DNA of 64,000 nt from Bacteroidota bacterium (GTDB lineage: Bacteria; Bacteroidota; Bacteroidia; Flavobacteriales_D; Crocinitomicaceae), in contig JASBTZ010000003.1 in the NCBI GenBank assembly GCA_030148165.1, positions 620,001-684,000 of the forward strand, given 5' to 3'. The stretch's first letter is position 1. Every line of letters begins with the position of its first letter. Positions 1-64,000 of this stretch are shown piece after piece. Both the position numbers and the translations under genes were made by a program. A model generated the notes under the pieces. It had not been told where the DNA came from and ran no database searches. It saw only the letters and a program-made list of their open reading frames with translations.

Positions 1-1532
1 ACGTATTGTCCCGGCGTATCCGGACAAAGAACGTACTGAGCAAAAGTATTCTGTTCGTAATTTCCTGTCCCGCCCGGATCCATAAATGTCATTGGCGTAC
101 CACAGGTAACTGAAGTAGGTCCAGCCGTAATATCGCCAGTTGCTACACTTGGCGACCACGCGCAAAGTTGAAAATCACTTTCATATTCAAAATAATTCCA
201 GTACCTGATATAAACAGTTTCTCCAGGAGTACCTGTATAAGTGAGTTCGGCAGGAGAACTTGCAGAAAGAGATGTTGAATAATCACATCCGTTGTGTAAC
301 AAATTGCTACAATCCGGTCCTGAATATAGCGCTAAGCCAGGGTACATGTTGGAACCACCCGCAGCATCTGTCGCGTTAATGGTAAGAACTCCATTAGCTG
401 GAACCGTTGCCACAAACCAAACATCGTTATCCAGATAGCTTCCGCATCCTGGTTCTGCCATCCCAGTCGACGCGGTAGAACCAACATTACTGTAAGTTGA
501 ATAAGAACATGATCCACTCGATACAGAAATTGGTGTTGCGCCACAAGGGTCATCATTACAAACTAATGGGTAACATAATGTTACTACATCTACAATATCA
601 GGACATCCCGGAGAAGTGAATCTCCATTCTATCGTTGCACAAGATCCAGGTGCAATACCTGAAATCGCTGAGTTCGGATCATTCGGATCAGTAATCGTCG
701 CTGAACCCGCTATCACAGTCCAGGTACCTGTCCATCCTACATCAGGAGTATTACCTGCCAGGTTTGTAATGGTACAAGAATTTTGATCCGGACCAGCATC
801 AGGCTGAGTAACGGTTGAAGTATATGTTATAACAACAGCTCCTGAAGCACCTGCACCACCTGGAGGGTTTGAGGAACCGGACTTTTCACCGCCTCCGCCA
901 CCGCCTCCGCCGTAGCTATTTCCAACCGTACCAGCAATTCCTGAAGGTCCTCCTTGTCCACCAGCGCCACCGTTAGGTCCACCAGCGCTACCGCCAAAAC
1001 CTCCAATCATAACACCACCGGAAAAACCATTTCCACCCGTTTGATTGGTAGCCCATCCTGAAGCAGTACCTCCGGCACCACCGCCACCGCCATTATTATC
1101 TCCTAAACCTCCACTACCACCGTTAGCGAAGAGTATTCCTCCGTCCCAGTTTGATTGTTGTCCTGCCCCACCATTGAATCCTGGTGCTCCAGGTGAACCA
1201 CCGGAACCAACAAAATAATTGTAAGTAGTTCCGGGAACCACGACCCAGGTCCATTCTGCGTATCCTCCGGCACCGCCTCCACCGCCAGTCTGACCGCCGG
1301 TATTGGAACCACCACCACCTCCACCGCCGCCATATACGGCAACAGTTATAGAAGTCACTCCACATGGAACGGTCCATGAACCTCCACCTGGTGTGTCGTA
1401 TACTTCTGTAGTCTGGCTAAATGAAAAGAACGCAATCAAAATAAATGAAAGCGAAGCAGAAAAATGTTTCAACGTATTATCCATCATCTTTAGTCTGAAC
1501 GATAATGCGCTGTTGTGAGTAGTATTTTTCAT
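1..1532 (-). CDS. Glycine-rich secreted surface protein, partial (3' end beyond window)
   Basis: An open frame starts at an ATG at 1532 and runs without a stop to base 1, so about 510 residues are visible and the C-terminus is missing. A second ATG pair 15-16 codons in gives a cleaner signal peptide (hydrophobic run ending ...FFSFSQ), so the true start may be there. Residues about 45-235 form a glycine-rich domain beginning PGGGSWTVPCGVTSITV, followed by many GGGG runs, as in Bacteroidota 'glycine-rich domain' adhesin-like proteins. After that come Cys-containing Ig-like segments and a PPC-type domain with paired Cys. A C-terminal T9SS sorting domain is expected beyond the window but cannot be seen. 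The likely role is an exported cell-surface or adhesive protein; this is inferred from architecture only. Confidence 0.85.
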   Translation of the reverse strand, partial: MKNTTHNSALSFRLKMMDNTLKHFSASLSFILIAFFSFSQTTEVYDTPGGGSWTVPCGVTSITVAVYGGGGGGGGSNTGGQTGGGGGAGGYAEWTWVVVPGTTYNYFVGSGGSPGAPGFNGGAGQQSNWDGGILFANGGSGGLGDNNGGGGGAGGTASGWATNQTGGNGFSGGVMIGGFGGSAGGPNGGAGGQGGPSGIAGTVGNSYGGGGGGGGEKSGSSNPPGGAGASGAVVITYTSTVTQPDAGPDQNSCTITNLAGNTPDVGWTGTWTVIAGSATITDPNDPNSAISGIAPGSCATIEWRFTSPGCPDIVDVVTLCYPLVCNDDPCGATPISVSSGSCSYSTYSNVGSTASTGMAEPGCGSYLDNDVWFVATVPANGVLTINATDAAGGSNMYPGLALYSGPDCSNLLHNGCDYSTSLSASSPAELTYTGTPGETVYIRYWNYFEYESDFQLCAWSPSVATGDITAGPTSVTCGTPMTFMDPGGTGNYEQNTFAQYVLCPDTPGQY

Positions 1533-1632
1533 ATCAATTTTTTGTAGTATAGTCGGTTACATATAATGTAATCCACCGTAAAAGTAGATCAAAAGTTACT
1601 CTATATATAATGGGATTGAACCTTTTTTTAGT

Positions 1633-1751
1633 CGATGTTGTAAATCCAAAACTAGAATTTACTTTAAGAAAGTTTAACTAAATGGTTTTAGTAAAGTTAA
1701 TTTTTGAACATCTGGTAAATTGTTAAACTCAATTCAAAATTTACAACATCG
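1633..1751. repeat. Nested inverted-repeat element in intergenic region
   Basis: CGATGTTGTAAAT at 1633-1645 is repeated as its exact reverse complement at 1739-1751. Inside it, AGTTTAAC (1671-1678) pairs with GTTAAACT (1722-1729), and ACTAAA (1677-1682) pairs with TTTAGT (1687-1692). The 119-bp unit therefore has 13-bp terminal inverted repeats and internal arms. It could be a MITE-like insertion or a structured RNA. It lies in the 472-bp gap between two divergent genes. Confidence 0.55.
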
Positions 1752-1904
1752 TAAGAGCCTTGTATTTATTTGATATTGTGATTTTTAGGGCAATGAAGAG
1801 CAGAAGTAATTACAATTTACAGGTGATTTGTTCTTTAATTACAACTCTTGGATTCTCAAAGGCAAGTTAGAAATTGTTCAATGTTGATAATTTTCTGTTA
1901 AAAA

Positions 1905-1937
1905 TTTGTAATGTTTAGGATTAACTCTTTAATTTAG
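1905..1937 (+). promoter_or_regulatory. Putative Bacteroidota-type promoter
   Basis: TTTG at 1905-1908 and TAATTTAG at 1930-1937 (7 of 8 matches to TAnnTTTG) are 21 nt apart. This fits the known Bacteroidota -33/-7 layout and would start transcription near 1944, upstream of the two-gene unit 2005-3751. Confidence 0.4.
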
Positions 1938-1948
1938 CAACGACTGAA

Positions 1949-1983
1949 AAAGCCTTCCGTTATATATATGAATGGAGGGCTTT
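1949..1983 (+). promoter_or_regulatory. Leader hairpin before the 2005 gene
   Basis: AAAGCCTTCC (1949-1958) pairs with GGAGGGCTTT (1974-1983), with one wobble pair and an AT-rich 15-nt loop. It lies at the expected 5' end of the transcript and covers the earliest possible ATG (1972). This supports 2005 as the real start and could act as an attenuator or mRNA stabiliser. It is not a clear terminator because no T-run follows. Confidence 0.35.
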
Positions 1984-2004
1984 ATGCTGCTTAAAACAAA
2001 CAAC

Positions 2005-2322
2005 ATGCTAAAAACAATCCTTATTTCGTTGGGTATGACTATTGCTATGGGAGAATCCATAGCCTATTCCCAATCGAATGCACGATTTCTTCAGGAAGAA
2101 GCTAAACCGTGGGAGGGTACCTTTCAAATAATTATCTCCGATGAAAGGCTAATCCAACCGGAAATTACCGCTTCTTTACTTCAACAGATTGAAGACAAAA
2201 GAGATCAGCAAAACATTGTTATGTGGGATTACACCCCTTACATAGCAATCAAAATCTTACCTTATAATGAAATCGAATCAGAAAATTTTGAACCTCTTAA
2301 AACGTACAGCTATGTTGAATAA
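2005..2322 (+). CDS. Small exported hypothetical protein
   Basis: A 105-residue protein if started at 2005; earlier ATGs at 1972 and 1984 sit in or next to a leader hairpin. The 2005 start gives a typical signal peptide (MLKTILISLGMTIAMG...AYSQ). The mature part is about 80 residues, acidic, with no recognised domain. Its last 11 bases overlap the start of the next gene (ATG at 2312), so the two are probably translationally coupled and function together at the cell envelope. I do not recognise the family. It is supported as a real gene by the signal peptide, the upstream promoter and the tight overlap. Confidence 0.6.
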   Translation: MLKTILISLGMTIAMGESIAYSQSNARFLQEEAKPWEGTFQIIISDERLIQPEITASLLQQIEDKRDQQNIVMWDYTPYIAIKILPYNEIESENFEPLKTYSYVE

Positions 2323-3751
2323 AATAATTGTATTCGCCGCTGTACTTATAAGTTCAACATTAAGTTTCGAAACTTATGCAGCAGGGTGTTCACCTTCAAT
2401 TTCAAATATTTCATGTGCAACTGCAACTCCTGTAGTTTCCGGTGCGGCTTGTGTAGATGGATCAGTTTGTAATGGAGGTTCAACAAGTGCCGGTTCATCT
2501 TGCCTCTACTCCGGGGACTGCGGTTGGTATGAATTCACAGCAACTGCGACAGACATGTGGGTTAATATTGAGGTTACGAATACGGGAGGATGCCATATTA
2601 GCTCAGCAGTATATGAGTCAAGCGGTGGTGCATGTAGCCCCTTAACTGAACTTTCTTGTCAATCTGGTGCACCACTTGATGATATTCATTCTTTGAATGG
2701 ACTAACTGTTGGGGGAACGTACTACGTAGAAATTTGCTATTCTCCAGGGATGTTTTGTGGATCTGGAGTTGAATATTGCATTAGTGTAGGAGAACCAGCG
2801 CCACCATGTGATCAGTGTTCTTCACCTTGTTGGTCTGCTCTTGGATACGCTTCTCCACCTACGACTCAAACTGTTGTGGATGATTGCACAACACCACCAT
2901 TTGTGCCGGAACTGCAGCCAAGTTCAACACACACATTTTGCTATTCATTTACAGCAACAGCAACCAGCGTTGATTTTAACGCTATCATTACCTCAAATTG
3001 CGGTGGAGGAAATGTTACTAACTTCAGTTGGGAATTGTTTAATTATCCAAGCTGTGGTTCAGCGATTCAATCGGGCACATTGTCAAACTTGACCTTCTCA
3101 CCTCTTGTGATAGGAAATGACTATGTATTCTGTTATACATTCACAGTTCCTTCTACATGTACGCACTCACAACATTGTCCATATTTTGTTGGTGCGACTG
3201 TTCTCCCAATACAGCTTGCTGATTTCAGCGCAACTGTCAGTGACGACAAGGTTGCATTGGACTGGGAAACATTCTCTGAATTAAACAACGATTACTTTAC
3301 CGTGGAAAGAACCAGGGATGGTATTCACTTCGAAGAAGTTGGCAGAGTTGACGGTGCCGGAAATTCTACGGAAAGGAAAAGTTATAGATTGATCGATCAT
3401 GCCCCATATAAGGGTAAATCTTACTATCGCTTGAAACAAACAGATTTTGATGGAGCTTATGCGTACTCTTCGTTGATCTCAGTTGATATGGCAGGGATGA
3501 TGAATAATGTTACGGTTAGACCAAATCCGATGTCTGGAAATGGATTCGTCCAATTCACATCATCTGTAACCGGAACAGCTCAGCTAGAAGTACTTGATGT
3601 ATTCGGAAATATTGTGTCCACTAACGAATTCGAAATAGTAAAAGGATCAAATGAAATTGCGTTGGAAGGGCGTTACATGAATAGCGGTGTCTACTTTATT
3701 AAACTTAGCTATCAAGACGAGGTTACGACGGTTAGATTCGTAAAAGACTAA
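2312..3751 (+). CDS. T9SS type A sorting-domain protein (secreted, Cys-rich)
   Basis: A 479-residue protein. The frame is open from 2267, but ATG 2312 gives a standard signal peptide (MLNKIIVFAAVLISSTLSF) and overlaps the upstream stop. The N-terminal two thirds hold two PPC-like, cysteine-rich beta domains. After the phrase VLPIQLADFSA comes a fibronectin-like segment typical of Bacteroidota T9SS cargo, and the C-terminal 80 residues match the type A sorting domain (VRPNPMSG..., LDVFGN, NSGVYFIKL, ending KD). The type IX system should carry it across the outer membrane and anchor or release it. The binding target is unknown. Its stop codon overlaps that of the convergent DUF1684 gene. Confidence 0.85.
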   Translation: MLNKIIVFAAVLISSTLSFETYAAGCSPSISNISCATATPVVSGAACVDGSVCNGGSTSAGSSCLYSGDCGWYEFTATATDMWVNIEVTNTGGCHISSAVYESSGGACSPLTELSCQSGAPLDDIHSLNGLTVGGTYYVEICYSPGMFCGSGVEYCISVGEPAPPCDQCSSPCWSALGYASPPTTQTVVDDCTTPPFVPELQPSSTHTFCYSFTATATSVDFNAIITSNCGGGNVTNFSWELFNYPSCGSAIQSGTLSNLTFSPLVIGNDYVFCYTFTVPSTCTHSQHCPYFVGATVLPIQLADFSATVSDDKVALDWETFSELNNDYFTVERTRDGIHFEEVGRVDGAGNSTERKSYRLIDHAPYKGKSYYRLKQTDFDGAYAYSSLISVDMAGMMNNVTVRPNPMSGNGFVQFTSSVTGTAQLEVLDVFGNIVSTNEFEIVKGSNEIALEGRYMNSGVYFIKLSYQDEVTTVRFVKD

Positions 3752-4347
3752 TGGCCATGGGGAGTTTTCTCCCCGGCCTTTATTTTCACATTTAAGGTAT
3801 TTGCTTTTGGCGGTATCGGACAGGAATACCTGTACGAATAGGCACAGTAAGGATTGTAGAGTTGATTAAAATCCAATATTACTTTGTCGCCTTCCGGAAT
3901 TTTAATATCCAGATACCTACCTCCTCCATAACTTTCCTTACCACTCGTGAGATCGCGAAAGGGAATAAATAGATGGTCGCGGTATTCCTTCATCTTCTTA
4001 AGCGCTATACTCTGGTAAACTTCCAGGCGACAAGAATCTTCACCTATTAAAAAGTCCACATAGCCATATCTTCTGTACTTAGGCAAACGATCTGTTGAAG
4101 TCGGCATTTCAAATACTTTCCCTTTGTCCTTCGTGAATACTGCTTCAACCTGATATTCCTCCGAGAATGGAAAATAAGCCAGGCCTTCAAATTCGTCTAT
4201 TTCTTTTTGATTTAAAATGCCATTGGAAGTATCGGCCAATTTCTGTGCATGTTTCTCCCGGAGGGATTGAATTTCACTTTCAGTCATTTGTCCGAACGCA
4301 ACTGAAATAGTGAAAAGGGATAATAGTATGAGTAATTTTTTAAGCAT
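3748..4347 (-). CDS. DUF1684 family exported protein
   Basis: A 199-residue protein with a signal peptide (MLKKLLILLSLFTISVAFGQ). The C-terminal block NPYCAYSYRYSCPIPP followed by LNVKIKAGE is the hallmark of DUF1684, a family common in Bacteroidota and Actinobacteria with no assigned activity. An FIPFRDLTSGKESYGGGRYL segment about 40 residues earlier also fits. Length is usual for the family. It is periplasmic or outer-membrane associated by signal peptide. The stop overlaps the convergent T9SS gene by 4 bases (CTAA read from both strands). Family assignment is firm; function is unknown. Confidence 0.85.
   Translation of the reverse strand: MLKKLLILLSLFTISVAFGQMTESEIQSLREKHAQKLADTSNGILNQKEIDEFEGLAYFPFSEEYQVEAVFTKDKGKVFEMPTSTDRLPKYRRYGYVDFLIGEDSCRLEVYQSIALKKMKEYRDHLFIPFRDLTSGKESYGGGRYLDIKIPEGDKVILDFNQLYNPYCAYSYRYSCPIPPKANTLNVKIKAGEKTPHGH
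3753..3785 (+). terminator. Intrinsic terminator of the 2005-3751 unit, inside the opposing gene
   Basis: GGCC-AT-GGGGAG, loop TTTT, CTCCCC-GGCC, then TTTATTTT. The stem spans 3753-3778, directly after the plus-strand stop. The same bases encode the last residues of the minus-strand DUF1684 protein. Confidence 0.7.
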
Positions 4348-4413
4348 ATGATAAAAATAGTGTTACTTTTTTATTTACCCTCATTTACCTAGAAATCACA
4401 AAATGTAACAGTT

Positions 4414-4587
4414 ATGAAAAAGACAATCTTAATTTTTGGTTATCTATCAATCTTCCTATCTACTACCGGATTACTATTCAAACTACAACATTGGCCTGGA
4501 GCAGGGGTTATGCTGATCGTTGGCGTTGCGTTACTCAACCTAGGCTATCTTCCACTCTACTTCAGACAGAAAGCACAGGCCGCATAA
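4414..4587 (+). CDS. GldL-like membrane mini-protein (57 aa)
   Basis: A short frame from ATG 4414 to TAA 4585-4587, followed at once by a strong terminator. It has two hydrophobic segments (residues about 4-21 and 29-48) flanking the sequence LLFKLQHWPGAGVMLIVG. This closely resembles the FK-x-x-HWPGA hairpin of the T9SS/gliding motor subunit GldL. Full GldL is over 200 residues and has a cytoplasmic tail; here only the transmembrane hairpin exists. It may be a stand-alone inner-membrane protein of the GldL-TM family. The role is unknown; a link to gliding or T9SS is only suggested by the motif. Confidence 0.65.
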   Translation: MKKTILIFGYLSIFLSTTGLLFKLQHWPGAGVMLIVGVALLNLGYLPLYFRQKAQAA

Positions 4588-4592
4588 GGAAA

Positions 4593-4619
4593 AAGGCTAC
4601 CGATTGGTGGCCTTTTTTT
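4593..4619 (+). terminator. Intrinsic terminator
   Basis: AAGGCTACC / GGTGGCCTT stem with a short loop and a run of seven T, 6 bases after the stop of the 57-residue membrane protein. Confidence 0.75.
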
Positions 4620-4664
4620 ATTTCCAAACCAATTTAATCTTATCTTGCCCGCAAATTTGCGTGC

Positions 4665-5246
4665 ATGAATAATAGTCGACATAAAACCAAAAATCCGATC
4701 ATTGTCTGGGGTGCTTTGGTCGTGTTTTTAATTGGCATGACCATCTACCTATACGCTCAAGGAAGATTATGGATCGCTTCAAGTGGACATATGTACTTAT
4801 GGTCAAGTGATAATGCCGGTCCCGATTGTTCTCAACATTTTCTCGATCCATATAGTTTTTCGCACTTTTTACACGGCATCATATTTTACTTTTTTCTGAG
4901 CTATGCCTTTAGAAAGTTCTCGACCCAAAGCAAGTTTGTTGGATCAGTGATATTAGAAGGTAGCTGGGAAATGCTAGAAAACTCCGCTATCATTATTAAT
5001 CGATATCGAGATGCAACTGCCGCGCTTGGTTACACTGGTGACACAATCTTCAACTCATATGGAGATCTATTCTCCTGTAGTATAGGCTTTATAGTCGCCC
5101 GATATATAGGCTGGAAATGGAGCATAGTACTATTCGTGGCAGTGGAATTATTCTGTTTATGGTGGATTAAAGATAACCTCACGCTAAATGTGATCATGCT
5201 CATTTATCCGATCGAAGGAATCAAGGAATGGCAGCTTGGGATGTAA
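4665..5246 (+). CDS. DUF2585 (UPF0314) membrane protein
   Basis: A 193-residue integral membrane protein with about five hydrophobic segments. Family-typical motifs are SQHFLDPYSFSHFLHG, the helix-ending LEGSWEMLENSAIIINRYR, and TGDTIFNSYGDL. These conserved His, Glu and Asp positions in membrane segments are characteristic of DUF2585, better known from Alphaproteobacteria. No function has been assigned to the family to my knowledge. It stands alone between a terminator and the next gene (62-base gap), so may have its own promoter. Family call is confident; biology is open. Confidence 0.8.
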   Translation: MNNSRHKTKNPIIVWGALVVFLIGMTIYLYAQGRLWIASSGHMYLWSSDNAGPDCSQHFLDPYSFSHFLHGIIFYFFLSYAFRKFSTQSKFVGSVILEGSWEMLENSAIIINRYRDATAALGYTGDTIFNSYGDLFSCSIGFIVARYIGWKWSIVLFVAVELFCLWWIKDNLTLNVIMLIYPIEGIKEWQLGM

Positions 5247-5308
5247 TTCAAAACGCCACTTATTCAATCTCTCATTTTTTGTAATATTGAACTCCGAATA
5301 GCGGTATA

Positions 5309-5914
5309 ATGAATAGTTCAAGCGGTAAATTATTACTCTATATTATCTCTTTCATCGAGGGGGGTACGCTCATGGCATTTGAAATATTAAGTGCTAAGAT
5401 TTACACACCTTATCTCGGAGCTTCTATTTACGTCTGGACCAGCATTCTGACCGTAACACTTATCGGGCTGGCCGTAGGATATTGGATAGGAGGTCGATTA
5501 TCCCTGCGAAATACAAAAAAGAATTTGATCTACTCTCTGATTGCGTCAGGAGTTCTTGTTCTATTATCAACTATCATCGCTAAAGCTACATTACCTTCTT
5601 TATTGGTTTCGGATGTGAAGACCGCAGCGATATTGGCAGGATTCCTCATTCTATTCTTTCCTGTCATGTTCATGGGAACCGTATCTCCATTGATTATTGG
5701 CGAGCTCAACCTATTGAAAGATAAATTATCATCAGCAACCGGACTCATCTTCGGAATTGGGACGATTGGTGGAATCATCTTTCTATTGACAACCGTATTC
5801 TTCTTAATACCTACGATAGGTGTGAAAATGACTTCTTACCTCCTTGGTGTCCTTTTACTAATCTCTGCAGCATTGTGTATGCTGATAAAATTCGAAGGAC
5901 ATGAAGAAGAATGA
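5309..5914 (+). CDS. Half-size fused-MFS-type membrane protein
   Basis: A 201-residue protein with six predicted transmembrane segments. The first (FIEGGTLMAFEILSAKIY), followed by YLGASIYVW and GLAVGYWIGGRLS, matches the membrane half of 'fused MFS/spermidine synthase' proteins. It is clearly paralogous to the N-terminal part of the next gene (IEGGLVMLLETSSPLIV, LAVGYFLGAYLS). It ends before any methyltransferase-like domain. The stop overlaps the next start by 14 bases, so the two products are probably made together and may form a heteromer. The transported substrate is unknown. Confidence 0.8.
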   Translation: MNSSSGKLLLYIISFIEGGTLMAFEILSAKIYTPYLGASIYVWTSILTVTLIGLAVGYWIGGRLSLRNTKKNLIYSLIASGVLVLLSTIIAKATLPSLLVSDVKTAAILAGFLILFFPVMFMGTVSPLIIGELNLLKDKLSSATGLIFGIGTIGGIIFLLTTVFFLIPTIGVKMTSYLLGVLLLISAALCMLIKFEGHEEE

Positions 5915-7463
5915 GCTCCTGGCATTGGCTTTCATCGAAGGTGGCCTGGTGATGTTGCTTGAGACATCTTCCCCGCTCATCGTAGCTCCAATTCTTGGGC
6001 ACTCGATCGTAATCTGGGCTGCAATGATCTGTCTTTCAATTGGAGCGTTAGCAGTCGGATATTTTTTGGGCGCTTATCTAAGTAAGAAGCAGCGCGATGA
6101 GTCCTACGTGGTTAAATTATTTGGCTTAAATACGATCCTCCTATTAGCTGGCTGGGGATTGTTATATCTTCAGAATTTCTCCGGCATGGATCTGGCGACA
6201 AGCACTTTCACCTGGTTCATTGTTTTTGAAATCCTTTTTATACCCTTAATCATTTTTGGAGCAACAACACCCGTCATCGTTTCAATTCTGCATGAACAAT
6301 TTGCTAATAATAAGGCGATCGTAGGTAAGCTCTATAGCATCTCGACCATGGGTGGAATAATCCTTTCCTTGCTTGCCGGATATTGGTTTATCCCTGAAAT
6401 TGGAATCAGTGACACAGTATTGATTGCTGTGCTGCTTACAGCAGTACTGCCTTTGCGCTATTACATACGCAACAAAAAATGGACACAGGCTGGAATTCTA
6501 GGTGTGATCTCAATTGCCAGCATTATTCTTACTACAGTTAAACCTGAATTACCTGATTCTGCCGATTTCAAAGAATTGTACTACTCGGAAAGTATTAACG
6601 GTCAATTGATCGTAGCGGATTTTGAAGAAGATGGCATACAAAACAGGATCTTGTTTATTAACCGAATGGGACAAACATGGATACAAAAAGAATATGATAA
6701 TTCCGTTTGGCCCTATGTCAACGTTGTCACCTGTTTGTCTCATGTCTACCCGGAGAATAGCCGTTCACTTGTTCTGGGTCTGGGTGGAGGAATACTTCCA
6801 AAACAGATTCGAAAATTCTGTGGACACAGTGTTGACGCAGTGGAGATCGATGAACGAATCATCGATATCAGTAGAGAATATTTCGGCTTAAATGGCTCTG
6901 GTGTCAACGTATACGCAGATGACGCAAGGAGATTCGTTAAGAACTCAACCAAGCAGTATGATTTTATCGCTATGGATATATTCAATGGTGAAATTCTTCC
7001 CTCTCACGGATTGAGCAAAGAAGCATTTGAAGATCTGAAGGCTACTATGAGTCCACAAGGATTAATAGTTATCAATTTCAATGGTTTCATTCACGGAAAA
7101 GAAGGTCTTGCTGCCAGATCATTGATGAAAACACTGGAAGCCGCTGGTTTACAATTCAAACTACTCGATGCCAGCCTTGGAACAAGTAGTGAGGAAGACC
7201 GTAACATGCTCTACCTTGCTTATCTGGAAGAACCAGACTGGTCATTGGCCTATCCTGTCAACTTCGGTGAAGACCAGTACATTCTTGAAAATGAACTAAT
7301 CGACCCTAAGAGTATTGATTATTCAGATGGAATCATAGTAACGGATGACCGACCTATAATGGAATTCCTAAATCGTCACGCAGCCAAGAAATGGCGTGAG
7401 ATCTACCTGAAAAACTTCACCTTGAAGTTCAAGGAGGAGCATCAATTGCCGTTAATCAAGTAA
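5901..7463 (+). CDS. Fused MFS/spermidine synthase-like protein
   Basis: A 520-residue two-domain protein. Residues 1-210 form about six membrane segments of the same family as the preceding gene. Residues about 235-500 are a soluble spermidine-synthase-like Rossmann domain, with LVLGLGGGILPKQ (nucleotide-binding glycine loop), VDAVEIDERII, YADDARRF and FIAMDIFNGE. The acidic residues that bind decarboxylated SAM in true spermidine synthases are partly kept, but the full polyamine-binding set cannot be confirmed by eye. Such fusions may export or produce a polyamine-like compound. It overlaps the upstream membrane gene by 14 bases and is followed 40 bases later by a MarR gene. Confidence 0.8.
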   Translation: MKKNELLALAFIEGGLVMLLETSSPLIVAPILGHSIVIWAAMICLSIGALAVGYFLGAYLSKKQRDESYVVKLFGLNTILLLAGWGLLYLQNFSGMDLATSTFTWFIVFEILFIPLIIFGATTPVIVSILHEQFANNKAIVGKLYSISTMGGIILSLLAGYWFIPEIGISDTVLIAVLLTAVLPLRYYIRNKKWTQAGILGVISIASIILTTVKPELPDSADFKELYYSESINGQLIVADFEEDGIQNRILFINRMGQTWIQKEYDNSVWPYVNVVTCLSHVYPENSRSLVLGLGGGILPKQIRKFCGHSVDAVEIDERIIDISREYFGLNGSGVNVYADDARRFVKNSTKQYDFIAMDIFNGEILPSHGLSKEAFEDLKATMSPQGLIVINFNGFIHGKEGLAARSLMKTLEAAGLQFKLLDASLGTSSEEDRNMLYLAYLEEPDWSLAYPVNFGEDQYILENELIDPKSIDYSDGIIVTDDRPIMEFLNRHAAKKWREIYLKNFTLKFKEEHQLPLIK

Positions 7464-7503
7464 GTCATCGATCAACATCTACCGAAATCATCGTTAATTC
7501 TTG

Positions 7504-8025
7504 GTGAAATATGATCATATTTGTAAGTTAGACCAGACACATTGGATTGTGGAATACACAGATATATTAATCAACATCCGTAAGATCATTCGCTCCATTA
7601 ATTTGGAAAGCAAACGAATTGAGAAAGAACATGGGATTAGCATTCCACAATACCTTTGTCTGAATTTCCTGAACAATTCGGAAGGTTACCGTGCTACTGC
7701 TAAAGAGATCGGATCATATCTCAATTTGAATCCCAGCACTGTGACTGGTATTATTTCAAGATTGGAGAGAAAAGGATTTCTCGCCAAATTGCCTAACAAA
7801 GAAGATAAAAGATCTTCTTTCATCTACCTCACTGCCGTTGGTGAACGTGTGGCGAGTTCAATTCCGGATCTACTCCATGAAAAACTCTCTACTAAGCTGA
7901 AGAGCTTAAGCAAGGATGAACTTGAAAATCTGCAGAATTCACTCAATGTCCTTGTCGAATTTATGGAAGCTGAAAACCTCGATGCTTCTCCTATGATTAC
8001 TCCTGGCGACCACATTATTGATTAG
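7504..8025 (+). CDS. MarR-family transcriptional regulator
   Basis: A 173-residue winged-helix regulator. No in-frame ATG lies near the start; GTG at 7504 (or TTG 7501) is the likely start codon. The central part (YRATAKEIGSYLNLNPSTVTGIISRLERKGFLAKLPNKEDKRSS is the region, residues about 60-105) shows the MarR recognition helix and the wing with the family D-K-R-S pattern. Helices at both ends provide dimerisation. It sits just upstream of an operon whose start carries a perfect palindrome repeated before the cysteine dioxygenase gene, so it is the obvious candidate to bind both. The effector is probably an amino acid or sulfur metabolite; that is inference. Confidence 0.85.
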   Translation: MKYDHICKLDQTHWIVEYTDILINIRKIIRSINLESKRIEKEHGISIPQYLCLNFLNNSEGYRATAKEIGSYLNLNPSTVTGIISRLERKGFLAKLPNKEDKRSSFIYLTAVGERVASSIPDLLHEKLSTKLKSLSKDELENLQNSLNVLVEFMEAENLDASPMITPGDHIID

Positions 8026-8071
8026 TAAATCAATCTGTCCTTCCCGAAAAACAAAGTCTTTCGCCTTAATA

Positions 8072-8103
8072 CTTGACAAATCGGCAGTACTTTAGTAAAT
8101 TTG
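8072..8103 (+). promoter_or_regulatory. Promoter of the 8124-12339 operon
   Basis: CTTG at 8072-8075 and TAAATTTG at 8096-8103 (exact TAnnTTTG) are 20 nt apart, a textbook Bacteroidota arrangement. The predicted start of transcription (about 8110) falls inside the adjoining palindrome. Confidence 0.65.
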
Positions 8104-8117
8104 TTTTCTATAGAAAA
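8104..8117. promoter_or_regulatory. Palindromic operator, copy 1
   Basis: TTTTCTATAGAAAA is a perfect 14-bp palindrome directly downstream of the -7 element and 6 bases before ATG 8124. The 18-nt string TTTTCTATAGAAAATACT (8104-8121) recurs exactly at 15362-15379. A repressor bound here would block initiation; the neighbouring MarR protein is the likely ligand. Confidence 0.65.
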
Positions 8118-8123
8118 TACTTG

Positions 8124-8495
8124 ATGAGTTACCCGAAGGGAGTTATTATAAACAACATTGTGAGTGATATTAAATCCAAGGATTATGAGAAAATCTATGC
8201 GGATATAATAGGATTTAAGACTCCATATGAAATCGGAATAAAAGGTGATGAAGACTCAGGATTCAGGCCGGATATTATTTGTGAAAAGGAAGATGAAATC
8301 AATTTGTTTTCCATTGAAACCAACATCGATAAACGGGTAACAAAAAAAGACATTCGGCGATGGAAGTTGTTTCGAATATTTGCAAAAGCGAATAATGGAA
8401 CTTTGTTCCTGGCTGGCACCAAATACAACTTATCTATCATCGAAAAGACGCTCGACCCCCTACCGCAGAATGTAAAATTTATTCATTTACTGTAA
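8124..8495 (+). CDS. Uncharacterised small protein, first gene of the operon
   Basis: A 123-residue soluble protein. The frame is open from 8073, but that region holds the promoter and operator, so ATG 8124 is chosen. The sequence FRPDIICEKEDEINLFSIETN, with an Asp then a Glu about 14 residues later on a predicted strand, and a following Lys/Arg-rich helix (KKDIRRWKLF), loosely recall a PD-(D/E)XK nuclease-like core with Asn in place of the catalytic Lys. This resemblance is weak. It sits between the MarR gene and a GNAT gene (7-base gap), so it belongs to the amino-acid operon. I do not recognise the family. Confidence 0.65.
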   Translation: MSYPKGVIINNIVSDIKSKDYEKIYADIIGFKTPYEIGIKGDEDSGFRPDIICEKEDEINLFSIETNIDKRVTKKDIRRWKLFRIFAKANNGTLFLAGTKYNLSIIEKTLDPLPQNVKFIHLL

Positions 8496-8502
8496 AAAAT
8501 AC

Positions 8503-8955
8503 ATGCAGAATACAATTAAAGACGCGAGTTACAAGTTGATTAATAAATTCTCGGGAAGCAATGCCCTTATTGAAAACGGTGACATAAAACACTTTTTGTT
8601 TCAACACCTGGAAGAATACGGAGACAACCTTGTTGACATAAGCAAAGCAATCGACTATGTATTTAACAAAGAAGGTGGTTTTATCCTGGTTCAATTCTAT
8701 CAGGATCAGATATCCGGGGTTGTAGTTATTAATGAAACTGGAATGGGTGGATATATCCCTGAAAACATTCTTGTTTATATCGCAGTTGATAGCAAACATC
8801 GTGGAAATGGTCTTGGAAAGGAACTCATGGCCAATGCTATAAAAACGTGTAAAGGCGACATAGCGCTTCACGTAGAACGCGATAATCCTGCTCGATTCTT
8901 ATATGAAAAATTAGGTTTCACGAACCCTTATCTTGAAATGAGATTAAAACGTTAA
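8503..8955 (+). CDS. GNAT-family N-acetyltransferase
   Basis: A 150-residue acetyl-CoA-dependent transferase. Motif A for CoA pyrophosphate binding is visible as AVDSKHRGNGLGKELM, and the C-terminal motif B as ERDNPARFLYEKLGF. Size is normal for single-domain GNATs. The gene ends one base before the M20 amidohydrolase start, so an acetyltransferase and a deacylase are co-expressed, alongside two racemases. A role in N-acetylating an amino acid or dipeptide is plausible by context; the acceptor cannot be read from sequence. Confidence 0.9.
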   Translation: MQNTIKDASYKLINKFSGSNALIENGDIKHFLFQHLEEYGDNLVDISKAIDYVFNKEGGFILVQFYQDQISGVVVINETGMGGYIPENILVYIAVDSKHRGNGLGKELMANAIKTCKGDIALHVERDNPARFLYEKLGFTNPYLEMRLKR

Positions 8956-8956
8956 G

Positions 8957-10093
8957 ATGGAATTAAGTGATTTTATCAATATACGGCATCACCTACATCG
9001 TTACCCGGAGTTGTCGGGACAAGAAAACAACACCTCGAAATTCATACGCGAACTTCTGGAAGAAAAATGTTCCAGAGCCCAAGTCATGACGGTTGCAGAA
9101 ACGGGAGTACTGGTAAAATTTGAAGGGAAGTCTAGTGCTCCGTCTATACTACTGCGTTGTGAACTTGATGCTTTGGCTATTCACGAAACCAATGACTTCA
9201 AATACCAATCTGTTCATGAAAACATCTCTCACAAGTGTGGTCATGATGGACACATGACAATTCTTTTAAGGGTAGCTCATTTATTGCAAAATCAGCCACC
9301 AAAAGGAAACGTTTTTCTCCTCTTTCAACCCGCGGAAGAAAATGGACAAGGAGCCAAAGAAGTACTTGAAGATGATCGATTTCATATAGCATGTCAACCC
9401 GATTATGTTTATGCTTTGCATAATATTCCCGGAAAACCCATGCATTCCATTTCTCTCAAATACAAATTGTTTTCCGGAGCTGTTATAAGCTCTGAAATTA
9501 CATTTCATGGTAAAACAGCTCACGCTGGAGAGCCTGAAAACGGTATCAATCCGAGTTATGCTATCGCTGAAATCTGGCAGGGAAGTCAGGAATTACTGAA
9601 AAAGCTAAATAATGACGATAGCACATATATCATTACACCTATTTACGCCAACATCGGTAGTCGGGACTTTGGTATCGCAGCGGGTCATGGACAAGCAGGG
9701 TTCACGTTAAGAGCTCAAACAAATAAAGGTCTAACCGATTTACAAAATCTATTTCGTGACGCCGTGAAGCGAATTTGTGATCAGCATCAACTTGAATTGA
9801 AAATAAAGTGGATCGAAGAATTCCCTGCGATTGAGAACAACATGGAAGCGACAGACTTCATTCGGAACACGGCGCAAAGTCTCGATTTGGAGCTTATCCC
9901 AATGGACGATGCGTTTTCCTGGGGCGAAGACTTTGGACATTTCACAAAAAAATACAAAGGAGCTATGTTCGGTTTAGGGGCCGGAGTTAATTGTCCTGCG
10001 CTACATAATTCCAATTATGATTTTCCGGATGAACTAATCAAAACAGGAAGTGATTTTTTTCTGAAACTAATTGAAAAAACACAGCATGACTGA
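8957..10093 (+). CDS. M20-family amidohydrolase (N-acyl amino acid hydrolase type)
   Basis: A 378-residue metallohydrolase. Family features in order: RHHLHRYPELSGQE near the N-terminus, the metal-binding SHKCGHDGHM (residues about 91-100), PAEENGQGAKEVLED (about 125-139, with the general-base Glu), the dimerisation-domain HGKTAHAGEPENG (about 185), and a C-terminal WGEDFGHF and ALHN metal ligand region. This is the amidohydrolase branch (aminoacylase, N-acetyldiaminopimelate and IAA-amino-acid hydrolases). Its stop is embedded in the next start (ATGACTGA), so translation is coupled to alanine racemase. The likely reaction is release of an amino acid from an N-acyl derivative. Confidence 0.88.
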   Translation: MELSDFINIRHHLHRYPELSGQENNTSKFIRELLEEKCSRAQVMTVAETGVLVKFEGKSSAPSILLRCELDALAIHETNDFKYQSVHENISHKCGHDGHMTILLRVAHLLQNQPPKGNVFLLFQPAEENGQGAKEVLEDDRFHIACQPDYVYALHNIPGKPMHSISLKYKLFSGAVISSEITFHGKTAHAGEPENGINPSYAIAEIWQGSQELLKKLNNDDSTYIITPIYANIGSRDFGIAAGHGQAGFTLRAQTNKGLTDLQNLFRDAVKRICDQHQLELKIKWIEEFPAIENNMEATDFIRNTAQSLDLELIPMDDAFSWGEDFGHFTKKYKGAMFGLGAGVNCPALHNSNYDFPDELIKTGSDFFLKLIEKTQHD

Positions 10094-11237
10094 GACATCT
10101 GTCATTGAGTTAAGTAAAAAGGCGCTCAAGACCAATTTAAAATTCATTCGCAATATCATTGGACCAAATGCAGAGTTCGTTTCGGTCGTCAAAGGGAATG
10201 CTTATGGTCACGGCATCAATACGTTTGGATCGCTGGCATTCAACTGTGGAGTTAGAAGTTTTGCAGTATTCAGCGCCAACGAAGCAAAAAAACTTCTTAG
10301 CTCAAACATTGAACCGGATCGAATTATGATCATGGGCTACATAAGCGATGAAGACATCGCTTGGGTAATCGAAAACGACGTTGATTTCTTTGTCTTTGAA
10401 CTTGAAAGATTATCGAAAGCAATTGATGTAGCGAAAGCCCTGAATAAAAAAGTTCACATACATGTTGAGATCGAAACTGGAATGGGACGTACAGGTTTCC
10501 AAAAAAATCAGTGGAAGGAATTAGTAGGCCTGATCAAAAAAGAAAGAAAGGATGTCGTAGTCGAAGGAATTTGCACACATCTGGCTGGAGCCGAAGACAT
10601 TTCTAATTATTTGCGTATTCGCAATCAGATTCAGGTATTTAACGATGCCCGAAAGTTTTTTGACAAACATAATATTCGATACAAGAAAACGCATGCCGCA
10701 TGTTCAGCAGCCATCATTAATTATCCTAAGACAATTTTTAATCTCGTTCGGGTTGGAATCATGCAATATGGCTTCTGGCCCAGCAAAGAAGTTAAAATGG
10801 CTTACTTCACCAAGAGCAATGAACACACGGACCCATTGAAAAGAGTGATCTCCTGGAAAACGGAGATAATGGATGTTGTGGACATTAAAGCAGGACAATA
10901 CATTGGCTATGGCCGTTCTTATCTTGCTGAGTCGGACATGAAAGTGGCAATTGTTCCTGTTGGCTATGCACATGGTTATAGCCGCGTGCTAAGTAACCTT
11001 GGCAAAGCAATTATTAACGGGGTCCGTGTCTCGACCGTAGGAACCGTAAACATGAACATGGCATCTTTTGACGTAACAAACGTTCCACAGGTTACCGCCG
11101 GCGATAGTGTAACACTTATTGGTGAACAAAACGGTGTCGAGATCAGTGTGTCTTCCTTTAGTGATCTGAGCGATCAGCTCAATTATGAACTACTTACCCG
11201 ATTACCCGCAAGTATTCCACGATCCATTTTAAAATAA
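10086..11237 (+). CDS. alr: Alanine racemase
   Basis: A 383-residue fold-type III PLP enzyme. ATG 10086 is preferred over 10071 because it gives the ATGACTGA coupling to the previous gene and the usual Alr start. The PLP lysine is Lys36 in VVKGNAYGHG; the second catalytic residue, Tyr, is in GYGRSY (about residue 274); the family motif MGRTGF is also present. The enzyme interconverts L- and D-alanine for peptidoglycan, but its position in an inducible-looking operon with an amidohydrolase and a second racemase suggests a catabolic or specialised copy (DadX-like use) rather than the housekeeping one. Whether a second alr exists cannot be seen here. Confidence 0.9.
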   Translation: MTETSVIELSKKALKTNLKFIRNIIGPNAEFVSVVKGNAYGHGINTFGSLAFNCGVRSFAVFSANEAKKLLSSNIEPDRIMIMGYISDEDIAWVIENDVDFFVFELERLSKAIDVAKALNKKVHIHVEIETGMGRTGFQKNQWKELVGLIKKERKDVVVEGICTHLAGAEDISNYLRIRNQIQVFNDARKFFDKHNIRYKKTHAACSAAIINYPKTIFNLVRVGIMQYGFWPSKEVKMAYFTKSNEHTDPLKRVISWKTEIMDVVDIKAGQYIGYGRSYLAESDMKVAIVPVGYAHGYSRVLSNLGKAIINGVRVSTVGTVNMNMASFDVTNVPQVTAGDSVTLIGEQNGVEISVSSFSDLSDQLNYELLTRLPASIPRSILK

Positions 11238-11238
11238 C

Positions 11239-12339
11239 ATGGCAGAATTAATCATACATACAGAAAAAATTAAAGAGAATATCAAGTGGTTAAGTAACTA
11301 TTTTGAATCAAAGAATATTCACTGGAGCCTTATCACAAAAGTGTTTTCAGGTGATAAGGAATTCTTGAAACATGTTCTGACTGAAGATGTGATTAAGAAG
11401 ATCAATACCGTTGGGGATTCCAGACTAACAAGTCTTAAAAATCTTCGCGAAGTCAATCCTGACATGAAAACGATCTACATTAAACCCCCTGCAGCTATCT
11501 ATGCAGAGGATGTCGTTAAATATGCAGACACCTCACTCAATACCTCATTCGAAACGATAGAAGCACTTGATAAAGCGGCAAAAAAAGCAGGTGTTAAGCA
11601 CAAGGTGATTATCATGGTAGAACTTGGCGAGCTAAGGGAAGGTGTTCAGCGTGAAGATCTGATTAGCTTTTACCAGAAGGTATTTAACCTGAATAACATA
11701 GATGTTATTGGCATCGGATCCAACCTGGGCTGTATGTATGGAGTTGAACCTTCTTACGATAAATTACTTCAACTATACCTCTATCGCGAGTTAATCGCCG
11801 AAAAGTTCGATCACAATTTGCCGCTTCTATCCGGGGGAACATCTATTACCCTTCCTATGATCGAGGACGATCGCATACCGAAACAGATCAATCACTTCAG
11901 AGTTGGTGAAGCTGCTTTCTTTGGAAAGAGTCCTTTGGATGATAAGCAATTCAAAGAACTTCACACAGACACTTTTGAATTCAATGCAAACATCATTGAA
12001 TTAGAAGTTAAAAATCTGCTGCCTGAAGGTATTATTAGTGATGCCAACGTGGGACACACTACAAACCATGCCGATTCGGTTGGAGCATCTGAAAAATCAC
12101 ACAAAGCCATTTTGGATTTCGGCTTGTTGGATGTCAACACGGAGGACATTACTTGTAAAGACCGGAACATAACACTGGTAGGTGTCACGTCTGATATGAC
12201 GGTTGTTGATTTAGGTAAAAATGAGGAGAAGAATAAAGAGACTCATTATAGAGTTGGCGACACCATTACTTTCACGCTAAACTACATGGCCGTAGCCAGA
12301 CTTCTAAATTCTAAATTCATCGACAAGAAGTTTGTCTAG
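11239..12339 (+). CDS. Alanine/ornithine racemase-family PLP enzyme
   Basis: A 366-residue fold-type III PLP protein distinct from Alr. Lys34 in WSLITKVF is the expected Schiff-base lysine. EMVELGELREGV-type sequence (here MVELGELREGV), LSGGTSITLP and HFRVGEAAFFG are the signature of the ornithine racemase/YhfX group. Ornithine racemase from clostridia is the best known member; broad amino-acid racemases also occur. It starts one base after the alr stop. Its own stop overlaps that of the convergent symporter (CTAG gives TAG on both strands). Substrate could be ornithine, lysine, arginine or another amino acid. Confidence 0.85.
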   Translation: MAELIIHTEKIKENIKWLSNYFESKNIHWSLITKVFSGDKEFLKHVLTEDVIKKINTVGDSRLTSLKNLREVNPDMKTIYIKPPAAIYAEDVVKYADTSLNTSFETIEALDKAAKKAGVKHKVIIMVELGELREGVQREDLISFYQKVFNLNNIDVIGIGSNLGCMYGVEPSYDKLLQLYLYRELIAEKFDHNLPLLSGGTSITLPMIEDDRIPKQINHFRVGEAAFFGKSPLDDKQFKELHTDTFEFNANIIELEVKNLLPEGIISDANVGHTTNHADSVGASEKSHKAILDFGLLDVNTEDITCKDRNITLVGVTSDMTVVDLGKNEEKNKETHYRVGDTITFTLNYMAVARLLNSKFIDKKFV

Positions 12340-13826
12340 GCAAGTTCCTTTTTAGGAAACATCTTTGAGAAGACCCAGGCCATAATCATGGAAATCAGAA
12401 ACGATGGTCCTAATACATCTAGCTGTACAAAGTATGGCCCAATCACATCCAATTTAGCGATTACAAATTTGAAGATCGGAACACAAACAAAGCCGCTGAT
12501 CATTGCCGCGATAGCACCTGTTTCGGATAAACCTTTCCAAAAGAGCGTCAATATAATTACAGGGCAGAAAGAGGCAGCTATACCCGACCAACCGAATATC
12601 ACCATCCAGAAGACGGTACGATCAGGAGATAATTGAGCAGCTAACATCGCTATACCCAATGCCAGTAAAGCCATCGCGAATGTCACCCAACGCGATAAAG
12701 TCGTTAAATCCTGATCCTTGATGTCGGGTCTGAAAATCTTTTGGTAAAAGTCTCGTGTAATTGCACTGGAAGCAATAACCAACAAACTATCGATCGTGGA
12801 CATAATAGCAGATAGAACGATCGCTACATAGATTGCCACCAATAGATATGGCAAGAAGTTCTCCGTTAGCATACCTAAGACATGCTCTGCGCCGGTTCCC
12901 AGGATAGCCTCCGGATCCTGACCGGACTGCGTGAATATGATTCTTCCTAAAATACCTATCGTAACAGCAGCTGCATCCGTCATTAGAGTGAAAACGATAG
13001 CCACCCACCTACCCTTGTCTATTTCTTGCTCATCTTTAATCGACATGAAGCGCACGTATACCTGAGGTGACCCAAGAAAGCCAAGTCCGATTAATGCAAA
13101 CCCCAACATAGTGGCAATGTTCATCCACATATCATCACTCGTCCCCCACACATTTGTGAGCGCGGGATCAACCGCATTCAAACCCTCTACAATTCCGGTA
13201 GATCCATCCATGGAGAACCAAACCACAATCGGCAAGAGAACAAGCCCTGCGAACATTAAAAGTCCCTGGAACAGATCTGACCAGACAGCAGCTACGAATC
13301 CACCAATAAATATATAAGTCAATACAATAACAAAACCGAGTATCGCTCCCGAGAAGTAACCCATACCCATCATGGACTCAAAGGCTTTACCGGTGACGTC
13401 TATTTGAGAGCTCACATAGATCACTACAAATATCGAAAGGATTGACGCGGCAAGTATTCGTAAGGTTTTCTTCGTGCTCTTAAAGTGACTTTCCAGATAA
13501 TCAGGAACCGTTATCGCCCCGTATTTGTCAGATCGACGTTTAAAGCGTTTCGCCATAAACCACCAGGAAATTCCAACACCCAAGACTTCACCCAAAACGA
13601 CCCAATAAGCAGAAAGTCCTGACAATGCCCCCATTCCGGTAAGACCGATCAACAACCAGCCTGATTCACCGGTAGCACGCGCAGAAAAGGCTACTGCCCA
13701 ATATCCGATTTTCTTACCCCCAACGTAGAAATCGCTCATGCTTTTCACCCGACGAGAAGCGACTATTCCAATAAGGAATAATATCGAAACATAAATCCCA
13801 AGGACGATAAACTTGGTTAAATCCAT
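12336..13826 (-). CDS. Sodium:solute symporter, PutP-like
   Basis: A 496-residue transporter with about 13 membrane helices. FYVGGKKIGYW, SARATGESGWLLIGLTGMGA and SDLFQGLLMF resemble the sodium/proline symporter branch of the SSS family, including the sodium-site serine region. It lies one base downstream of the decarboxylase stop, so the two form an operon and the transporter probably handles a substrate or product of that enzyme (amino acid, hypotaurine, taurine or similar). That link is inference. The 3' end overlaps the convergent racemase gene by four bases. Confidence 0.88.
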   Translation of the reverse strand: MDLTKFIVLGIYVSILFLIGIVASRRVKSMSDFYVGGKKIGYWAVAFSARATGESGWLLIGLTGMGALSGLSAYWVVLGEVLGVGISWWFMAKRFKRRSDKYGAITVPDYLESHFKSTKKTLRILAASILSIFVVIYVSSQIDVTGKAFESMMGMGYFSGAILGFVIVLTYIFIGGFVAAVWSDLFQGLLMFAGLVLLPIVVWFSMDGSTGIVEGLNAVDPALTNVWGTSDDMWMNIATMLGFALIGLGFLGSPQVYVRFMSIKDEQEIDKGRWVAIVFTLMTDAAAVTIGILGRIIFTQSGQDPEAILGTGAEHVLGMLTENFLPYLLVAIYVAIVLSAIMSTIDSLLVIASSAITRDFYQKIFRPDIKDQDLTTLSRWVTFAMALLALGIAMLAAQLSPDRTVFWMVIFGWSGIAASFCPVIILTLFWKGLSETGAIAAMISGFVCVPIFKFVIAKLDVIGPYFVQLDVLGPSFLISMIMAWVFSKMFPKKELA

Positions 13827-13827
13827 T

Positions 13828-15219
13828 TTATGCGTTCAGCTCTTTATGAGTCTCCAATAATTCCGGGTAATCTGCTACAAAAGCCTCTAGTTTTTGGAAA
13901 AAGTTGATGATATCCTCCTTGTCGTTCTGTGCGTTAATTGTAACGAGTCGAACGAATTCTTCACCGTTAAAAGAACCATAACCAACCAGTAATTCAGATT
14001 CCTCGTACAGTGCTGTACATAAGGTGCGAGTAGGGATGCCTTTATAATTAAAACAAACGGAGATCGAATCATCAAAGCTGTAAAGCGTATAGTCATCACT
14101 TGCCCGAACATATCGTCTTGCAATATCTGCCAGGTAGAATTGATGATCCACAATTTTCTCCAGCCCCTTTGTCCCTACACTTTTCCATAAAGTCCAGAAT
14201 TTCAATGCATCATTTCTTCGCCCACATTGAAGCGAAGTTTTACCCAGGTTGAAATCGTCATGAGCAGTTTGGTACAGATAGTTTGCGTCGTTCGAAAATG
14301 AATCATGTAAGTACTTCTTATCCTTGACAACAATTACTGAACACGACAATGGCGTTCCAATCATTTTGTGTGCGTTGAAGCTAAAGGAATCTACTAATTC
14401 GATGCCTGCAATCAAGCGCTTATATTGTTGACTGAACAGCACCGAGCCGCAATAGGCTCCGTCTACATGTAACCACATTTTAAAGCGGTCTGTAATAATC
14501 CTTGCTTGTGCGATTGGATCGAAAGCGCCCAGGACGGTTGTTCCAGCTGTTAAATTCAACAAGACGGGATTGTAGCTATTTTGAACATCATCATCCAACA
14601 TGTTTTCCAATGCTGCAAGATTGATCTTGCCGTAGTTATCTGTGGGAACATAGCGGACATTATCTCTACCGATGCCTGAAAATGCAGCATTCTTGGGAAT
14701 ACTATAGTGAGAGTCGGCCGAAGTATAAATGGTCATTCTACTTGACGCTCCTTTAAAACGATAGTTCGGATCTTTTGCGTCACGCGCCATAAGCATAGAC
14801 ATAAGATTGGTCATCGAACCACCCGGCGCGAGTGTCCCATCGGCCTTCTCTCCCCAACCGATCAGGTTACACACTTCTCGCAGTATCGACTTCTCTACAC
14901 CCACCTGTGGTCCAGCCGCCTTGTATGTATACATGCTATTGTTAAGGACAACCGCAAGAAGATCTCCGAGAATTGCTTTTTCATTTCTTCCACCGAACAA
15001 CTGATTAAAAAATGCATTTGTCGCGGTTCGCGGTGTTGTCATAACCAGTTCGCGAAGTACCGATTCAAATTCTTCCTCACTGATCGGATCCCTTTTTAAT
15101 CGGAGATCGAGTCGTTCAAACAATTCATCTTCTGGTACATATTCTGCAACCGGATTCCGCTCTTCATCCTCTAAAAGGTCCTTCACTATTTGCTCGAATA
15201 ACTTTAATGTATTTTGCAT
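13828..15219 (-). CDS. Group II PLP decarboxylase, cysteine sulfinate decarboxylase-like
   Basis: A 463-residue enzyme resembling animal GAD/CSAD rather than bacterial GadB. Landmarks: FFNQLFGG (71-77), APGGSMTNL, TSADSHYSI (His171 stacks on PLP), LTAGTTVLGAFDP, HVDGAYCGS (Asp253), FNAHKMIGTPL (Lys285 binds PLP) and LQCGRRNDALKFW. In the two-residue position reported to separate substrate use, animal CSAD has Phe and Ser 20 residues apart while GAD has others; here Phe75 and Ser95 match CSAD, as recalled from the mammalian sequences. With the divergent cysteine dioxygenase this gives cysteine to cysteine sulfinate to hypotaurine. Aspartate or glutamate decarboxylation remains possible. Confidence 0.82.
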   Translation of the reverse strand: MQNTLKLFEQIVKDLLEDEERNPVAEYVPEDELFERLDLRLKRDPISEEEFESVLRELVMTTPRTATNAFFNQLFGGRNEKAILGDLLAVVLNNSMYTYKAAGPQVGVEKSILREVCNLIGWGEKADGTLAPGGSMTNLMSMLMARDAKDPNYRFKGASSRMTIYTSADSHYSIPKNAAFSGIGRDNVRYVPTDNYGKINLAALENMLDDDVQNSYNPVLLNLTAGTTVLGAFDPIAQARIITDRFKMWLHVDGAYCGSVLFSQQYKRLIAGIELVDSFSFNAHKMIGTPLSCSVIVVKDKKYLHDSFSNDANYLYQTAHDDFNLGKTSLQCGRRNDALKFWTLWKSVGTKGLEKIVDHQFYLADIARRYVRASDDYTLYSFDDSISVCFNYKGIPTRTLCTALYEESELLVGYGSFNGEEFVRLVTINAQNDKEDIINFFQKLEAFVADYPELLETHKELNA

Positions 15220-15359
15220 ACAAACTTTTTTCTAACGTTCTCTTTTTATTAAATAATTAATCGTAAATCCTGTTAATTGGATCATTTTTGAAGTATAATC
15301 ACTAAAAAATGTGTATTTTTAGATAGTTCCCAATTATTAGCATTAAAGATACTATTAAT

Positions 15360-15377
15360 TATTTTCTATAGAAAATA
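15360..15377. promoter_or_regulatory. Palindromic operator, copy 2
   Basis: TATTTTCTATAGAAAATA is a perfect 18-bp palindrome 17 bases before the cysteine dioxygenase ATG. The string from 15362 to 15379 is identical to 8104-8121. It lies in the 175-bp divergent region shared with the decarboxylase gene; no strong -7 box is visible for the plus strand, so activation rather than repression is possible here. Confidence 0.65.
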
Positions 15378-15394
15378 CTATAATATTTCAAAGT

Positions 15395-15931
15395 ATGAAT
15401 ATTACCAGTCTTGAACAATTAATTAAGGAATTTGACGATGCTGAACCCTCCAAACGGGTTTCCATACTTAAGAGAATAGACATCCCTATAGCGTCTTTTG
15501 AAGACTTCTCATCCTGGGAACAGGATGATTATACTCGAAACTGTATTTACCGAAATGACGACTTCGAACTCATACTCTTATGCTGGGATGTCGATACCAA
15601 AACTCCTATTCATGGCCATGCGGGACAAGATTGCTGGGTCTATCAGGTTAGCGGCGAGGTAAAGGAATTGCGTTACGATAAGTCAATCAACGGATCTCTT
15701 CGTGTCACCAACAATATGAAATTTAAAGAAGGAATGCTGGCGTACATGCACGATCGAATGGGCTTCCATTCAATTGAAAACATCGGATCTTCACGGGCAA
15801 TGACTCTTCACATCTACGCCTCCCCTATTGACCGATGCCGCATTTACGAGCCGGAAAAAGGATTGTTTGTTATGAAAGAACTAGAATACGATACCATTGA
15901 AGGTAATGCGATAAAGCACACCGGATCATGA
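15395..15931 (+). CDS. Cysteine dioxygenase (type I, cupin)
   Basis: A 178-residue cupin. The iron ligands are His73, His75 (TPIHGHAGQDCW) and His125 (GFHSIEN). Cys80, seven residues after His73, and Tyr141 (HIYASP), sixteen after His125, fall where the mammalian Cys93-Tyr157 crosslink sits. The Arg of YRN (53) matches the substrate-carboxylate Arg60. So the residues needed to oxidise L-cysteine to cysteine sulfinate with O2 are in place. It is divergent from the CSAD-like decarboxylase and carries the shared palindrome just upstream. Length is normal for bacterial CDO. 3-mercaptopropionate dioxygenase is less likely because of the retained Cys and Arg. Confidence 0.88.
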   Translation: MNITSLEQLIKEFDDAEPSKRVSILKRIDIPIASFEDFSSWEQDDYTRNCIYRNDDFELILLCWDVDTKTPIHGHAGQDCWVYQVSGEVKELRYDKSINGSLRVTNNMKFKEGMLAYMHDRMGFHSIENIGSSRAMTLHIYASPIDRCRIYEPEKGLFVMKELEYDTIEGNAIKHTGS

Positions 15932-15973
15932 TAATTGGTATCAGTCGACGTACCTTTATTGAATCCTATCTAA

Positions 15974-16576
15974 TTACTTTTTCTTCGTCTGAAAATTAAA
16001 CCCAAGTCCGTAACTCACGCTGAAAGCGTTCATTTTTCGGATCTGAATGGGAGAATAAATAAAAGTATGATGATAGCGTACCTGGACGAAAAAATTTAAA
16101 TACTTCCAGACGTAAAAATTGAGTCCACCTCCCACAGCTGCTCCGGGATTACCTTTGATACTCGTTACACTTACGTCTTTATCACTGATTACTCCATCAG
16201 TTTCGGTCATAACCTGCGAATCATAGAAATTACCTATTGCCATGAAGTATACATAGGGGTCCAGCCTTTTCTTTGGCCAGTGATACCCCAAACCCGTACC
16301 AACTGAGAAGTTATTTTCAATGACTGGAAAATCTTCCCCGGAATCAAGGTATTTATATACCTCTCCCATCAATGATATCCTTTCTTCTGGAAAATACTCC
16401 AGGAAGCCATGTAATCTGTAATCCCAGACATTTTGATGAATTCGATAATCAAATGCAAAACAACCAAAGGCTCTCATGAAACCAGGTTTGACAAATGCTT
16501 CGGTCGATTCTTCCTGAGCAAAGCTACCTACCGAAGCAAGGCAAATTAGCATCGCGATTATTTCTTTTTTCCCCAT
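15974..16576 (-). CDS. Outer-membrane beta-barrel protein
   Basis: A 200-residue protein with a signal peptide (IIAMLICLASVGSFAQ) and alternating amphipathic strands such as NFSVGTGLGYHW, LDPYVYFMAIGNFY, LNFFVQVRYHHTF and FSVSYGLGFNF, as in eight-stranded OmpW/OmpA-type barrels. It ends in TKKK after the last strand. Its start overlaps the end of the upstream gene by 19 bases; both encode barrels with lysine-rich tails, so they may be an old tandem duplication with different barrels. No ligand or function can be read from the sequence. Confidence 0.75.
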   Translation of the reverse strand: MGKKEIIAMLICLASVGSFAQEESTEAFVKPGFMRAFGCFAFDYRIHQNVWDYRLHGFLEYFPEERISLMGEVYKYLDSGEDFPVIENNFSVGTGLGYHWPKKRLDPYVYFMAIGNFYDSQVMTETDGVISDKDVSVTSIKGNPGAAVGGGLNFYVWKYLNFFVQVRYHHTFIYSPIQIRKMNAFSVSYGLGFNFQTKKK

Positions 16577-17208
16577 AGATCTGCAATTCGATATCCAACC
16601 GAGAAAACAACAAACATGTGCCCTTCCAGACTTATTCTTTCACGATGTTCTTCAATATGTAAACTACCATCAGGCAATTCCTCGATATGTATATCATTAC
16701 CAAGGTGGTTATAGTATTGTGCATAGAGTGATATATCGGCTCGCTCGGTAATGAAATAGTGTGCTCCCAAGCCGAACTGTTGGGAGAAGCTGAATCGTTG
16801 AAGACTTTTCCCTGTCCCGACTTCCTCAACATGTGTAAAATCCAGACAAAACACAGAGGCGCTAACAAAAGGATGAAATTTATATTTAAGTGTGTCCAGT
16901 GAACGAAAATAGAACATCACGCTATTCGTCAGATGACGATCCCAGCGGAACGCTCTTCCTTTAAATTCAGTCTTTATATAGTCTGCATACCACTCCGTGT
17001 TTAATCTTTTGCTGATTTGTAACCTGAATGCTGTTCCCTTGCCTAAACCGCTCAATCTCCACTGATTTAGGCTCCATAAGCTAGCTGAGACTCGCTGCGT
17101 AACTGAAAAATAACCACTTTGATGATTATGGCGATCCTGTTGAGCAAAAATGGTTGACCCGCTTATAATCAGGACTAAAAACAGAATTCTCCTAATAGTG
17201 ATCTTCAT
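16558..17208 (-). CDS. Outer-membrane beta-barrel protein
   Basis: A 216-residue protein with a signal peptide (LFLVLIISGSTIFAQ). The mature part has barrel-like strands (WRLSGLGKGTAFRLQIS, FHPFVSASVFCLDF, FSQQFGLGAHYFI, ADISLYAQYY, MFVVFSVGYRIADLW) and an early HNHQSG segment. It is the first gene of a two-gene unit with 15974-16576. About 35-50 bases upstream lies a perfect ATGAT-N4-ATCAT palindrome also found before the metal-efflux operon, suggesting shared control by a CRP/FNR-type factor. No enzymatic motif is visible. Confidence 0.72.
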   Translation of the reverse strand: MKITIRRILFLVLIISGSTIFAQQDRHNHQSGYFSVTQRVSASLWSLNQWRLSGLGKGTAFRLQISKRLNTEWYADYIKTEFKGRAFRWDRHLTNSVMFYFRSLDTLKYKFHPFVSASVFCLDFTHVEEVGTGKSLQRFSFSQQFGLGAHYFITERADISLYAQYYNHLGNDIHIEELPDGSLHIEEHRERISLEGHMFVVFSVGYRIADLWGKKK

Positions 17209-17241
17209 GAATCGAAAGATTAAAAAAGAGACTTACATAAA

Positions 17242-17259
17242 CTATGATTCAAATCATAG
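17242..17259. promoter_or_regulatory. CRP/FNR-like palindrome, copy 1
   Basis: CTATGATT-CA-AATCATAG, a perfect 8-2-8 inverted repeat, contains ATGAT-N4-ATCAT. It is 34 bases upstream of the barrel gene starting at 17208. The half-site resembles the FNR-type TTGAT-N4-ATCAA box apart from its outer base. A second copy of the core lies at 30034-30047. Confidence 0.5.
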
Positions 17260-17497
17260 CGACTTCTGTTATAGACTAACAATCGAATAATTCTTGTTTT
17301 GTCATTAGAACTAACTGCAAGGTATAGCACAACTTTTGTGGATACCAATTCTCAATTATAGTGCAAAACTCGATTTCATCGAAGATGCTATATTAACACA
17401 CATCGGATACTGATTCTCTCAGCCTGGATTCATAATTCAACAAGCTTTCAAGCTCGGTTTAGAATTTACATTCTTTAACAATTTTCTATTCGTGTAT

Positions 17498-17528
17498 TTT
17501 GTTAATAATAGTATTACTATTATATTTG
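17498..17528 (+). promoter_or_regulatory. Promoter of the TetR-led export operon
   Basis: TTTG (17498-17501) and TATATTTG (17521-17528, exact TAnnTTTG) are 19 nt apart, a full match to the Bacteroidota promoter pattern, 20 bases before ATG 17548. Confidence 0.7.
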
Positions 17529-17541
17529 TAATGTATTACAA
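17505..17541. promoter_or_regulatory. Two palindromic operators over the TetR promoter
   Basis: ATAATAGTA-T-TACTATTAT (17505-17523) fills the spacer and enters the -7 box. TTGTAAT-GT-ATTACAA (17526-17541) overlaps the -7 box and the expected start point. Both are perfect inverted repeats with TAnTA-like halves. This is the usual layout for TetR autorepression. Confidence 0.6.
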
Positions 17542-17547
17542 TTATAT

Positions 17548-18231
17548 ATGCAGGGATTACAATCTAAAATAGCAATTAAAATCAACCCGAATGTTTACAA
17601 GAAGGACCCACTTTCAAGTAAACTAGGAGAGAAGATTTTACGTCAGGGAATTGACATGATCGATGAAGTGGGATTTGAAAGTTTCACGTTCAAGAAACTC
17701 GCATCACGTATCAAATCGACCGAAGCATCTATCTATCGCTATTTTGAAAATAAGCACAATCTATTGGCGTATCTCTCCATGTGGTACTGGAGTTGGACCG
17801 AGTACAAAGTGATGCTCAATACATTGAATATTGAATCGCCCGAAACCCGTCTTCTTCGTGCAATTAAATGTGTCACAGAAGAGGTGGTCGAGGATGAATC
17901 AGTATCTCAAATCAATGAAAGCAAACTTCACCAAATAGTAATTACTGAATCTTCTAAGGTATATCTCTGTAAAGCTGTTGACGAGAATAATAAAGCGGGG
18001 TTTTACCTGGTTTATAAGTCGCTGGTTCAGCGAATTGCAGATATCATTCTTGAAATTCGTCCCAACTTCAAGTATCCGCATATGCTGGTATCAACTGTCA
18101 TTGAAGGTGCTCATCATCAGCGTTTCTTCGCAGATCATCTTCCGCGTTTGACCGATGTAATCGAAGGAGAAGATGCAGTTACCATGTTTTACACACAGTT
18201 AATTGAAAGAGAATTAAAAATTGAAAAATAG
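17548..18231 (+). CDS. TetR-family regulator
   Basis: A 227-residue protein. Residues about 25-75 form the TetR helix-turn-helix (GIDMIDEVGFESFTFKKL, then STEASIYRYFENKHNLLAYL), with the typical YRYFENK recognition segment. The C-terminal helical domain, which would bind the effector and dimerise, has a His-rich GAHHQRFFADHL near the end. It is the first gene of an export operon and its own promoter carries two palindromes, so it probably represses itself and the transporter until a ligand binds. The next gene overlaps it by 11 bases. Confidence 0.88.
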   Translation: MQGLQSKIAIKINPNVYKKDPLSSKLGEKILRQGIDMIDEVGFESFTFKKLASRIKSTEASIYRYFENKHNLLAYLSMWYWSWTEYKVMLNTLNIESPETRLLRAIKCVTEEVVEDESVSQINESKLHQIVITESSKVYLCKAVDENNKAGFYLVYKSLVQRIADIILEIRPNFKYPHMLVSTVIEGAHHQRFFADHLPRLTDVIEGEDAVTMFYTQLIERELKIEK

Positions 18232-18532
18232 AATCTTCATATCGTCTTTATTCAGTTTGATCATGCTCATCGCAATCTCTTTTGATTTGGTCGAGCAAAC
18301 CGATCAGGATTCACCTAATGATCAATCTATTGAATTATCTATTGAATTAACTGAATGTGATAATGAATCAGAATTTGATGATGATGTTAAAGAGAAGCTT
18401 ATAAACTTGCCTTTATTCCACAGGACCTTAGTTATTGAATCAATGTTAGCAGAAAATTGTTTCTATAAAAAGTTGAGTTTTATTCCACAAGTTTTCATCA
18501 AGATTCCATCTCCCCCGCCCGAGTTAACATAG
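18221..18532 (+). CDS. Small membrane-anchored or exported hypothetical protein
   Basis: A 103-residue protein with one N-terminal hydrophobic segment (IFISSLFSLIMLIAISF), a very acidic middle (residues 25-60) and a proline-rich end (IPSPPPELT). It overlaps the TetR gene by 11 bases and precedes the ABC gene by 58. No family is recognised. It could be an accessory envelope factor of the exporter, or its substrate; the position between the regulator and the transporter is the only evidence. There is no double-glycine leader of the kind seen in peptide substrates. Confidence 0.6.
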   Translation: MKNRIFISSLFSLIMLIAISFDLVEQTDQDSPNDQSIELSIELTECDNESEFDDDVKEKLINLPLFHRTLVIESMLAENCFYKKLSFIPQVFIKIPSPPPELT

Positions 18533-18590
18533 ATCACCCCCGTTGATCACGTGCATAGAGTCACAAATTACTCATTGTTAACTTAATAAT

Positions 18591-20264
18591 ATGAATTCAC
18601 ATACATTAAGTCCGGCCAGAAGATTCTGGTTGTTACTAAAACCGGACAAACTTGAAATAAGAAACGTTTACGCTTACGCTGTTATCATCGGGCTCATGAA
18701 CCTGGTTCTCCCGATTGGTATACAATCGATCATTAACCTGATTCAGGGAGGTGCTGTGAGTACCTCGTGGATCGTACTGATCATTTTAGTGGCCGGGGCT
18801 ATTGCTATTAGCGGAATTCTTCAAATCAATCAATTGCGGATAACGGAGAATCTACAGCAAAAAATATTTACCCGGGCTGCATTTGAATTTACCTATCGTA
18901 TTCCCAGGATTCGACTCGAGCAACTATTTAAAAAATACGCTCCTGAACTGATGAATCGATTTTTTGACGTGGTCTCTATTCAAAAAGGAATGACGAAAAT
19001 TCTGATCGAGTTTTCTTCTGCAAGCATCCAGGTGCTCTTCGGATTAATCCTCCTCTCGTTGTACCACCCATTTTTTATCATCTTCAGTTTACTACTGGTA
19101 CTCATGGTGTACTTCATTTTCTTCCTGACCATGAACCGGGGTCTGATAACTAGTTTGGAAGAATCAAGACACAAGTATCTGCTGGCTCACTGGTTGGAGG
19201 AAATAGCACGTTCCAATACCTCTTTTAAGCTGTCCGGAGATTCAGACCTTCCTATGGTCAAAACCAATGAGCAAGCGGAAGAATATACCGAATCACGCGA
19301 GAGGCACTTCCAAGTGCTTCGATTGCAGTACAGTCTCATGGTCGTATTTAAGGTTCTCGTTGCGGTTGGACTATTATTAATAGGCGGCTTACTGGTTATT
19401 GATCAGCAAATGAACATCGGTCAATTCGTTGCTGCCGAGATCGTTATCTTATTAATTGTGAACTCAGTAGAAAAAGTGATCCTTAGTTTCGAAACTATTT
19501 ATGATGTACTGACCTCACTAGAAAAGCTTGGTCAGGTAGTTGACCTGGAATTGGAACACGACGGCGGCATGATCCTAAATGGCGGTAAAGACGGTGTAAA
19601 ATTGGATATTTATGATGTCAGCTATCGCTATCCTGACGAAGATAAACTTGCACTAAAAGGAGTTTCAATCTCTATACAATCAAGAGAACGAATACTGATA
19701 ACTGGGAATAATGACAGCGGTAAGTCGACGCTTTTATACCTGGTTTGTGGACTTCTCACACCTACTAGCGGATCAGTAACCATAGAGGATGTGCCAATCC
19801 ACAACTACAATTTTAACTCACTTCGAAATTCGATTGGGGGATATCTGCGAGATGAAACCCTGTTCGAAGGAACACTGATGGAAAACATCACGCTCGGTCG
19901 TAAAAAAGCAACCTTTAAAAATGTGAAATGGGCCATCGATGCAGTTGGACTGGGAGGATTAATTAATTCGCTTCCAAAAGGATTCGATACTCCTATTCAA
20001 CCAGCAGGTAAGCAATTTTCCAAAAGCACAGTCGCTAAAATACTTATGGCTAGAGCAATTGCGGACAAACCAAGGCTTCTTTTACTTGAGAACAGTTTCT
20101 CTTTATTCTCGCCGGAAGACCGAGTTCGGATACAGGATTTTTTGTTATCGAGAGAGCATTCCTGGACCGTACTCATGACGAGTTCACAAGGTGTTGATAT
20201 GCCTGAATTAATTGATCAAACCATTGTACTGAAAGATGGAAAAGTAATTAACTCAAAATCATAA
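18591..20264 (+). CDS. ABC exporter-like protein with degenerate ATPase motifs
   Basis: A 557-residue fusion of a six-helix ABC-transporter membrane domain (about 1-310) and a nucleotide-binding domain (about 335-557). Walker A is intact (GNNDSGKST, about 372-380). Other ATPase motifs are not: the LSGGQ position reads FSKST, Walker B ends LLLLENS instead of DE, the Q-loop has Arg (YLRDETLF), and no H-loop histidine is seen in VLMTSSQG. It probably binds but hardly hydrolyses ATP on its own, unless it pairs with another NBD. HlyD and TolC genes follow 4 and 2 bases apart, so it forms a type I-like tripartite exporter. No C39 peptidase domain is present. Confidence 0.82.
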   Translation: MNSHTLSPARRFWLLLKPDKLEIRNVYAYAVIIGLMNLVLPIGIQSIINLIQGGAVSTSWIVLIILVAGAIAISGILQINQLRITENLQQKIFTRAAFEFTYRIPRIRLEQLFKKYAPELMNRFFDVVSIQKGMTKILIEFSSASIQVLFGLILLSLYHPFFIIFSLLLVLMVYFIFFLTMNRGLITSLEESRHKYLLAHWLEEIARSNTSFKLSGDSDLPMVKTNEQAEEYTESRERHFQVLRLQYSLMVVFKVLVAVGLLLIGGLLVIDQQMNIGQFVAAEIVILLIVNSVEKVILSFETIYDVLTSLEKLGQVVDLELEHDGGMILNGGKDGVKLDIYDVSYRYPDEDKLALKGVSISIQSRERILITGNNDSGKSTLLYLVCGLLTPTSGSVTIEDVPIHNYNFNSLRNSIGGYLRDETLFEGTLMENITLGRKKATFKNVKWAIDAVGLGGLINSLPKGFDTPIQPAGKQFSKSTVAKILMARAIADKPRLLLLENSFSLFSPEDRVRIQDFLLSREHSWTVLMTSSQGVDMPELIDQTIVLKDGKVINSKS

Positions 20265-20268
20265 GATC

Positions 20269-21612
20269 ATGTTGAACATTTCAAATAACAGCGTCGCTAC
20301 CAAGATTGACACAAACGCGTACTCAGCGCTTAAAAAGGTAGAATCTAAGATAACACGGCGACTTACCATCAAGATCGTAAAATGGTCAGTCTTCCTATTC
20401 TTCATAGTGAGTATGATGCCATGGACACAGAATGTCCGAACACATGGTAATCTCACAACTCTTAATCCGGATCAGAGACCCCAGGAAATACAATCAGTAA
20501 TTTCCGGTCGCGTGGAAGCCTGGAAAGTAAAAGAAGGTGATTTTGTAGAAAAAGGCGACACAATCGTCTTGATTTCTGAGGTCAAAGATGCCTACTTCGA
20601 TAATAATCTGTTACAACGTACGGAGAATCAGATTAGGTTAAAACAACAATCTTCGGATTCCTACGGCAAAAAGATCGATGCACAAAACCGGCAATTGGAG
20701 GCCTTGAACAACAATCGAACACTCGAGATCAATAAAATACTCGTAAAGATTGAGCAGATCAAGCTAAAGATTCAAAACGATAGCATTGCTTATAAAGCGG
20801 CTCAACTGGATTATTCAATTGCGGCATATCAGTACAATCGAATGGATAGCCTCTACAATCAGGGCTTGAAGTCACTCGCTGATTTGGAAGCCCGAAGGAT
20901 GAAGGCTCAACAGGCTAAAGCAAAAGAAGTTGCCGCTAAAAACACCTGGGAAAGCGATAAGAATGAACTTCAGAGCCTTCGTATTGAACTCAATAATATA
21001 AACGCAAAGTTTCAGTCGAATTTCGCAAAGGTTCTTTCGGAGAAACTGACAACAGAGACGGACAAGTTTGATACGGAAACGACTATCAACAAACTGGAGA
21101 ACCAGTATGCGAACTATGAAACGCGTAGAGGTTTTTATGTGATAACAGCTCCTCAGGATGGATATGTCACGAAATTACTGGTTCAGGGGATTGGTGAAAC
21201 AGTAAAAGAAGGCGAGGCACTCTTAAGCTTTATGCCTAAAAACTACCAGTTGGCTGTGGAAGTATACGTTGATCCGATTGATCTTCCGCTTATGAATGTT
21301 GGGGAACACGTTCGCCTACAATTTGATGGATGGCCTGCTATTGTCTTCTCCGGCTGGCCTGGCGCAAGCTACGGTACGTATGGCGGTGAAATTTACGCGA
21401 TTGATCAGTTTATCAGTCCGAATGGGAAGTACCGTTTATTGGTTCGACCGGACAGCAAGGATCATCCTTGGCCAAAAGATCTGCGGGTTGGCGGTGGCAC
21501 AAATGCGATGATCTTATTGAATGATGTCCCTCTATGGTACGAGCTATGGCGAAAAGTGAATGGTTTCCCGCCGGAATTCTATAAACCAATTGATTCAAAC
21601 AATAAGAAATAA
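20269..21612 (+). CDS. HlyD-family periplasmic adaptor
   Basis: A 447-residue membrane-fusion protein. One transmembrane segment (about 36-52, WSVFLFFIVSMMPW) anchors it. A split lipoyl domain follows: SGRVEAWKVKEGDFVEKGD before, and APQDGYVTKLLVQGIGETVKEGE after, a long alpha-hairpin rich in Gln, Lys and Glu (about 110-280). The C-terminal beta-barrel part contains an unusual Trp/Gly-rich stretch (FDGWPAIVFSGWPGASYG). It joins the ABC protein to the TolC protein in the same operon, with 4 and 2 base gaps. It is the type I secretion (HlyD) class rather than RND type by gene partner. Confidence 0.85.
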   Translation: MLNISNNSVATKIDTNAYSALKKVESKITRRLTIKIVKWSVFLFFIVSMMPWTQNVRTHGNLTTLNPDQRPQEIQSVISGRVEAWKVKEGDFVEKGDTIVLISEVKDAYFDNNLLQRTENQIRLKQQSSDSYGKKIDAQNRQLEALNNNRTLEINKILVKIEQIKLKIQNDSIAYKAAQLDYSIAAYQYNRMDSLYNQGLKSLADLEARRMKAQQAKAKEVAAKNTWESDKNELQSLRIELNNINAKFQSNFAKVLSEKLTTETDKFDTETTINKLENQYANYETRRGFYVITAPQDGYVTKLLVQGIGETVKEGEALLSFMPKNYQLAVEVYVDPIDLPLMNVGEHVRLQFDGWPAIVFSGWPGASYGTYGGEIYAIDQFISPNGKYRLLVRPDSKDHPWPKDLRVGGGTNAMILLNDVPLWYELWRKVNGFPPEFYKPIDSNNKK

Positions 21613-21614
21613 CA

Positions 21615-22997
21615 ATGAAAAATTTAATCTTCATATTTCTATTGATGCTATCAACTTCGGTGTTGTCTCAGGATAGTATAATCACACTTTCCTATGAGGA
21701 TTATATGGAGATTGTGATGGAGCATCACCCCTATGCTTATCAGGCTAATATTGTTCGATCAATGGGAGACTCCAAAGTACTGGAGTCACGTGGGGCCTTC
21801 GACCCGAAACTGTTTGGCAACGCCAACCAGAAATACTTTGATGACAAACAATACTACAGTCACATTCAAAGTGGACTCAAGATTCCTACTTGGTTTGGTT
21901 TAACTGCAGAAAGCGGTTTTGATATGAACGATGGTGCATTCCTTAACCCGGAATCAAGACTTCCCAATAATGGTTTATGGTACGCGGGAATTCGTCTAGA
22001 ACTAGGAAATGGATTAATCATCGACGAACGTCGTGCTCAATTAAACAAAGCCAAATTATTGCAAACAAGTACGCAGTATGAGCGCACGATTTTACTCAAT
22101 CAATTGAGACGGGATGCTAGCATAGCATATTACAAATGGCAACAAAGCTTTCAAAAAGCACGCGTATATCAGCTTGCGTACGAGAATGCATCTATCAGAC
22201 TGAATGCCGTTAAACAGGCGGCTCTATACGGTGATAGACCCTACATTGACACGGTTGAGGCTTCGATCAACCTTCAAAACCGAGAGCTGTCCCTTAAGTT
22301 CGCTGAAAACGAGCTTCGCAATGCGAAACTGAAACTGGAAATATACCTGTGGTCAGAGGGCTTCGTTCCATTGGAGATTCAAGATGCCATTCCCGAACAA
22401 AGTAACACTAGCGATACATTAAAGGTTCCAATCGTGATAGACAGTGTGATATCGGATCACCCATTCATTCAAATAAATGATCTTCAATTCGAACAATTAT
22501 TAATTGATCTTCGCTTGAAGAAAGAACAGTTAAAACCAAAGCTAACGCTTAAGTATAACGCGATCAGCGAGCCCGTAGGTGGTAATCTGTTCGCGGAATA
22601 CTCCCCTTCCAATTATACCTGGGGAGCTACTTTTGAGTATCCGATCCTTACACGTAAAGAGCGTGCCGGTGTGCAGCTGGCGAAACTGAAACTCCAGGAA
22701 CAGGAGTTAAAGATTAATATGGTAGAAGCTGAGCTGAACTATAATATCAAATCCATTCGCAACAACTATCTTACCGCAATGGAGCAATTAGAAACGATGA
22801 GAAAATTCGTCGAGAACAACAGAAGGCTCTACGATTCAGAGAGGACACTATTTAATCTGGGAGAAAGTTCATTATTTATGATAAATTCGAGAGAGAATCA
22901 GTGGCTAAAATCGAATATTCAGCTATTTGACATCGAGAACCAATGCAAGCAACTACAAACAGAATTGGAATATTATCTTTTGATTTATAAAGACTGA
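21615..22997 (+). CDS. TolC-family outer-membrane channel
   Basis: A 460-residue protein with a signal peptide (LIFIFLLMLSTSVLSQ) and the TolC/OEP pattern: two long helical repeats (around 150-260 and 360-440) separated by beta-strand segments (NANQKYFDDKQYYSHIQSG; the strand WGATFEYPILTRKERAG). It completes the tripartite exporter with the HlyD and ABC genes. It is the last gene of the operon and faces the metal-efflux operon, whose final gene ends 66 bases away on the other strand. Confidence 0.82.
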   Translation: MKNLIFIFLLMLSTSVLSQDSIITLSYEDYMEIVMEHHPYAYQANIVRSMGDSKVLESRGAFDPKLFGNANQKYFDDKQYYSHIQSGLKIPTWFGLTAESGFDMNDGAFLNPESRLPNNGLWYAGIRLELGNGLIIDERRAQLNKAKLLQTSTQYERTILLNQLRRDASIAYYKWQQSFQKARVYQLAYENASIRLNAVKQAALYGDRPYIDTVEASINLQNRELSLKFAENELRNAKLKLEIYLWSEGFVPLEIQDAIPEQSNTSDTLKVPIVIDSVISDHPFIQINDLQFEQLLIDLRLKKEQLKPKLTLKYNAISEPVGGNLFAEYSPSNYTWGATFEYPILTRKERAGVQLAKLKLQEQELKINMVEAELNYNIKSIRNNYLTAMEQLETMRKFVENNRRLYDSERTLFNLGESSLFMINSRENQWLKSNIQLFDIENQCKQLQTELEYYLLIYKD

Positions 22998-23063
22998 GGC
23001 TAGTTTAGTTCTCGATCTGGACTATGAAGAACCTTTACAACTTCTAGTGCTTGTTGTATGCCA

Positions 23064-24584
23064 TCATTTCCGGTCATACAAACAACACTTGGGCAATTCC
23101 TTGTAAGCGGATTCATCAGCCTTATCATATTTTGTGTCGTGACCGACTTTAGAAATCGCCTTCGATACTTTGCGTTCATCCGTCTTATCTGTCTTGTAGT
23201 GGATCGTCAGTATTTTAGAGGCAACATCCCAGGATGCGTGTTGAACACCATCAACTGATTCCGCTGCATCTTCAATTCTCGACTGACACAATTCACAGTT
23301 GCCGGAAACAAAGAATTTAGCCTCTGACACCCCGGCCATGTCCATCTCAGAACCATCCTTTTCACTACTCTCCGAGTTCATCATACTCGTCTTTCCAGAT
23401 AACTGCGCTGCAGCATCGACCTTAAAGGCTCCATTCGTTACCACCCTTTCTCCTATTTTTAAACCTTCTTCAACGATATAATGGCTTCCAAGATCAGGTC
23501 CGATCGTAATCTCTCTAAACTCGTATATTCCCTTCGAGCCAGGAAGTTCAACGTAGACAATTGATCGTTTACCGGTCCACAATACAGCCGACTTCGGAAT
23601 AATTAACTGATCCTCTAGTATTGGGAGACGCGCATTCACAACACCGTCAACAAACATTTCAGGCTTTAATTTGTTATTTCTGTTTGTCATTTCTAATCTC
23701 ACAGAAGTTGTTCTCGTTACCGGATCTATCAGTGGATCAATAAAAGTGATCTTCTTTACAAATTTCTCACCCGCAAGAGCTCCGATGGTGAATTCGATTT
23801 CATCTCCTTCATGAAGCCAGGAGATATCTGTTTCATAGGCATCAAACACTACCCAAACTCTGCTTAGATCAGCTATTTGAAATAAAACCTGTCCTTCCTT
23901 TACATATTCTCCTACAGCGACATTTCGTTTAACCACTACTCCATTTACCTCCGCTCTAAGCTCGATGTTGTCCTTGATCTTCCCGGAATTTTCAATCGCA
24001 TCAATCTGTTTTTCCGTAAGTTCCCATTGCAACAGTTTTTTACGCGTCGCTTCGTACATGTACGGATTTGCTTCTTTTCTCTTAGCCGCCTCCAAAAGTT
24101 CTCGCTGCGCACTTACTAACTCCGGTGAATAGATCAATGCTAACTTTTGACCGGCGTATACTTTTTCCCCTGTAAATGTAATGTATAGCTTCTCGATTCT
24201 ACCGGTTACGTGAGCAACCTGACTACTTAATCTCCTTTCATCCAGCTTTATTTTCCCCTGTAAATGCAACTCTTTTTCCGGCTTTGCGAGTTCAACAGGC
24301 GTCGTGCGAATATTAGCCAACTGAATCGCCGACTCACTCAGCTCAATCGTATTCATCGCAGCATGGCTTTCTTTCAATGGAATCAGTTCCATACCGCAGA
24401 TCGGGCAATTACCGGGTTCATTCTGACGAATCTGTGGGTGCATAGAGCAGGTCCATATGGTGGACTCCTCAACTATCTCCTTTTTATTTGGTTCAACCTT
24501 CTCATCACCAGAGAAAATCATCCACCCCAGAATGAATCCTGCTACCAAACAAATAATTCCAATAATATACTTTTGCCTGTTCAT
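23064..24584 (-). CDS. CusB-like metal efflux adaptor with heavy-metal-binding and HMA domains
   Basis: A 506-residue periplasmic adaptor. After an N-terminal membrane anchor comes a heavy-metal-binding segment (WTCSMHPQIRQNEPGNCPICGMEL, residues about 44-67, shown in part). The MFP core carries lipoyl and barrel segments (LIYSPELVSAQRELL; AVGEYVKEGQVLFQIADLSRVWVVFDAYE). The C-terminal 90 residues are a heavy-metal-associated (HMA/CopZ-like) domain with GNCELCQSRIE, plus a terminal CC. So two metal-binding modules flank the adaptor. Copper or silver is most likely. It is the last gene of the operon, 10 bases after the TolC-like gene. Confidence 0.88.
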   Translation of the reverse strand: MNRQKYIIGIICLVAGFILGWMIFSGDEKVEPNKKEIVEESTIWTCSMHPQIRQNEPGNCPICGMELIPLKESHAAMNTIELSESAIQLANIRTTPVELAKPEKELHLQGKIKLDERRLSSQVAHVTGRIEKLYITFTGEKVYAGQKLALIYSPELVSAQRELLEAAKRKEANPYMYEATRKKLLQWELTEKQIDAIENSGKIKDNIELRAEVNGVVVKRNVAVGEYVKEGQVLFQIADLSRVWVVFDAYETDISWLHEGDEIEFTIGALAGEKFVKKITFIDPLIDPVTRTTSVRLEMTNRNNKLKPEMFVDGVVNARLPILEDQLIIPKSAVLWTGKRSIVYVELPGSKGIYEFREITIGPDLGSHYIVEEGLKIGERVVTNGAFKVDAAAQLSGKTSMMNSESSEKDGSEMDMAGVSEAKFFVSGNCELCQSRIEDAAESVDGVQHASWDVASKILTIHYKTDKTDERKVSKAISKVGHDTKYDKADESAYKELPKCCLYDRK

Positions 24585-24594
24585 AATCAGTACT

Positions 24595-25812
24595 TTAATA
24601 AAGCGCTTCCAGTTTTGCCACCGCTATGTTTTTATCTCTAACAGCTGTCACGATGTTCTGTTCATATTTTAGTAACAAACGCTGAATTCTCAATATTTCT
24701 TCAAAGTCCTTTCCGGAAACGCTGTATGCTTCCACGAGGATTTCTCTTGCATTCATGGCCCGATCAATCTGCTCCTGATACAAGTTTATCCTTCTCTCTG
24801 CATCCCGATACTCCGCCAGAAGCATTTCGATTTTAGCCAGCAGCATGTTTACCTGATCCGTGTGCATTTCCTGAAATGCCAGGCTGTTGAATTCAGCTTC
24901 CCTCACCATTCCTTTGTACTTTCTTCTGTACACGGGTAGTTTTACACTAAGCATGGGCATTAAGGCATCCTTACCGTTATCCGGAGGATTAGCATCGGTT
25001 CTTTCATTAATCAGAAAGTAATTGATTCCCAGACCAAAGGAAGGACCACCCATTTTTTTGGCGACCTCGACCTGTGCACCGGAAGCCTCTATCATCGCTT
25101 CCAATTTATGCAATTGATCATTTCCGGAGAGAATAGAATCAGTAAGTTCTGAAACACTAAAACGAATATCAACAGCCAACATAGAATCAGGTAAAACGAC
25201 TACTTCAACCGGATCTCGGTTTAAAAGCTGATTAAACTTAACTTTCAATGCATCTTGTTTCTCAGAAATGCCAATTAGCACGTTATCAATATCTGCTGAT
25301 TCCATATCGATTCGCAACACATCAACTACACTCCCACTTCCGGATTCAACCTTGGTGTTCGCCAAAGCTTTATACAGGTCCAAAATTTCCAGATGTTCTT
25401 TCAATAATTCCTGATCGCTTTTGAGCTTTTCTAATTGATAATAATTCTGTTTAAGTTCCAGGAAGAGCTCACTCTTATGCGCATTGAATTCTTCGAATTT
25501 TACGCGTGCTCGGTCTGCCATCATACTGCGCTGCGCGCTGATTGTCCCAAACCACGGAAACATTTGCATCACAGAAAATTTCGCCTGCTGCGGACCCAGC
25601 CTCGTTTCTACAGGATTAATAAAGTATCCGAATCCAAGTTCAGGATCAGGCAGACCAGGTTGATTCACCTTCTCAAGCGCCGCATAATACTGGTAAAAGC
25701 TTGCTTTTAACATCGCATTGGAATCTGCCGCCATTTTCAGGTAGTCATCAAGCGTTTGCCCATGAACAAATCCCAAGATCATTGTCATCAATATGATCAT
25801 TACATGCTTCAT
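24595..25812 (-). CDS. TolC-family outer-membrane protein of the metal efflux system
   Basis: A 405-residue protein when started at ATG 25812, which overlaps the CusA-like stop as ATGA and yields a good signal peptide (MKHVMIILMTMILGFVHG). The frame is open up to 26010, but that part overlaps CusA coding sequence and is a shadow. Long helical segments with DPELGFGYF, SVMQMFPWFGT and paired coiled coils are typical of CusC/CzcC-type channels in Bacteroidota. It provides the outer-membrane exit for the CusA-like pump encoded directly upstream. Confidence 0.85.
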   Translation of the reverse strand: MKHVMIILMTMILGFVHGQTLDDYLKMAADSNAMLKASFYQYYAALEKVNQPGLPDPELGFGYFINPVETRLGPQQAKFSVMQMFPWFGTISAQRSMMADRARVKFEEFNAHKSELFLELKQNYYQLEKLKSDQELLKEHLEILDLYKALANTKVESGSGSVVDVLRIDMESADIDNVLIGISEKQDALKVKFNQLLNRDPVEVVVLPDSMLAVDIRFSVSELTDSILSGNDQLHKLEAMIEASGAQVEVAKKMGGPSFGLGINYFLINERTDANPPDNGKDALMPMLSVKLPVYRRKYKGMVREAEFNSLAFQEMHTDQVNMLLAKIEMLLAEYRDAERRINLYQEQIDRAMNAREILVEAYSVSGKDFEEILRIQRLLLKYEQNIVTAVRDKNIAVAKLEALY

Positions 25813-28800
25813 GAATTCCTCATTTGTTTCTTTAATTTTCGCTCCTGCCACATAGAATACCATACCGGTATCATGAATAGTGTGATTATTGAAACCATCA
25901 TACCCCCAAAAGCAGGAATAGCCATTGGAACCATAATATCTGCTCCCCTTCCTGTTGATGTTAATATCGGAATTAATGACAAAATAGTAGTTGCAGAGGT
26001 CATTAAGCATGGTCTAATTCTCCGCTTACCAGCTATTAATACCGATTTTCTTACCTCTTCAACAGTCTGTGGTTTTTGCTCGTCAAACACCTGATTTAGA
26101 TAAGTGCTCATTACAACACCATTGTCGTCGACAATTCCAAACAAAGCAATAAATCCAACCCAAACGGCGACACTTAGATTAATTGTCCCCATCTGAAAGA
26201 GGTCGCGTAAATTAGTGTCGAATACCTCAAAGTTCATGAACCAATCCTGACCGTATAACCAAATCATAATAAAACCACCAGCAAATGCAATAATGAGATC
26301 ACTGAATATCATGGTGGTAATCAGTACAGATCTTAATTCAAAATACAAAACCAGGAAAATTAATAACAGCGCAATCGGAATGAGAATGGCCAGCTTCTTC
26401 TCTGCCCTGACCTGATTTTCGTAGCTGCCAGAAAACTCGAACGTGATTCCGGCCGGAACTCGTAACTTCTTTTCACTAATCAGTTGGTCAATCTTTTTCT
26501 GAGCATTTTCTACCACATCGACCTCGGCCTGATCATCCTCTTTATCAAAAAGAACATAGCCCTGAAGAAAGGTGTTTTCGCTCTTAATTACCTGAGGACC
26601 CTTTACGTATTCAATGTCAGCTACTTCTTTTAATGGAATCTGAGTCTCATGTGAACCAGGAATAAGAATGTCCTCTATCATACTAGGTTCATCCCTGTAT
26701 TCTCTGGCGTAGCGTAATCTAACTGCATACCGTTCCCTTCCTTCAACTGTGACGGTATTCACCATGCCTCCAACAGCTACTTCAATATAGTGCTGTACGG
26801 ATCGAATAGAAAGTCCATATCTCGCCAGTGCTTTCCGATCAAGATTGATTTCAATGTACGGCTTACCAACTATCCGATCGGCGAAAACGGCTTCTTCTTT
26901 TACTCCATCAACATCTTTTAGAATTTTCTCTAACTCATAACCGAAGGATTGAATGGTATCGAGATGTGGTCCTTTTATCTTAATCCCCATGGGCGCTCTC
27001 ATACCGGTTTGAAGCATTACGAGTCGCGTTTCAATCGGCTGAAGTTTTGGAGCTGAAGTAACGCCCGGCAGTTGAATCTGGGCAATTTCCTTCCAAATAT
27101 CATCCGGAGAATGAATGTGATCTCTCCAATTACGAAAGTACTTACCATTCTTGTCAGGAACTAACTCTCCCAAACTATCCCGTTGATATGTTCCATCGTC
27201 ATTTACTGCAAATCGAAGTCGCTTACCGTCTTCATCCGTAAGGTATTCAGGTTTGTAATTAATAATATTCTCGAACATGGAAATCGGAGCTGGATCCAAT
27301 GGGCTTTCTACCCTACCCAGTTTACCAACAACGCTTTCAACCTCCGGAATAGCAGAAACCGCCATGTCGAGTTGAGCAACTATTTCTTTGTTCTCCTCTA
27401 TTCCAGCATGAGGCATAGAGGTCGGCATAAGTAAGAACCCTCCTTCATCAAGTGCCGGCATAAACTCTTCTCCAACACCCGGGAAAACATTATTTAAACT
27501 GGTCCATGTTTTACTTGATTCTATGTCTTCATTTTCAAGTCCAAAAACGCCTTTGACTCCTTGCCAACTGAATAAGCCGAAGATTACAATCACAAACGGT
27601 ATTGCCAGGAATTTCCACTTATTATTTAAACACCAGGAAAGAATGCGTTCATAATTGATGATTATAAGCCAGAAGAAGCCAATTACTGAACCGATCAACG
27701 CGGCTGTGAATAGAAAATTAATGAAGTCACTTTTCATTGGCCCCATCGGCAACCAGTGTTGCGAAAGAATCCACGAGACAATCAGCGAGTAAACACCTAT
27801 CTGAATGTGCTGTCCGTATTTCTCAAGAGGTCGTATTACGCCCTGCGCTATCATTCCCGTCGCCCCAACAGCTATCAATAAATACCCTGCCCACGCGTAG
27901 TAGAACAATAGAACGATTCCTAAAACAATAGCAGCTGCATTTAAGATGGTCTTGGATAAGTTCTTTCTGACTTTGATAGAAAACAACCAGTGAGCAAAAG
28001 GTGGAAGTAGCGTTAACGCAAGAATAATAGAAGCAACAAGTGCAAATGTTTTGGTATAAGCAAGCGGACGAAACAACTTACCTTCCGCTGCTTCCATTGC
28101 AAAGACGGGAATAAAACTAATGATTGTACTTACCACTGCTGTCGTGACGGCTGAAGCAACTTCAGTCGTAGCGGTGTAAATCGTTTCCAGTAAATTCGCT
28201 TTCGGACCATTTCGTTCCATATGCCTGAGCATATTCTCCGAGAGAACAATTCCCATATCAGCTATGGTACCAATAGCGATCGCAATACCCGATAGTGCAA
28301 CAATATTAGCGTCGACCCCCAGGTATCTCATTCCAATAAAGGCTATCAGCACAGCCAGCGGTATAAGACTGGAGATCAAAAGACTTGCCCTTAAATTGAG
28401 GACCATCAATAAAATAACGATGATCGTAATTATTATTTCTTCGGATAATGCGCTTTCCAGCGTACCGAGTGTTTCCTGAATCAACTCAGATCGATCATAA
28501 AATGGAACGATGGTTACTTTACTTGTTCGTCCGTCTTCTAGTTTCTTTTCCGGCAATCCTTTAGAAAGCGTCGCGATCTGCTCCTTGACCTGGTTGATCA
28601 CATCCAGTGGGTTTGCACCGTATCTGGAGACGACTACTCCTCCTACTGCCTCGGATCCTTCCTTATCCAGAGCGCCTCTTCTCGGAGCTGGTCCAAGCGT
28701 AACATGTGCTACATCTTTAATTCTGATCGGCACATTATCCGCTTCACGGATCACGCTTTCTTCAATATCCGAAACCGATTTAATGTAGCCTAAGCCGCGT

Positions 28801-29546
28801 ACCAGGTATTCGACCCGATTAATTTCAATCGTCTTCGCTCCAACGTCAATATTGCTGTTTTGGAGGGCTTTCATCACTTGAGGAATCGTGACATGATGCG
28901 CTTTCAAAGCGGCCGGATCGAGATCAACCTGATACTCTTTAACAAAGCCCCCAATGGAAGCCACTTCTGAAACACCTTCGACTGATGACAGGCTGTATTT
29001 AACCGAATAATCCTGAATAGATCGCAACTCCTGAGGACCCCAACCACCCGTTGGATTACCATTTTCATCCCTTCCCTCAAGTGTGTACCAGTATATCTGA
29101 CCCAGCGCGGTTGCATCCGGACCCAGCGTCGGCTGAACTCCTTCAGGCAAGGTGCCAGATGGCAATGAATTTAATTTCTCCAGTATGCGGGATCGACTCC
29201 AATAGAACTCCACATCCTCATCAAAGATGATGTAGATCGATGAAAACCCGAACATCGAGCTACTCCGTATCGTCTTCACCCCCGGAACCCCAAGTAAAGT
29301 TGTTGTTAAAGGATAGGTGATTTGATCTTCAACATCCTGAGGTGATCGTCCCATCCACTCGGTGAATACGATTTGCTGATTCTCGCCAATATCGGGTATG
29401 GCATCCACTGCCACCGGATCCCGTGGATACCAGTCACTTTTCCAGCTAAATGGTGCAACGGCAATTCCCCAGCCTACTGTCACTATCAATAGCAACAGCG
29501 CCACAAGCTTGTTTTCGAGAAAAAACCGTATGATTTTATTTAGCAT
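25809..29546 (-). CDS. CusA/CzcA-family heavy-metal RND efflux pump
   Basis: A 1245-residue inner-membrane proton antiporter, longer than the usual about 1040. Typical features: N-terminal helix then DAIPDIGENQQIVFTEW, the TM4 region IAIAIGTIADMGIVLSEN with the proton-relay Asp and Glu, two large periplasmic domains, and a C-terminal FIALFGIVDDNGVVMSTYL. The extra length lies in the middle, where additional membrane segments (about 540-660) and a DEDGKRLRF insertion appear before the second half. Metal type (copper/silver against zinc/cobalt) cannot be fixed by eye, though the HMA/CSMHP-bearing adaptor favours copper. The operon order is pump, channel, adaptor. Confidence 0.88.
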   Translation of the reverse strand: MLNKIIRFFLENKLVALLLLIVTVGWGIAVAPFSWKSDWYPRDPVAVDAIPDIGENQQIVFTEWMGRSPQDVEDQITYPLTTTLLGVPGVKTIRSSSMFGFSSIYIIFDEDVEFYWSRSRILEKLNSLPSGTLPEGVQPTLGPDATALGQIYWYTLEGRDENGNPTGGWGPQELRSIQDYSVKYSLSSVEGVSEVASIGGFVKEYQVDLDPAALKAHHVTIPQVMKALQNSNIDVGAKTIEINRVEYLVRGLGYIKSVSDIEESVIREADNVPIRIKDVAHVTLGPAPRRGALDKEGSEAVGGVVVSRYGANPLDVINQVKEQIATLSKGLPEKKLEDGRTSKVTIVPFYDRSELIQETLGTLESALSEEIIITIIVILLMVLNLRASLLISSLIPLAVLIAFIGMRYLGVDANIVALSGIAIAIGTIADMGIVLSENMLRHMERNGPKANLLETIYTATTEVASAVTTAVVSTIISFIPVFAMEAAEGKLFRPLAYTKTFALVASIILALTLLPPFAHWLFSIKVRKNLSKTILNAAAIVLGIVLLFYYAWAGYLLIAVGATGMIAQGVIRPLEKYGQHIQIGVYSLIVSWILSQHWLPMGPMKSDFINFLFTAALIGSVIGFFWLIIINYERILSWCLNNKWKFLAIPFVIVIFGLFSWQGVKGVFGLENEDIESSKTWTSLNNVFPGVGEEFMPALDEGGFLLMPTSMPHAGIEENKEIVAQLDMAVSAIPEVESVVGKLGRVESPLDPAPISMFENIINYKPEYLTDEDGKRLRFAVNDDGTYQRDSLGELVPDKNGKYFRNWRDHIHSPDDIWKEIAQIQLPGVTSAPKLQPIETRLVMLQTGMRAPMGIKIKGPHLDTIQSFGYELEKILKDVDGVKEEAVFADRIVGKPYIEINLDRKALARYGLSIRSVQHYIEVAVGGMVNTVTVEGRERYAVRLRYAREYRDEPSMIEDILIPGSHETQIPLKEVADIEYVKGPQVIKSENTFLQGYVLFDKEDDQAEVDVVENAQKKIDQLISEKKLRVPAGITFEFSGSYENQVRAEKKLAILIPIALLLIFLVLYFELRSVLITTMIFSDLIIAFAGGFIMIWLYGQDWFMNFEVFDTNLRDLFQMGTINLSVAVWVGFIALFGIVDDNGVVMSTYLNQVFDEQKPQTVEEVRKSVLIAGKRRIRPCLMTSATTILSLIPILTSTGRGADIMVPMAIPAFGGMMVSIITLFMIPVWYSMWQERKLKKQMRNS

Positions 29547-29608
29547 ATGGAATAATTCTATTCATCATCAATTCCATGAAAGTAACGAATAGGATTCATA
29601 ATTTGAAC

Positions 29609-29980
29609 TTAATCCAGAAAATGCAGCATATCCTGTGGATTGGACATGAAAACTACGCGTTCGCCTTTCATGACAATAGGGGCTCTGAGTATATCCGGAT
29701 TGTTTCGAATCATCTTTAACCAATCGTGATCCTCGAGATCATCAAGATCATCGTACTTGCGCATGAAATCCGAATCATCTTTATTGACTAACTCGTTTAT
29801 GCTGATCCCCATTCGCTTCGCAATCTCTACCCAATGCGTGTCTGACAAATGTCCATGTGCCAAGTCGATCTCGTGGATTGGAAGCTCTTCCGTGTTCGCA
29901 TAAGCGATGATCTTCTTACCGGTCTCTTCATTGGAGTTGTGTATGATCGTGATCTCTTTATCTGTATTCGCAAATTCCAT
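29609..29980 (-). CDS. ArsC/Spx-like thioredoxin-fold protein lacking active-site Cys
   Basis: A 123-residue protein with the ArsC/Spx/YffB fold pattern: N-terminal strand ITIIHNSNEETGKKIIAYA, then LPIHEIDL, a helical middle (GISINELVNKD...) and the family end ILRAPIVMKGERVVFMSNPQDML. In this family the first loop normally holds a catalytic Cys (C-x-x-S/C); here it reads NSNEET with no Cys, and the whole protein has none. It is therefore not an arsenate reductase. It may be a regulatory or binding homologue. It sits 62 bases upstream of the CusA-like gene, with an FNR-like palindrome before it, and is likely the first gene of that operon. Confidence 0.75.
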   Translation of the reverse strand: MEFANTDKEITIIHNSNEETGKKIIAYANTEELPIHEIDLAHGHLSDTHWVEIAKRMGISINELVNKDDSDFMRKYDDLDDLEDHDWLKMIRNNPDILRAPIVMKGERVVFMSNPQDMLHFLD

Positions 29981-30030
29981 AACGGATAGTATTTATTTTG
30001 AAACAATAGTATTCGATAATCAAGCAAGAT

Positions 30031-30050
30031 AAAATGATCTACATCATTTT
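30031..30050. promoter_or_regulatory. CRP/FNR-like palindrome, copy 2
   Basis: AAAATGAT-CTAC-ATCATTTT is a perfect inverted repeat, 51 bases upstream of the ArsC-like start at 29980. Its core ATGAT-N4-ATCAT matches the site at 17243-17258 before the barrel genes. Confidence 0.5.
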
Positions 30051-30081
30051 TCAAAAAAAAAAGCCCCGATCTCTCGGGGCT
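30050..30081 (-). terminator. Intrinsic terminator of the 30092-32131 gene
   Basis: AGCCCCGA-TCTC-TCGGGGCT (30062-30081) followed, on the minus strand, by a run of ten T. It lies 10 bases after the stop codon of the secreted NHL-like protein. Confidence 0.85.
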
Positions 30082-30091
30082 CTATGTTGAA

Positions 30092-32131
30092 TTATTTGAT
30101 TGTTAATTTATAGGTTTCGGATCGCGTCTCTCCGGAGACAATGTTCACAAAATAAATTCCTGATTGTACGTCCAGGTCCAGTTGAGCCGAATATCCGTCA
30201 ATTGATTGAGTAGCGATGATCTTCCCGTTAACATCGGAAACCTCAACGATTCCTTCAACCTGATTGGCTACATGTACATTGAATGATCCAGCACTTGGGT
30301 TTGGATAAACATTGATCTCATAGGTCAATTCGTTCAATCCAAGATCTGCTGTTTCCAACTTATAAACACCATCAGAGTTTCCATCAACGAACCAGATGCG
30401 TCCGTCAGGACCAATCTTAATTCCCTGAACGCTATTCAATCCTGTACTAATACGCTCAAGCTCGGTCGCTGGCATATTTGTTATGTCATAAATAATGATC
30501 TCTCCAGTCTGGTATTCACTGATGATCATTCGATTATCGATCACGTCAATTCCAGCTGGCTTATCCAGACCACTTAACACCAATTCCTGCGTATATCCTG
30601 TAATTTCAAGATATTCAGCAATCGGTTCGTTCATTGGATAGTTCGGAGTACCACCCTGGTCAGAACCAGTTGTGATATCAATTCGGATAACGCGCTGGTT
30701 ACCATGATCAACTACATATATCCACTGATTGTCTTCGTCAAGAACACAGTGACTTACGATCACATTATTTGGATCTTTAGCAATCACGTCATCTGAATAA
30801 CGATGAACAATTGCATCTCCGTGGAATGAATTTCCAGGGCCGTGATCTTCTGCGAAGTCATATCGTACAACATCACCTGTATAACCGTCTGTTACCCAAA
30901 AAACATTGTCAACCTCAGCAGCTATACCTTGTGAATAAGGACTTAGGTGAAGCATGTCCAGGTGACTTCCGTTTCCACCTGATGGTTGCGCATAAACTGC
31001 CATGTTACTAGACCAAAGTGATGGTCCTGTAAATGCAGCTCCACCATTGTGATTCGCATCGTAAACACCTGGTGAGTTTGCCCAGTTACTGTTCTGACTA
31101 AATGCTAAACCTGTAGGAAGCGACATAAAGTGCCACGCGTTTCCGTCCTGTTTCCAAACTGAATTTTGTGTAGGTTCTCCGGCATCGTAAATAGTTACCG
31201 TACTACCGCCTGAAGGTTCTGTACCACGATTTATTACCCAAAGTTCTTTATTGGATAATACAGGATGAAAATCTAAATCCGTTGGATCATTTACCTGATT
31301 CGATGGTCCTGCTACCTGATCAACCGTAACTGTTGCCCCAATGTAACCGTCGAGATAATTTGGTCTTCCCGGACCTGCTTCCACGATTGCATTTAAGGTG
31401 TCATTGGCGTTATTTTGATCAGCATTTCCACCATTGATGTTGTCTGCCCAAACCTGGATGATGTAAACACCATTCGTTGGGATACTTATTGGAATGCTGT
31501 GCGCTACGTCTTCATCCATGTAATTCGCTAATGAAGTTCCTGTTACACTATGCGTATTTACCGCCCCACCGTCAATGGTATAGTTAAGATCATACGAGGT
31601 AACTGTTGTTGTTCCTCCGTTAAATACATGAGCATCAAGGTTGTACGAACCAACGGTTATATAACTGTATAGGTTTGATTTAAAAACCGAAAGGTCATAA
31701 GCAGGTGGTTCTGCCGCGGTAAAAGTAAATGTTGCACCTAATCCGATTCCATCGAATGTTTCTATCTGAAATCCGTTGACAAAGATCTCGAAGGTAAATC
31801 CTCCGTCTCCCCAGTCGTCTGTGTAAACCAGATCATATTGCTGACCATCGAGCAGACACCATGGTCCTTCATTCACCTGAATGTTATCACCGTACCCACC
31901 CGGTGTTTGATTCTGAAGACCTGCTCCATTGCAACCAACAGCAGGATTTCCTCCTTCATCGATCATTCCGGTTCCGCAAGCATTTCCGGATGGCAGCAAT
32001 TGCCAGTATCCTTCGTATCCCCAGTCATCGGTATGGACAATCATTGTTACTTCGACTTCTCCTGCTCCGCATTGAGCCAAAGAAATACCACTTAGCAGTA
32101 AGCTAAGGACTAATAGTCCTAGTTTTTTCAT
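30092..32131 (-). CDS. Secreted NHL-type propeller protein with T9SS type A domain
   Basis: A 679-residue protein with a signal peptide (LGLLVLSLLLSGISLAQ). Residues about 20-130 form a beta domain with repeated DDWGYEG/TDDWGDGGF motifs; about 140-250 a CARDB-like domain (YDLSVFKSNL..., ADNINGGNADQNNAND); about 270-590 a beta-propeller with NHL-like phrases (ELWVINRG, NQWIYVVDHGNQRVIRID, RIWFVDGNSDGVYKL). The end carries the canonical T9SS type A sorting domain (INVYPNPSAGSF, VSDVNGKII, QSGIYFVNIV, LTIK). It is exported and cell-surface attached or released. A ligand or substrate is not evident. Confidence 0.85.
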   Translation of the reverse strand: MKKLGLLVLSLLLSGISLAQCGAGEVEVTMIVHTDDWGYEGYWQLLPSGNACGTGMIDEGGNPAVGCNGAGLQNQTPGGYGDNIQVNEGPWCLLDGQQYDLVYTDDWGDGGFTFEIFVNGFQIETFDGIGLGATFTFTAAEPPAYDLSVFKSNLYSYITVGSYNLDAHVFNGGTTTVTSYDLNYTIDGGAVNTHSVTGTSLANYMDEDVAHSIPISIPTNGVYIIQVWADNINGGNADQNNANDTLNAIVEAGPGRPNYLDGYIGATVTVDQVAGPSNQVNDPTDLDFHPVLSNKELWVINRGTEPSGGSTVTIYDAGEPTQNSVWKQDGNAWHFMSLPTGLAFSQNSNWANSPGVYDANHNGGAAFTGPSLWSSNMAVYAQPSGGNGSHLDMLHLSPYSQGIAAEVDNVFWVTDGYTGDVVRYDFAEDHGPGNSFHGDAIVHRYSDDVIAKDPNNVIVSHCVLDEDNQWIYVVDHGNQRVIRIDITTGSDQGGTPNYPMNEPIAEYLEITGYTQELVLSGLDKPAGIDVIDNRMIISEYQTGEIIIYDITNMPATELERISTGLNSVQGIKIGPDGRIWFVDGNSDGVYKLETADLGLNELTYEINVYPNPSAGSFNVHVANQVEGIVEVSDVNGKIIATQSIDGYSAQLDLDVQSGIYFVNIVSGETRSETYKLTIK

Positions 32132-32238
32132 AATAAAATTGTGTTATAAGGTTCGCTGCAATATACGATCAAAACTCTGATTAACGAAATGAGAAATGGC
32201 CGTTTCATTGGATTCCTAGTCCGATCGTGTTAATTAGG

Positions 32239-32271
32239 GTTCAATTATAATTGTGTATCTTTCAATTGAAC
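32239..32271 (+). promoter_or_regulatory. Inverted repeat around a probable promoter of the 32305 gene
   Basis: GTTCAATT (32239-32246) and AATTGAAC (32264-32271) are exact inverted repeats 17 nt apart. They enclose TATCTTTC (32256-32263), 7 of 8 matches to the TAnnTTTG -7 box, about 40 bases before the start codon. Confidence 0.4.
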
Positions 32272-32304
32272 AACACATTGACTAACAATCACTAAACTAC
32301 TATC

Positions 32305-33645
32305 ATGAAATCAAGTATTCTTGCGCTACTTCTATTATACGCACCTTTTTGTTTTTCTCAGATTAACTGGGATACACCTATGGATGTTTCAGCTTCCTCT
32401 TCTTACGGAAACAACTATCCGCGAATCGTCATGACCGGAATGGATACACCGGTTGTTTCCTGGAGTGATGGCGACAATATGTTCCTCGCACGATGGAACG
32501 GATCTTCCTTCGATACTCCCCAAATGGTTAATCCCGGTTCGGTTACAACAGCGGGACAAAGCTGGATGGGGCCCGATATTGCTTCAAAAGGTGACACCTT
32601 ATACGCTGTTTACAAGCAAACTCCTGAAATTCAAACCACCAGTTATGTGTGGTGTGTTTCTTCCTTTGATGGTGGTGCAACATTAAATACTCCTGTCAGA
32701 GTTGATTTTATAGCAGATAGTGTATCGCGTTTCCCAACAGTAACGGTTGATCAAAACGGAAATCCGATCGTGGCTTTTATGAAATTTGATGCTATCTTGA
32801 ATGAAGCACGTTGGGTTGTAGCTCGTTCAAACGATATGGGTCAAAGCTTCAATATCGATGTCAAAGCAAGCGGCTGGAGTGCACCTCTGGCAGAAGTATG
32901 TGACTGTTGTCCGGGTCAGATCGTAAACGATGGTAACAACACCGTTGCCATGCTCTACAGAGATAACAATAGTAATATCAGAGATACCTGGGTTGGAATA
33001 TCTACTGATAACGGAAACAGCTTTACCAGTGGCATGGGTGTAGATCAACAAAACTGGGTAATCAATTCTTGTCCGTCTTCGGGTCCGGATGGATTCATAG
33101 TCGGTGATACATTGTTCACCACTTATATGAGTTCGGCAAGTGGAAATACACGCGTATACTACAACAAATCTTCTATTTCAGCGGGAACAGGTTCACCCGC
33201 AATTGCATTGGATCAAAGTGCGGCAGGGTTAGTAACACAGAACTATCCTCGAACGGACTATTACGGTGGCAGTGCGGCAATCGTCTACCAACAATTCGCT
33301 AATGGTTTAGTTGAATTAGGGTTTGAGTTCACCGAAAATGTATCCGCAGGAATGAATCAATCTCAGCAGATTGTTGACAGTGACTGGGTAAGTCACCCAG
33401 ATGTGGTTCTTGGAAATGGTGTAGTATTTATTGTCTGGCAGGATGATCAGACCGGCACGGTTAAATACCTACGTGGAGACGTAAACAGCACCAGTAGTAT
33501 TGCTGATGTACAGCTGAATACTGAGAAAGAAATTGTAGGTGTCTACGATGTAATGGGAAGGCAAACAAGCTTCAAGTCCAACTCAATTCTGATTGTTTTG
33601 TATAGTGACGGATCGACACAACGTGTCTTTCAGTCGAACGATTAA
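32305..33645 (+). CDS. Secreted sialidase-like (BNR) propeller protein with variant C-terminal module
   Basis: A 446-residue protein with a signal peptide (ILALLLLYAPFCFSQ). Repeats of a sialidase-type propeller are visible (NGSSFDTP, SSFDGGATLNTP, RSNDMGQSFN, STDNGNSFTSG), each an Asp-box-like turn; a CDCCPGQ segment sits midway. Catalytic sialidase residues are not identifiable, so binding rather than hydrolysis is more likely. It lacks a canonical T9SS type A domain and ends instead with a short module (YDVMGRQTSF..., VLYSDGSTQRVF) shared by three other secreted proteins in this window. That module probably acts as an export or anchoring signal. Confidence 0.78.
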   Translation: MKSSILALLLLYAPFCFSQINWDTPMDVSASSSYGNNYPRIVMTGMDTPVVSWSDGDNMFLARWNGSSFDTPQMVNPGSVTTAGQSWMGPDIASKGDTLYAVYKQTPEIQTTSYVWCVSSFDGGATLNTPVRVDFIADSVSRFPTVTVDQNGNPIVAFMKFDAILNEARWVVARSNDMGQSFNIDVKASGWSAPLAEVCDCCPGQIVNDGNNTVAMLYRDNNSNIRDTWVGISTDNGNSFTSGMGVDQQNWVINSCPSSGPDGFIVGDTLFTTYMSSASGNTRVYYNKSSISAGTGSPAIALDQSAAGLVTQNYPRTDYYGGSAAIVYQQFANGLVELGFEFTENVSAGMNQSQQIVDSDWVSHPDVVLGNGVVFIVWQDDQTGTVKYLRGDVNSTSSIADVQLNTEKEIVGVYDVMGRQTSFKSNSILIVLYSDGSTQRVFQSND

Positions 33646-33656
33646 AACAGCGACAA

Positions 33657-36600
33657 TTAATCTTCCTTCACGCCAATGAGATTCACTTTCTCCGTGCGAA
33701 TCAATTCATTGTATGCCGGCAGACCATGATCCCGGATCTTGTGCCATTTCTCAAGTTGCACATTGATCTTACCCGTGATATCATTCTTCACACCGATCAT
33801 TTGTTCGGTTGGACGATAGATTCCCATACTCGCTAAGGAAGCGACGTGCGCCAGCTTGTTATTGAGTTTGATCGGATAGTTCAACATGTCCTGATTACTC
33901 TTCAGTTTCGTTTGATACAATTCCTTTTCAATAGCCGTCATTAGCGAATCCAGACGCTTTCCTTCGTTTATCACCTTCTCGTATTCATCTTTATCGAGAC
34001 GTGCGTTCAAGGCTATAATCTGCCCTTTGATCGTGCGCATGTGACGAATCGCATCGTGTGTTTCATCAAGCTTATTGCGTATCTCTAATAGGAACTCAAA
34101 CTGTGCCTGACGATCTTCCTTCGTCCCTTCACTTCTCGGGTCGTGTAGGATCTCGAATTTCGTTTCAACGCTGTCCTCATCCATAATCAAACGAGCAGTA
34201 TACATACCCGGAGGTGCTTTCGGTCCTTCCAGTGTTCCCCACCACATCAACATGCCGTCAAACTTATCGGCTTTCTCATAGCGCGTGTTCCAGTTGAAAT
34301 GATTCATACCTGTTTCTACTTTCAACTTGCCTTCTTTTTCAGATGCTTTCGTGCTGTACGATCGAATTAACTCACCATCGGAACTATAAAATTTTAAACT
34401 TACGGTCTTTTCTGTCTCCGGAAGATTGAAGTAGAATCGTACGCCATCCGGATGATTCGTTCCGGCTGTTTGAGATTCTTTCCCGTTTCCGCCACCATAA
34501 CCAACTGTCGGGTGAACGGAGAATAAACGCAACTCATCCTTCCCCGTTGATTTTGACAACTCATCCCAAATAACATTCAGATCATCCAGAATCCAGAAGC
34601 TTCTTCCTTGTGTTGCAACGATCAGGTCGTTATCCTTCAACGCCAGATCGGTAATTGGAACCAATGGTAGATTCAACTGAAAAGTTTTCCAGTTCTGACC
34701 TCCATCGGTACTCACATACATCCCGAATTCTGTCCCGCAGTAAAGTAATCCTTTTACTTTACGATCTGCTCGAACCACACGTGTAAAATGGTCTTGTGGA
34801 ATTCCATTTGTTATCAGCTGCCAGGTTTCTCCGTAATCCGCTGTGTAATACAAGTAAGGCTTGTAATCTCCCAATTTGTAACGCGTCGCTGCGACATACA
34901 ATCCTCCTTTTTGGAAAGGATCGACCTCAATGCTGTTGATCTGGGTCCACTCGGGAAGCTTCTTGGGCGTGACATTCTTCCAGTTCTTTCCACCGTCTCT
35001 GGAAACGTGAATCAAACCGTCATCGGAACCACACCACAACAAGTCTTTTTCATACGGTGATTCCGCCGCTGCAAAGATTGTTGCGTAGTACTCTACTCCC
35101 GTATTGTCTTTGGTGATTGGTCCACCCGATGAAACGAGTTTAATAGAATCGTTGCGGCTCAAATCAGGTGAGATGATCTCCCAGCTTTCGCCTCCATTAT
35201 ACGAAACATGTAGGAATTGGGAGCAGGTATACAGCTTATTCGGATCATGTGGTGAGAAGAAGATCGGGAAGTTCCATTGAAAGCGATACTTCATGCCTTC
35301 TGCTCCATAACCGATTGGATTATCCGGCCACACATTGATGGCGCGATTCATTTCTGTGTGATGATTGTAGCGCGTCAGATATCCACCATAGCTTCCTCCA
35401 AAGACAATCTCATTATCCTTGGGATCCGGCGCTAAATGAGCACTCTCCCCTCCTGCTGTTGATTCCCAGTTACGATCTGTAATGAAATAGCGATCTGAAC
35501 GAGAATCTATTCGAATCGTAGAATTATCCTGCTGAGCACCATATACCCGGTAAGGGAAATGATCATCCGTAGTAACCCGATAAAACTGCGCTGTTGGCTG
35601 ATTCATATACGTCGACCAGCTACCGCCACCGTCATAACTTATTTGCGCTCCACCGTCATCTGCGATGATCAGTCTGTTCGGATCTTCCGGTGCGATCCAA
35701 AGATCGTGGTGGTCTCCATGTGGTGCATAGCGCGATTTAAATGTCTTACCGCCATCCTTAGAGACATGGTATGCTACATTCATCACGTACACCTTATTGA
35801 CATCTTTCGAGTCTGCATAAATTTTGGAATAGTACCATGCCCGTTGACGCAAACTTCGATCACTGTTCGTTTTCTGCCAGGTATCTCCACCGTCGTCCGA
35901 ACGGAATACCCCTCCATTATCGTTTTCGATGATTGCCCAGACGCGATCCGGGTCAACAGGTGATACGGTTACACCAATAATTCCGATCGTTCCTTCAGGC
36001 ATGCCTTCTTTGTCCATGAGTGATTCCCATGTAGCACCTCCATCGGTCGATTTCCACAACTCAGAACCATCTCCTCCGGAAGAAAAGTCCCACGGAGTAC
36101 GTCGCACATTCCAGGTAGAAGCATAAATGATCTCCGGATTCACCGGATCCAGAATCAGATCCACGGCCCCACTGCGATTATTCGCAAATAAAATGCGTTT
36201 CCAGGTCGTACCACCGTCGGTCGACTTGTAGACACCACGCTCTTCCGAATCTTTAAACAGATCGCCTAGTACTGCAGCATAAACAATATCCGGATTCTTT
36301 GGGTGCACCCGAACACGTGGAATATGTCTTGAATTCTTGAGTCCGATCGATTTCCAGCTACGCCCACCATCGATGGATTTGTACATGCCTGTTCCCGGAG
36401 AAACGTTTCCACGAACAGTCGTCTCTCCTCCTCCGACATAGATCACATTGCTATGGGAAGGCGAAACCTCAACGGCTCCAATGGAACCACCGAAATAGCC
36501 ATCTGAGATATTCTCCCAGGTAGAGCCACCGTTTTGTGTCCGCCAGACACCTCCGCCGGTTGCCCCCATATAGAAGAGCATCGGTTTACCTTCCACTCCG

Positions 36601-36758
36601 GTTACCGCTGCGGAACGACCACCTCGAAAGGGACCTATACAACGGTAATCCAGCTCGGAATTGATGTTAGCAAAAGCGTCCTTGCTTTTATCTACTTGGG
36701 CGCTTACCGACCACGAAAGGGTAATAAGTATAATTGAGAGTAAGGCTCTACTGATCAT
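33657..36758 (-). CDS. Large VPS10/sortilin-like BNR-repeat exported protein
   Basis: A 1033-residue protein when started at ATG 36758, which gives a clean signal peptide (MISRALLSIILITLSWSVSAQ). At least ten Asp-box repeats occur through residues 50-680 (for example STDGGTTWKRI, SDDGGDTWQKT, SRDGGKNWKNV, STDGGQNWKTF), forming two beta-propellers. The start of the mature part, IGPFRGGRSAAVTGV, is typical of the 'glycosyl hydrolase, VPS10-like' family in Bacteroidota. The last 300 residues hold a beta domain and a helical region. The family is exported and often linked to protein or carbohydrate turnover, but no catalytic site is established. No T9SS domain is visible at the end. Confidence 0.85.
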   Translation of the reverse strand: MISRALLSIILITLSWSVSAQVDKSKDAFANINSELDYRCIGPFRGGRSAAVTGVEGKPMLFYMGATGGGVWRTQNGGSTWENISDGYFGGSIGAVEVSPSHSNVIYVGGGETTVRGNVSPGTGMYKSIDGGRSWKSIGLKNSRHIPRVRVHPKNPDIVYAAVLGDLFKDSEERGVYKSTDGGTTWKRILFANNRSGAVDLILDPVNPEIIYASTWNVRRTPWDFSSGGDGSELWKSTDGGATWESLMDKEGMPEGTIGIIGVTVSPVDPDRVWAIIENDNGGVFRSDDGGDTWQKTNSDRSLRQRAWYYSKIYADSKDVNKVYVMNVAYHVSKDGGKTFKSRYAPHGDHHDLWIAPEDPNRLIIADDGGAQISYDGGGSWSTYMNQPTAQFYRVTTDDHFPYRVYGAQQDNSTIRIDSRSDRYFITDRNWESTAGGESAHLAPDPKDNEIVFGGSYGGYLTRYNHHTEMNRAINVWPDNPIGYGAEGMKYRFQWNFPIFFSPHDPNKLYTCSQFLHVSYNGGESWEIISPDLSRNDSIKLVSSGGPITKDNTGVEYYATIFAAAESPYEKDLLWCGSDDGLIHVSRDGGKNWKNVTPKKLPEWTQINSIEVDPFQKGGLYVAATRYKLGDYKPYLYYTADYGETWQLITNGIPQDHFTRVVRADRKVKGLLYCGTEFGMYVSTDGGQNWKTFQLNLPLVPITDLALKDNDLIVATQGRSFWILDDLNVIWDELSKSTGKDELRLFSVHPTVGYGGGNGKESQTAGTNHPDGVRFYFNLPETEKTVSLKFYSSDGELIRSYSTKASEKEGKLKVETGMNHFNWNTRYEKADKFDGMLMWWGTLEGPKAPPGMYTARLIMDEDSVETKFEILHDPRSEGTKEDRQAQFEFLLEIRNKLDETHDAIRHMRTIKGQIIALNARLDKDEYEKVINEGKRLDSLMTAIEKELYQTKLKSNQDMLNYPIKLNNKLAHVASLASMGIYRPTEQMIGVKNDITGKINVQLEKWHKIRDHGLPAYNELIRTEKVNLIGVKED

Positions 36759-36809
36759 TTTCAAAATTTTTGGAGCCTTAAAATACAAATTATTTAGGTG
36801 GCGTTAATT

Positions 36810-38042
36810 TTATCTCCGACTCTTATTGCGATTCTTAAAGAATTCCTGTTTGCGACGTTGCTTCTCCTTCTCCCACTCTTTCTTCTCATCCTTATTCATG
36901 GGTTTTTCGGTTTGCGGGAAGGGGTTATTTGAAACCTGTTCGATCTTTTGACCGATGAGTTTTTCAATATCCCTTACATAGACGTTTTCTTCCGGTTCGC
37001 AAATGGAAAGTGCTGTTCCTGTCTCTCCCGCACGACCAACGCGACCAATACGATGCACATAGGTTTCGGGTACATTTGGAATATCGTAATTGATGACATA
37101 GTTCAGCTGATCGATGTCGATCCCACGCGCTGCAATGTCGGTTGCTACGAGGACATTCAGTTTTCCATCCTTAAAATTGCTAAGCGCTTTCTGACGCTGA
37201 TTCTGTGCTTTATCACCATGAATGGCAACAGCACTGACATTCTTTTTCTTTAGATCCCGTACGAGTCGGTCTGCACCGTGCTTCGTTCGAACAAAGACCA
37301 AAGCCTGATCGATTTCTCGGTCCTTCATTAGATGGAGGATCAAATTTTTCTTATCGGCTTTATTGGTGAAGTACATATATTGTTGAACGGTCTCGGCTGT
37401 AGTAGACTCAGGACTCACCTCGATCTTTACGGGTTGATCCAGGATCTTTCTTGACAGCTCCACAATGTTATTGGGCATGGTTGCTGAGAAGAACAGGGAT
37501 TGTCGCTCTCTTGGCAGCACCTTAATGATTCGTTTGATATCGTTAATGAAGCCCATATCGAGCATACGATCTGCTTCATCGAGGACGAAGATTTCGATAT
37601 GATCGAGTGAGATGATTCCCTGATCCATCAGATCGAGTAATCGTCCTGGCGTTGCAACGAGGATGTCTACTCCTTTATCAAGCTGTATGACCTGACTATG
37701 TTGTTTCACACCACCAAAGATCACAGCGTGTCTGAGCTGTGTGTGTTTTGCGTATGCGTTGATGTTTTCTTCGATCTGTATCGCCAGCTCTCTGGTCGGT
37801 GTGATGATCAGGTTTCGGATCACACGCTTTTTTTGTTGCGCTTGTTGTTCCGATAAAAGCTGTATGATCGGTATGGCGAACGCGGCGGTTTTACCTGTTC
37901 CCGTTTGTGCTACACCGAGCAGGTCTTTTTGTTGTAAAACGACCGGAATCGCTTTCTGCTGAATTGGTGTAGGTGTTGAGTATCCCTTTTCATGAAGGGC
38001 TTTTAGGATTGATTCTTTCAACCCAAGTTCGTTAAATTTCAA
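36810..38042 (-). CDS. DEAD-box RNA helicase, RhlE-like
   Basis: A 410-residue helicase with all motifs: the Q motif (GYSTPTPIQQKAIP), I AQTGTGKT, Ia PTRELA, Ib TPGR, II DEAD (LDEADRMLDMGF), III SAT, IV ALVFVRTK, V ATDIAARGID and VI HRIGRVGRAG. The tail is short and very basic (KEKQRRKQEFFKNRNKSRR), fitting RNA binding as in RhlE/CsdA-type proteins of cold-adapted or aquatic Bacteroidota. It unwinds RNA in ribosome assembly or decay. It is transcribed separately from the secreted proteins downstream, with a gap of 51 bases. Confidence 0.93.
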   Translation of the reverse strand: MKFNELGLKESILKALHEKGYSTPTPIQQKAIPVVLQQKDLLGVAQTGTGKTAAFAIPIIQLLSEQQAQQKKRVIRNLIITPTRELAIQIEENINAYAKHTQLRHAVIFGGVKQHSQVIQLDKGVDILVATPGRLLDLMDQGIISLDHIEIFVLDEADRMLDMGFINDIKRIIKVLPRERQSLFFSATMPNNIVELSRKILDQPVKIEVSPESTTAETVQQYMYFTNKADKKNLILHLMKDREIDQALVFVRTKHGADRLVRDLKKKNVSAVAIHGDKAQNQRQKALSNFKDGKLNVLVATDIAARGIDIDQLNYVINYDIPNVPETYVHRIGRVGRAGETGTALSICEPEENVYVRDIEKLIGQKIEQVSNNPFPQTEKPMNKDEKKEWEKEKQRRKQEFFKNRNKSRR

Positions 38043-38165
38043 AATATTGGATTCGTTTCCTCTCGTGATAATTAATGTTATGAATGAGGAGAGGTTTATT
38101 CATTCGATATACAAAGATACGATTAATTCAGGGATTGGGGTTATTTATCCCCTTTCTCAGGCGAT

Positions 38166-38582
38166 TCAAATCTCCGACATCATCTCTTCAACCAAAATCA
38201 CATTGTGTCGACCGAAAGTTGAATAATAGATTTGAAGGAGTAAAAATGGAATTGCACACAACAAAAATATGGGGGGTTCAATAGGTTTGGTAAATTCCGT
38301 AATAAAATGCAAGACTGCAAAAAATACCAGTAGATACGTCGCAGCAGTTGACACTCTGTTCTGCTTTATAACGTATTTCTTTGAGTCATTAAAGTTTAAT
38401 GAAATAGGTTTTGACCAATAATTCATAATCTTAACGGTGAGCTCTTCTGAATTTGGAGGAATATTTATTTCTAATTGTTCCCCGTCCGCAATTGAAGAAT
38501 GCACTTCCTCATCGATATAAATCTTGAATTTCCGTGCCATTAGCATGAGGTTAGACTTCCGGTATAGAATTATACTACTCAT
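38166..38582 (-). CDS. Hypothetical two-helix membrane protein
   Basis: Up to 138 residues; the real start may be one of the inner ATGs (around residue 13 or 16, giving MARKFKIYIDEEV). The N-terminal part looks like a small beta domain (KFKIYIDEEVHSSI, LEINIPPNSEELTVKI) and the C-terminal half has two hydrophobic helices (STAATYLLVFFAVLHFI and PIFLLCAIPFLLLQIYY). No family is recognised. It is AT-rich compared with neighbours to the left and marks the beginning of the accessory stretch. Expression context is unclear; the gene stands alone. Confidence 0.55.
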   Translation of the reverse strand: MSSIILYRKSNLMLMARKFKIYIDEEVHSSIADGEQLEINIPPNSEELTVKIMNYWSKPISLNFNDSKKYVIKQNRVSTAATYLLVFFAVLHFITEFTKPIEPPIFLLCAIPFLLLQIYYSTFGRHNVILVEEMMSEI

Positions 38583-38741
38583 TTGGTAAAATTAAAATCA
38601 GGTATTAACGGTTTTTTATATGACTCGTAGCGTGTAAATCAACAATAATTATTCTGTTAAGTACGAACCAAATACCCCTTAACTTTGAATTATGCAACTA
38701 ATCAGCCATGCGCTATATAAGGCAGGCGTTAGGCAAAGTTA

Positions 38742-39572
38742 TTATTTATCATTTTCGCTATTATAAATTTTCTCCCAAGCTTTTCTTTTCATTGTAAAAA
38801 GAGATTCCTTCTCTAAATCAAATATAGAAACTTCCTTTTCGCTCATAACAATGTGTTGATTCCATTCAACATAGTTTTTATACAGTAATAATGTACATAT
38901 GTCAGTAGATGAAATATATTCTGTTATCACGTGTGTGTGAATTGTCGAAACAGTTGGATTTTCTTTATCTTCTGAAGTGTATGGGAACTGTAAAATGGAG
39001 TTATGAATTTTCTCTTTTTTCTTAAATTCATTTTTCATGTCGTAACTCAATTTATAGTCGTTTCCAAGTAAAACAATTCCAGAAACTTGTGGTCCAGTTA
39101 ACACAAAAACGCTTCTTTCTTTATCGGTAATTAAAGGAATAAAATTCAATGAAGTATTATCGTAAAAACTGAAAAACTTGTCTTTGTTTTCATAAGCTCT
39201 ATCTTTCGCATCTTGACGGAGTGAAATAAGATTTTTTTCTAAATCAGTTGCATTATGATCCAAAGTGTCAATTCTTATTGGCTCTGGTTTTGGTAGGCTG
39301 TCAAACTCATATCTTATCAATATTTTATCAGGGTCAAATCGACTGAAGAAAATGGTGTTAATCTTATTATCGGCAGTTTCATATGATAAATATCCACCAA
39401 CTGAATCTTTTTTCGTTTTAAACCTTGCCAACAGATCGTCTGTTCCATACCAAGAACCTTTTTCAATTCGAAAAAGTAATTTTCCTTCGTTCAGTATTTT
39501 TTCAGTTTCGTTATTTTGAGAGTAGATAAGAGAACTAGACAATAGTAATAATGCTATAATTATTTTCTGCAT
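38742..39572 (-). CDS. Exported hypothetical protein
   Basis: A 276-residue protein with a signal peptide (MQKIIIALLLLSSSLIYSQ). The mature part is rich in charged residues with scattered beta-strand patterns (SVFVLTGPQVSGIVLLG, TVSTIHTHVITEY). No domain is recognised. It is AT-rich and separated by 170-200 bases from genes on both sides. Downstream of its stop is a GCGTTAGGC sequence resembling an integron cassette core, noted as a weak observation. The gene lies directly left of the tRNA-Arg and may belong to the same variable region. Confidence 0.6.
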   Translation of the reverse strand: MQKIIIALLLLSSSLIYSQNNETEKILNEGKLLFRIEKGSWYGTDDLLARFKTKKDSVGGYLSYETADNKINTIFFSRFDPDKILIRYEFDSLPKPEPIRIDTLDHNATDLEKNLISLRQDAKDRAYENKDKFFSFYDNTSLNFIPLITDKERSVFVLTGPQVSGIVLLGNDYKLSYDMKNEFKKKEKIHNSILQFPYTSEDKENPTVSTIHTHVITEYISSTDICTLLLYKNYVEWNQHIVMSEKEVSIFDLEKESLFTMKRKAWEKIYNSENDK

Positions 39573-39772
39573 TTGCGTTTCGTTTTAATTGTGCCCAACT
39601 CGTTTTAGGCACTACAAAATAGTACATAATGTCTATTATTTGAGGATAATGCCTCATAAAGTGCTTCACATACCCATTTGTTCGGGACAAGAATTATTGA
39701 TCTCATTGTCAGAAGAAAAAAACAAATTATATTTGCAACCCCAATTCAATGCAAACGTATTGAAAAAGGAAT

Positions 39773-39846
39773 GGCCTCGTAGCTCAACTGAATAGAGCAC
39801 TTGATTACGGCTCAAGAGGTTTCAGGTTTGAATCCTGACGAGGTCA
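39773..39846 (+). tRNA. tRNA-Arg (anticodon ACG)
   Basis: A 74-nt cloverleaf without an encoded CCA. Acceptor GGCCTCG pairs with CGAGGTC (one G-U); the D arm is GCTC/GAGC; the anticodon stem CTTGA/TCAAG encloses the loop TTACGGC, giving ACG; the T stem TCAGG/CCTGA encloses TTTGAAT; the discriminator is A. The D loop has GA instead of the usual GG and the T loop has T instead of C, so the near-universal G19-C56 tertiary pair appears as A19-U56. ACG is normally edited to ICG and reads CGU/CGC/CGA. Its 3' end is copied downstream (see repeat). Confidence 0.93.
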
Positions 39847-39980
39847 CAAGTGAAAATGGCTTCCCTTTCGGGAGGCCATTTTTGCTTTTTGAAGTCGGCA
39901 TATGGATGAAAATCTTGTTTGAAACGAAGGCTTGCCGAAGTTCGCCGACCGAAGTGGAGGCAATCATGACGAGGTCACAA
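39836..39980 (+). repeat. Duplicated tRNA 3' end (att-like direct repeat)
   Basis: TGACGAGGTCACAA at 39836-39849 (tRNA T-stem, acceptor and 3 flanking bases) recurs at 39967-39980. Extending left, 39831-39849 and 39962-39980 match at 18 of 19 positions. The period is 131 nt. Such copies of a tRNA 3' end mark integration sites of mobile elements, or the relic of a tandem tRNA. No integrase gene is present in the window. Confidence 0.6.
39853..39884 (+). terminator. Intrinsic terminator after tRNA-Arg
   Basis: AATGGCTTCCC-TTTC-GGGAGGCCATT followed by TTTG, starting 7-8 bases after the tRNA end. Confidence 0.8.
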
Positions 39981-39986
39981 AGTATA

Positions 39987-40024
39987 AAGCCAACTCTTTG
40001 ATATATAAAGGGTTGGCTTTTTTC
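39987..40024 (+). terminator. Second terminator, after the duplicated tRNA end
   Basis: AAGCCAACTCTTT (39987-39999), loop GATATAT, AAAGGGTTGGCTT (40007-40019), then T-rich. It isolates the tRNA transcript from the downstream cassette. Confidence 0.75.
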
Positions 40025-40161
40025 TTTCCCCATATATTCCCCATACTTTAATAGTATATCCAATCTCCTTTAAGTCTTAATGCTCGAATACATCACAATT
40101 AAAGGTTTTTTACATGTATAAATTGTATATTAATTCGCGGTATAAGGAAGTGAGACACAAT

Positions 40162-40190
40162 CATTACACTTATCAGACCATTACACTTAT
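40162..40190. promoter_or_regulatory. Direct-repeat operator candidate before the TIR gene
   Basis: CATTACACTTAT occurs at 40162-40173 and 40179-40190, a 17-nt period, ending 16 bases before ATG 40207. In addition GTATAAG (40140-40146) and CTTATAC (40186-40192) are inverted repeats bracketing the pair. No good TAnnTTTG box is visible, so the cassette may use a different promoter or a phage-type regulator. Confidence 0.4.
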
Positions 40191-40206
40191 ACGTTAACAT
40201 TAAACT

Positions 40207-41070
40207 ATGACCCCTATTCAGATATTTAAAAATGGAATAGCTAAGGCAAAAATAAAAGACTACGAGGGAGCATTATTAGACTTTAATATCGTTATTCAAC
40301 TTGATCCTGAGGGTAATGCGAATTATTACAACAATAAAGGCTCAGCACTTAGTTATCTCGGTAGAAAAAAAGAAGCAATGGCTGAATTTGATAAAGCTAT
40401 TCAACTTGATCCTAATAACTCTCATTTCTACTTTAACAGAGCCGAAAACCTCGCATATTTTTGCAACTATAAAAGAGCAATAGCAGACTATAAAAAATGT
40501 CTTTCTATATCTCCAAATGATCATGAAGCGAGGTATCAAATGAAGCTGGCTGAATTTTACAGGGATTTAGAGAGAAATAACACACAAAACAAAGAACCTA
40601 TAGAGAAAAAGATCAAATTGTTCATTTCTTATTCTCATAAAGATGAAGAATTGAAAGAACAGTTCGATAATCATCTTAGTACACTTAAAAGAATGGGGTT
40701 TATTGAAGTATGGAATGATCGTGAGATCACTGCATCGGATGAATGGGAACAAGAAATAGATGAAAATTTGAATGATGCTGATATAATAGCCTGTCTAATA
40801 AGCTCTGATTTCATAAGTTCCGATTATTGTTTTTCAAAAGAAATGGAACTTGCGATTGAAAAGCACGATAATCATGAGGCTAAAGTACTTCCAATTATTG
40901 TCAGACCTGTAGTCTGGAATATTTTACCAATAGGTGAAATTCAAGCTTTACCTAAAGATGGAAAAGCAGTTACTTCTTGGTCTAATATAGATGAAGCATT
41001 TCAAAATATCACAGAAGGAATTTTAAAGCTTATCAATGAAATAAAAAATGACCTTAGTAGAGAAATATAA
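40207..41070 (+). CDS. TPR-TIR protein (putative NADase effector)
   Basis: A 287-residue two-part protein. Residues 3-105 are three tetratricopeptide repeats (ALLDFNIVIQLDP, KKEAMAEFDKAIQLDP, YKRAIADYKKCLSISP), likely a protein-binding platform. Residues about 136-275 are a TIR domain: KLFISYSHKDEELK (box 1), the FIEVWNDREI region, ADIIACLISSDFISSDYCFSKEME, with Glu212 at the expected catalytic position. Bacterial TIR domains of this kind cleave NAD+ or make cyclic ADP-ribose signals in phage defence. There is no signal peptide, so it is cytoplasmic. Its end overlaps the next gene by 23 bases. NADase activity is predicted, not shown. Confidence 0.85.
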   Translation: MTPIQIFKNGIAKAKIKDYEGALLDFNIVIQLDPEGNANYYNNKGSALSYLGRKKEAMAEFDKAIQLDPNNSHFYFNRAENLAYFCNYKRAIADYKKCLSISPNDHEARYQMKLAEFYRDLERNNTQNKEPIEKKIKLFISYSHKDEELKEQFDNHLSTLKRMGFIEVWNDREITASDEWEQEIDENLNDADIIACLISSDFISSDYCFSKEMELAIEKHDNHEAKVLPIIVRPVVWNILPIGEIQALPKDGKAVTSWSNIDEAFQNITEGILKLINEIKNDLSREI

Positions 41071-42034
41071 AGATGAGTTGAAGCTTTACCAAGAGTTTGG
41101 AGAAAGCCTTCTGGTTGACCTCTCAAGCAAAGTGGTTAATAATGAAAGGCTTAATGTCCAGCAAATTTCAGGAAGGCTAAAAGACCCAACTAGTTTGCAG
41201 AACAAGGTTTCATCCGACTCTAAGTATAAAGAACTTTCTGATGTCACAGACCTAGTTGGCTTGAGAATTATTGTAACATACAGAAATGAAATTCCATTTA
41301 TAATATCACAAATTAAGGATGCGTTTGAAATTGACGAAGAAAACACGAATACGAATGATCCTAAATCTGAATCTGAATTTGGTTATTCTTCATATCATGT
41401 TATAATTAGTAATGCAAAAGTTGAGTCTTTCAAATCTCATAATTTAAAGTTTAAGAATTTAAAAGCAGAGGTGCAAATTAGAACAATATTGCAGCACGCA
41501 TGGGCAGATATTTCGCATATGATTGACTACAAAGCCAAACACCGACCTGAATCAAATCATAGAAGAAAGCTTTTCAGGGTTGCTGCATTACTGGAGTTGG
41601 CAGATCAAGAATTTGGCGATTTAAGAGAGGAGATCGTCAAAAGTCAAAAAGATCTCATACCTCGAGACATAACTCAATATCCTGATATTGAAATAACCCC
41701 TGAATCATTACAGGCTTTTGTAATGGAATCAGATTCGTGCAACGCATTGGATCAAAGAATTGCTAACATTACGGACAGCACCCTCCATTTTAACGATGAG
41801 TCAATTATTGGAAAAAACCTAATGCAAATAAGAAAATTGGAAATTTCTACACTAAAGGAACTTGATGAAAAAATGCGAGATAAATCTGATGACATCGTTC
41901 AAGCATTTGAAGATCAAAACAAAACATGGATAGAATTTCGAGATGCCTTTCCCGAATCACACGGTAACTCAACAGTCCCTAGAGGGGTCGCAATAACTTA
42001 TCTTTATTTTCTTATCAAGCGTCAATTTGACTAA
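41048..42034 (+). CDS. RelA/SpoT-domain nucleotide pyrophosphokinase-like protein
   Basis: A 328-residue protein with a RelA/SpoT synthetase domain at about 20-165 and a helical C-terminus with no HD hydrolase, TGS or ACT domain. Motifs: SGRLKDPTSL (Arg43, Lys45 for ATP), DVTDLVGLRIIV (Asp68 for metal), FGYSSYHVII, and EVQIRTILQHAWADISH (Glu141, Arg145, His150). All residues expected for pyrophosphate transfer seem to be present. It resembles small alarmone synthetases and toxSAS-type toxins, and so could make (p)ppGpp, ppApp or modify tRNA ends. It is translationally coupled to the TIR gene by a 23-base overlap, which suggests a joint system. Confidence 0.85.
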   Translation: MTLVEKYKDELKLYQEFGESLLVDLSSKVVNNERLNVQQISGRLKDPTSLQNKVSSDSKYKELSDVTDLVGLRIIVTYRNEIPFIISQIKDAFEIDEENTNTNDPKSESEFGYSSYHVIISNAKVESFKSHNLKFKNLKAEVQIRTILQHAWADISHMIDYKAKHRPESNHRRKLFRVAALLELADQEFGDLREEIVKSQKDLIPRDITQYPDIEITPESLQAFVMESDSCNALDQRIANITDSTLHFNDESIIGKNLMQIRKLEISTLKELDEKMRDKSDDIVQAFEDQNKTWIEFRDAFPESHGNSTVPRGVAITYLYFLIKRQFD

Positions 42035-42070
42035 CCAATATGTTACTAAAATCAACTACAAAAGATAAAA

Positions 42071-43411
42071 ATGGATAAAATTGAGTTCCTAAGTGATGAG
42101 GCTATAAGATCAAGAGAGCTTGACAAGTTTAACAGGAATAACTTTGTTGAATCTGTGGCCAATATAATATATTCCCAATCCACTGCTGTAAACGCTGATG
42201 GCGATTCAGACTACAAGAATGTAGAGGAAAATTTGGTAATAGGAATCTTCGGAGAATGGGGATTGGGTAAATCTAGCATCCTCAATCTTTTGAACGAAGT
42301 TTTAATTGACAAAGGCTTAAGAACTATATATTTTAATCCTTGGATGTATAATAATGAAGAGCAGTTGGTGGCTTCTCTTTTTAATAATATCATCAAAAAC
42401 GTAGACCTTGAAGATTCAATAAAAGATAACCTGATCAATTTTTTTAAAAAGTATTTACCCTTAGTGTCAATAGCTTTTCCAGGGGCAAGCCAAGTTGGGA
42501 ATGCAATTATCAATTCAGTTGAGGCAGATGAAGATACAATAGATGCTTTTTATTGTAAATCCAAGATTGATGAAATTTTATCCGGGACAGCCAACCCACT
42601 AATCATTTTTATTGATGATGTAGATCGGTTAAGTAAAGATGAAATTCACGTCTTGTTCAAAACACTAAGACTTATTGCAAGTTTTAGACATGTTATTTAC
42701 GTTGTGGCTTGTGATTTTGAAATGGTTGCTAAATCAATCAAAGAGAACTATGTTGATGGTGATATAGAGGATGGAAGAGCTTTCATTGAGAAAATAATTC
42801 AAATACCGATAAGAATCCCTGAACTTAAATCAGATCAACTTTTGAGTTATGGAGTCGACCTAATATCAAAAACATCTAGTATTGATATGTCTACAAGCAA
42901 TCTATTCAAAGTTTTATTTGAAAGGTATTTCTACACACCAAGAGATGTAAAAAGATTTGTCAATGGCTTAAGATTCACACATAGTTATTTGAAAGGAGTT
43001 ATACCTGATGAAGAATTAATAATTCTAGAACTAATACGAGTTAAGGTTCATAGTTTGTATCATATTATTAAAATATATTATAGAGCAATTGGCGCTATTG
43101 ATACAGATACATATTATTCCACTGAATTCATACATTATGTTACTAAGCATCGTAAAGACTTTTTCAATTCAGAAGGCCATTTAGATCATCGGAATAAAGA
43201 ATTTAAAATCTATACGGATGTCTTCAAAGCTTTATTCAAGACGAACGATATTGTGACATTGAAATTTACTTCAACAAAAAACCCTATAAATAAGAGTAGC
43301 GGTTATAAACAAATCATGCAAGAAGGGTATCGTATTAGAAATAATGACTTAAGCAATCCGGAAAAACTTGTAGAATATTTCGAAAAATTACCCGAGACAC
43401 CGGAACACTAA
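42071..43411 (+). CDS. KAP-family P-loop NTPase
   Basis: A 446-residue protein. Walker A is GEWGLGKSS (61-69), preceded by the family phrase VIGIFGEWG; the KAP-typical FNPWMYNNEEQL follows at about 88-99; Walker B is LIIFIDDVDRL (177-187, Asp182/Asp183); a sensor-like FYTPRDVKRFVNGL lies near 290-305. A weakly hydrophobic stretch (about 128-150, LPLVSIAFPGASQVGNAI) stands where many KAP proteins carry membrane helices. KAP NTPases include the phage-exclusion protein PifA. It lies 36 bases after the RelA/SpoT gene and completes the cassette, perhaps as sensor or regulator. Base composition is visibly AT-rich (19 G/C in 42121-42180). Confidence 0.85.
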   Translation: MDKIEFLSDEAIRSRELDKFNRNNFVESVANIIYSQSTAVNADGDSDYKNVEENLVIGIFGEWGLGKSSILNLLNEVLIDKGLRTIYFNPWMYNNEEQLVASLFNNIIKNVDLEDSIKDNLINFFKKYLPLVSIAFPGASQVGNAIINSVEADEDTIDAFYCKSKIDEILSGTANPLIIFIDDVDRLSKDEIHVLFKTLRLIASFRHVIYVVACDFEMVAKSIKENYVDGDIEDGRAFIEKIIQIPIRIPELKSDQLLSYGVDLISKTSSIDMSTSNLFKVLFERYFYTPRDVKRFVNGLRFTHSYLKGVIPDEELIILELIRVKVHSLYHIIKIYYRAIGAIDTDTYYSTEFIHYVTKHRKDFFNSEGHLDHRNKEFKIYTDVFKALFKTNDIVTLKFTSTKNPINKSSGYKQIMQEGYRIRNNDLSNPEKLVEYFEKLPETPEH

Positions 43412-43655
43412 GCCTCTAAAAGAACCTACACTCCAATACATACTGTTTACTTCAATAAGCTAACTAGCTTCTTTATCAATACAGTTTTCTAGTAAAAAGA
43501 CTATTTCAGCAGGTGCAATATATTTCGATAGCACCTCATCATCATCTATGTTTTGCCAGATCCCTGCCCCACAAGAATTATAGAGAGTTTTGTGTTGTCT
43601 GTTGTACCACTTTGTGCTAATGTATAAATTGTTTTACCTTGTTTAATGATAAGTT

Positions 43656-44150
43656 ATGAGTGGTAAGAATGTAAGATTGATATGTATTGGGCTTTTGGTT
43701 GCAATTATTGATTCTTGTACTAAGGATAAAGTTCCTGCTATTCCTACAAGTGAACCATCAAAATGGGAATTAATTAGTGGTCATTATAAGGTGTATGATA
43801 CCATGGGTATTTATATCTATGACATGGATATCGTACATGTTCCGAATAACGAGATGCAAACTATTGATTCGCTAAGATTTGAGAATTTTGATAATGAATT
43901 TAACTTCACCACCAAACAAGAAATCTTTGGCAATCTTCCAATGCATGTCACAATTGGGTTTCATGATACGTTGTTTGATTCACAGGGCAACAGATGGAAA
44001 TTGACGGCAACGGCCTGGGAAGATTACAACAACTTTAAAAATGATACCATATTCTTTAGATTCAACAAAACAAATATAAATTATTACATCGAAGACTTGG
44101 TTCCATACTACTCCTGTGATTGTAGGCAGGTAGCTATACGGCAATATTAA
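43656..44150 (+). CDS. Putative lipoprotein
   Basis: A 164-residue protein. The N-terminus LICIGLLVAIIDSC contains a lipobox-like IIDSC, so it is probably cleaved at and anchored through this Cys. The mature part has beta-type strands (WELISGHYKVYDTMGIYIYDMDIVHV; RWKLTATAWEDY) and ends with YYSCDCRQVAIRQY. No family is recognised. It is AT-rich, like the KAP cassette 245 bases upstream, and may belong to the same variable region. The 43412-43655 gap holds no evident signal. Confidence 0.55.
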   Translation: MSGKNVRLICIGLLVAIIDSCTKDKVPAIPTSEPSKWELISGHYKVYDTMGIYIYDMDIVHVPNNEMQTIDSLRFENFDNEFNFTTKQEIFGNLPMHVTIGFHDTLFDSQGNRWKLTATAWEDYNNFKNDTIFFRFNKTNINYYIEDLVPYYSCDCRQVAIRQY

Positions 44151-44253
44151 TCAATTTTCATATTACCTAGACGGTCGTGTGGATTGGTTATCGAAGATCT
44201 TAAGATATACCCCTTAGAGCTAAATTGAATTCTACGCATAAGAGTTCCTTATA

Positions 44254-44320
44254 AAGGAACATCCGCGTTCAGAAATGCTTCAAAATCCGCCAAAAAGTTT
44301 GAACTTGCTTCGCTTAAGGC
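44254..44320 (+). repeat. Recurrent intergenic element, copy A
   Basis: Begins with the right arm of a hairpin (GTTCCTT-ATA-AAGGAAC, 44244-44260), then after about 30 bases CAAAAAGTTTGAACTTGCTT and CGCTTAAGG. Copies at 46902-46969 and about 48512-48580 share this layout. Lies in the 283-bp gap between convergent genes; nothing else was recognised there. Confidence 0.35.
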
Positions 44321-44433
44321 CGCGTGAATAGTGGCAAAGTACAAAGCGTCATGTTTGTGAAGGAATAGAGTTCTGTTTTCTATAAGGCCTTAAACTCCTA
44401 ACTGAAACGAATTGCAGTTATCAAAGCAAGTCC

Positions 44434-46602
44434 TTACATTTTTACACCGATCACACAGACATCATCAACCTGTTCGTTCTCACCTCGCCAGTTTTCAAAA
44501 GCCTCGTCAAGAATTTCCTTTTGCTCGGTCATGGATTTGTCCTGTAACGACAGTAATAACTCCTTAAAAGGCCGGGACATGAATTTCTTCCCTCGCTCTC
44601 CACCAAACTGATCGACATATCCATCTGTAAAAATGTAGATACTATCACCCTTTTCCAACATAATGGTATGTGTGGTATATGGCATCGGTGCATCAAACTT
44701 TCCAATGGGCTGTTTGTCTGCTTTGAGTTCAATAAGTTCACCATTTCTGATCAGCAAAAGTGAATTGTTGGCCCCTGCAAACGTCAATTTTCTACCCTGA
44801 AGGCTACAAAGTGCGATATCCATCCCGTCTTTCACATCATCATCAGACTTTTCAAATTCTGCAATAACGATCTCCCGTGTTTTATCCAATATCTTACCAG
44901 GATCACTCAAACTGTATTCGCGTACGGAACGATTCAGGGCGTTATTGCATACAACGCTTACCATGGCTCCCGGAACACCATGACCAGTGCAATCCGCCGC
45001 CGCAAAGAAAACGGTATCTAACCTATGCTCCATCCAGTAAAAATCTCCCGCAACGATGTCCTTCGGCTTGTAGAGAATGAATGAGTCCTGCAAATATTCC
45101 TTTACAACCTTTGACGGAGGGAGGATGGCTGATTGTATCCGTTTCGCATAGGTGATAGAGTCCATGATCTCCCGGTTTTTTTCTTCCAACTTCTGGTGAG
45201 AAGATTCGACAACTTGCTTTTGGGTTTCTATTACTGATTTCTGACGGCGAGTGATTTTTAGACGGTTTGCCACAAAGAAAAGAAAGACAATAACCAGAAC
45301 AAGGATGGACACAGCAGCATAGGTTTTAATTTGTTGTGCTTCTTTTTCTTGCTTTTCGATAGCTATCTGCTTATCCCGGGCCGCATCATCCTTTGTCTTT
45401 TGCTTTTCATAATCGTATTGTGCCTGTCGCCAAATGGCTGCTTTCTTTGTTTCTTCATTTTGAACTGTATTCTGCATTTCTACATACAGCTTATACATTT
45501 CATATGCTTTTTCGACATTACCTTGTTCTTCATAGAGTGAGGACAAAAGGTTGGCTGCATTCCGGATATTTTCGGGATAACCAAGGTCATATGCTGCTGA
45601 GAGACTTTTTTCGCCGAATTCTATCGCCCTGAAAATGTTACCTTTCACTTGTTCGAGATTTCCAAGATCGTAATAGCAAGAGGTTAGCCCTGCGCGATCG
45701 TTAATCTCTTTTGAGATAAGCAATGCCCTGTTGTAATAGTTTTCTGCCAGATCTAGAAGTGAATCCTGTACCTTCTTTTCCGGAGCCCACAAGCTGTCCT
45801 GTGACTCCACGTAATACAGTTTACCGATATTGATGAGGCTTATAGCAATGCTACTTCGGTCACCTATCTCTTCGGATAGAGAGAGGCTCTTCTTATAATT
45901 GAAAAGGCTTTTCTTTATCTCGCCTTTTACTTTGTAAACATTACCGAGGTTGTTGTAAGTGAGGGCGATGCCCCTTTTATCATTGGGATCCCTTTCACTC
46001 TCCGGCTCTTTTTCTCGCACATTCAGGCTATTATGAAAATATTCAAGCGCGAGGTCATTTTCTTTTTGTCGCTGATAGATATAACCTATATTGTTGAAGC
46101 TGAAAGCAACACCGTTCTGGTCACCGATTTCCTGATATAGCTTCAGGCTTTTATGATAGTACTCAAGCCCTAGTGCTATGTGACCTTCATTTTCATACAG
46201 ATTGCCAATATTATTCAGCGAAGTTGCTTCTCCTTCTTTTTCCCCTAGCTTTTGATGCAGGTGCAGACTTTTAAGATTGTAGTTAAGCGCGCGCTCGAAG
46301 TTCCCTTCTTCACGGTAGAGGTAACCGAGCCAGCCATAGCTTTCAGCCATGCCGCTTTCAAAACGGATCTTCTCTGCAAGCTTCTTTGCTTCCAGGCAGA
46401 TCAGAATAGCTGAATCCGGGTATTTGATGTAATAAAGATTAGCCAGATCGAAGAGGGCGTGTACGCGCGTAGTGTCCGGGATCTGCTTATCGGTGGTTTT
46501 AATCTTTAATGCGCGGATCTCCCGCTTCACATCATCATTAAAATCCTGTGTGAAACCCTGAAAGGAGAACAATAACAACAAGATTGCGAAGGACTTCTTC
46601 AT
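44434..46602 (-). CDS. TPR-sensor SpoIIE/PP2C-type serine phosphatase
   Basis: A 722-residue protein. After a signal peptide (SFAILLLLFSFQGFTQ) come about eight tetratricopeptide repeats (residues 40-390, e.g. GEATSLNNIGNLYENEG, GIALTYNNLGNVYKVKG). A transmembrane helix (about 428-447, ILVLVIVFLFFVANRL) and a coiled linker (SSHQKLEEKNREIMDSITYAKRIQSAILPP) lead to a C-terminal SpoIIE/RsbU phosphatase (about 495-722) with DIVAGDFYW, AADCTGHGVPGAMVS, DGMDIALC and FTDGYVDQFGG. The acidic metal ligands are kept. It senses something in the periplasm and dephosphorylates a cytoplasmic target, typically an anti-sigma antagonist. No partner-switch genes are adjacent. Confidence 0.9.
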   Translation of the reverse strand: MKKSFAILLLLFSFQGFTQDFNDDVKREIRALKIKTTDKQIPDTTRVHALFDLANLYYIKYPDSAILICLEAKKLAEKIRFESGMAESYGWLGYLYREEGNFERALNYNLKSLHLHQKLGEKEGEATSLNNIGNLYENEGHIALGLEYYHKSLKLYQEIGDQNGVAFSFNNIGYIYQRQKENDLALEYFHNSLNVREKEPESERDPNDKRGIALTYNNLGNVYKVKGEIKKSLFNYKKSLSLSEEIGDRSSIAISLINIGKLYYVESQDSLWAPEKKVQDSLLDLAENYYNRALLISKEINDRAGLTSCYYDLGNLEQVKGNIFRAIEFGEKSLSAAYDLGYPENIRNAANLLSSLYEEQGNVEKAYEMYKLYVEMQNTVQNEETKKAAIWRQAQYDYEKQKTKDDAARDKQIAIEKQEKEAQQIKTYAAVSILVLVIVFLFFVANRLKITRRQKSVIETQKQVVESSHQKLEEKNREIMDSITYAKRIQSAILPPSKVVKEYLQDSFILYKPKDIVAGDFYWMEHRLDTVFFAAADCTGHGVPGAMVSVVCNNALNRSVREYSLSDPGKILDKTREIVIAEFEKSDDDVKDGMDIALCSLQGRKLTFAGANNSLLLIRNGELIELKADKQPIGKFDAPMPYTTHTIMLEKGDSIYIFTDGYVDQFGGERGKKFMSRPFKELLLSLQDKSMTEQKEILDEAFENWRGENEQVDDVCVIGVKM

Positions 46603-46976
46603 TGGTGCATTTTTACGAAGATAAGGGAATCACGCCGTTTGTTGAAGGCAATTTGCATTTCTTATATAAAAAATGATTATAAATTCAGGTGATCCTGGCT
46701 CTCCTTCCTGGGAATAATACCTTATAGGAAGGTCTCAAATTTATTTACCTTTCAGAGTTATGGTTTTCTTTATTGATAACTTAATTCTGCATTTCAACTG
46801 TCGTGTTTGTTGGCATTATTGAACTTCAATCAGAAGACTTTAATTTCTTATTACCTTAATTCAAGGAATCGGAGCATATTTGAATGCTTTGCCTTCCCGA
46901 TAAGGAACCCCTAATTCTATTAGACTTTTCAAATTCTTCAAAAAATTTGAAGTTTCTCCGCTTGGGGTTACAAGAA
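46603..46976. other. Intergenic region with element copy B
   Basis: No gene is visible. Bases 46902-46969 resemble element A: AAGGAAC, about 31 bases, CAAAAAATTTGAAGTTT, CTCCGCTTGGGG. The rest (46603-46900) is AT-rich with no recognised structure and must contain the promoter of the phosphatase gene. Confidence 0.4.
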
Positions 46977-47004
46977 AAAAGGCTACCCGAATAGGCAGCC
47001 TTTT
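46977..47004 (-). terminator. Intrinsic terminator of the 47023-48465 gene
   Basis: AAAAGGCTACC / GGCAGCCTTTT stem with one mismatch, followed on the minus strand by a T-rich stretch, 18 bases past the stop. Confidence 0.65.
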
Positions 47005-47022
47005 GTTTTAGTGTCTGTGTTC

Positions 47023-48465
47023 TTAGTCTTCAATTTTCATGATACGCTCTCTTGTTCCATCACTGTATATAAAGATCAGTGGCGTATTCGGTTTGAAATT
47101 GGTTTCTCTTCCGGCAAAATCCACAATTTTTACGAGCTTTTTTTCTGTGTTGATAAGCTCATCTAATCCGATAGTAGTCACCGAATAACAAAGACTCGTG
47201 TCTACACATCCGCCGGGAGAGGTGACTACAACAGCGTAATCTCCGTTACTGGTCGGCGTATAGGACTGTGAGTTCGCTCCGCCGATCGCAATGTTGTTGT
47301 TATTGCAATCGATCCACTGATAAGTCCCAGTGGGATCTCCAACCGTTAAGGTTATTCCGCTAATTGTCATGGAAACATCCGGTTCGGGAAGAATGGTTAG
47401 ATCTAAAGTTACGACTGAATCGCATCCATTGGCTGCACCGCCGGTGATCGTATAAACAACCATGGTATCTGTTGAATACGTATTATTATCAATCCATGTA
47501 TAACTGCCACAAGCACTTTGTACCTCTGTACCTGTTGCAGAAGGAAGAATATTTAATTCTAAAGTCACAACTGAATCGCATCCATTGGATGCACCTCCTG
47601 TGATCGTATAAACAACCATGGTATCTGTCGAATACGTATTATTATCAATCCATGTATAACTGCCACAAGCGCTTTGTACATCAGTGCCTGTTGATCCAGA
47701 ATTGACTGTCAAATCCAAGGTGACAATAGAATCGCACCCGAATACTGAAGTCAGGGTTTCTGTATAAACCCCGGTACTGTTGTAGGTATTCGAACCAATC
47801 GTAATTGAATACGGAGCGCACTCAACGATTGTTGTGTCAAACGTAGTTGCTGTAATCAATTCGAAAACATAATTGTCGCCTTCAATTGTCCAGGGACCCG
47901 TTTGCGATGGAGCACTCATTCCATTGCTACCGTATGTTGGAAGGTTTGTGAACTCCCAATAGTGGTTGTTGTTCGAAATAGCTTGAACTGAAAACCAGAA
48001 AGTTGTTCCGCTCGCACCTCCGCACAGGTTTACAGGCGTGGCTAGAGCAAAAGCGTATTCATAAACATTCAGGCCCCAATTATTTCCCAACAAGGTCAAC
48101 GTGCAATTTCCGAAGGGGATAACCTCCGAGGCTATTACTGTTCCTGGAGTTCCCGCGTTGTCGCTGTAAAAGAACACCTGAATATTATCCGCAGGGTTGT
48201 TTACAAAGAAATTCACAGTTATATCGCCGACATCCCAGCATTCTGAAGCAGGGACTACAAAGTTCTCAGCACATACGAGTGGCCAACCGGTTTGACTGAT
48301 ACGTCCATCCTCAAATGCATTATTTTCTTGAAGGTATCCACAAGAAGTGTAAGTTTTTAGATTCGAAACTGTCCCTGTCTTAGAGACAGAATTTGGGTTT
48401 AGATTCGTTTGGGCATTCAGGCCACCTATAGCAGCGAGAATTGCAATTAGTAGTAGTTTTCGCAT
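47023..48465 (-). CDS. Secreted protein with tandem Cys-repeats and variant C-terminal module
   Basis: A 480-residue protein when started at ATG 48465 (signal peptide MRKLLLIAILAAIGGLNAQ). Residues about 60-210 form a jelly-roll-like domain with paired Cys and Trp-rich strands. Then three related Cys-containing repeats occur, two nearly identical 52-residue units (ACGSYTWIDNNTYSTDT, GCDSVVTL), a type widespread in Bacteroidota surface proteins. An Ig-like segment (CNNNNIAIGGANSQSYTP) follows. The end has the variant module (VDFAGRETNF, PNTPLIFIYSDGT, RERIMKIED) instead of a type A sorting domain. Exported; ligand unknown. Confidence 0.8.
   Translation of the reverse strand: MRKLLLIAILAAIGGLNAQTNLNPNSVSKTGTVSNLKTYTSCGYLQENNAFEDGRISQTGWPLVCAENFVVPASECWDVGDITVNFFVNNPADNIQVFFYSDNAGTPGTVIASEVIPFGNCTLTLLGNNWGLNVYEYAFALATPVNLCGGASGTTFWFSVQAISNNNHYWEFTNLPTYGSNGMSAPSQTGPWTIEGDNYVFELITATTFDTTIVECAPYSITIGSNTYNSTGVYTETLTSVFGCDSIVTLDLTVNSGSTGTDVQSACGSYTWIDNNTYSTDTMVVYTITGGASNGCDSVVTLELNILPSATGTEVQSACGSYTWIDNNTYSTDTMVVYTITGGAANGCDSVVTLDLTILPEPDVSMTISGITLTVGDPTGTYQWIDCNNNNIAIGGANSQSYTPTSNGDYAVVVTSPGGCVDTSLCYSVTTIGLDELINTEKKLVKIVDFAGRETNFKPNTPLIFIYSDGTRERIMKIED
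47377..47688 (-). repeat. 156-bp tandem duplication inside the coding sequence
   Basis: Bases 47533-47688 and 47377-47532 are consecutive 156-bp units encoding 52 residues each, with only a few substitutions between them. The preservation points to recent duplication or gene conversion. Confidence 0.8.
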
Positions 48466-48511
48466 TTGCAGTATTTTAATTAGTTGCATCTAAATTACGA
48501 AAAGTTCTAAT

Positions 48512-48580
48512 TAGGAAACAATGATTTTTATTATGTGAAAGAAATCATCCAAAAGTTTGAACTCTTTCCGATTGACGGAG
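48512..48580 (+). repeat. Recurrent intergenic element, copy C
   Basis: AGGAAAC, about 30 bases, CCAAAAGTTTGAACTCTTT and CCGATTGACGG, in the same order as copies A and B. It fills most of the gap between 48465 and 48602. Confidence 0.3.
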
Positions 48581-48601
48581 TAATTTCAAAAGAAAGATCA
48601 C

Positions 48602-48919
48602 TCAATTATTCAGTTCTCTTACATATTCTTCCGCTTGAACAGCCAAAGATTTCCAGTCAGCATGATATTCTTTCGGAACATGAAGCCAATCCTTCATAGG
48701 TTTGTTTTTACCAGATGGATCCCAATTCACGGAACCCGGATATTGATCTAAAAGAAATTTTACTTCTTCAGCACCAACTTTAAAGGCCATAATATTCTTC
48801 GAAAAAACCGCGAACGCCTTTTTGCCGGTTTTCAAACAAGGAGCACCAAACATCTTACTCCGTTCGATGCCCATTTCGCTTTCAAGCTCTATCCCTATTG
48901 TATCGTACAGATCCTTCAT
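48602..48919 (-). CDS. TfoX N-terminal-domain-like protein
   Basis: A 105-residue protein started at ATG 48919 (MKDLYDTIG; three more codons are possible upstream). MFGAPCLKTGKKAFAVFSKNIMAFKVG matches the N-terminal domain of TfoX/Sxy, and the following PGSVNWDPSGKNKPMKDWLHVP is typical of the short stand-alone bacterial form. Stand-alone TfoX-N proteins are not known to control competence and have unknown function. It lies 4 bases after the SRPBCC gene and is probably co-transcribed with it. Confidence 0.75.
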   Translation of the reverse strand: MKDLYDTIGIELESEMGIERSKMFGAPCLKTGKKAFAVFSKNIMAFKVGAEEVKFLLDQYPGSVNWDPSGKNKPMKDWLHVPKEYHADWKSLAVQAEEYVRELNN

Positions 48920-48932
48920 TAATATCAACTAC

Positions 48933-49784
48933 CTAATTCGATTCTGCCAATGCTTTTACTTTCTCTAGTCCCTTGGGAAAGGTTTGATCAAAATAGTCGG
49001 AATGGTCAGGAACAAGATCGATTTCAGCCATAAGAACAGTGTTACCATCCTTTTCAAACAATTCATATTTCTCAAATGAACCGGTCCACTGTTCAGCTTT
49101 TTCATCTAAGGGCAGTTCCTCTCCGTCCTTTACTTCACCAATATGCTGAAACAACGCAATTTTTGATGGGGTAAAGAAGATTATATCGCTATACATACCA
49201 CCAAGTTCCGGAGATAAAAAGTGGATTCGGTTTCCTTCTTTCAATTCACCTTTAAAAAATGATCCCTGGCAAAATGGTTCAGTCCACTCGGTGTAAGTAT
49301 CATCGCCCCACAGTACATTCCATACTTTGTCTGCTGATGCGTTTATCGAAATTTCATATTGATGCTTACGCATTCCGTAAATATAGTTTTTCAAACTTGC
49401 CATGAAGCCATTCCATCCCTTTTGAAAGTTATCTGCATCGAAAACGGGGCCACCGTCTGACAAGTTTTCAAGTCCGTCATGCCGAAGTACAACAGTTGTC
49501 GTGTCATTATTTTCAGCCAATGTCCAAGAGATAACACTTTCTCCTTGACTGTGATTCGGGTATGTCCAGGTGTATACCAATTTCTTATTGAGTTCAAGAT
49601 CTTTAATCACACAGCGATGATGGAATTCTTGATTTTTTCCTGGTTCGAAAAAATTGAAGGTAGAACCTACAGTCAATTCGAAATCAGGAATGTCAAAGTA
49701 CCATTCTTTCATTTGATCCTTTTTAGTTAAGGCCTTCCAGACTTCGTTCACCGGAGCTTTAATTGTTATTCTGGATTCTATCAT
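48933..49784 (-). CDS. Tandem SRPBCC (AHSA1-like) domain protein
   Basis: A 283-residue protein made of two START-like domains: residues 1-140 (ITIKAPVNEVWKALTKKDQMKEWYFD ... SVISWTL, FQKGWNGFMASLKNY) and 145-283 (YEISINASADKVWNVLWGDDTYTEWTEPF). These are AHSA1/CalC-type folds that bind small hydrophobic ligands. It shares a 4-base overlap with the DUF4199 gene upstream and a 4-base gap to the TfoX-like gene, so belongs to a four-gene unit with VOC and DUF4199 proteins, a combination often seen in Flavobacteria. Function unknown. Confidence 0.85.
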   Translation of the reverse strand: MIESRITIKAPVNEVWKALTKKDQMKEWYFDIPDFELTVGSTFNFFEPGKNQEFHHRCVIKDLELNKKLVYTWTYPNHSQGESVISWTLAENNDTTTVVLRHDGLENLSDGGPVFDADNFQKGWNGFMASLKNYIYGMRKHQYEISINASADKVWNVLWGDDTYTEWTEPFCQGSFFKGELKEGNRIHFLSPELGGMYSDIIFFTPSKIALFQHIGEVKDGEELPLDEKAEQWTGSFEKYELFEKDGNTVLMAEIDLVPDHSDYFDQTFPKGLEKVKALAESN

Positions 49785-50263
49785 GTTGCTTTTTTTCGTG
49801 TAAAGATCGCGACGATTGCCGTTGTCACAATTCCCATGATCGGAGCACCGATAGTTGACTGAATCATATAACTCTTCAGATTGAAGAAAGCTTCTGCATC
49901 GGCTTGAGTCATTAGCTCGTGTTCAACTGAATACGCAATTGCATTCGGAAAATATTCCGGAGCTATTATCTCTGTTGTTAAGTATTGTGTTACTGGAGTA
50001 AACAGTGTAACAATTACAGTAATTATCAGTCCTGATTTGAATCCTTGTCCGTAGGTCATCACACCATTATAGTCCTTGTTACGCTTATTTAGAAGTGCAA
50101 ACACATAAATGGTAATTGCCGGGATCGCTACAAAATTGGTTATGATTGGATGCCATACAATATGATCACCGTACAAGCCCGTAAGTTTCTCCATTAACAT
50201 CCATGAGAGCATCACGGCGATAAAAATGAACGCCCATTTGATTTCTGTTTTAATTGAATTCAT
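49781..50263 (-). CDS. DUF4199-family membrane protein
   Basis: A 160-residue protein with four membrane helices and the family phrase MTYGQGFKSGLIITVIVTLFTPVTQY, followed by the C-terminal IQSTIGAPIMGIVTTAIVAIFTRKK. DUF4199 is nearly restricted to Bacteroidota and has no assigned activity. It is encoded between the VOC gene (11-base gap) and the SRPBCC gene (4-base overlap). Confidence 0.85.
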   Translation of the reverse strand: MNSIKTEIKWAFIFIAVMLSWMLMEKLTGLYGDHIVWHPIITNFVAIPAITIYVFALLNKRNKDYNGVMTYGQGFKSGLIITVIVTLFTPVTQYLTTEIIAPEYFPNAIAYSVEHELMTQADAEAFFNLKSYMIQSTIGAPIMGIVTTAIVAIFTRKKAT

Positions 50264-50274
50264 GATTCTACTGA

Positions 50275-50742
50275 TTATTTGTTTTCTTCTTCGAAGTTCT
50301 TATGCCCCTCCAGTTCGCAGTTCACCATCCAATTGATCCCAAACTGGTCTGTCAGCATGCCAAAATAGGATTGCCAGAATGTCTTCTCCAGAGGCATTGT
50401 TATTTGACCTCCCTCTGACAGGGCATTAAAGATTCGGGTCGCTTCCTCCTGGCTACCTGTATTTACAGAGATAGAAAAATTATTTCCTACCGTAATCTTT
50501 TTACTCCAATCACCACCCGCATCACTACCCATTAACAATGTTTCTTCACTAACAGGTAATGAAATATGCATAATCTTTTCCTTTAGTTCTTCAGGCATCG
50601 GAGGCATTCCTTCCTGTGGTGGCATTTCACCATATGTTCCTGAATATTGAAATTCTCCACCAAAGATAGATTTGTAAAAGTCAAATGCTTGTTTGCAATT
50701 ACCATCGAAAGTGAGGTAAATATTAACTGTGGTTGGTTTCAT
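50275..50742 (-). CDS. VOC/PhnB-like protein
   Basis: A 155-residue vicinal-oxygen-chelate fold protein of the PhnB / '3-demethylubiquinone methyltransferase-like' group: YLTFDGNCKQAFDFYKSIFGGEF, MPPMPEELKEKIMHISLPV, LMGSDAG, and FWQSYFGMLTDQFGINWMVN. Despite one old database name, such proteins are not methyltransferases; their substrates are unknown. It is the first gene of the VOC, DUF4199, SRPBCC, TfoX-like unit, reading leftwards. Confidence 0.88.
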   Translation of the reverse strand: MKPTTVNIYLTFDGNCKQAFDFYKSIFGGEFQYSGTYGEMPPQEGMPPMPEELKEKIMHISLPVSEETLLMGSDAGGDWSKKITVGNNFSISVNTGSQEEATRIFNALSEGGQITMPLEKTFWQSYFGMLTDQFGINWMVNCELEGHKNFEEENK

Positions 50743-51058
50743 AATCGTTTATATTATTTATGCAGCAATATATGAATTACTTAGAACTATTTAAACCCTC
50801 GTAGTAGTAAGCATGATTAAACAATATATCTTATCAATTTCTATCATTTCGGAAACCTTTCATGCATACAGGTAAGTCCAATTCATATGTCCGTGCTTTC
50901 TGTAATTTAATTCTATTAAATTCCGCAAATAAGTCCGATAAAAATTATCAAACAGTAATAAACTAAAAAGGCTGCCCGTTTGGGTGGCCTTTTTGTTTTA
51001 TGTGAAGCTGCGTATGGAATTGAAACTAGAATCCAACAGATCCACCCATTGGTTAACA
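50743..51058. other. Intergenic region with a bidirectional terminator
   Basis: AAAAGGCTGCCC-GTTT-GGGTGGCCTTTT at 50966-50994, flanked by A- and T-runs, terminates the gene at 51059-51730 on the minus strand. The remaining bases hold no visible gene; the promoter of the VOC unit must lie at 50743-50900. Confidence 0.55.
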
Positions 51059-51730
51059 CTACTCCACTTCAATCTGCGTATCCAGAAAAGCAAAGTATTT
51101 CATTGTTTCAGCATGATACTTTACTTTTATAATTAGCGTATCACCACTTTTCAATGAATCTAAATACGCCAGAGCTTCAGCTGTTAAAGTTTGCCCTTCC
51201 CCTTGCATCATCGCGAGATCTCCATCTCTATATAACTCCCATGACACTACTGTCATTTGGGTGTTCAAATAAATAGGATATCTGACTGTTAGAAGATGTT
51301 TTTCTTTTAATCTTTCGATAGTCGGAGCTCGCCAAAACAGACCGTCGGTAACATAGATTTGAGGGACTGGAAGATTGAAAATTCTAAACACGTGTCTTCC
51401 TATTGTATCCTTTGTTTCTGGATCAACAAAGTAGAAGTATACATATTGACCGGATGTATTCGGCTCGACAATATAATAGTGATCATATTCCTCAATGAGT
51501 TCGTTATTTAAATAATAACTAATGAGGGCAGAGTCTGCTTTCATATTAGCGCCGTCAGCCTTTATAAGATAATCGGAACTGCCGTCAATCATTCCAAATT
51601 TCACTTTGTTCGGGTAGACTCTATAGAGTACATTGGTTTCGGGTGTGTTCACAATTCCTTCTCCTTGTGCTTTGACCAGGGAATTACATGAGAGCATAAT
51701 AAACGTAATTAGTGTAATCGTCTTTATCAT
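51059..51730 (-). CDS. GldM C-terminal-like exported protein
   Basis: A 223-residue protein with a signal peptide (ITLITFIMLSCNSLVKAQ). The mature part, ETNVLYRVYPNKVKFGM, YYIVEPNTSGQYVYFYF and GRHVFRIFNLPVPQIYV, follows the pattern of the periplasmic GldM C-terminal domains (NV-Y-x-G/x-x-N, Y-x-V-x-P, FR-x-x-x-x-P-x-P). GldM itself is a 500-residue T9SS motor shaft with a membrane helix; this protein has only the beta domains. The similarity is by eye and moderate. Neighbours on the right are two secreted proteins with the variant C-terminal module, reading the other way. Confidence 0.6.
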   Translation of the reverse strand: MIKTITLITFIMLSCNSLVKAQGEGIVNTPETNVLYRVYPNKVKFGMIDGSSDYLIKADGANMKADSALISYYLNNELIEEYDHYYIVEPNTSGQYVYFYFVDPETKDTIGRHVFRIFNLPVPQIYVTDGLFWRAPTIERLKEKHLLTVRYPIYLNTQMTVVSWELYRDGDLAMMQGEGQTLTAEALAYLDSLKSGDTLIIKVKYHAETMKYFAFLDTQIEVE

Positions 51731-51810
51731 AATCGAAATTCTTCTAATAGTTGATTATAAGATACATTAAATTGTCCGTATCTGACAATATTTTATCGTA
51801 ACTTGTCTTG

Positions 51811-52572
51811 GTGAAACAACTGATTTTCATACTACTACTATCGTTTTCGGGATCTGGACAGAGTAATTTTCCTCTTCCCGATACCAATGCTTTCTGGCAC
51901 ATTAACAGCACTTTTATGGGATCATGGTCAACACCTCTAAACCCGATAGGGATAATTGGTGATACGATCATTAATAGCAAAAACTATATATCGATTGGTC
52001 AATCTCAGGATTCGACCTTTGACGACATCAATAACACGACCTTCTTTTGCGGGGTTCGGGAAATTAACCAGCAATACATTTTTGTACAAGCGAATGATAC
52101 CGTGGAGTATAAGCTCTATGATTTCGGTGTAAATGCAGGTGATACCGTAACTATCAATAATCCATTTACTGTGGGAATAACAAATTTTAAAGTAGTTTCT
52201 GTTGATTCTGTATTAATTCTAGGACAATATCGAAAAAGGGTCAATGTTGACGAACTAACGATGGGGGGTTGGCCTGAAGCTTGGATAAAAGGTATCGGTA
52301 GTACCGTCGGACTTCCTTTTACCGGGTTTCATGTCTTCGATGCCGGGTATGAGTTGATCTGTTTCCATGAGAACGACACCACTGTTTATAATGTATCTCC
52401 AACAGGAGATTGCTACTATCAGACAGTTTCAATAGAAGAGTTAACGATGTCTTCTAGAGAATTGATCAAAACTATCGACCTCATGGGTCGTGAAACAGAA
52501 GACCAACCAAATACCCCATTGATCTACATCTACTCGGATGGTACTACCGAGAAGGTGTTTAGGATGGAGTAA
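51811..52572 (+). CDS. Secreted hypothetical with variant C-terminal module
   Basis: A 253-residue protein starting at GTG 51811 (TTG 51808 is the alternative); no ATG is in frame near the start. The signal peptide is LIFILLLSFSGSGQ. The middle has beta-type sequence (FWHINSTFMGSW, YKLYDFGVNAGDTVTINN, GGWPEAWIKGIGSTVGLPF), of a type common in Bacteroidota secreted proteins that report 'GIGS' near Gly-rich turns. The end reads IDLMGRETED, PNTPLIYIYSDGT, TEKVFRME. The next gene begins 29 bases later and shares this tail. Confidence 0.75.
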   Translation: MKQLIFILLLSFSGSGQSNFPLPDTNAFWHINSTFMGSWSTPLNPIGIIGDTIINSKNYISIGQSQDSTFDDINNTTFFCGVREINQQYIFVQANDTVEYKLYDFGVNAGDTVTINNPFTVGITNFKVVSVDSVLILGQYRKRVNVDELTMGGWPEAWIKGIGSTVGLPFTGFHVFDAGYELICFHENDTTVYNVSPTGDCYYQTVSIEELTMSSRELIKTIDLMGRETEDQPNTPLIYIYSDGTTEKVFRME

Positions 52573-52601
52573 ACTTGATTATACACTTTAAAATATTGGA
52601 C

Positions 52602-53096
52602 ATGAAAAAAATCTGCTCAATTACTTTATTACTCTTCTTCTCATTTATTGGTCGAAGCCAGTGCAATTACCAAATCGCCATGTATGATACATTTGGTGAC
52701 GGATGGACTGGGGCTTACATAGTTGTACATATAAATGGATCGCCTTATGATACTGCCACCTTTCTCACAGGATTTTATCAAGGATTTTTTTTCTCTGCTA
52801 TAGATAATGATTCGATCTCGCTTGAATATATTCCAGGTAATTGGGAATCTGAAAACTCATATGATTTTTATGTGTCTTCGACCCTACTGTTTTCTGACGG
52901 ACCGAATCCAGATACCGGCTTTGTATACACTACCGTCTGTAATAGTGCTAGTATATCAGAACTCGACCTTTCTAAGAGCATAAAACTGGAAAGAATCGTG
53001 GATATTACAGGACGAAAAACAGATCCTAAACCAAACACCCTGTTGTTCTACATCTACTCGGATGGTACCACCGAGAAGGTGTTTCGGGTGGAGTAG
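52602..53096 (+). CDS. Secreted hypothetical with variant C-terminal module
   Basis: A 164-residue protein from ATG 52602 (signal peptide MKKICSITLLLFFSFIGRSQ). The mature N-terminus has MYDTFGDGWTGAYIVVHING, the same DxWGDGW-type beta domain seen in the 30092-32131 protein. The last 45 residues are the variant module (VDITGRKTDP, PNTLLFYIYSDGT, TEKVFRVE). Its final coding bases (53048-53084) are 36/37 identical to 52524-52560 in the preceding gene, suggesting duplication or gene conversion of the tail. Confidence 0.75.
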   Translation: MKKICSITLLLFFSFIGRSQCNYQIAMYDTFGDGWTGAYIVVHINGSPYDTATFLTGFYQGFFFSAIDNDSISLEYIPGNWESENSYDFYVSSTLLFSDGPNPDTGFVYTTVCNSASISELDLSKSIKLERIVDITGRKTDPKPNTLLFYIYSDGTTEKVFRVE

Positions 53097-53132
53097 TCTA
53101 TCCGCTCCAATTCAATTGAGATTGAAAGTAAA

Positions 53133-53157
53133 AATGGCTTCCCCAATGGAAGCCATT
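53133..53157. terminator. Bidirectional terminator-like hairpin
   Basis: AATGGCTTCC-CCAAT-GGAAGCCATT lies between convergent genes; a T-run follows on the minus strand, so it best serves the gene at 53181-53441. Confidence 0.65.
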
Positions 53158-53180
53158 CTCACATTAATCCAGAGTAACTA

Positions 53181-53441
53181 TTAGTGCACACTATATTGAT
53201 TCGATTGGCATTTCTCATTCAGTTGTCTCATGAAATTACTATGATACCTGGACAATAAACTCACGTGAAAAACACCTCGTTTATATCCGTCCTCATCAAG
53301 CCATGTACACTCCAGATAAGACTCGTTTTCATGCCATCCTAAGAATATACTGAATCGTCGAGCATATTTCTGAACGGTCATAATCTTACCTGGATCATCT
53401 TTCAATGTTACTCGATCACCCGGTTTAAATATTGGTTTCAT
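53181..53441 (-). CDS. DUF2158 (YodC)-like small protein
   Basis: An 86-residue protein. FKPGDRVTLKDDPGKIMTVQKYA and ECTWLDEDGYKRGVFHVSLL match the DUF2158/YodC family, small beta-rich proteins with no known activity. It lies 25 bases downstream of the small heat-shock gene pair on the same strand, so may be part of a stress operon. Confidence 0.75.
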   Translation of the reverse strand: MKPIFKPGDRVTLKDDPGKIMTVQKYARRFSIFLGWHENESYLECTWLDEDGYKRGVFHVSLLSRYHSNFMRQLNEKCQSNQYSVH

Positions 53442-53466
53442 AGTGCTTCATTTATTCGTTAATAAA

Positions 53467-53940
53467 CTAATTCAGCCACTTTTTGATCCGCATCCAAATA
53501 CCTCTTAGCCAATTCATAAACGAATTTCCCGATTTAATCTCTCCGTCTATGAATATTTTCCGAGACTTTTGGGCACTAGATCTTTTAGGTATTTTTACCG
53601 TTAGCAGTCCATTGTGACAATCAGCAGAAATCTTATTCTCCATTGTATTGTTTGGAAGAATAAAAGTTCTGCTAATTTTTGTCGCGTTGAACTCTCTTGA
53701 AAGACTTGAGTTATTTGAACGATCTTCAAATCGCTCTCCTTCTATAATTAAAACCTTGTTTTTTAACTCGATCTTAAGATGGTTCTTACTCATACCCGGT
53801 ACAGCAACCTGCACCAGGTAGTGATCATCTAATTCCATGATGTTCGAATCGAACGAGTTGAAGAAACCGTCATTGATGATACTCTCAACAGTTCGTTCGA
53901 AGAACGGCACTCGCTTTTGAATATTGATTAAACGGTTCAT
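53467..53940 (-). CDS. Small heat-shock protein (Hsp20/alpha-crystallin)
   Basis: A 157-residue ATP-independent holdase. The alpha-crystallin domain spans about 35-130: LDDHYLVQVAVPGMSKNHLKIELKNKVLII, SREFNATKISRTFILPNN and NGLLTVKIPKRS (in segments). A basic/aromatic tail (NWLRGIWMRIKKWLN) is unusual and could be an amphipathic membrane-interacting helix. It follows another Hsp20 gene by 16 bases, so the two are co-expressed and may co-assemble. Confidence 0.9.
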   Translation of the reverse strand: MNRLINIQKRVPFFERTVESIINDGFFNSFDSNIMELDDHYLVQVAVPGMSKNHLKIELKNKVLIIEGERFEDRSNNSSLSREFNATKISRTFILPNNTMENKISADCHNGLLTVKIPKRSSAQKSRKIFIDGEIKSGNSFMNWLRGIWMRIKKWLN

Positions 53941-53956
53941 GACAATTGATTTTTAA

Positions 53957-54403
53957 TTATTTAACCTCAATTAACTTACTGTCTTTAGATTCAACGTTGG
54001 GGTTCTTATCCATAACCACTTTCAATACACCATTTTCCATATTCGCATTAATTGAATCGATATTGATTCGATCTTTAGGAAGTGTGAAAGTTCGATCAAA
54101 ACTCTGATAATAGAATTCCTGAGCACGATAATCATTCGAATCTTTCGAACTTTCTTGCTTATGCGATCCGGAAATATGAAGTTGGTCTTCAGTGACCTTA
54201 ACTGTTATATCCTCTTTGTTCATGCCAGGAACAGCAACTTCCAGTACATATGAATTATCAGTTTCATAAATATTCGTCGGCGGATTTAATCTAGATTGCA
54301 ATGGCTCAAGCATGTGATCGCCAAAAAAATCTTTTAAGAAAAAATCATCGATCCCGAAAGTGATTCCAGGATAATTCCCATTTGATTTAATTATTGTTCC
54401 CAT
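53957..54403 (-). CDS. Small heat-shock protein (Hsp20/alpha-crystallin)
   Basis: A 148-residue Hsp20 with N-terminal FGIDDFFLKDFFGDHM, the domain start NSYVLEVAVPGMNKEDITVKV, the FDRTFTLPKDRI strand and NGVLKVVMDKNP. It lacks the basic tail of its partner. It is the first gene of the stress unit; a direct repeat lies in its leader. Function is to bind unfolded proteins and hand them to DnaK/ClpB. Confidence 0.92.
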   Translation of the reverse strand: MGTIIKSNGNYPGITFGIDDFFLKDFFGDHMLEPLQSRLNPPTNIYETDNSYVLEVAVPGMNKEDITVKVTEDQLHISGSHKQESSKDSNDYRAQEFYYQSFDRTFTLPKDRINIDSINANMENGVLKVVMDKNPNVESKDSKLIEVK

Positions 54404-54420
54404 GACTTTAAATTTTTAGC

Positions 54421-54474
54421 GTTCGTCAATGCGTTAACATTAATTCGAACAGGTTAAACATTTAGTTCGTCAAT
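54421..54474. promoter_or_regulatory. Direct repeat upstream of hsp20 genes
   Basis: GTTCGTCAAT occurs at 54421-54430 and 54465-54474 (44-bp period), with TTCGAA at 54444-54449 between. It lies 17-70 bases upstream of the first hsp20 start and may bind a stress regulator. Confidence 0.35.
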
Positions 54475-54636
54475 AAACTTGCAACAATCTGTATACCATG
54501 GTTTAAAGAATGAAAAAATGACAGAAATTTTTGCTAATTTTTTTTAAAATTCTTTCATTTTGACATGACAATTTTTCAATCATGTGAAAAGAAATCTATC
54601 CTGGGATTCTGACAATAATTCTATAGCAAGTAAACA

Positions 54637-54664
54637 AAAGGGTCACTCAATTGAGTGACCCTTT
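54637..54664 (-). terminator. Intrinsic terminator after clpS
   Basis: A perfect 28-nt palindrome, half-sequence AAAGGGTCACTCAA, 20 bases past the clpS stop, followed on the minus strand by TTGTTTACTT. Confidence 0.75.
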
Positions 54665-54684
54665 CTTTTCTATAAACTAATGTT

Positions 54685-54957
54685 CTAATGAATCTCCGCT
54701 GAGATCCCGCGATCTAATAAAGCCGTACACATCGGCTCTAACGTATCGAAGTCCCCTTTGCGGACCTGGCACTTACCTCTGTGGTGAACGATCCAGGTGC
54801 ATTGCTCTGCCTGTATCGGACTGTGCTCACATACTTTAATGAGGGAGTCGATAACGTGATCAAAGGTATTAACGTCGTCGTTAAAAACGATCAGGTTTTT
54901 GTTGTCAACTAATTTTTCAACTACTTCAACTGATTTTGCTGTTTCAAACTGTTCCAT
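54685..54957 (-). CDS. clpS: ATP-dependent Clp protease adaptor ClpS
   Basis: A 90-residue N-end rule adaptor. LIVFNDDVNTFDHVIDSLIKVCEHSPIQAEQCTWIVHHRG (in outline: the NDDVNTFDHV motif, the CEH loop, then the hydrophobic core) and the C-terminal CTALLDRGISAEI identify it clearly. It delivers substrates with a destabilising N-terminal residue to ClpAP. Its ATG overlaps the stop of the large envelope protein as TAATG, so their translation is coupled, an unusual partner for clpS. Confidence 0.95.
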   Translation of the reverse strand: MEQFETAKSVEVVEKLVDNKNLIVFNDDVNTFDHVIDSLIKVCEHSPIQAEQCTWIVHHRGKCQVRKGDFDTLEPMCTALLDRGISAEIH

Positions 54958-57900
54958 TATTCCTGATTTTCTTCTAGTTCTAATTCGAGCTCTGTTTCTT
55001 TTCTTACTACAGGTTCTACACCGAAGCCCTTAATAACGTTCAATGTCTCATTCATTTTCTCCTCTTCTACCCCAAAGATACGAACAATTACACCTTCAGG
55101 CGATTGAACGAAGTCTCGTCGGTAATTGAAACGAAGGATCCAGTCCATGAAATCACCATTAATCGTAGAGTCCGCAAAGGTCACCTCAATGATCTGTGTC
55201 AGCTCATCTGCCAATGCTCCAGCCTCAATATAAACGGTATCTATATCGTCTCGGAAGTTATATAGGCGTGGAAGATAATCCTCGTTACGATAGATGATTG
55301 ACTTCACTCTTCTGTCCTTCACATCAAAGTAGAAGCTTCCTTCTGCATTGTATCTGTTAAGGACATCTCTCGGGTATTCCTCAAATTGCTTCTTCGTAAC
55401 TACCTGTACACGCATCTCGATCACTTCCGGGTTATCCGCAATTACATTCACATTGGAAACCGTATCGGTTCTTGGAACTTCAACTTCGTAATCCAAAGTG
55501 TCCGTCTCTTCCACTACTGGTTCTGCAACCTTATCCATGTTCGACTGCAGGATCGATGGGCCTTTCTCCGCTAGGATCTGCTTCGCTTTCCAAAGTGGTA
55601 TGCGCTCACCCTCATAATAAGCTGTTACGAAGGCTCCTTTCACGCCATTCGCCAATGCCAGGTTTCTTCTTGGTAATGCTTCTTCCACGCTATCAAACTT
55701 ACCTGAAGCATATCGGATTTGTCCATTTGGAAGACGGATCGTTAAGATCTCTGTCATGTCGTGTAAGTACTCCTTACCTATCGGACGATTAAATACACCA
55801 ATCTGTACCGTAAAGAATAAGCCTTTCATACGCTCGATCGGATCAGCTGGTGCAGCACCCGGAGCTTTATTGTAGTCCATTTCCGCTACTTCCGGTAAAA
55901 CATCTGTCGTCGGTAAGCCCAAGGACTCAGCTGTCTTTGTAGCCACCTCAACCATCAGGTCGTTAGCTCCCTGCGGAACACATTCTCCACTCTGCTCTAA
56001 TTGACGAGCCTGCCAGAAGGAAACGCGTTCACCATCACAATAAGCAACCACGAACGCATCGCTGTAACCCAAATCACGGATCTGCTCACGAGCTTTAACA
56101 ACATCTTCGCTGTTATTAAAGAATCCGGCCATGTATCTGGTAATATTCGTACCGTCGATCTTCTCACCGGATACCGGATTAAATTCCTTGTACAAGTTCT
56201 GAGGGATTGGTCGAGCAAAAGCACCCACCTGTACGCGGTAAACGAGTCCGGAAGGACTAGCCACATCTACAGGTATCGGGTTCGCTTCACTGTAAGCGCT
56301 TTCTGCTGAAGTGGTCGTATCGATCGCTAAACCATTCGCCGGAAGCGCAATAAGTGTCGTGGCAACCGCAACCTTCGCGATCGGCTTCACTCCTCTTAAT
56401 GCCAGATTTTGCATCTTCATTGCTTCCTCTTTATCCTCAGGCAAACGCTCGTTTGCTTCAAATTTCTTTTGAACAAGTTCGATATTCAATCGATCGATAT
56501 CTTCCTGGATCGATTTGATGTTCTCTACTCGTTCTTTAATCTCCGGAGAATCAGGTTTTGCTCCTTCATTCGTCAGGCGAACCACAGCATCCTGTTCATC
56601 CTTCAATTCATCCTCTAAGTTAGTAATTTGCTCTTCAATCGCCAACGCTTCGCTTGCTACTTCCTCGTATTCCTTATACTCTTCACTCGATGCGAGCTCA
56701 CGTTCTTCGTTGAAAGTAATCACCTCTTTCAAGGCTTCGTTTGACACGGTAGGAGCTGATTCTTCGTACTGTGCCAGTTGTTCGTCCACTTGATTTAAAC
56801 GAGCCTGAAGGGACTCTTTCTCTGCCTCCAGGTTGGCTTTCTTCTCTTCCAGTTCCGGAATCTCTTTTCGCTTCGCAGAAGTTAGTTGTTCGTCAACGTC
56901 AATTAGCTCCTTCGTTACCTCTCCAATGCGGATGGTGAACTTACGTTTCTTGCTCTCGAGCTCCTCTTTCGTGTTGATCTTCACATTGTTTTGCTCCTCA
57001 ATCTCAGCCAGCTTGACTTCTTCCAAAACTTCCTGAGAGTTTCGATTCAGCTCTTCTTGACGCTCAGCAGCTTCTTCTAAAAGGTAGTTCTTCTCTTCTT
57101 CTGAACGCGCCTTTTCTGCCTCTTCTTTCAGCTGATTAATGTCTTGCTGCTCCGCTTCGATGGACTTCAACGATTTCTCTACCTGCGGATCTTCTGCAGC
57201 TATTTCAGTCAGGACAGCAACATTTTCTTCTGTCTCTTTCGTGTCATTCTCGATCTTTGTTTCGTACAGTTCGTTCTCCTTGCTCGTCTGCTCTTCACGA
57301 TTGGCGTCTAGCGCTTTTTCTAAGTTCTTTCTGTCCGTACTCGATAAGTTATCGTCTCGAAGTTTTTCTTTGATAACAGCTTCCTCTTTTTCTAATTCAG
57401 CTAATTCATTTTCGTTGCCAACATTCGTCTCTGTTATGGCAGAAGTCTCCAACTCTCCAATGGAGATCTTCACGGCTCTACGCTTCGTCTTCACTTCATC
57501 GAGCTCTTCTTTCACCCAATTGAGTTCCTGTTGCTTCTCCTGGCTTGTCCCGATCTCAGGATCGCTCTCCAATTCAACCACTCGTTCTTCCAGCTTCTCT
57601 TCGTAAGCGGCAAGCTGTTCGTCTTGTTCTTTAAGCTCTTCTGCCGAGGTGAACTCTTTATCGAGTATTTCCGGATCGGATTGTGACAACCTAAGTTCTT
57701 CGATAAAAGCTTCTTTCTCTTTCGTCGGTGTTTCTACAACGACATCCGCATTAACAAGTGCTTCTTCGCGCAGTTTGCTTTCCGTGAGTATTTTGTCGTA
57801 TGAGGCATCGTTCAGGTCAACACGCACCGAGTACTTGCGGTTCAGGGCTTTCTCATTATCCTTCTGATGATCCTCGATGGTAGCCTGTAACTCATTTTCA

Positions 57901-60900
57901 ATTTCGATAAGTCGCTCTGTTCTTTCCGGCTCATCTAACTGCTCTGCGGCGTTGATGTCTTCCTGATAATCACTATACACATCTGTGATCAGTTCATCCT
58001 TCTCCTCTTCGCTCAAGCTTTCTACGTAATCCGTCTTCAGTACAACCAGCTCATTCTCTTTTTCTTCGATCAGTTGATTAACAATATCCTGTTCTGTCTG
58101 TTTAGAAGGATCTGACTCCACTTCTTTCTCCAGATCATCCTTGCGCTCATTAAGGTTCGTCAGCAATTCTGATTCCAGTTCCATGATTTCCACAGTCGCA
58201 TTCGGAGAGCCTGAGTTTTTAATCTCTTCCAGTTTAGTCTCGTATTGCGGATCCACGGAAGTTAATACGTCTTCAGTGGTCACCTTTGTTTCAGGTTGTA
58301 CTTCCGTATTGTTTAAAGCGGCAATCGTCTGATCACGCTCCGTTATTCTGTTTTCAACCTCCGAAATAAAGGACTCCATTGCGGCTATTTCTTTCACCAG
58401 TTCCTGATTCTCCGGGTCTTTGCTTAATTTCTTAGTTAGGCTTGTCTTTTCTGAATTTGCTTTATCCAGTAATCGTTCATCTTCCTGTTGCAGTTGTTCC
58501 TGCTTTTCGATCGCACTCAGTTCTTCGTTATTTTCGATCTCTTCAACCTTATCCTGATACTTCGGGTAAATATCTTCTGTCTTGATAACAACAGGTTCTT
58601 CTGTCACGGCGACATTGTTCTCCATCGCCAGAATATTTTCCTCCGATTGCTTGATATCCCGCTCTGTATCAGCTACTATTTCTTCTAAAAGCTCCTTTTG
58701 CGCTTGAAGCTCGGAATTCTCCGGGTCATCCTTTAGGGATGATTCAACCGTTTCTAATTCACTCTCAGCTTTCGTTAGGAATTCCTCCTGCTTTTCCTTT
58801 GTCTGTTCAGCACGCTCCTTCTCACTTAATCCCGGATCATTCTGAATACTTGCTACGTCTTCCAGATAGGTTGGATCGATCTCAGACTCAATATCTTCTT
58901 TCGAAAGTGCAACATCCGGCACTTCCGATTTTAATTCATCAGCTCTGGCGTTTAGTTCTTTATTCTCACTTAATAACTCAGCCTGATAGTCAAGTAAGCT
59001 TTCTTTCTCTTTTAGCAATTTTTCATTGGAAGGATTCTTTTCCAGTTTATCCGCCACCTTCTGCAAACGATCTTCTATGTCCGAAAGTGTTGTCAGATTT
59101 GCTTCTTCTTCACGATAAACTTTTTCCAACTCCGTCAGACCGGCATCGTTACGAATACCGTCTTTTTCCAATTCATTCTCATTGCGGAAAGCTTCGATAT
59201 CGAATTGCTGTGTCACAGGTGTACCGCCTTCCACTTCAGGGTTCGTTTCTCTGATCGTTTCAATTTCTGCTATGTAATCAACCGGATCACCCTGATTCTC
59301 TACATCCTGCACATCAGCGACAGCCATTTCAAGCTCCTGTTCATCGATCGTGGCAGCAGTTTCAGTCTCAATTGCATTAGATAGGCTTGCGATCTGATTC
59401 TCTACAACGCTGATCTGGTGATTCAGCTTATCGATATTATCACGTGTACGATCTCGCTCGCGATTCACCATATTCAGCTCCGTATTCTTTTCGGCGATTT
59501 GCTGTTCCAATTCTTCTCGTTCCTTCTTCTTACCAGTATCTGCAAGCTTACTTTCAAGCGTAAGAATGTCTGCATTCAATTTTTCGATCAGTCTGTCGAA
59601 CTCGTACTCTGTGTCTTTTTCTTTGTTAAGTTTGGTCTTTAACTCTTTCGCCTCGTCCAGATATTTCTGCATCATATCATCAGTTGAACCGGATTTAGCG
59701 TTTGCTAATACCTCAGCATTTTCAGCTAGCGCTGTCATGGCTTCATCCTTTTGGTTAGAAGCGACTAATTCATTGAATTCGTTCGTCAGATCTTCAATCT
59801 TCGCGATCTCACTTTCAGAAAGACCGGCATTATTAGCAACATCCTCTTTCATTTTCTGAAGTGCATTAACCGTGCTAATGAGCACCTTCTTCTCATTCGA
59901 TTTTTGCTCAGCTTCATTCAGTAACTTATACTTTAGTACGGGATCATCGGTTGACATCGCCTTCTCCACCAATTCTTTTTCAATAGCATCTAATTCTGCA
60001 ATTCGTTTCGCTTTCAGCAAAATCTCGTGATCGATATTCGCTTGTATTCGCTTCTTGGTTTCATTATTGCTCTTTATGTCTTCGACCAAATCATTTAATT
60101 GATTAGACACTTCATGCGCCTGCATACCTTCAAAACCAAGTGAAGCCAGAATCTCCTTCTGCTTCTCTTCCTGGGCCAGCTGCTCCAGGTCGTATTGATC
60201 GATATTGACATTCAGCTCAGACTTCTTCCGAATAACACCAGCAATGAGCGCTTCTGCTCCTTCTACGCTTTCATCAAATAGGTTGATCAGCTTTACAATT
60301 TCTTCACCGTCTTCTGTTGTGTGTAAGACCTTTTGTTTCAGTGGACGAAGCTCATCCAGGAATGGTAGTTCCACCACATACTTGTATTGCTTTTCACTGC
60401 CTTCTACGTCGATCAGGTATTCATATTTACCCCCCTGAGGAAAGACAAAAGAATATTTCCCTTTCGCATTGGATTTGATCTTACCAATCGGTTCATTATT
60501 GGCATAAGAAGTAACTGAGATCTCCATGTCTTTGTTATCCGGATTGATCTCGGAGAGAAAATCGCCCATGACGATCACATCCTGTATTGGGACACGTACG
60601 ACTTTTACCTTATACACATGTAGCATTCCTGCCTGACTCTGTCGTGCTGAAGCAAAGTATGCGTTCTCAAAAGCTTCATCGACCACATAGAATAAATCGT
60701 CGTCCGGAGAACTGATGGCAAAGTCAACATTTTCGGGAGGACCAAAGTTGTAGCTTTCGACATCCAGCTTCGACATAAAAATGTCATAACCGCCCATCGA
60801 ATTATGCCCCATTGAACTGAAATAGAGAAACTGTCCGCTTGGATGCATGTACGGGTAATTTTCGTCCTCATTAGTATTGATCGATCCAGGAACCGGTTGC

Positions 60901-61619
60901 GGATCACCCCAGCCTCCATCGGGCAGTCTTCTTCTGACGAAGATGTCCAGTCCGGTGGAGAGATCATCTCCATAACTGGCATAATAGATGGCATCTGCAT
61001 TGGGTCCATAATGAACCACGGGGACGTGACCTTGTTTCTTATCCAACTTTGATTGAAACTGAACAGATGGAAGTATATCTCCGCCTATCGTGCTTTGATC
61101 CAGGTATAGATCGTAAAATTTGGATTCATCGATCTGCTTCTTCTCTGCTACAACGATATCCGTAAAGGTGGTTAAGAGGTGCTGACCATTGTGACACATT
61201 TGTATGTCGCGGTCAACAGGATAGCGTTTGTCTTTCTTTCCGCCGGATTTCTTCTTGTACGTCGTGTAATCTCTAATAGCCTCCGTAAACTGGTAGTTCA
61301 GATGAAGCGCTCTTCCACGGAAATAAAACGCACGTGGATCAATGGTCTCGCTCAGGATGGCGTAATTAAGGTATCGCATACCCTGATCTTTCTGTTGTGA
61401 GTTATACAACAAACAGGCTCCATACCTGAAATTGTAGTCGTGTGACATCGGATTCAGGGAGAGTAAGTGCAAATAGTCCTTCGTAGCTTCGACATACTGC
61501 TCTTTTTCGAAGAGTTTATCGGCTCTTTCTTTGATATCACCTTCCGTTTCCTGGGCATAAACTGAAAAGGCCGCCACGAAAGCGATCAAGACCATTGCGA
61601 TATGTCTGATATAACTCAC
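54957..61619 (-). CDS. Giant (2220 aa) exported TPR/PD40/coiled-coil/SPOR-like envelope protein
   Basis: Signal peptide (AMVLIAFVAAFSVYAQ), TPRs (about 25-130), a WD40-like PD40 beta-propeller (about 190-345, e.g. YPYMHPSGQFLYFSSMG and GYDIFMSKLD), a small beta domain (about 355-425), then about 1300 residues of acidic coiled coil (440-1740). The coil includes 90-100-residue repeats with DP-x-Y, LS-x-x-E and DPEN marks. A hydrophobic segment (about 1745-1765, VAVATTLIALPANGLAI) and two SPOR-like domains follow (YRVQVGAFARP at about 1790 and FFTVQIGVFNRP at about 1935). The TPR-PD40 start resembles PorE-type proteins of the gliding/T9SS apparatus, which bind peptidoglycan by OmpA instead. The coil could span the periplasm. 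Confidence 0.85.
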   Translation of the reverse strand: MSYIRHIAMVLIAFVAAFSVYAQETEGDIKERADKLFEKEQYVEATKDYLHLLSLNPMSHDYNFRYGACLLYNSQQKDQGMRYLNYAILSETIDPRAFYFRGRALHLNYQFTEAIRDYTTYKKKSGGKKDKRYPVDRDIQMCHNGQHLLTTFTDIVVAEKKQIDESKFYDLYLDQSTIGGDILPSVQFQSKLDKKQGHVPVVHYGPNADAIYYASYGDDLSTGLDIFVRRRLPDGGWGDPQPVPGSINTNEDENYPYMHPSGQFLYFSSMGHNSMGGYDIFMSKLDVESYNFGPPENVDFAISSPDDDLFYVVDEAFENAYFASARQSQAGMLHVYKVKVVRVPIQDVIVMGDFLSEINPDNKDMEISVTSYANNEPIGKIKSNAKGKYSFVFPQGGKYEYLIDVEGSEKQYKYVVELPFLDELRPLKQKVLHTTEDGEEIVKLINLFDESVEGAEALIAGVIRKKSELNVNIDQYDLEQLAQEEKQKEILASLGFEGMQAHEVSNQLNDLVEDIKSNNETKKRIQANIDHEILLKAKRIAELDAIEKELVEKAMSTDDPVLKYKLLNEAEQKSNEKKVLISTVNALQKMKEDVANNAGLSESEIAKIEDLTNEFNELVASNQKDEAMTALAENAEVLANAKSGSTDDMMQKYLDEAKELKTKLNKEKDTEYEFDRLIEKLNADILTLESKLADTGKKKEREELEQQIAEKNTELNMVNRERDRTRDNIDKLNHQISVVENQIASLSNAIETETAATIDEQELEMAVADVQDVENQGDPVDYIAEIETIRETNPEVEGGTPVTQQFDIEAFRNENELEKDGIRNDAGLTELEKVYREEEANLTTLSDIEDRLQKVADKLEKNPSNEKLLKEKESLLDYQAELLSENKELNARADELKSEVPDVALSKEDIESEIDPTYLEDVASIQNDPGLSEKERAEQTKEKQEEFLTKAESELETVESSLKDDPENSELQAQKELLEEIVADTERDIKQSEENILAMENNVAVTEEPVVIKTEDIYPKYQDKVEEIENNEELSAIEKQEQLQQEDERLLDKANSEKTSLTKKLSKDPENQELVKEIAAMESFISEVENRITERDQTIAALNNTEVQPETKVTTEDVLTSVDPQYETKLEEIKNSGSPNATVEIMELESELLTNLNERKDDLEKEVESDPSKQTEQDIVNQLIEEKENELVVLKTDYVESLSEEEKDELITDVYSDYQEDINAAEQLDEPERTERLIEIENELQATIEDHQKDNEKALNRKYSVRVDLNDASYDKILTESKLREEALVNADVVVETPTKEKEAFIEELRLSQSDPEILDKEFTSAEELKEQDEQLAAYEEKLEERVVELESDPEIGTSQEKQQELNWVKEELDEVKTKRRAVKISIGELETSAITETNVGNENELAELEKEEAVIKEKLRDDNLSSTDRKNLEKALDANREEQTSKENELYETKIENDTKETEENVAVLTEIAAEDPQVEKSLKSIEAEQQDINQLKEEAEKARSEEEKNYLLEEAAERQEELNRNSQEVLEEVKLAEIEEQNNVKINTKEELESKKRKFTIRIGEVTKELIDVDEQLTSAKRKEIPELEEKKANLEAEKESLQARLNQVDEQLAQYEESAPTVSNEALKEVITFNEERELASSEEYKEYEEVASEALAIEEQITNLEDELKDEQDAVVRLTNEGAKPDSPEIKERVENIKSIQEDIDRLNIELVQKKFEANERLPEDKEEAMKMQNLALRGVKPIAKVAVATTLIALPANGLAIDTTTSAESAYSEANPIPVDVASPSGLVYRVQVGAFARPIPQNLYKEFNPVSGEKIDGTNITRYMAGFFNNSEDVVKAREQIRDLGYSDAFVVAYCDGERVSFWQARQLEQSGECVPQGANDLMVEVATKTAESLGLPTTDVLPEVAEMDYNKAPGAAPADPIERMKGLFFTVQIGVFNRPIGKEYLHDMTEILTIRLPNGQIRYASGKFDSVEEALPRRNLALANGVKGAFVTAYYEGERIPLWKAKQILAEKGPSILQSNMDKVAEPVVEETDTLDYEVEVPRTDTVSNVNVIADNPEVIEMRVQVVTKKQFEEYPRDVLNRYNAEGSFYFDVKDRRVKSIIYRNEDYLPRLYNFRDDIDTVYIEAGALADELTQIIEVTFADSTINGDFMDWILRFNYRRDFVQSPEGVIVRIFGVEEEKMNETLNVIKGFGVEPVVRKETELELELEENQE

Positions 61620-61667
61620 TTATCTATAAGCAGTGTTTTCCTTGTATTTACTAAGGAATATGTACGT

Positions 61668-62288
61668 TTAATTCTTAAAAAGGTTCATTTTGTTCTCCTC
61701 TCCAGCAAGCAATCTTTTGATGTTTTTTTTATGTGCAAAAATCACTGCAGCAGAAAGGACGATCGAAAACGCGATCAGCCAATGCGAATCCGATTTGAAA
61801 TAAAAGGTAATAAGTAGTGGAAAAGTCACCGCTGCAACGATCGCTCCGAGCGATACATATTTCGATAAAATAAAGACGATCATAAACAGGAGCACGCATA
61901 TTCCCGCTGCCATCGGATGCAATCCGATTATGACTCCCAACGAAGTTGCTACCCCCTTACCTCCGTTGAATCCGGCAAACAATGGAAGTACATGCCCTAT
62001 TACGGCTGCCAGCGCTGCAACCAACTGGACATTCAACAAGACAATGCTTCCCCATTCGTCTACTCCAAACAAAAATGGCAACATGACGGCGAAAAACCCT
62101 TTAACAATATCAACAGATAGAACGATAGTCCCCGGCTTAGTTCCCAACACACGGAAGGTATTGGTCGCGCCGGCATTTTTGCTCCCATGTTCACGAACAT
62201 CAATGTCATACCAGGCCTTACCCACCCATACAGCTGTGGGAATCGAACCAAGTAAGTAAGCAGTCAGACCAAATATTAAAAAATCCAT
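61668..62288 (-). CDS. plsY: Glycerol-3-phosphate acyltransferase PlsY
   Basis: A 206-residue inner-membrane enzyme with five to six helices that transfers acyl groups from acyl phosphate to glycerol 3-phosphate, the first step of phospholipid synthesis. The three family motifs are present: LGSIPTAVWVG, GSKNAGATNTFRVLG and GFNGGKGVATSLG. Its ATG overlaps the stop of the upstream gene as TAATG. It is 49 bases upstream of the giant envelope protein, with which it may share a transcript. Confidence 0.95.
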   Translation of the reverse strand: MDFLIFGLTAYLLGSIPTAVWVGKAWYDIDVREHGSKNAGATNTFRVLGTKPGTIVLSVDIVKGFFAVMLPFLFGVDEWGSIVLLNVQLVAALAAVIGHVLPLFAGFNGGKGVATSLGVIIGLHPMAAGICVLLFMIVFILSKYVSLGAIVAAVTFPLLITFYFKSDSHWLIAFSIVLSAAVIFAHKKNIKRLLAGEENKMNLFKN

Positions 62289-64000
62289 TACTGTTCAGCG
62301 AAAAGTCCCAGAAATGTCGTGACGTACGCGCTGTTTGTTGTCAATTCGTATTTAAAGTTTTTACTCTTTAACTTATCTTCTTTCAATGCAGAAATAGCTG
62401 CACTAAGTTCGGTATCACCCGTTCTGATACTTAGTTTACCATCCTTCTTAATCATCCCGTAATGCATGAAATAATCTCTACCTCCCGGAATATTCAGGTA
62501 CATGGAGTATTCATCTCCTCCTACTTCCGTAAAGTATTGTAAGAAAGCTATCTTGAATGGAACATACTTCATCACAGGTTCGTCATATATATTTACCAAA
62601 ACTGCGGACTCCGTTGTAGAGATCAATCCACGATCCTGACCATTCGCTAAAGATTTAAGTCGTATTCCGGTAACAACAATTGACTTCTCAAGTGACTTTG
62701 GAATCTTACGTTTATTCTCAATGGTATATCCTGAATTAAAGCTCTCCGCAGTTTTAGAATCCTGCCATTCAGTTACAGCAGATTCCAGCGTGGTTGATCG
62801 GAAATCCATTGGTTTCAGACCCTCAATTGCATCAATACGCTTGGCAACATCCTTAAAAATTCCTTCATCAAGCTTCAGATTGAAACGTGCTGTTATATTC
62901 ATCGTTGTTTCTTCCGTAGCTTGATTGTAGTTTACGACACCTACCGCATCAACAGGTGCTTCACCGAATTCCATTCCAAGCGATATATTCCCCATTCCGT
63001 TCATGGAGCAACTTTCTGTATGAAGTGCAATGTAGTTCCCCGGTTCCTTGATACTCAAAAGCTTCTCTTTAGATCCGATCTGGAATTCTTTCGCATCCTC
63101 TTTGTATTGCAGATAACCGGAAGCTGTGATTACAATCGGATCTTCTTTTGAATCCAACGCTGAAAGGAAAGTCGGATAGAGCTCTACACTATCACGTGCC
63201 CTTGAATTTCGCCAGACGATACCCGCTGAAATCGGATTTCCATCTAGATCTTTCATTTCTTTCGCAACCGGTATTTGAATGTTTTTTGGATCTAGTTGAG
63301 CTGTAAACGACATCCAGTTTCGATCGAACTTATTGCAATCGTGGTTAATTCTTGTCGCTCCGTCGAATGTGATCGTCGGATCTGATGCCTTGACTATGGC
63401 CTTTCCGTAATAATCAAATCGAGGACTCAACTTAAAATTCTGACGTTCAGCGATATCACCTGATGCAACTGTTTGGTAGGATGTGTCCAGTCCGATATTA
63501 TTCATCAGGATATTGAACTTCGTACTATCCGCATCGTAATAAGCATACATACCGCTTGCCTTGTAATCTCGTCTTGCATTGATCGATACGATCGCATCTT
63601 CGAATTTGTGATACTTAGTGATATAGTTGGCAACCACCGTCGCATTATGCAATTCATCGATCTTCGCTTTCTTGCGGATATTCAGTTTCATACTATCAGG
63701 ATAAATACGCGCATCGGCAATATCCACATACTCTACCTCATCACAATAGATCGTTTTCTCCTTCACGCTGAATTTTGCTTTTGGGGCGCGGAACTGAAGT
63801 GAATCCTGTTTTGGATGTAAAGAGAAGAAGTTTGGTCCTTTGAGATCTACTCCCGTGTTGATTGCCACATCCTGATCTTGTTGACGTTCCATCTCTATTG
63901 AGTATTCGTCCATGAACCAGGTAAACTTGTCCATCTTACACATGTATTGAATAACCGGGAATACCACCGGTGATTCTCCTTGATTTGAGTTGAACTCTCC
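62288..64000 (-). CDS. Conserved Bacteroidota hypothetical protein, partial (5' end beyond window)
   Basis: The frame is open through the right edge; at least 570 residues are visible, with no start needed inside the window (GTG 63967 is only the first candidate). Sequence is beta-rich: SLQFRAPKAKFSVKEKTIYCDEVEYVDI, DYYGKAIVKASDPTITFDG and ISLGMEFGEAP. It somewhat recalls OstA/LptD-like beta-jelly repeats, but no clear family is recognised. The C-terminal 120 residues end in TTFLGLFAEQ. It is coupled to plsY by TAATG. An envelope role is a guess. Confidence 0.75.
   Translation of the reverse strand, partial: GEFNSNQGESPVVFPVIQYMCKMDKFTWFMDEYSIEMERQQDQDVAINTGVDLKGPNFFSLHPKQDSLQFRAPKAKFSVKEKTIYCDEVEYVDIADARIYPDSMKLNIRKKAKIDELHNATVVANYITKYHKFEDAIVSINARRDYKASGMYAYYDADSTKFNILMNNIGLDTSYQTVASGDIAERQNFKLSPRFDYYGKAIVKASDPTITFDGATRINHDCNKFDRNWMSFTAQLDPKNIQIPVAKEMKDLDGNPISAGIVWRNSRARDSVELYPTFLSALDSKEDPIVITASGYLQYKEDAKEFQIGSKEKLLSIKEPGNYIALHTESCSMNGMGNISLGMEFGEAPVDAVGVVNYNQATEETTMNITARFNLKLDEGIFKDVAKRIDAIEGLKPMDFRSTTLESAVTEWQDSKTAESFNSGYTIENKRKIPKSLEKSIVVTGIRLKSLANGQDRGLISTTESAVLVNIYDEPVMKYVPFKIAFLQYFTEVGGDEYSMYLNIPGGRDYFMHYGMIKKDGKLSIRTGDTELSAAISALKEDKLKSKNFKYELTTNSAYVTTFLGLFAEQ

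Follow-up and report, generated by a model that had tools for sequence, protein, structure and literature searches.

Among the closest described systems is that of PA3458 of Pseudomonas aeruginosa, a MarR repressor of the operon PA3459-PA3461 for the osmolyte NAGGN (PMC8070244). As far as the available part of that account goes, it resembles the locus analysed here in that the MarR gene adjoins an operon coding for a GNAT acetyltransferase and a peptidase-type hydrolase, and in that a potential operator for repression lies 11 bp downstream of the -10 element, a geometry similar to the one we propose below. On the same partial account, and with the two operons likened by description alone, PA3459-PA3461 includes an asparagine synthase and, as described, no racemase, whereas racemases are present here; furthermore, PA3458 has more than 300 ChIP-seq binding sites, in contrast to the two exact sites found in the present case. 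MarR proteins that sense sulfane sulfur via a cysteine are likewise known (PMC11211675, as far as its available part goes). We treat the PA3458 and sulfane-sulfur parallels as leads. The third comparison is with the animal taurine pathway, which combines cysteine dioxygenase (CDO) with CSAD or GADL1: the same two enzyme families are encoded here, by genes that are adjacent in 23 of 24 genomes with a close CDO. The system differs from that of animals in being bacterial, in having a symporter gene alongside and in its predicted placement under a MarR, with the substrate of the decarboxylase also being predicted.

In the window, by which we mean the whole 64-kb stretch of DNA analysed, both units lie side by side with the MarR gene (Table 1). 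The racemase operon (8124-12339) is downstream of box 1; the decarboxylase and symporter genes, on which the sequence-only reading was silent, form a minus-strand pair (12336-15219) divergent from CDO, and box 2 sits between CDO and the decarboxylase gene.

Table 1. Features of the two units and their predicted control elements, in window coordinates
Feature	Coordinates	Strand	Evidence or assignment
MarR-family regulator	7549..8025	+	Pfam MarR E 2.4e-14; probable GTG start at 7549, by homology
Promoter TTG-N20-TAAATTTG, Bacteroidota-type	8073..8103	+	sequence and pattern count
Box 1 TTTTCTATAGAAAA	8104..8117		predicted MarR operator over predicted transcription start
123-aa protein	8124..8495	+	no Pfam/NCBIfam match at E 0.001
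GNAT acetyltransferase	8503..8955	+	Pfam Acetyltransf_1 E 1.8e-12
M20 amidohydrolase	8957..10093	+	TIGR01891 217.4 bits, cut-off 153.75
Alanine racemase family protein	10086..11237	+	TIGR00492 293.3 bits, cut-off 168
Ala_racemase_N protein	11239..12339	+	nearest ornithine racemase Orr; 274.7 bits, under cut-off 480
Sodium:solute symporter	12336..13826	-	PutP-like; 337.6 bits, under PutP cut-off 515.5
PLP-dependent decarboxylase	13828..15219	-	nearest solved relatives GADL1 and CSAD
Box 2 TATTTTCTATAGAAAATA, core 15362-15375	15360..15377		predicted MarR operator ahead of CDO
Cysteine dioxygenase (CDO)	15395..15931	+	Pfam CDO_I E 1.1e-19; aligned to mammalian CDO

Elsewhere in the window, at 39773-43411, a low-GC stretch comes after a tRNA-Arg gene. 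It codes for a TPR-TIR protein (PADLOC ThsB-like), a protein with a RelA/SpoT domain and a KAP NTPase (PADLOC PifA-like), and looks like a small defence island. A 156-base tandem repeat in about two copies (47387-47736) lies inside the ORF 47023-48489.

A search of the window recovered two exact copies of the 18-mer TTTTCTATAGAAAATACT, both on the plus strand, at 8104-8121 and 15362-15379; the sequence-only reading had placed the two copies here and none elsewhere in the window, and the search bears it out. With up to three mismatches allowed there are four matches, which correspond to the same two places counted once per strand; shuffling the sequence 100 times and searching in the same way gave a mean of 0.20 and a largest value of 3, so that no shuffle reached the real count. 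That reading had further called the 18-mer a palindromic box lying 17 bases before CDO. The 18-mer itself is not palindromic; the part of the claim that stands is a 14-nt palindrome inside it, TTTTCTATAGAAAA, in copy 2 alone the symmetry is perfect over 18 nt, giving TATTTTCTATAGAAAATA, and the actual gap between the 18-mer and the ATG of CDO (15395) is 15 nt. A genome-wide scan for the palindrome, as the earlier reading had proposed, was run over the assembly (3,506,720 bases in 18 contigs, 98.84% complete) and found TTTTCTATAGAAAA exactly at two places, box 1 and box 2, both at promoters and 7 kb apart. One mismatch adds two places, both within long ORFs, and the backwards control of TTTTCTATAGAAAA has none in the assembly at up to one mismatch. 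The looser pattern TTTCTNNAGAAA shows no genome-wide enrichment (16 places versus 19 in the backwards control); the 15 of these 16 that were inspected comprise the two boxes and 13 others, 11 of them inside mechanical ORFs, and box 1 scores as lying in a coding sequence solely through the TTG-extended ORF 8073-8495. Two intergenic places, L052 and L053, were considered as further operators and rejected, both being without the RY centre.

The MarR gene adjoining the first copy, correctly pointed out in the sequence-only reading, ends 78 nt ahead of box 1. Its product has a MarR winged-helix domain (Pfam MarR, 53.4 bits versus a cut-off of 24.6), and its predicted fold (mean pLDDT 85.2) has MarR-family proteins as top Foldseek matches, with a TM of about 0.6. 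It scores well under the OhrR equivalog cut-off (NF052638, 39.2 bits versus 200), and its scores with the other NCBIfam equivalog models are far under their cut-offs. The closest relatives of the gene on public contigs come from metagenome-assembled genomes labelled Flavobacteriales, Crocinitomicaceae, Flavobacteriaceae, Bacteroidetes and Fluviicola. All 11 close-group sequences aligned, that of the window among them, have Cys36; at this position the distant homologues L026-L029 carry Ser or Ala, and the distant L036, which lies beside neither unit, carries Cys. A predicted MarR fold with an invariant Cys36 recalls the cysteine-based sensors OhrR, MgrA and MexR. An operator ahead of the regulator's own gene is common among MarR regulators but not universal: TTCGTGCAGAAA precedes the MarR gene in G042 and G004, and the stretch upstream of it in the window has no box match of at least 10/14. 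Separately, a perfect palindrome, AAATATGATCATATTT, lies ahead of the window's MarR gene at 7507-7522 and was not seen in the corresponding stretches of the relatives.

We searched 150 genomes of the family for MarR (E 1e-15), CDO (1e-12), the decarboxylase (1e-60) and the Orr-like racemase (1e-30), and obtained matches in 10, 25, 31 and 21, respectively; among 399 genomes of the order, the MarR, distant relatives included, occurs in 15 (E 1e-30). Of 16 distinct MarR loci, 11 have at least 52% identity and five are distant; L019/L038, L020/L030, L021/L031 and L022/L033 are the same contigs, and each pair is counted once. Five of the 11 close loci adjoin the symporter-decarboxylase-CDO unit (L038, L030, L031, whose contig stops within the decarboxylase, L032, whose symporter is a remnant, and L034), and four adjoin the acetyltransferase-amidohydrolase-racemase unit (L023, L024, L025 and L035). 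The remaining close loci include L033, which is beside neither unit, and L037, a short chimera in which the first 72 MarR residues run in-frame into the C-terminal part of CDO (L037:3499-3948), either by deletion or through assembly. The distant homologues L026-L029 and L036 (44-50% identity) were weighed as regulon members and, being beside neither unit, are treated as paralogues, as are the MarR proteins of G177, G300 and G234, the contig of the last being that of L036.

The box keeps company with the regulator across these genomes. A match of at least 10/12 to the window's TTTCTATAGAAA precedes CDO in 7/8 genomes with this MarR versus 1/17 without it (Fisher p 1.3e-4; 6/7 and p 3.5e-4 when the window is left out), p-values that ignore relatedness among genomes that are kin; random Markov-1 upstreams reach 10/12 in 256 of 10,000 cases. 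The box comparison drops G071, in which the gene is close to a contig end, and G042's three CDO-like genes (30-31% identity), takes G011, with a distant MarR only, as MarR-negative, and adds G332 and L034 from outside the 150-genome sample; CDO starts are approximate in 16 of the 17 MarR-negative genes, which gives a slightly longer stretch, and manual gene starts were used for G042, G033 and G048. The CDO box is present in G038 and G147, where CDO is on a different contig from the MarR gene; within one genus, G332 has both MarR and box and G136 neither; and the CDO box of L034 scores just 9/12. On the racemase side, the same threshold is reached in 3/5 MarR-positive versus 1/16 MarR-negative genomes (p 0.028, likewise ignoring kinship), the latter being 16 of the 17 with an Orr match, with G071 (30% identity) left out. 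The other two MarR-positive racemase promoters, those of G038 and L035 with scores of 9 and 8, have the variants TTTCTGTACGAA and TTCGTGCAGAAA, which keep the register, and G038, which has both units, scores 11/12 ahead of CDO along with its 9/12 variant ahead of the racemase unit. In G213 a gene separates MarR from the acetyltransferase; the box is ahead of that gene, and none was seen ahead of the acetyltransferase itself. When 20 chosen genomes were scanned for TTTG plus the box with one mismatch, 12 had counts that did not exceed those of the backwards control, and only the three exact matches are used: TTTGTTTCTRYAGAAA occurs once each in G004 and G042, at the racemase operon, and once in G086, which is without this MarR. 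In G042 and G004 the small-protein gene itself contains TTTTCTGTAGAAAA and TTTTCTATAGAAAA, which encode FSVEN and FSIEN; we left these out of the operator count. That the palindrome, with one mismatch or none, recurs at these pentapeptides (L024:11513-11526 and L025:6843-6856) is either a coincidence or the mark of a second site. Taken together, a palindromic site at the target promoters is conserved with the regulator, more weakly so on the racemase side.

These patterns bear on whether the box might belong to another regulator, for instance the TetR encoded at 17548-18231 or a global factor, with the MarR a bystander. The TetR gene being 1.6 kb past CDO would suit this, as would the partial boxes in two genomes where the MarR was not detected, G083 (TTTTGATAGAAA, 10/12) and G099 (9/12). 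However, we consider it unlikely, given that the box tracks the MarR across genomes and that the MarR is the neighbour common to both units; the two exact sites in the assembly speak in addition against a global factor.

The geometry of the promoter bears on the direction of control. A TTG (8073-8075), 20 nt and TAAATTTG (8096-8103) directly abut box 1, so that the exact promoter which had been read upstream of the first copy is right in sequence; we take this arrangement to be a Bacteroidota promoter form with a Bacteroidota-type -7 element. The pattern TTG-N17-22-TAnnTTTG occurs six times in the window, both strands together. When 16 boxes were compared, TAnnTTTG was found touching the box in six, comprising all five racemase-unit promoters (the window, G038, G042, G004 and L035) and one promoter in G213, with a gap to the 12-mer of 0 in the racemase-unit promoters except for 1 in the window; the box pattern used in this comparison was loosened after viewing the relatives, with the G038, L035 and G213 variants accepted post hoc. 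Since TAnnTTTG is found only 20 times per strand in 64 kb, the shared register is hardly due to chance. TAnnTTTG touching the box would place the predicted transcription start inside it, which fits a repressor. The exact element is absent against all eight CDO boxes and both MarR-gene boxes (G042 and G004); thus, the repressor geometry rests on six of the 16 boxes. If the box were instead an activator site, at which the MarR aids the polymerase, blocking would not have to be evident at the CDO and MarR-gene boxes, and MarR proteins can indeed activate (PMC6036246, from the part of it available); nevertheless, the position of the box directly downstream of TAnnTTTG and over the predicted start in 5/5 racemase-unit promoters and in G213 makes activation quite improbable. 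A chance pair of AT-rich palindromes, to which the lack of excess of TTTCTNNAGAAA over its backwards control might point, is very hard to reconcile with the shuffles, the siting of both exact copies at promoters 7 kb apart, the conservation of the box in relatives and the register shared by six promoters.

In an alignment with the mammalian Arg-type CDO, the columns of the metal His, the substrate Arg and the Cys-Tyr pair are all kept, presumably with the same roles. By alignment score, the decarboxylase is nearer to CSAD and GADL1 than to GAD among solved structures, by a small margin (6enz 253.8, 2jis 245.6 and 6zek 239.7 bits; best GAD 226.5). The adjacency of the two genes holds in all but one (G091) of the family genomes with a close CDO, divergently in 12 and in tandem in 11, a count that leaves out the distant CDO-like genes of G042; seven of the 31 decarboxylase genomes, all of one genus, are without a CDO at E 1e-12. 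Because the decarboxylase adjoins CDO and resembles CSAD/GADL1, the CDO side most likely makes hypotaurine from cysteine. The "sulfur amino-acid oxidation" of the sequence-only reading is accordingly right as to CDO and narrows to CDO with a CSAD/GADL1-like decarboxylase. In-match stop codons, one each in the decarboxylases of G120, G126 and G018 and the CDOs of G107 and G099, may be normal stops with alignment overrun, sequence errors or decay.

In the racemase operon, the 123-aa protein aligns with same-place proteins of three relatives at 20-29% identity, the best solved relative of the M20 amidohydrolase is Bacillus subtilis YxeP (1ysj, E 9.2e-39), and a search for solved relatives of the Orr-like racemase gave none at E 0.001. 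Genes for the acetyltransferase and this racemase accompany each other in the 16 MarR-negative genomes fetched, with the M20 amidohydrolase and alanine racemase alongside in two (G011 and G002). G104, G133 and G112 belong to a single genus and lack this MarR; in them an MscS-like channel gene and a sodium symporter come after the acetyltransferase-racemase pair (family profiles for G104 only), the arrangement expected of an osmolyte function, and an osmolyte role of the racemase side is possible. It is a tentative and rather doubtful extension that the MarR runs an organic-osmolyte programme sensed through Cys36, in which CDO and the decarboxylase would supply hypotaurine or taurine from cysteine, the acetyltransferase, deacylase and racemases would supply D-amino or N-acetylated amino acids, and a sodium-coupled symporter would act beside them.

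Our preferred reading, to which we give a probability of about three in four, is that the MarR represses the CDO unit and the racemase operon via the shared box as a two-site local regulon; it is drawn from the same MarR adjoining one or the other unit and from the box preceding CDO mostly where the MarR is present. In the resting state a MarR dimer would bind TTTCTRYAGAAA, whose operator variants in relatives are TTTCTRYACGAA and TTCGTGCAGAAA. Placed on or close to the transcription start, it would obstruct RNA polymerase both at CDO and at the racemase operon, and perhaps at the divergent decarboxylase-symporter pair, whose genes are possible further targets. The MarR would be released by an effector, which may be a sulfur compound or an amino acid; CDO would convert cysteine to cysteine sulfinate, with decarboxylation yielding hypotaurine. 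Comparison with relatives thus favours the small regulon that the sequence-only reading had predicted, in which the adjoining MarR governs both CDO and the racemase operon, and no regulon of this sort was found among the matches listed from the open-licence PMC literature. These comparisons give good support to a small regulon that is new and of a known type. For a lineage that is here mostly metagenome-assembled, it provides a regulator together with two exact predicted operators and a target set of two units. It also raises the possibility that these bacteria make hypotaurine by an animal-type route, which would be tied to D-amino-acid genes.
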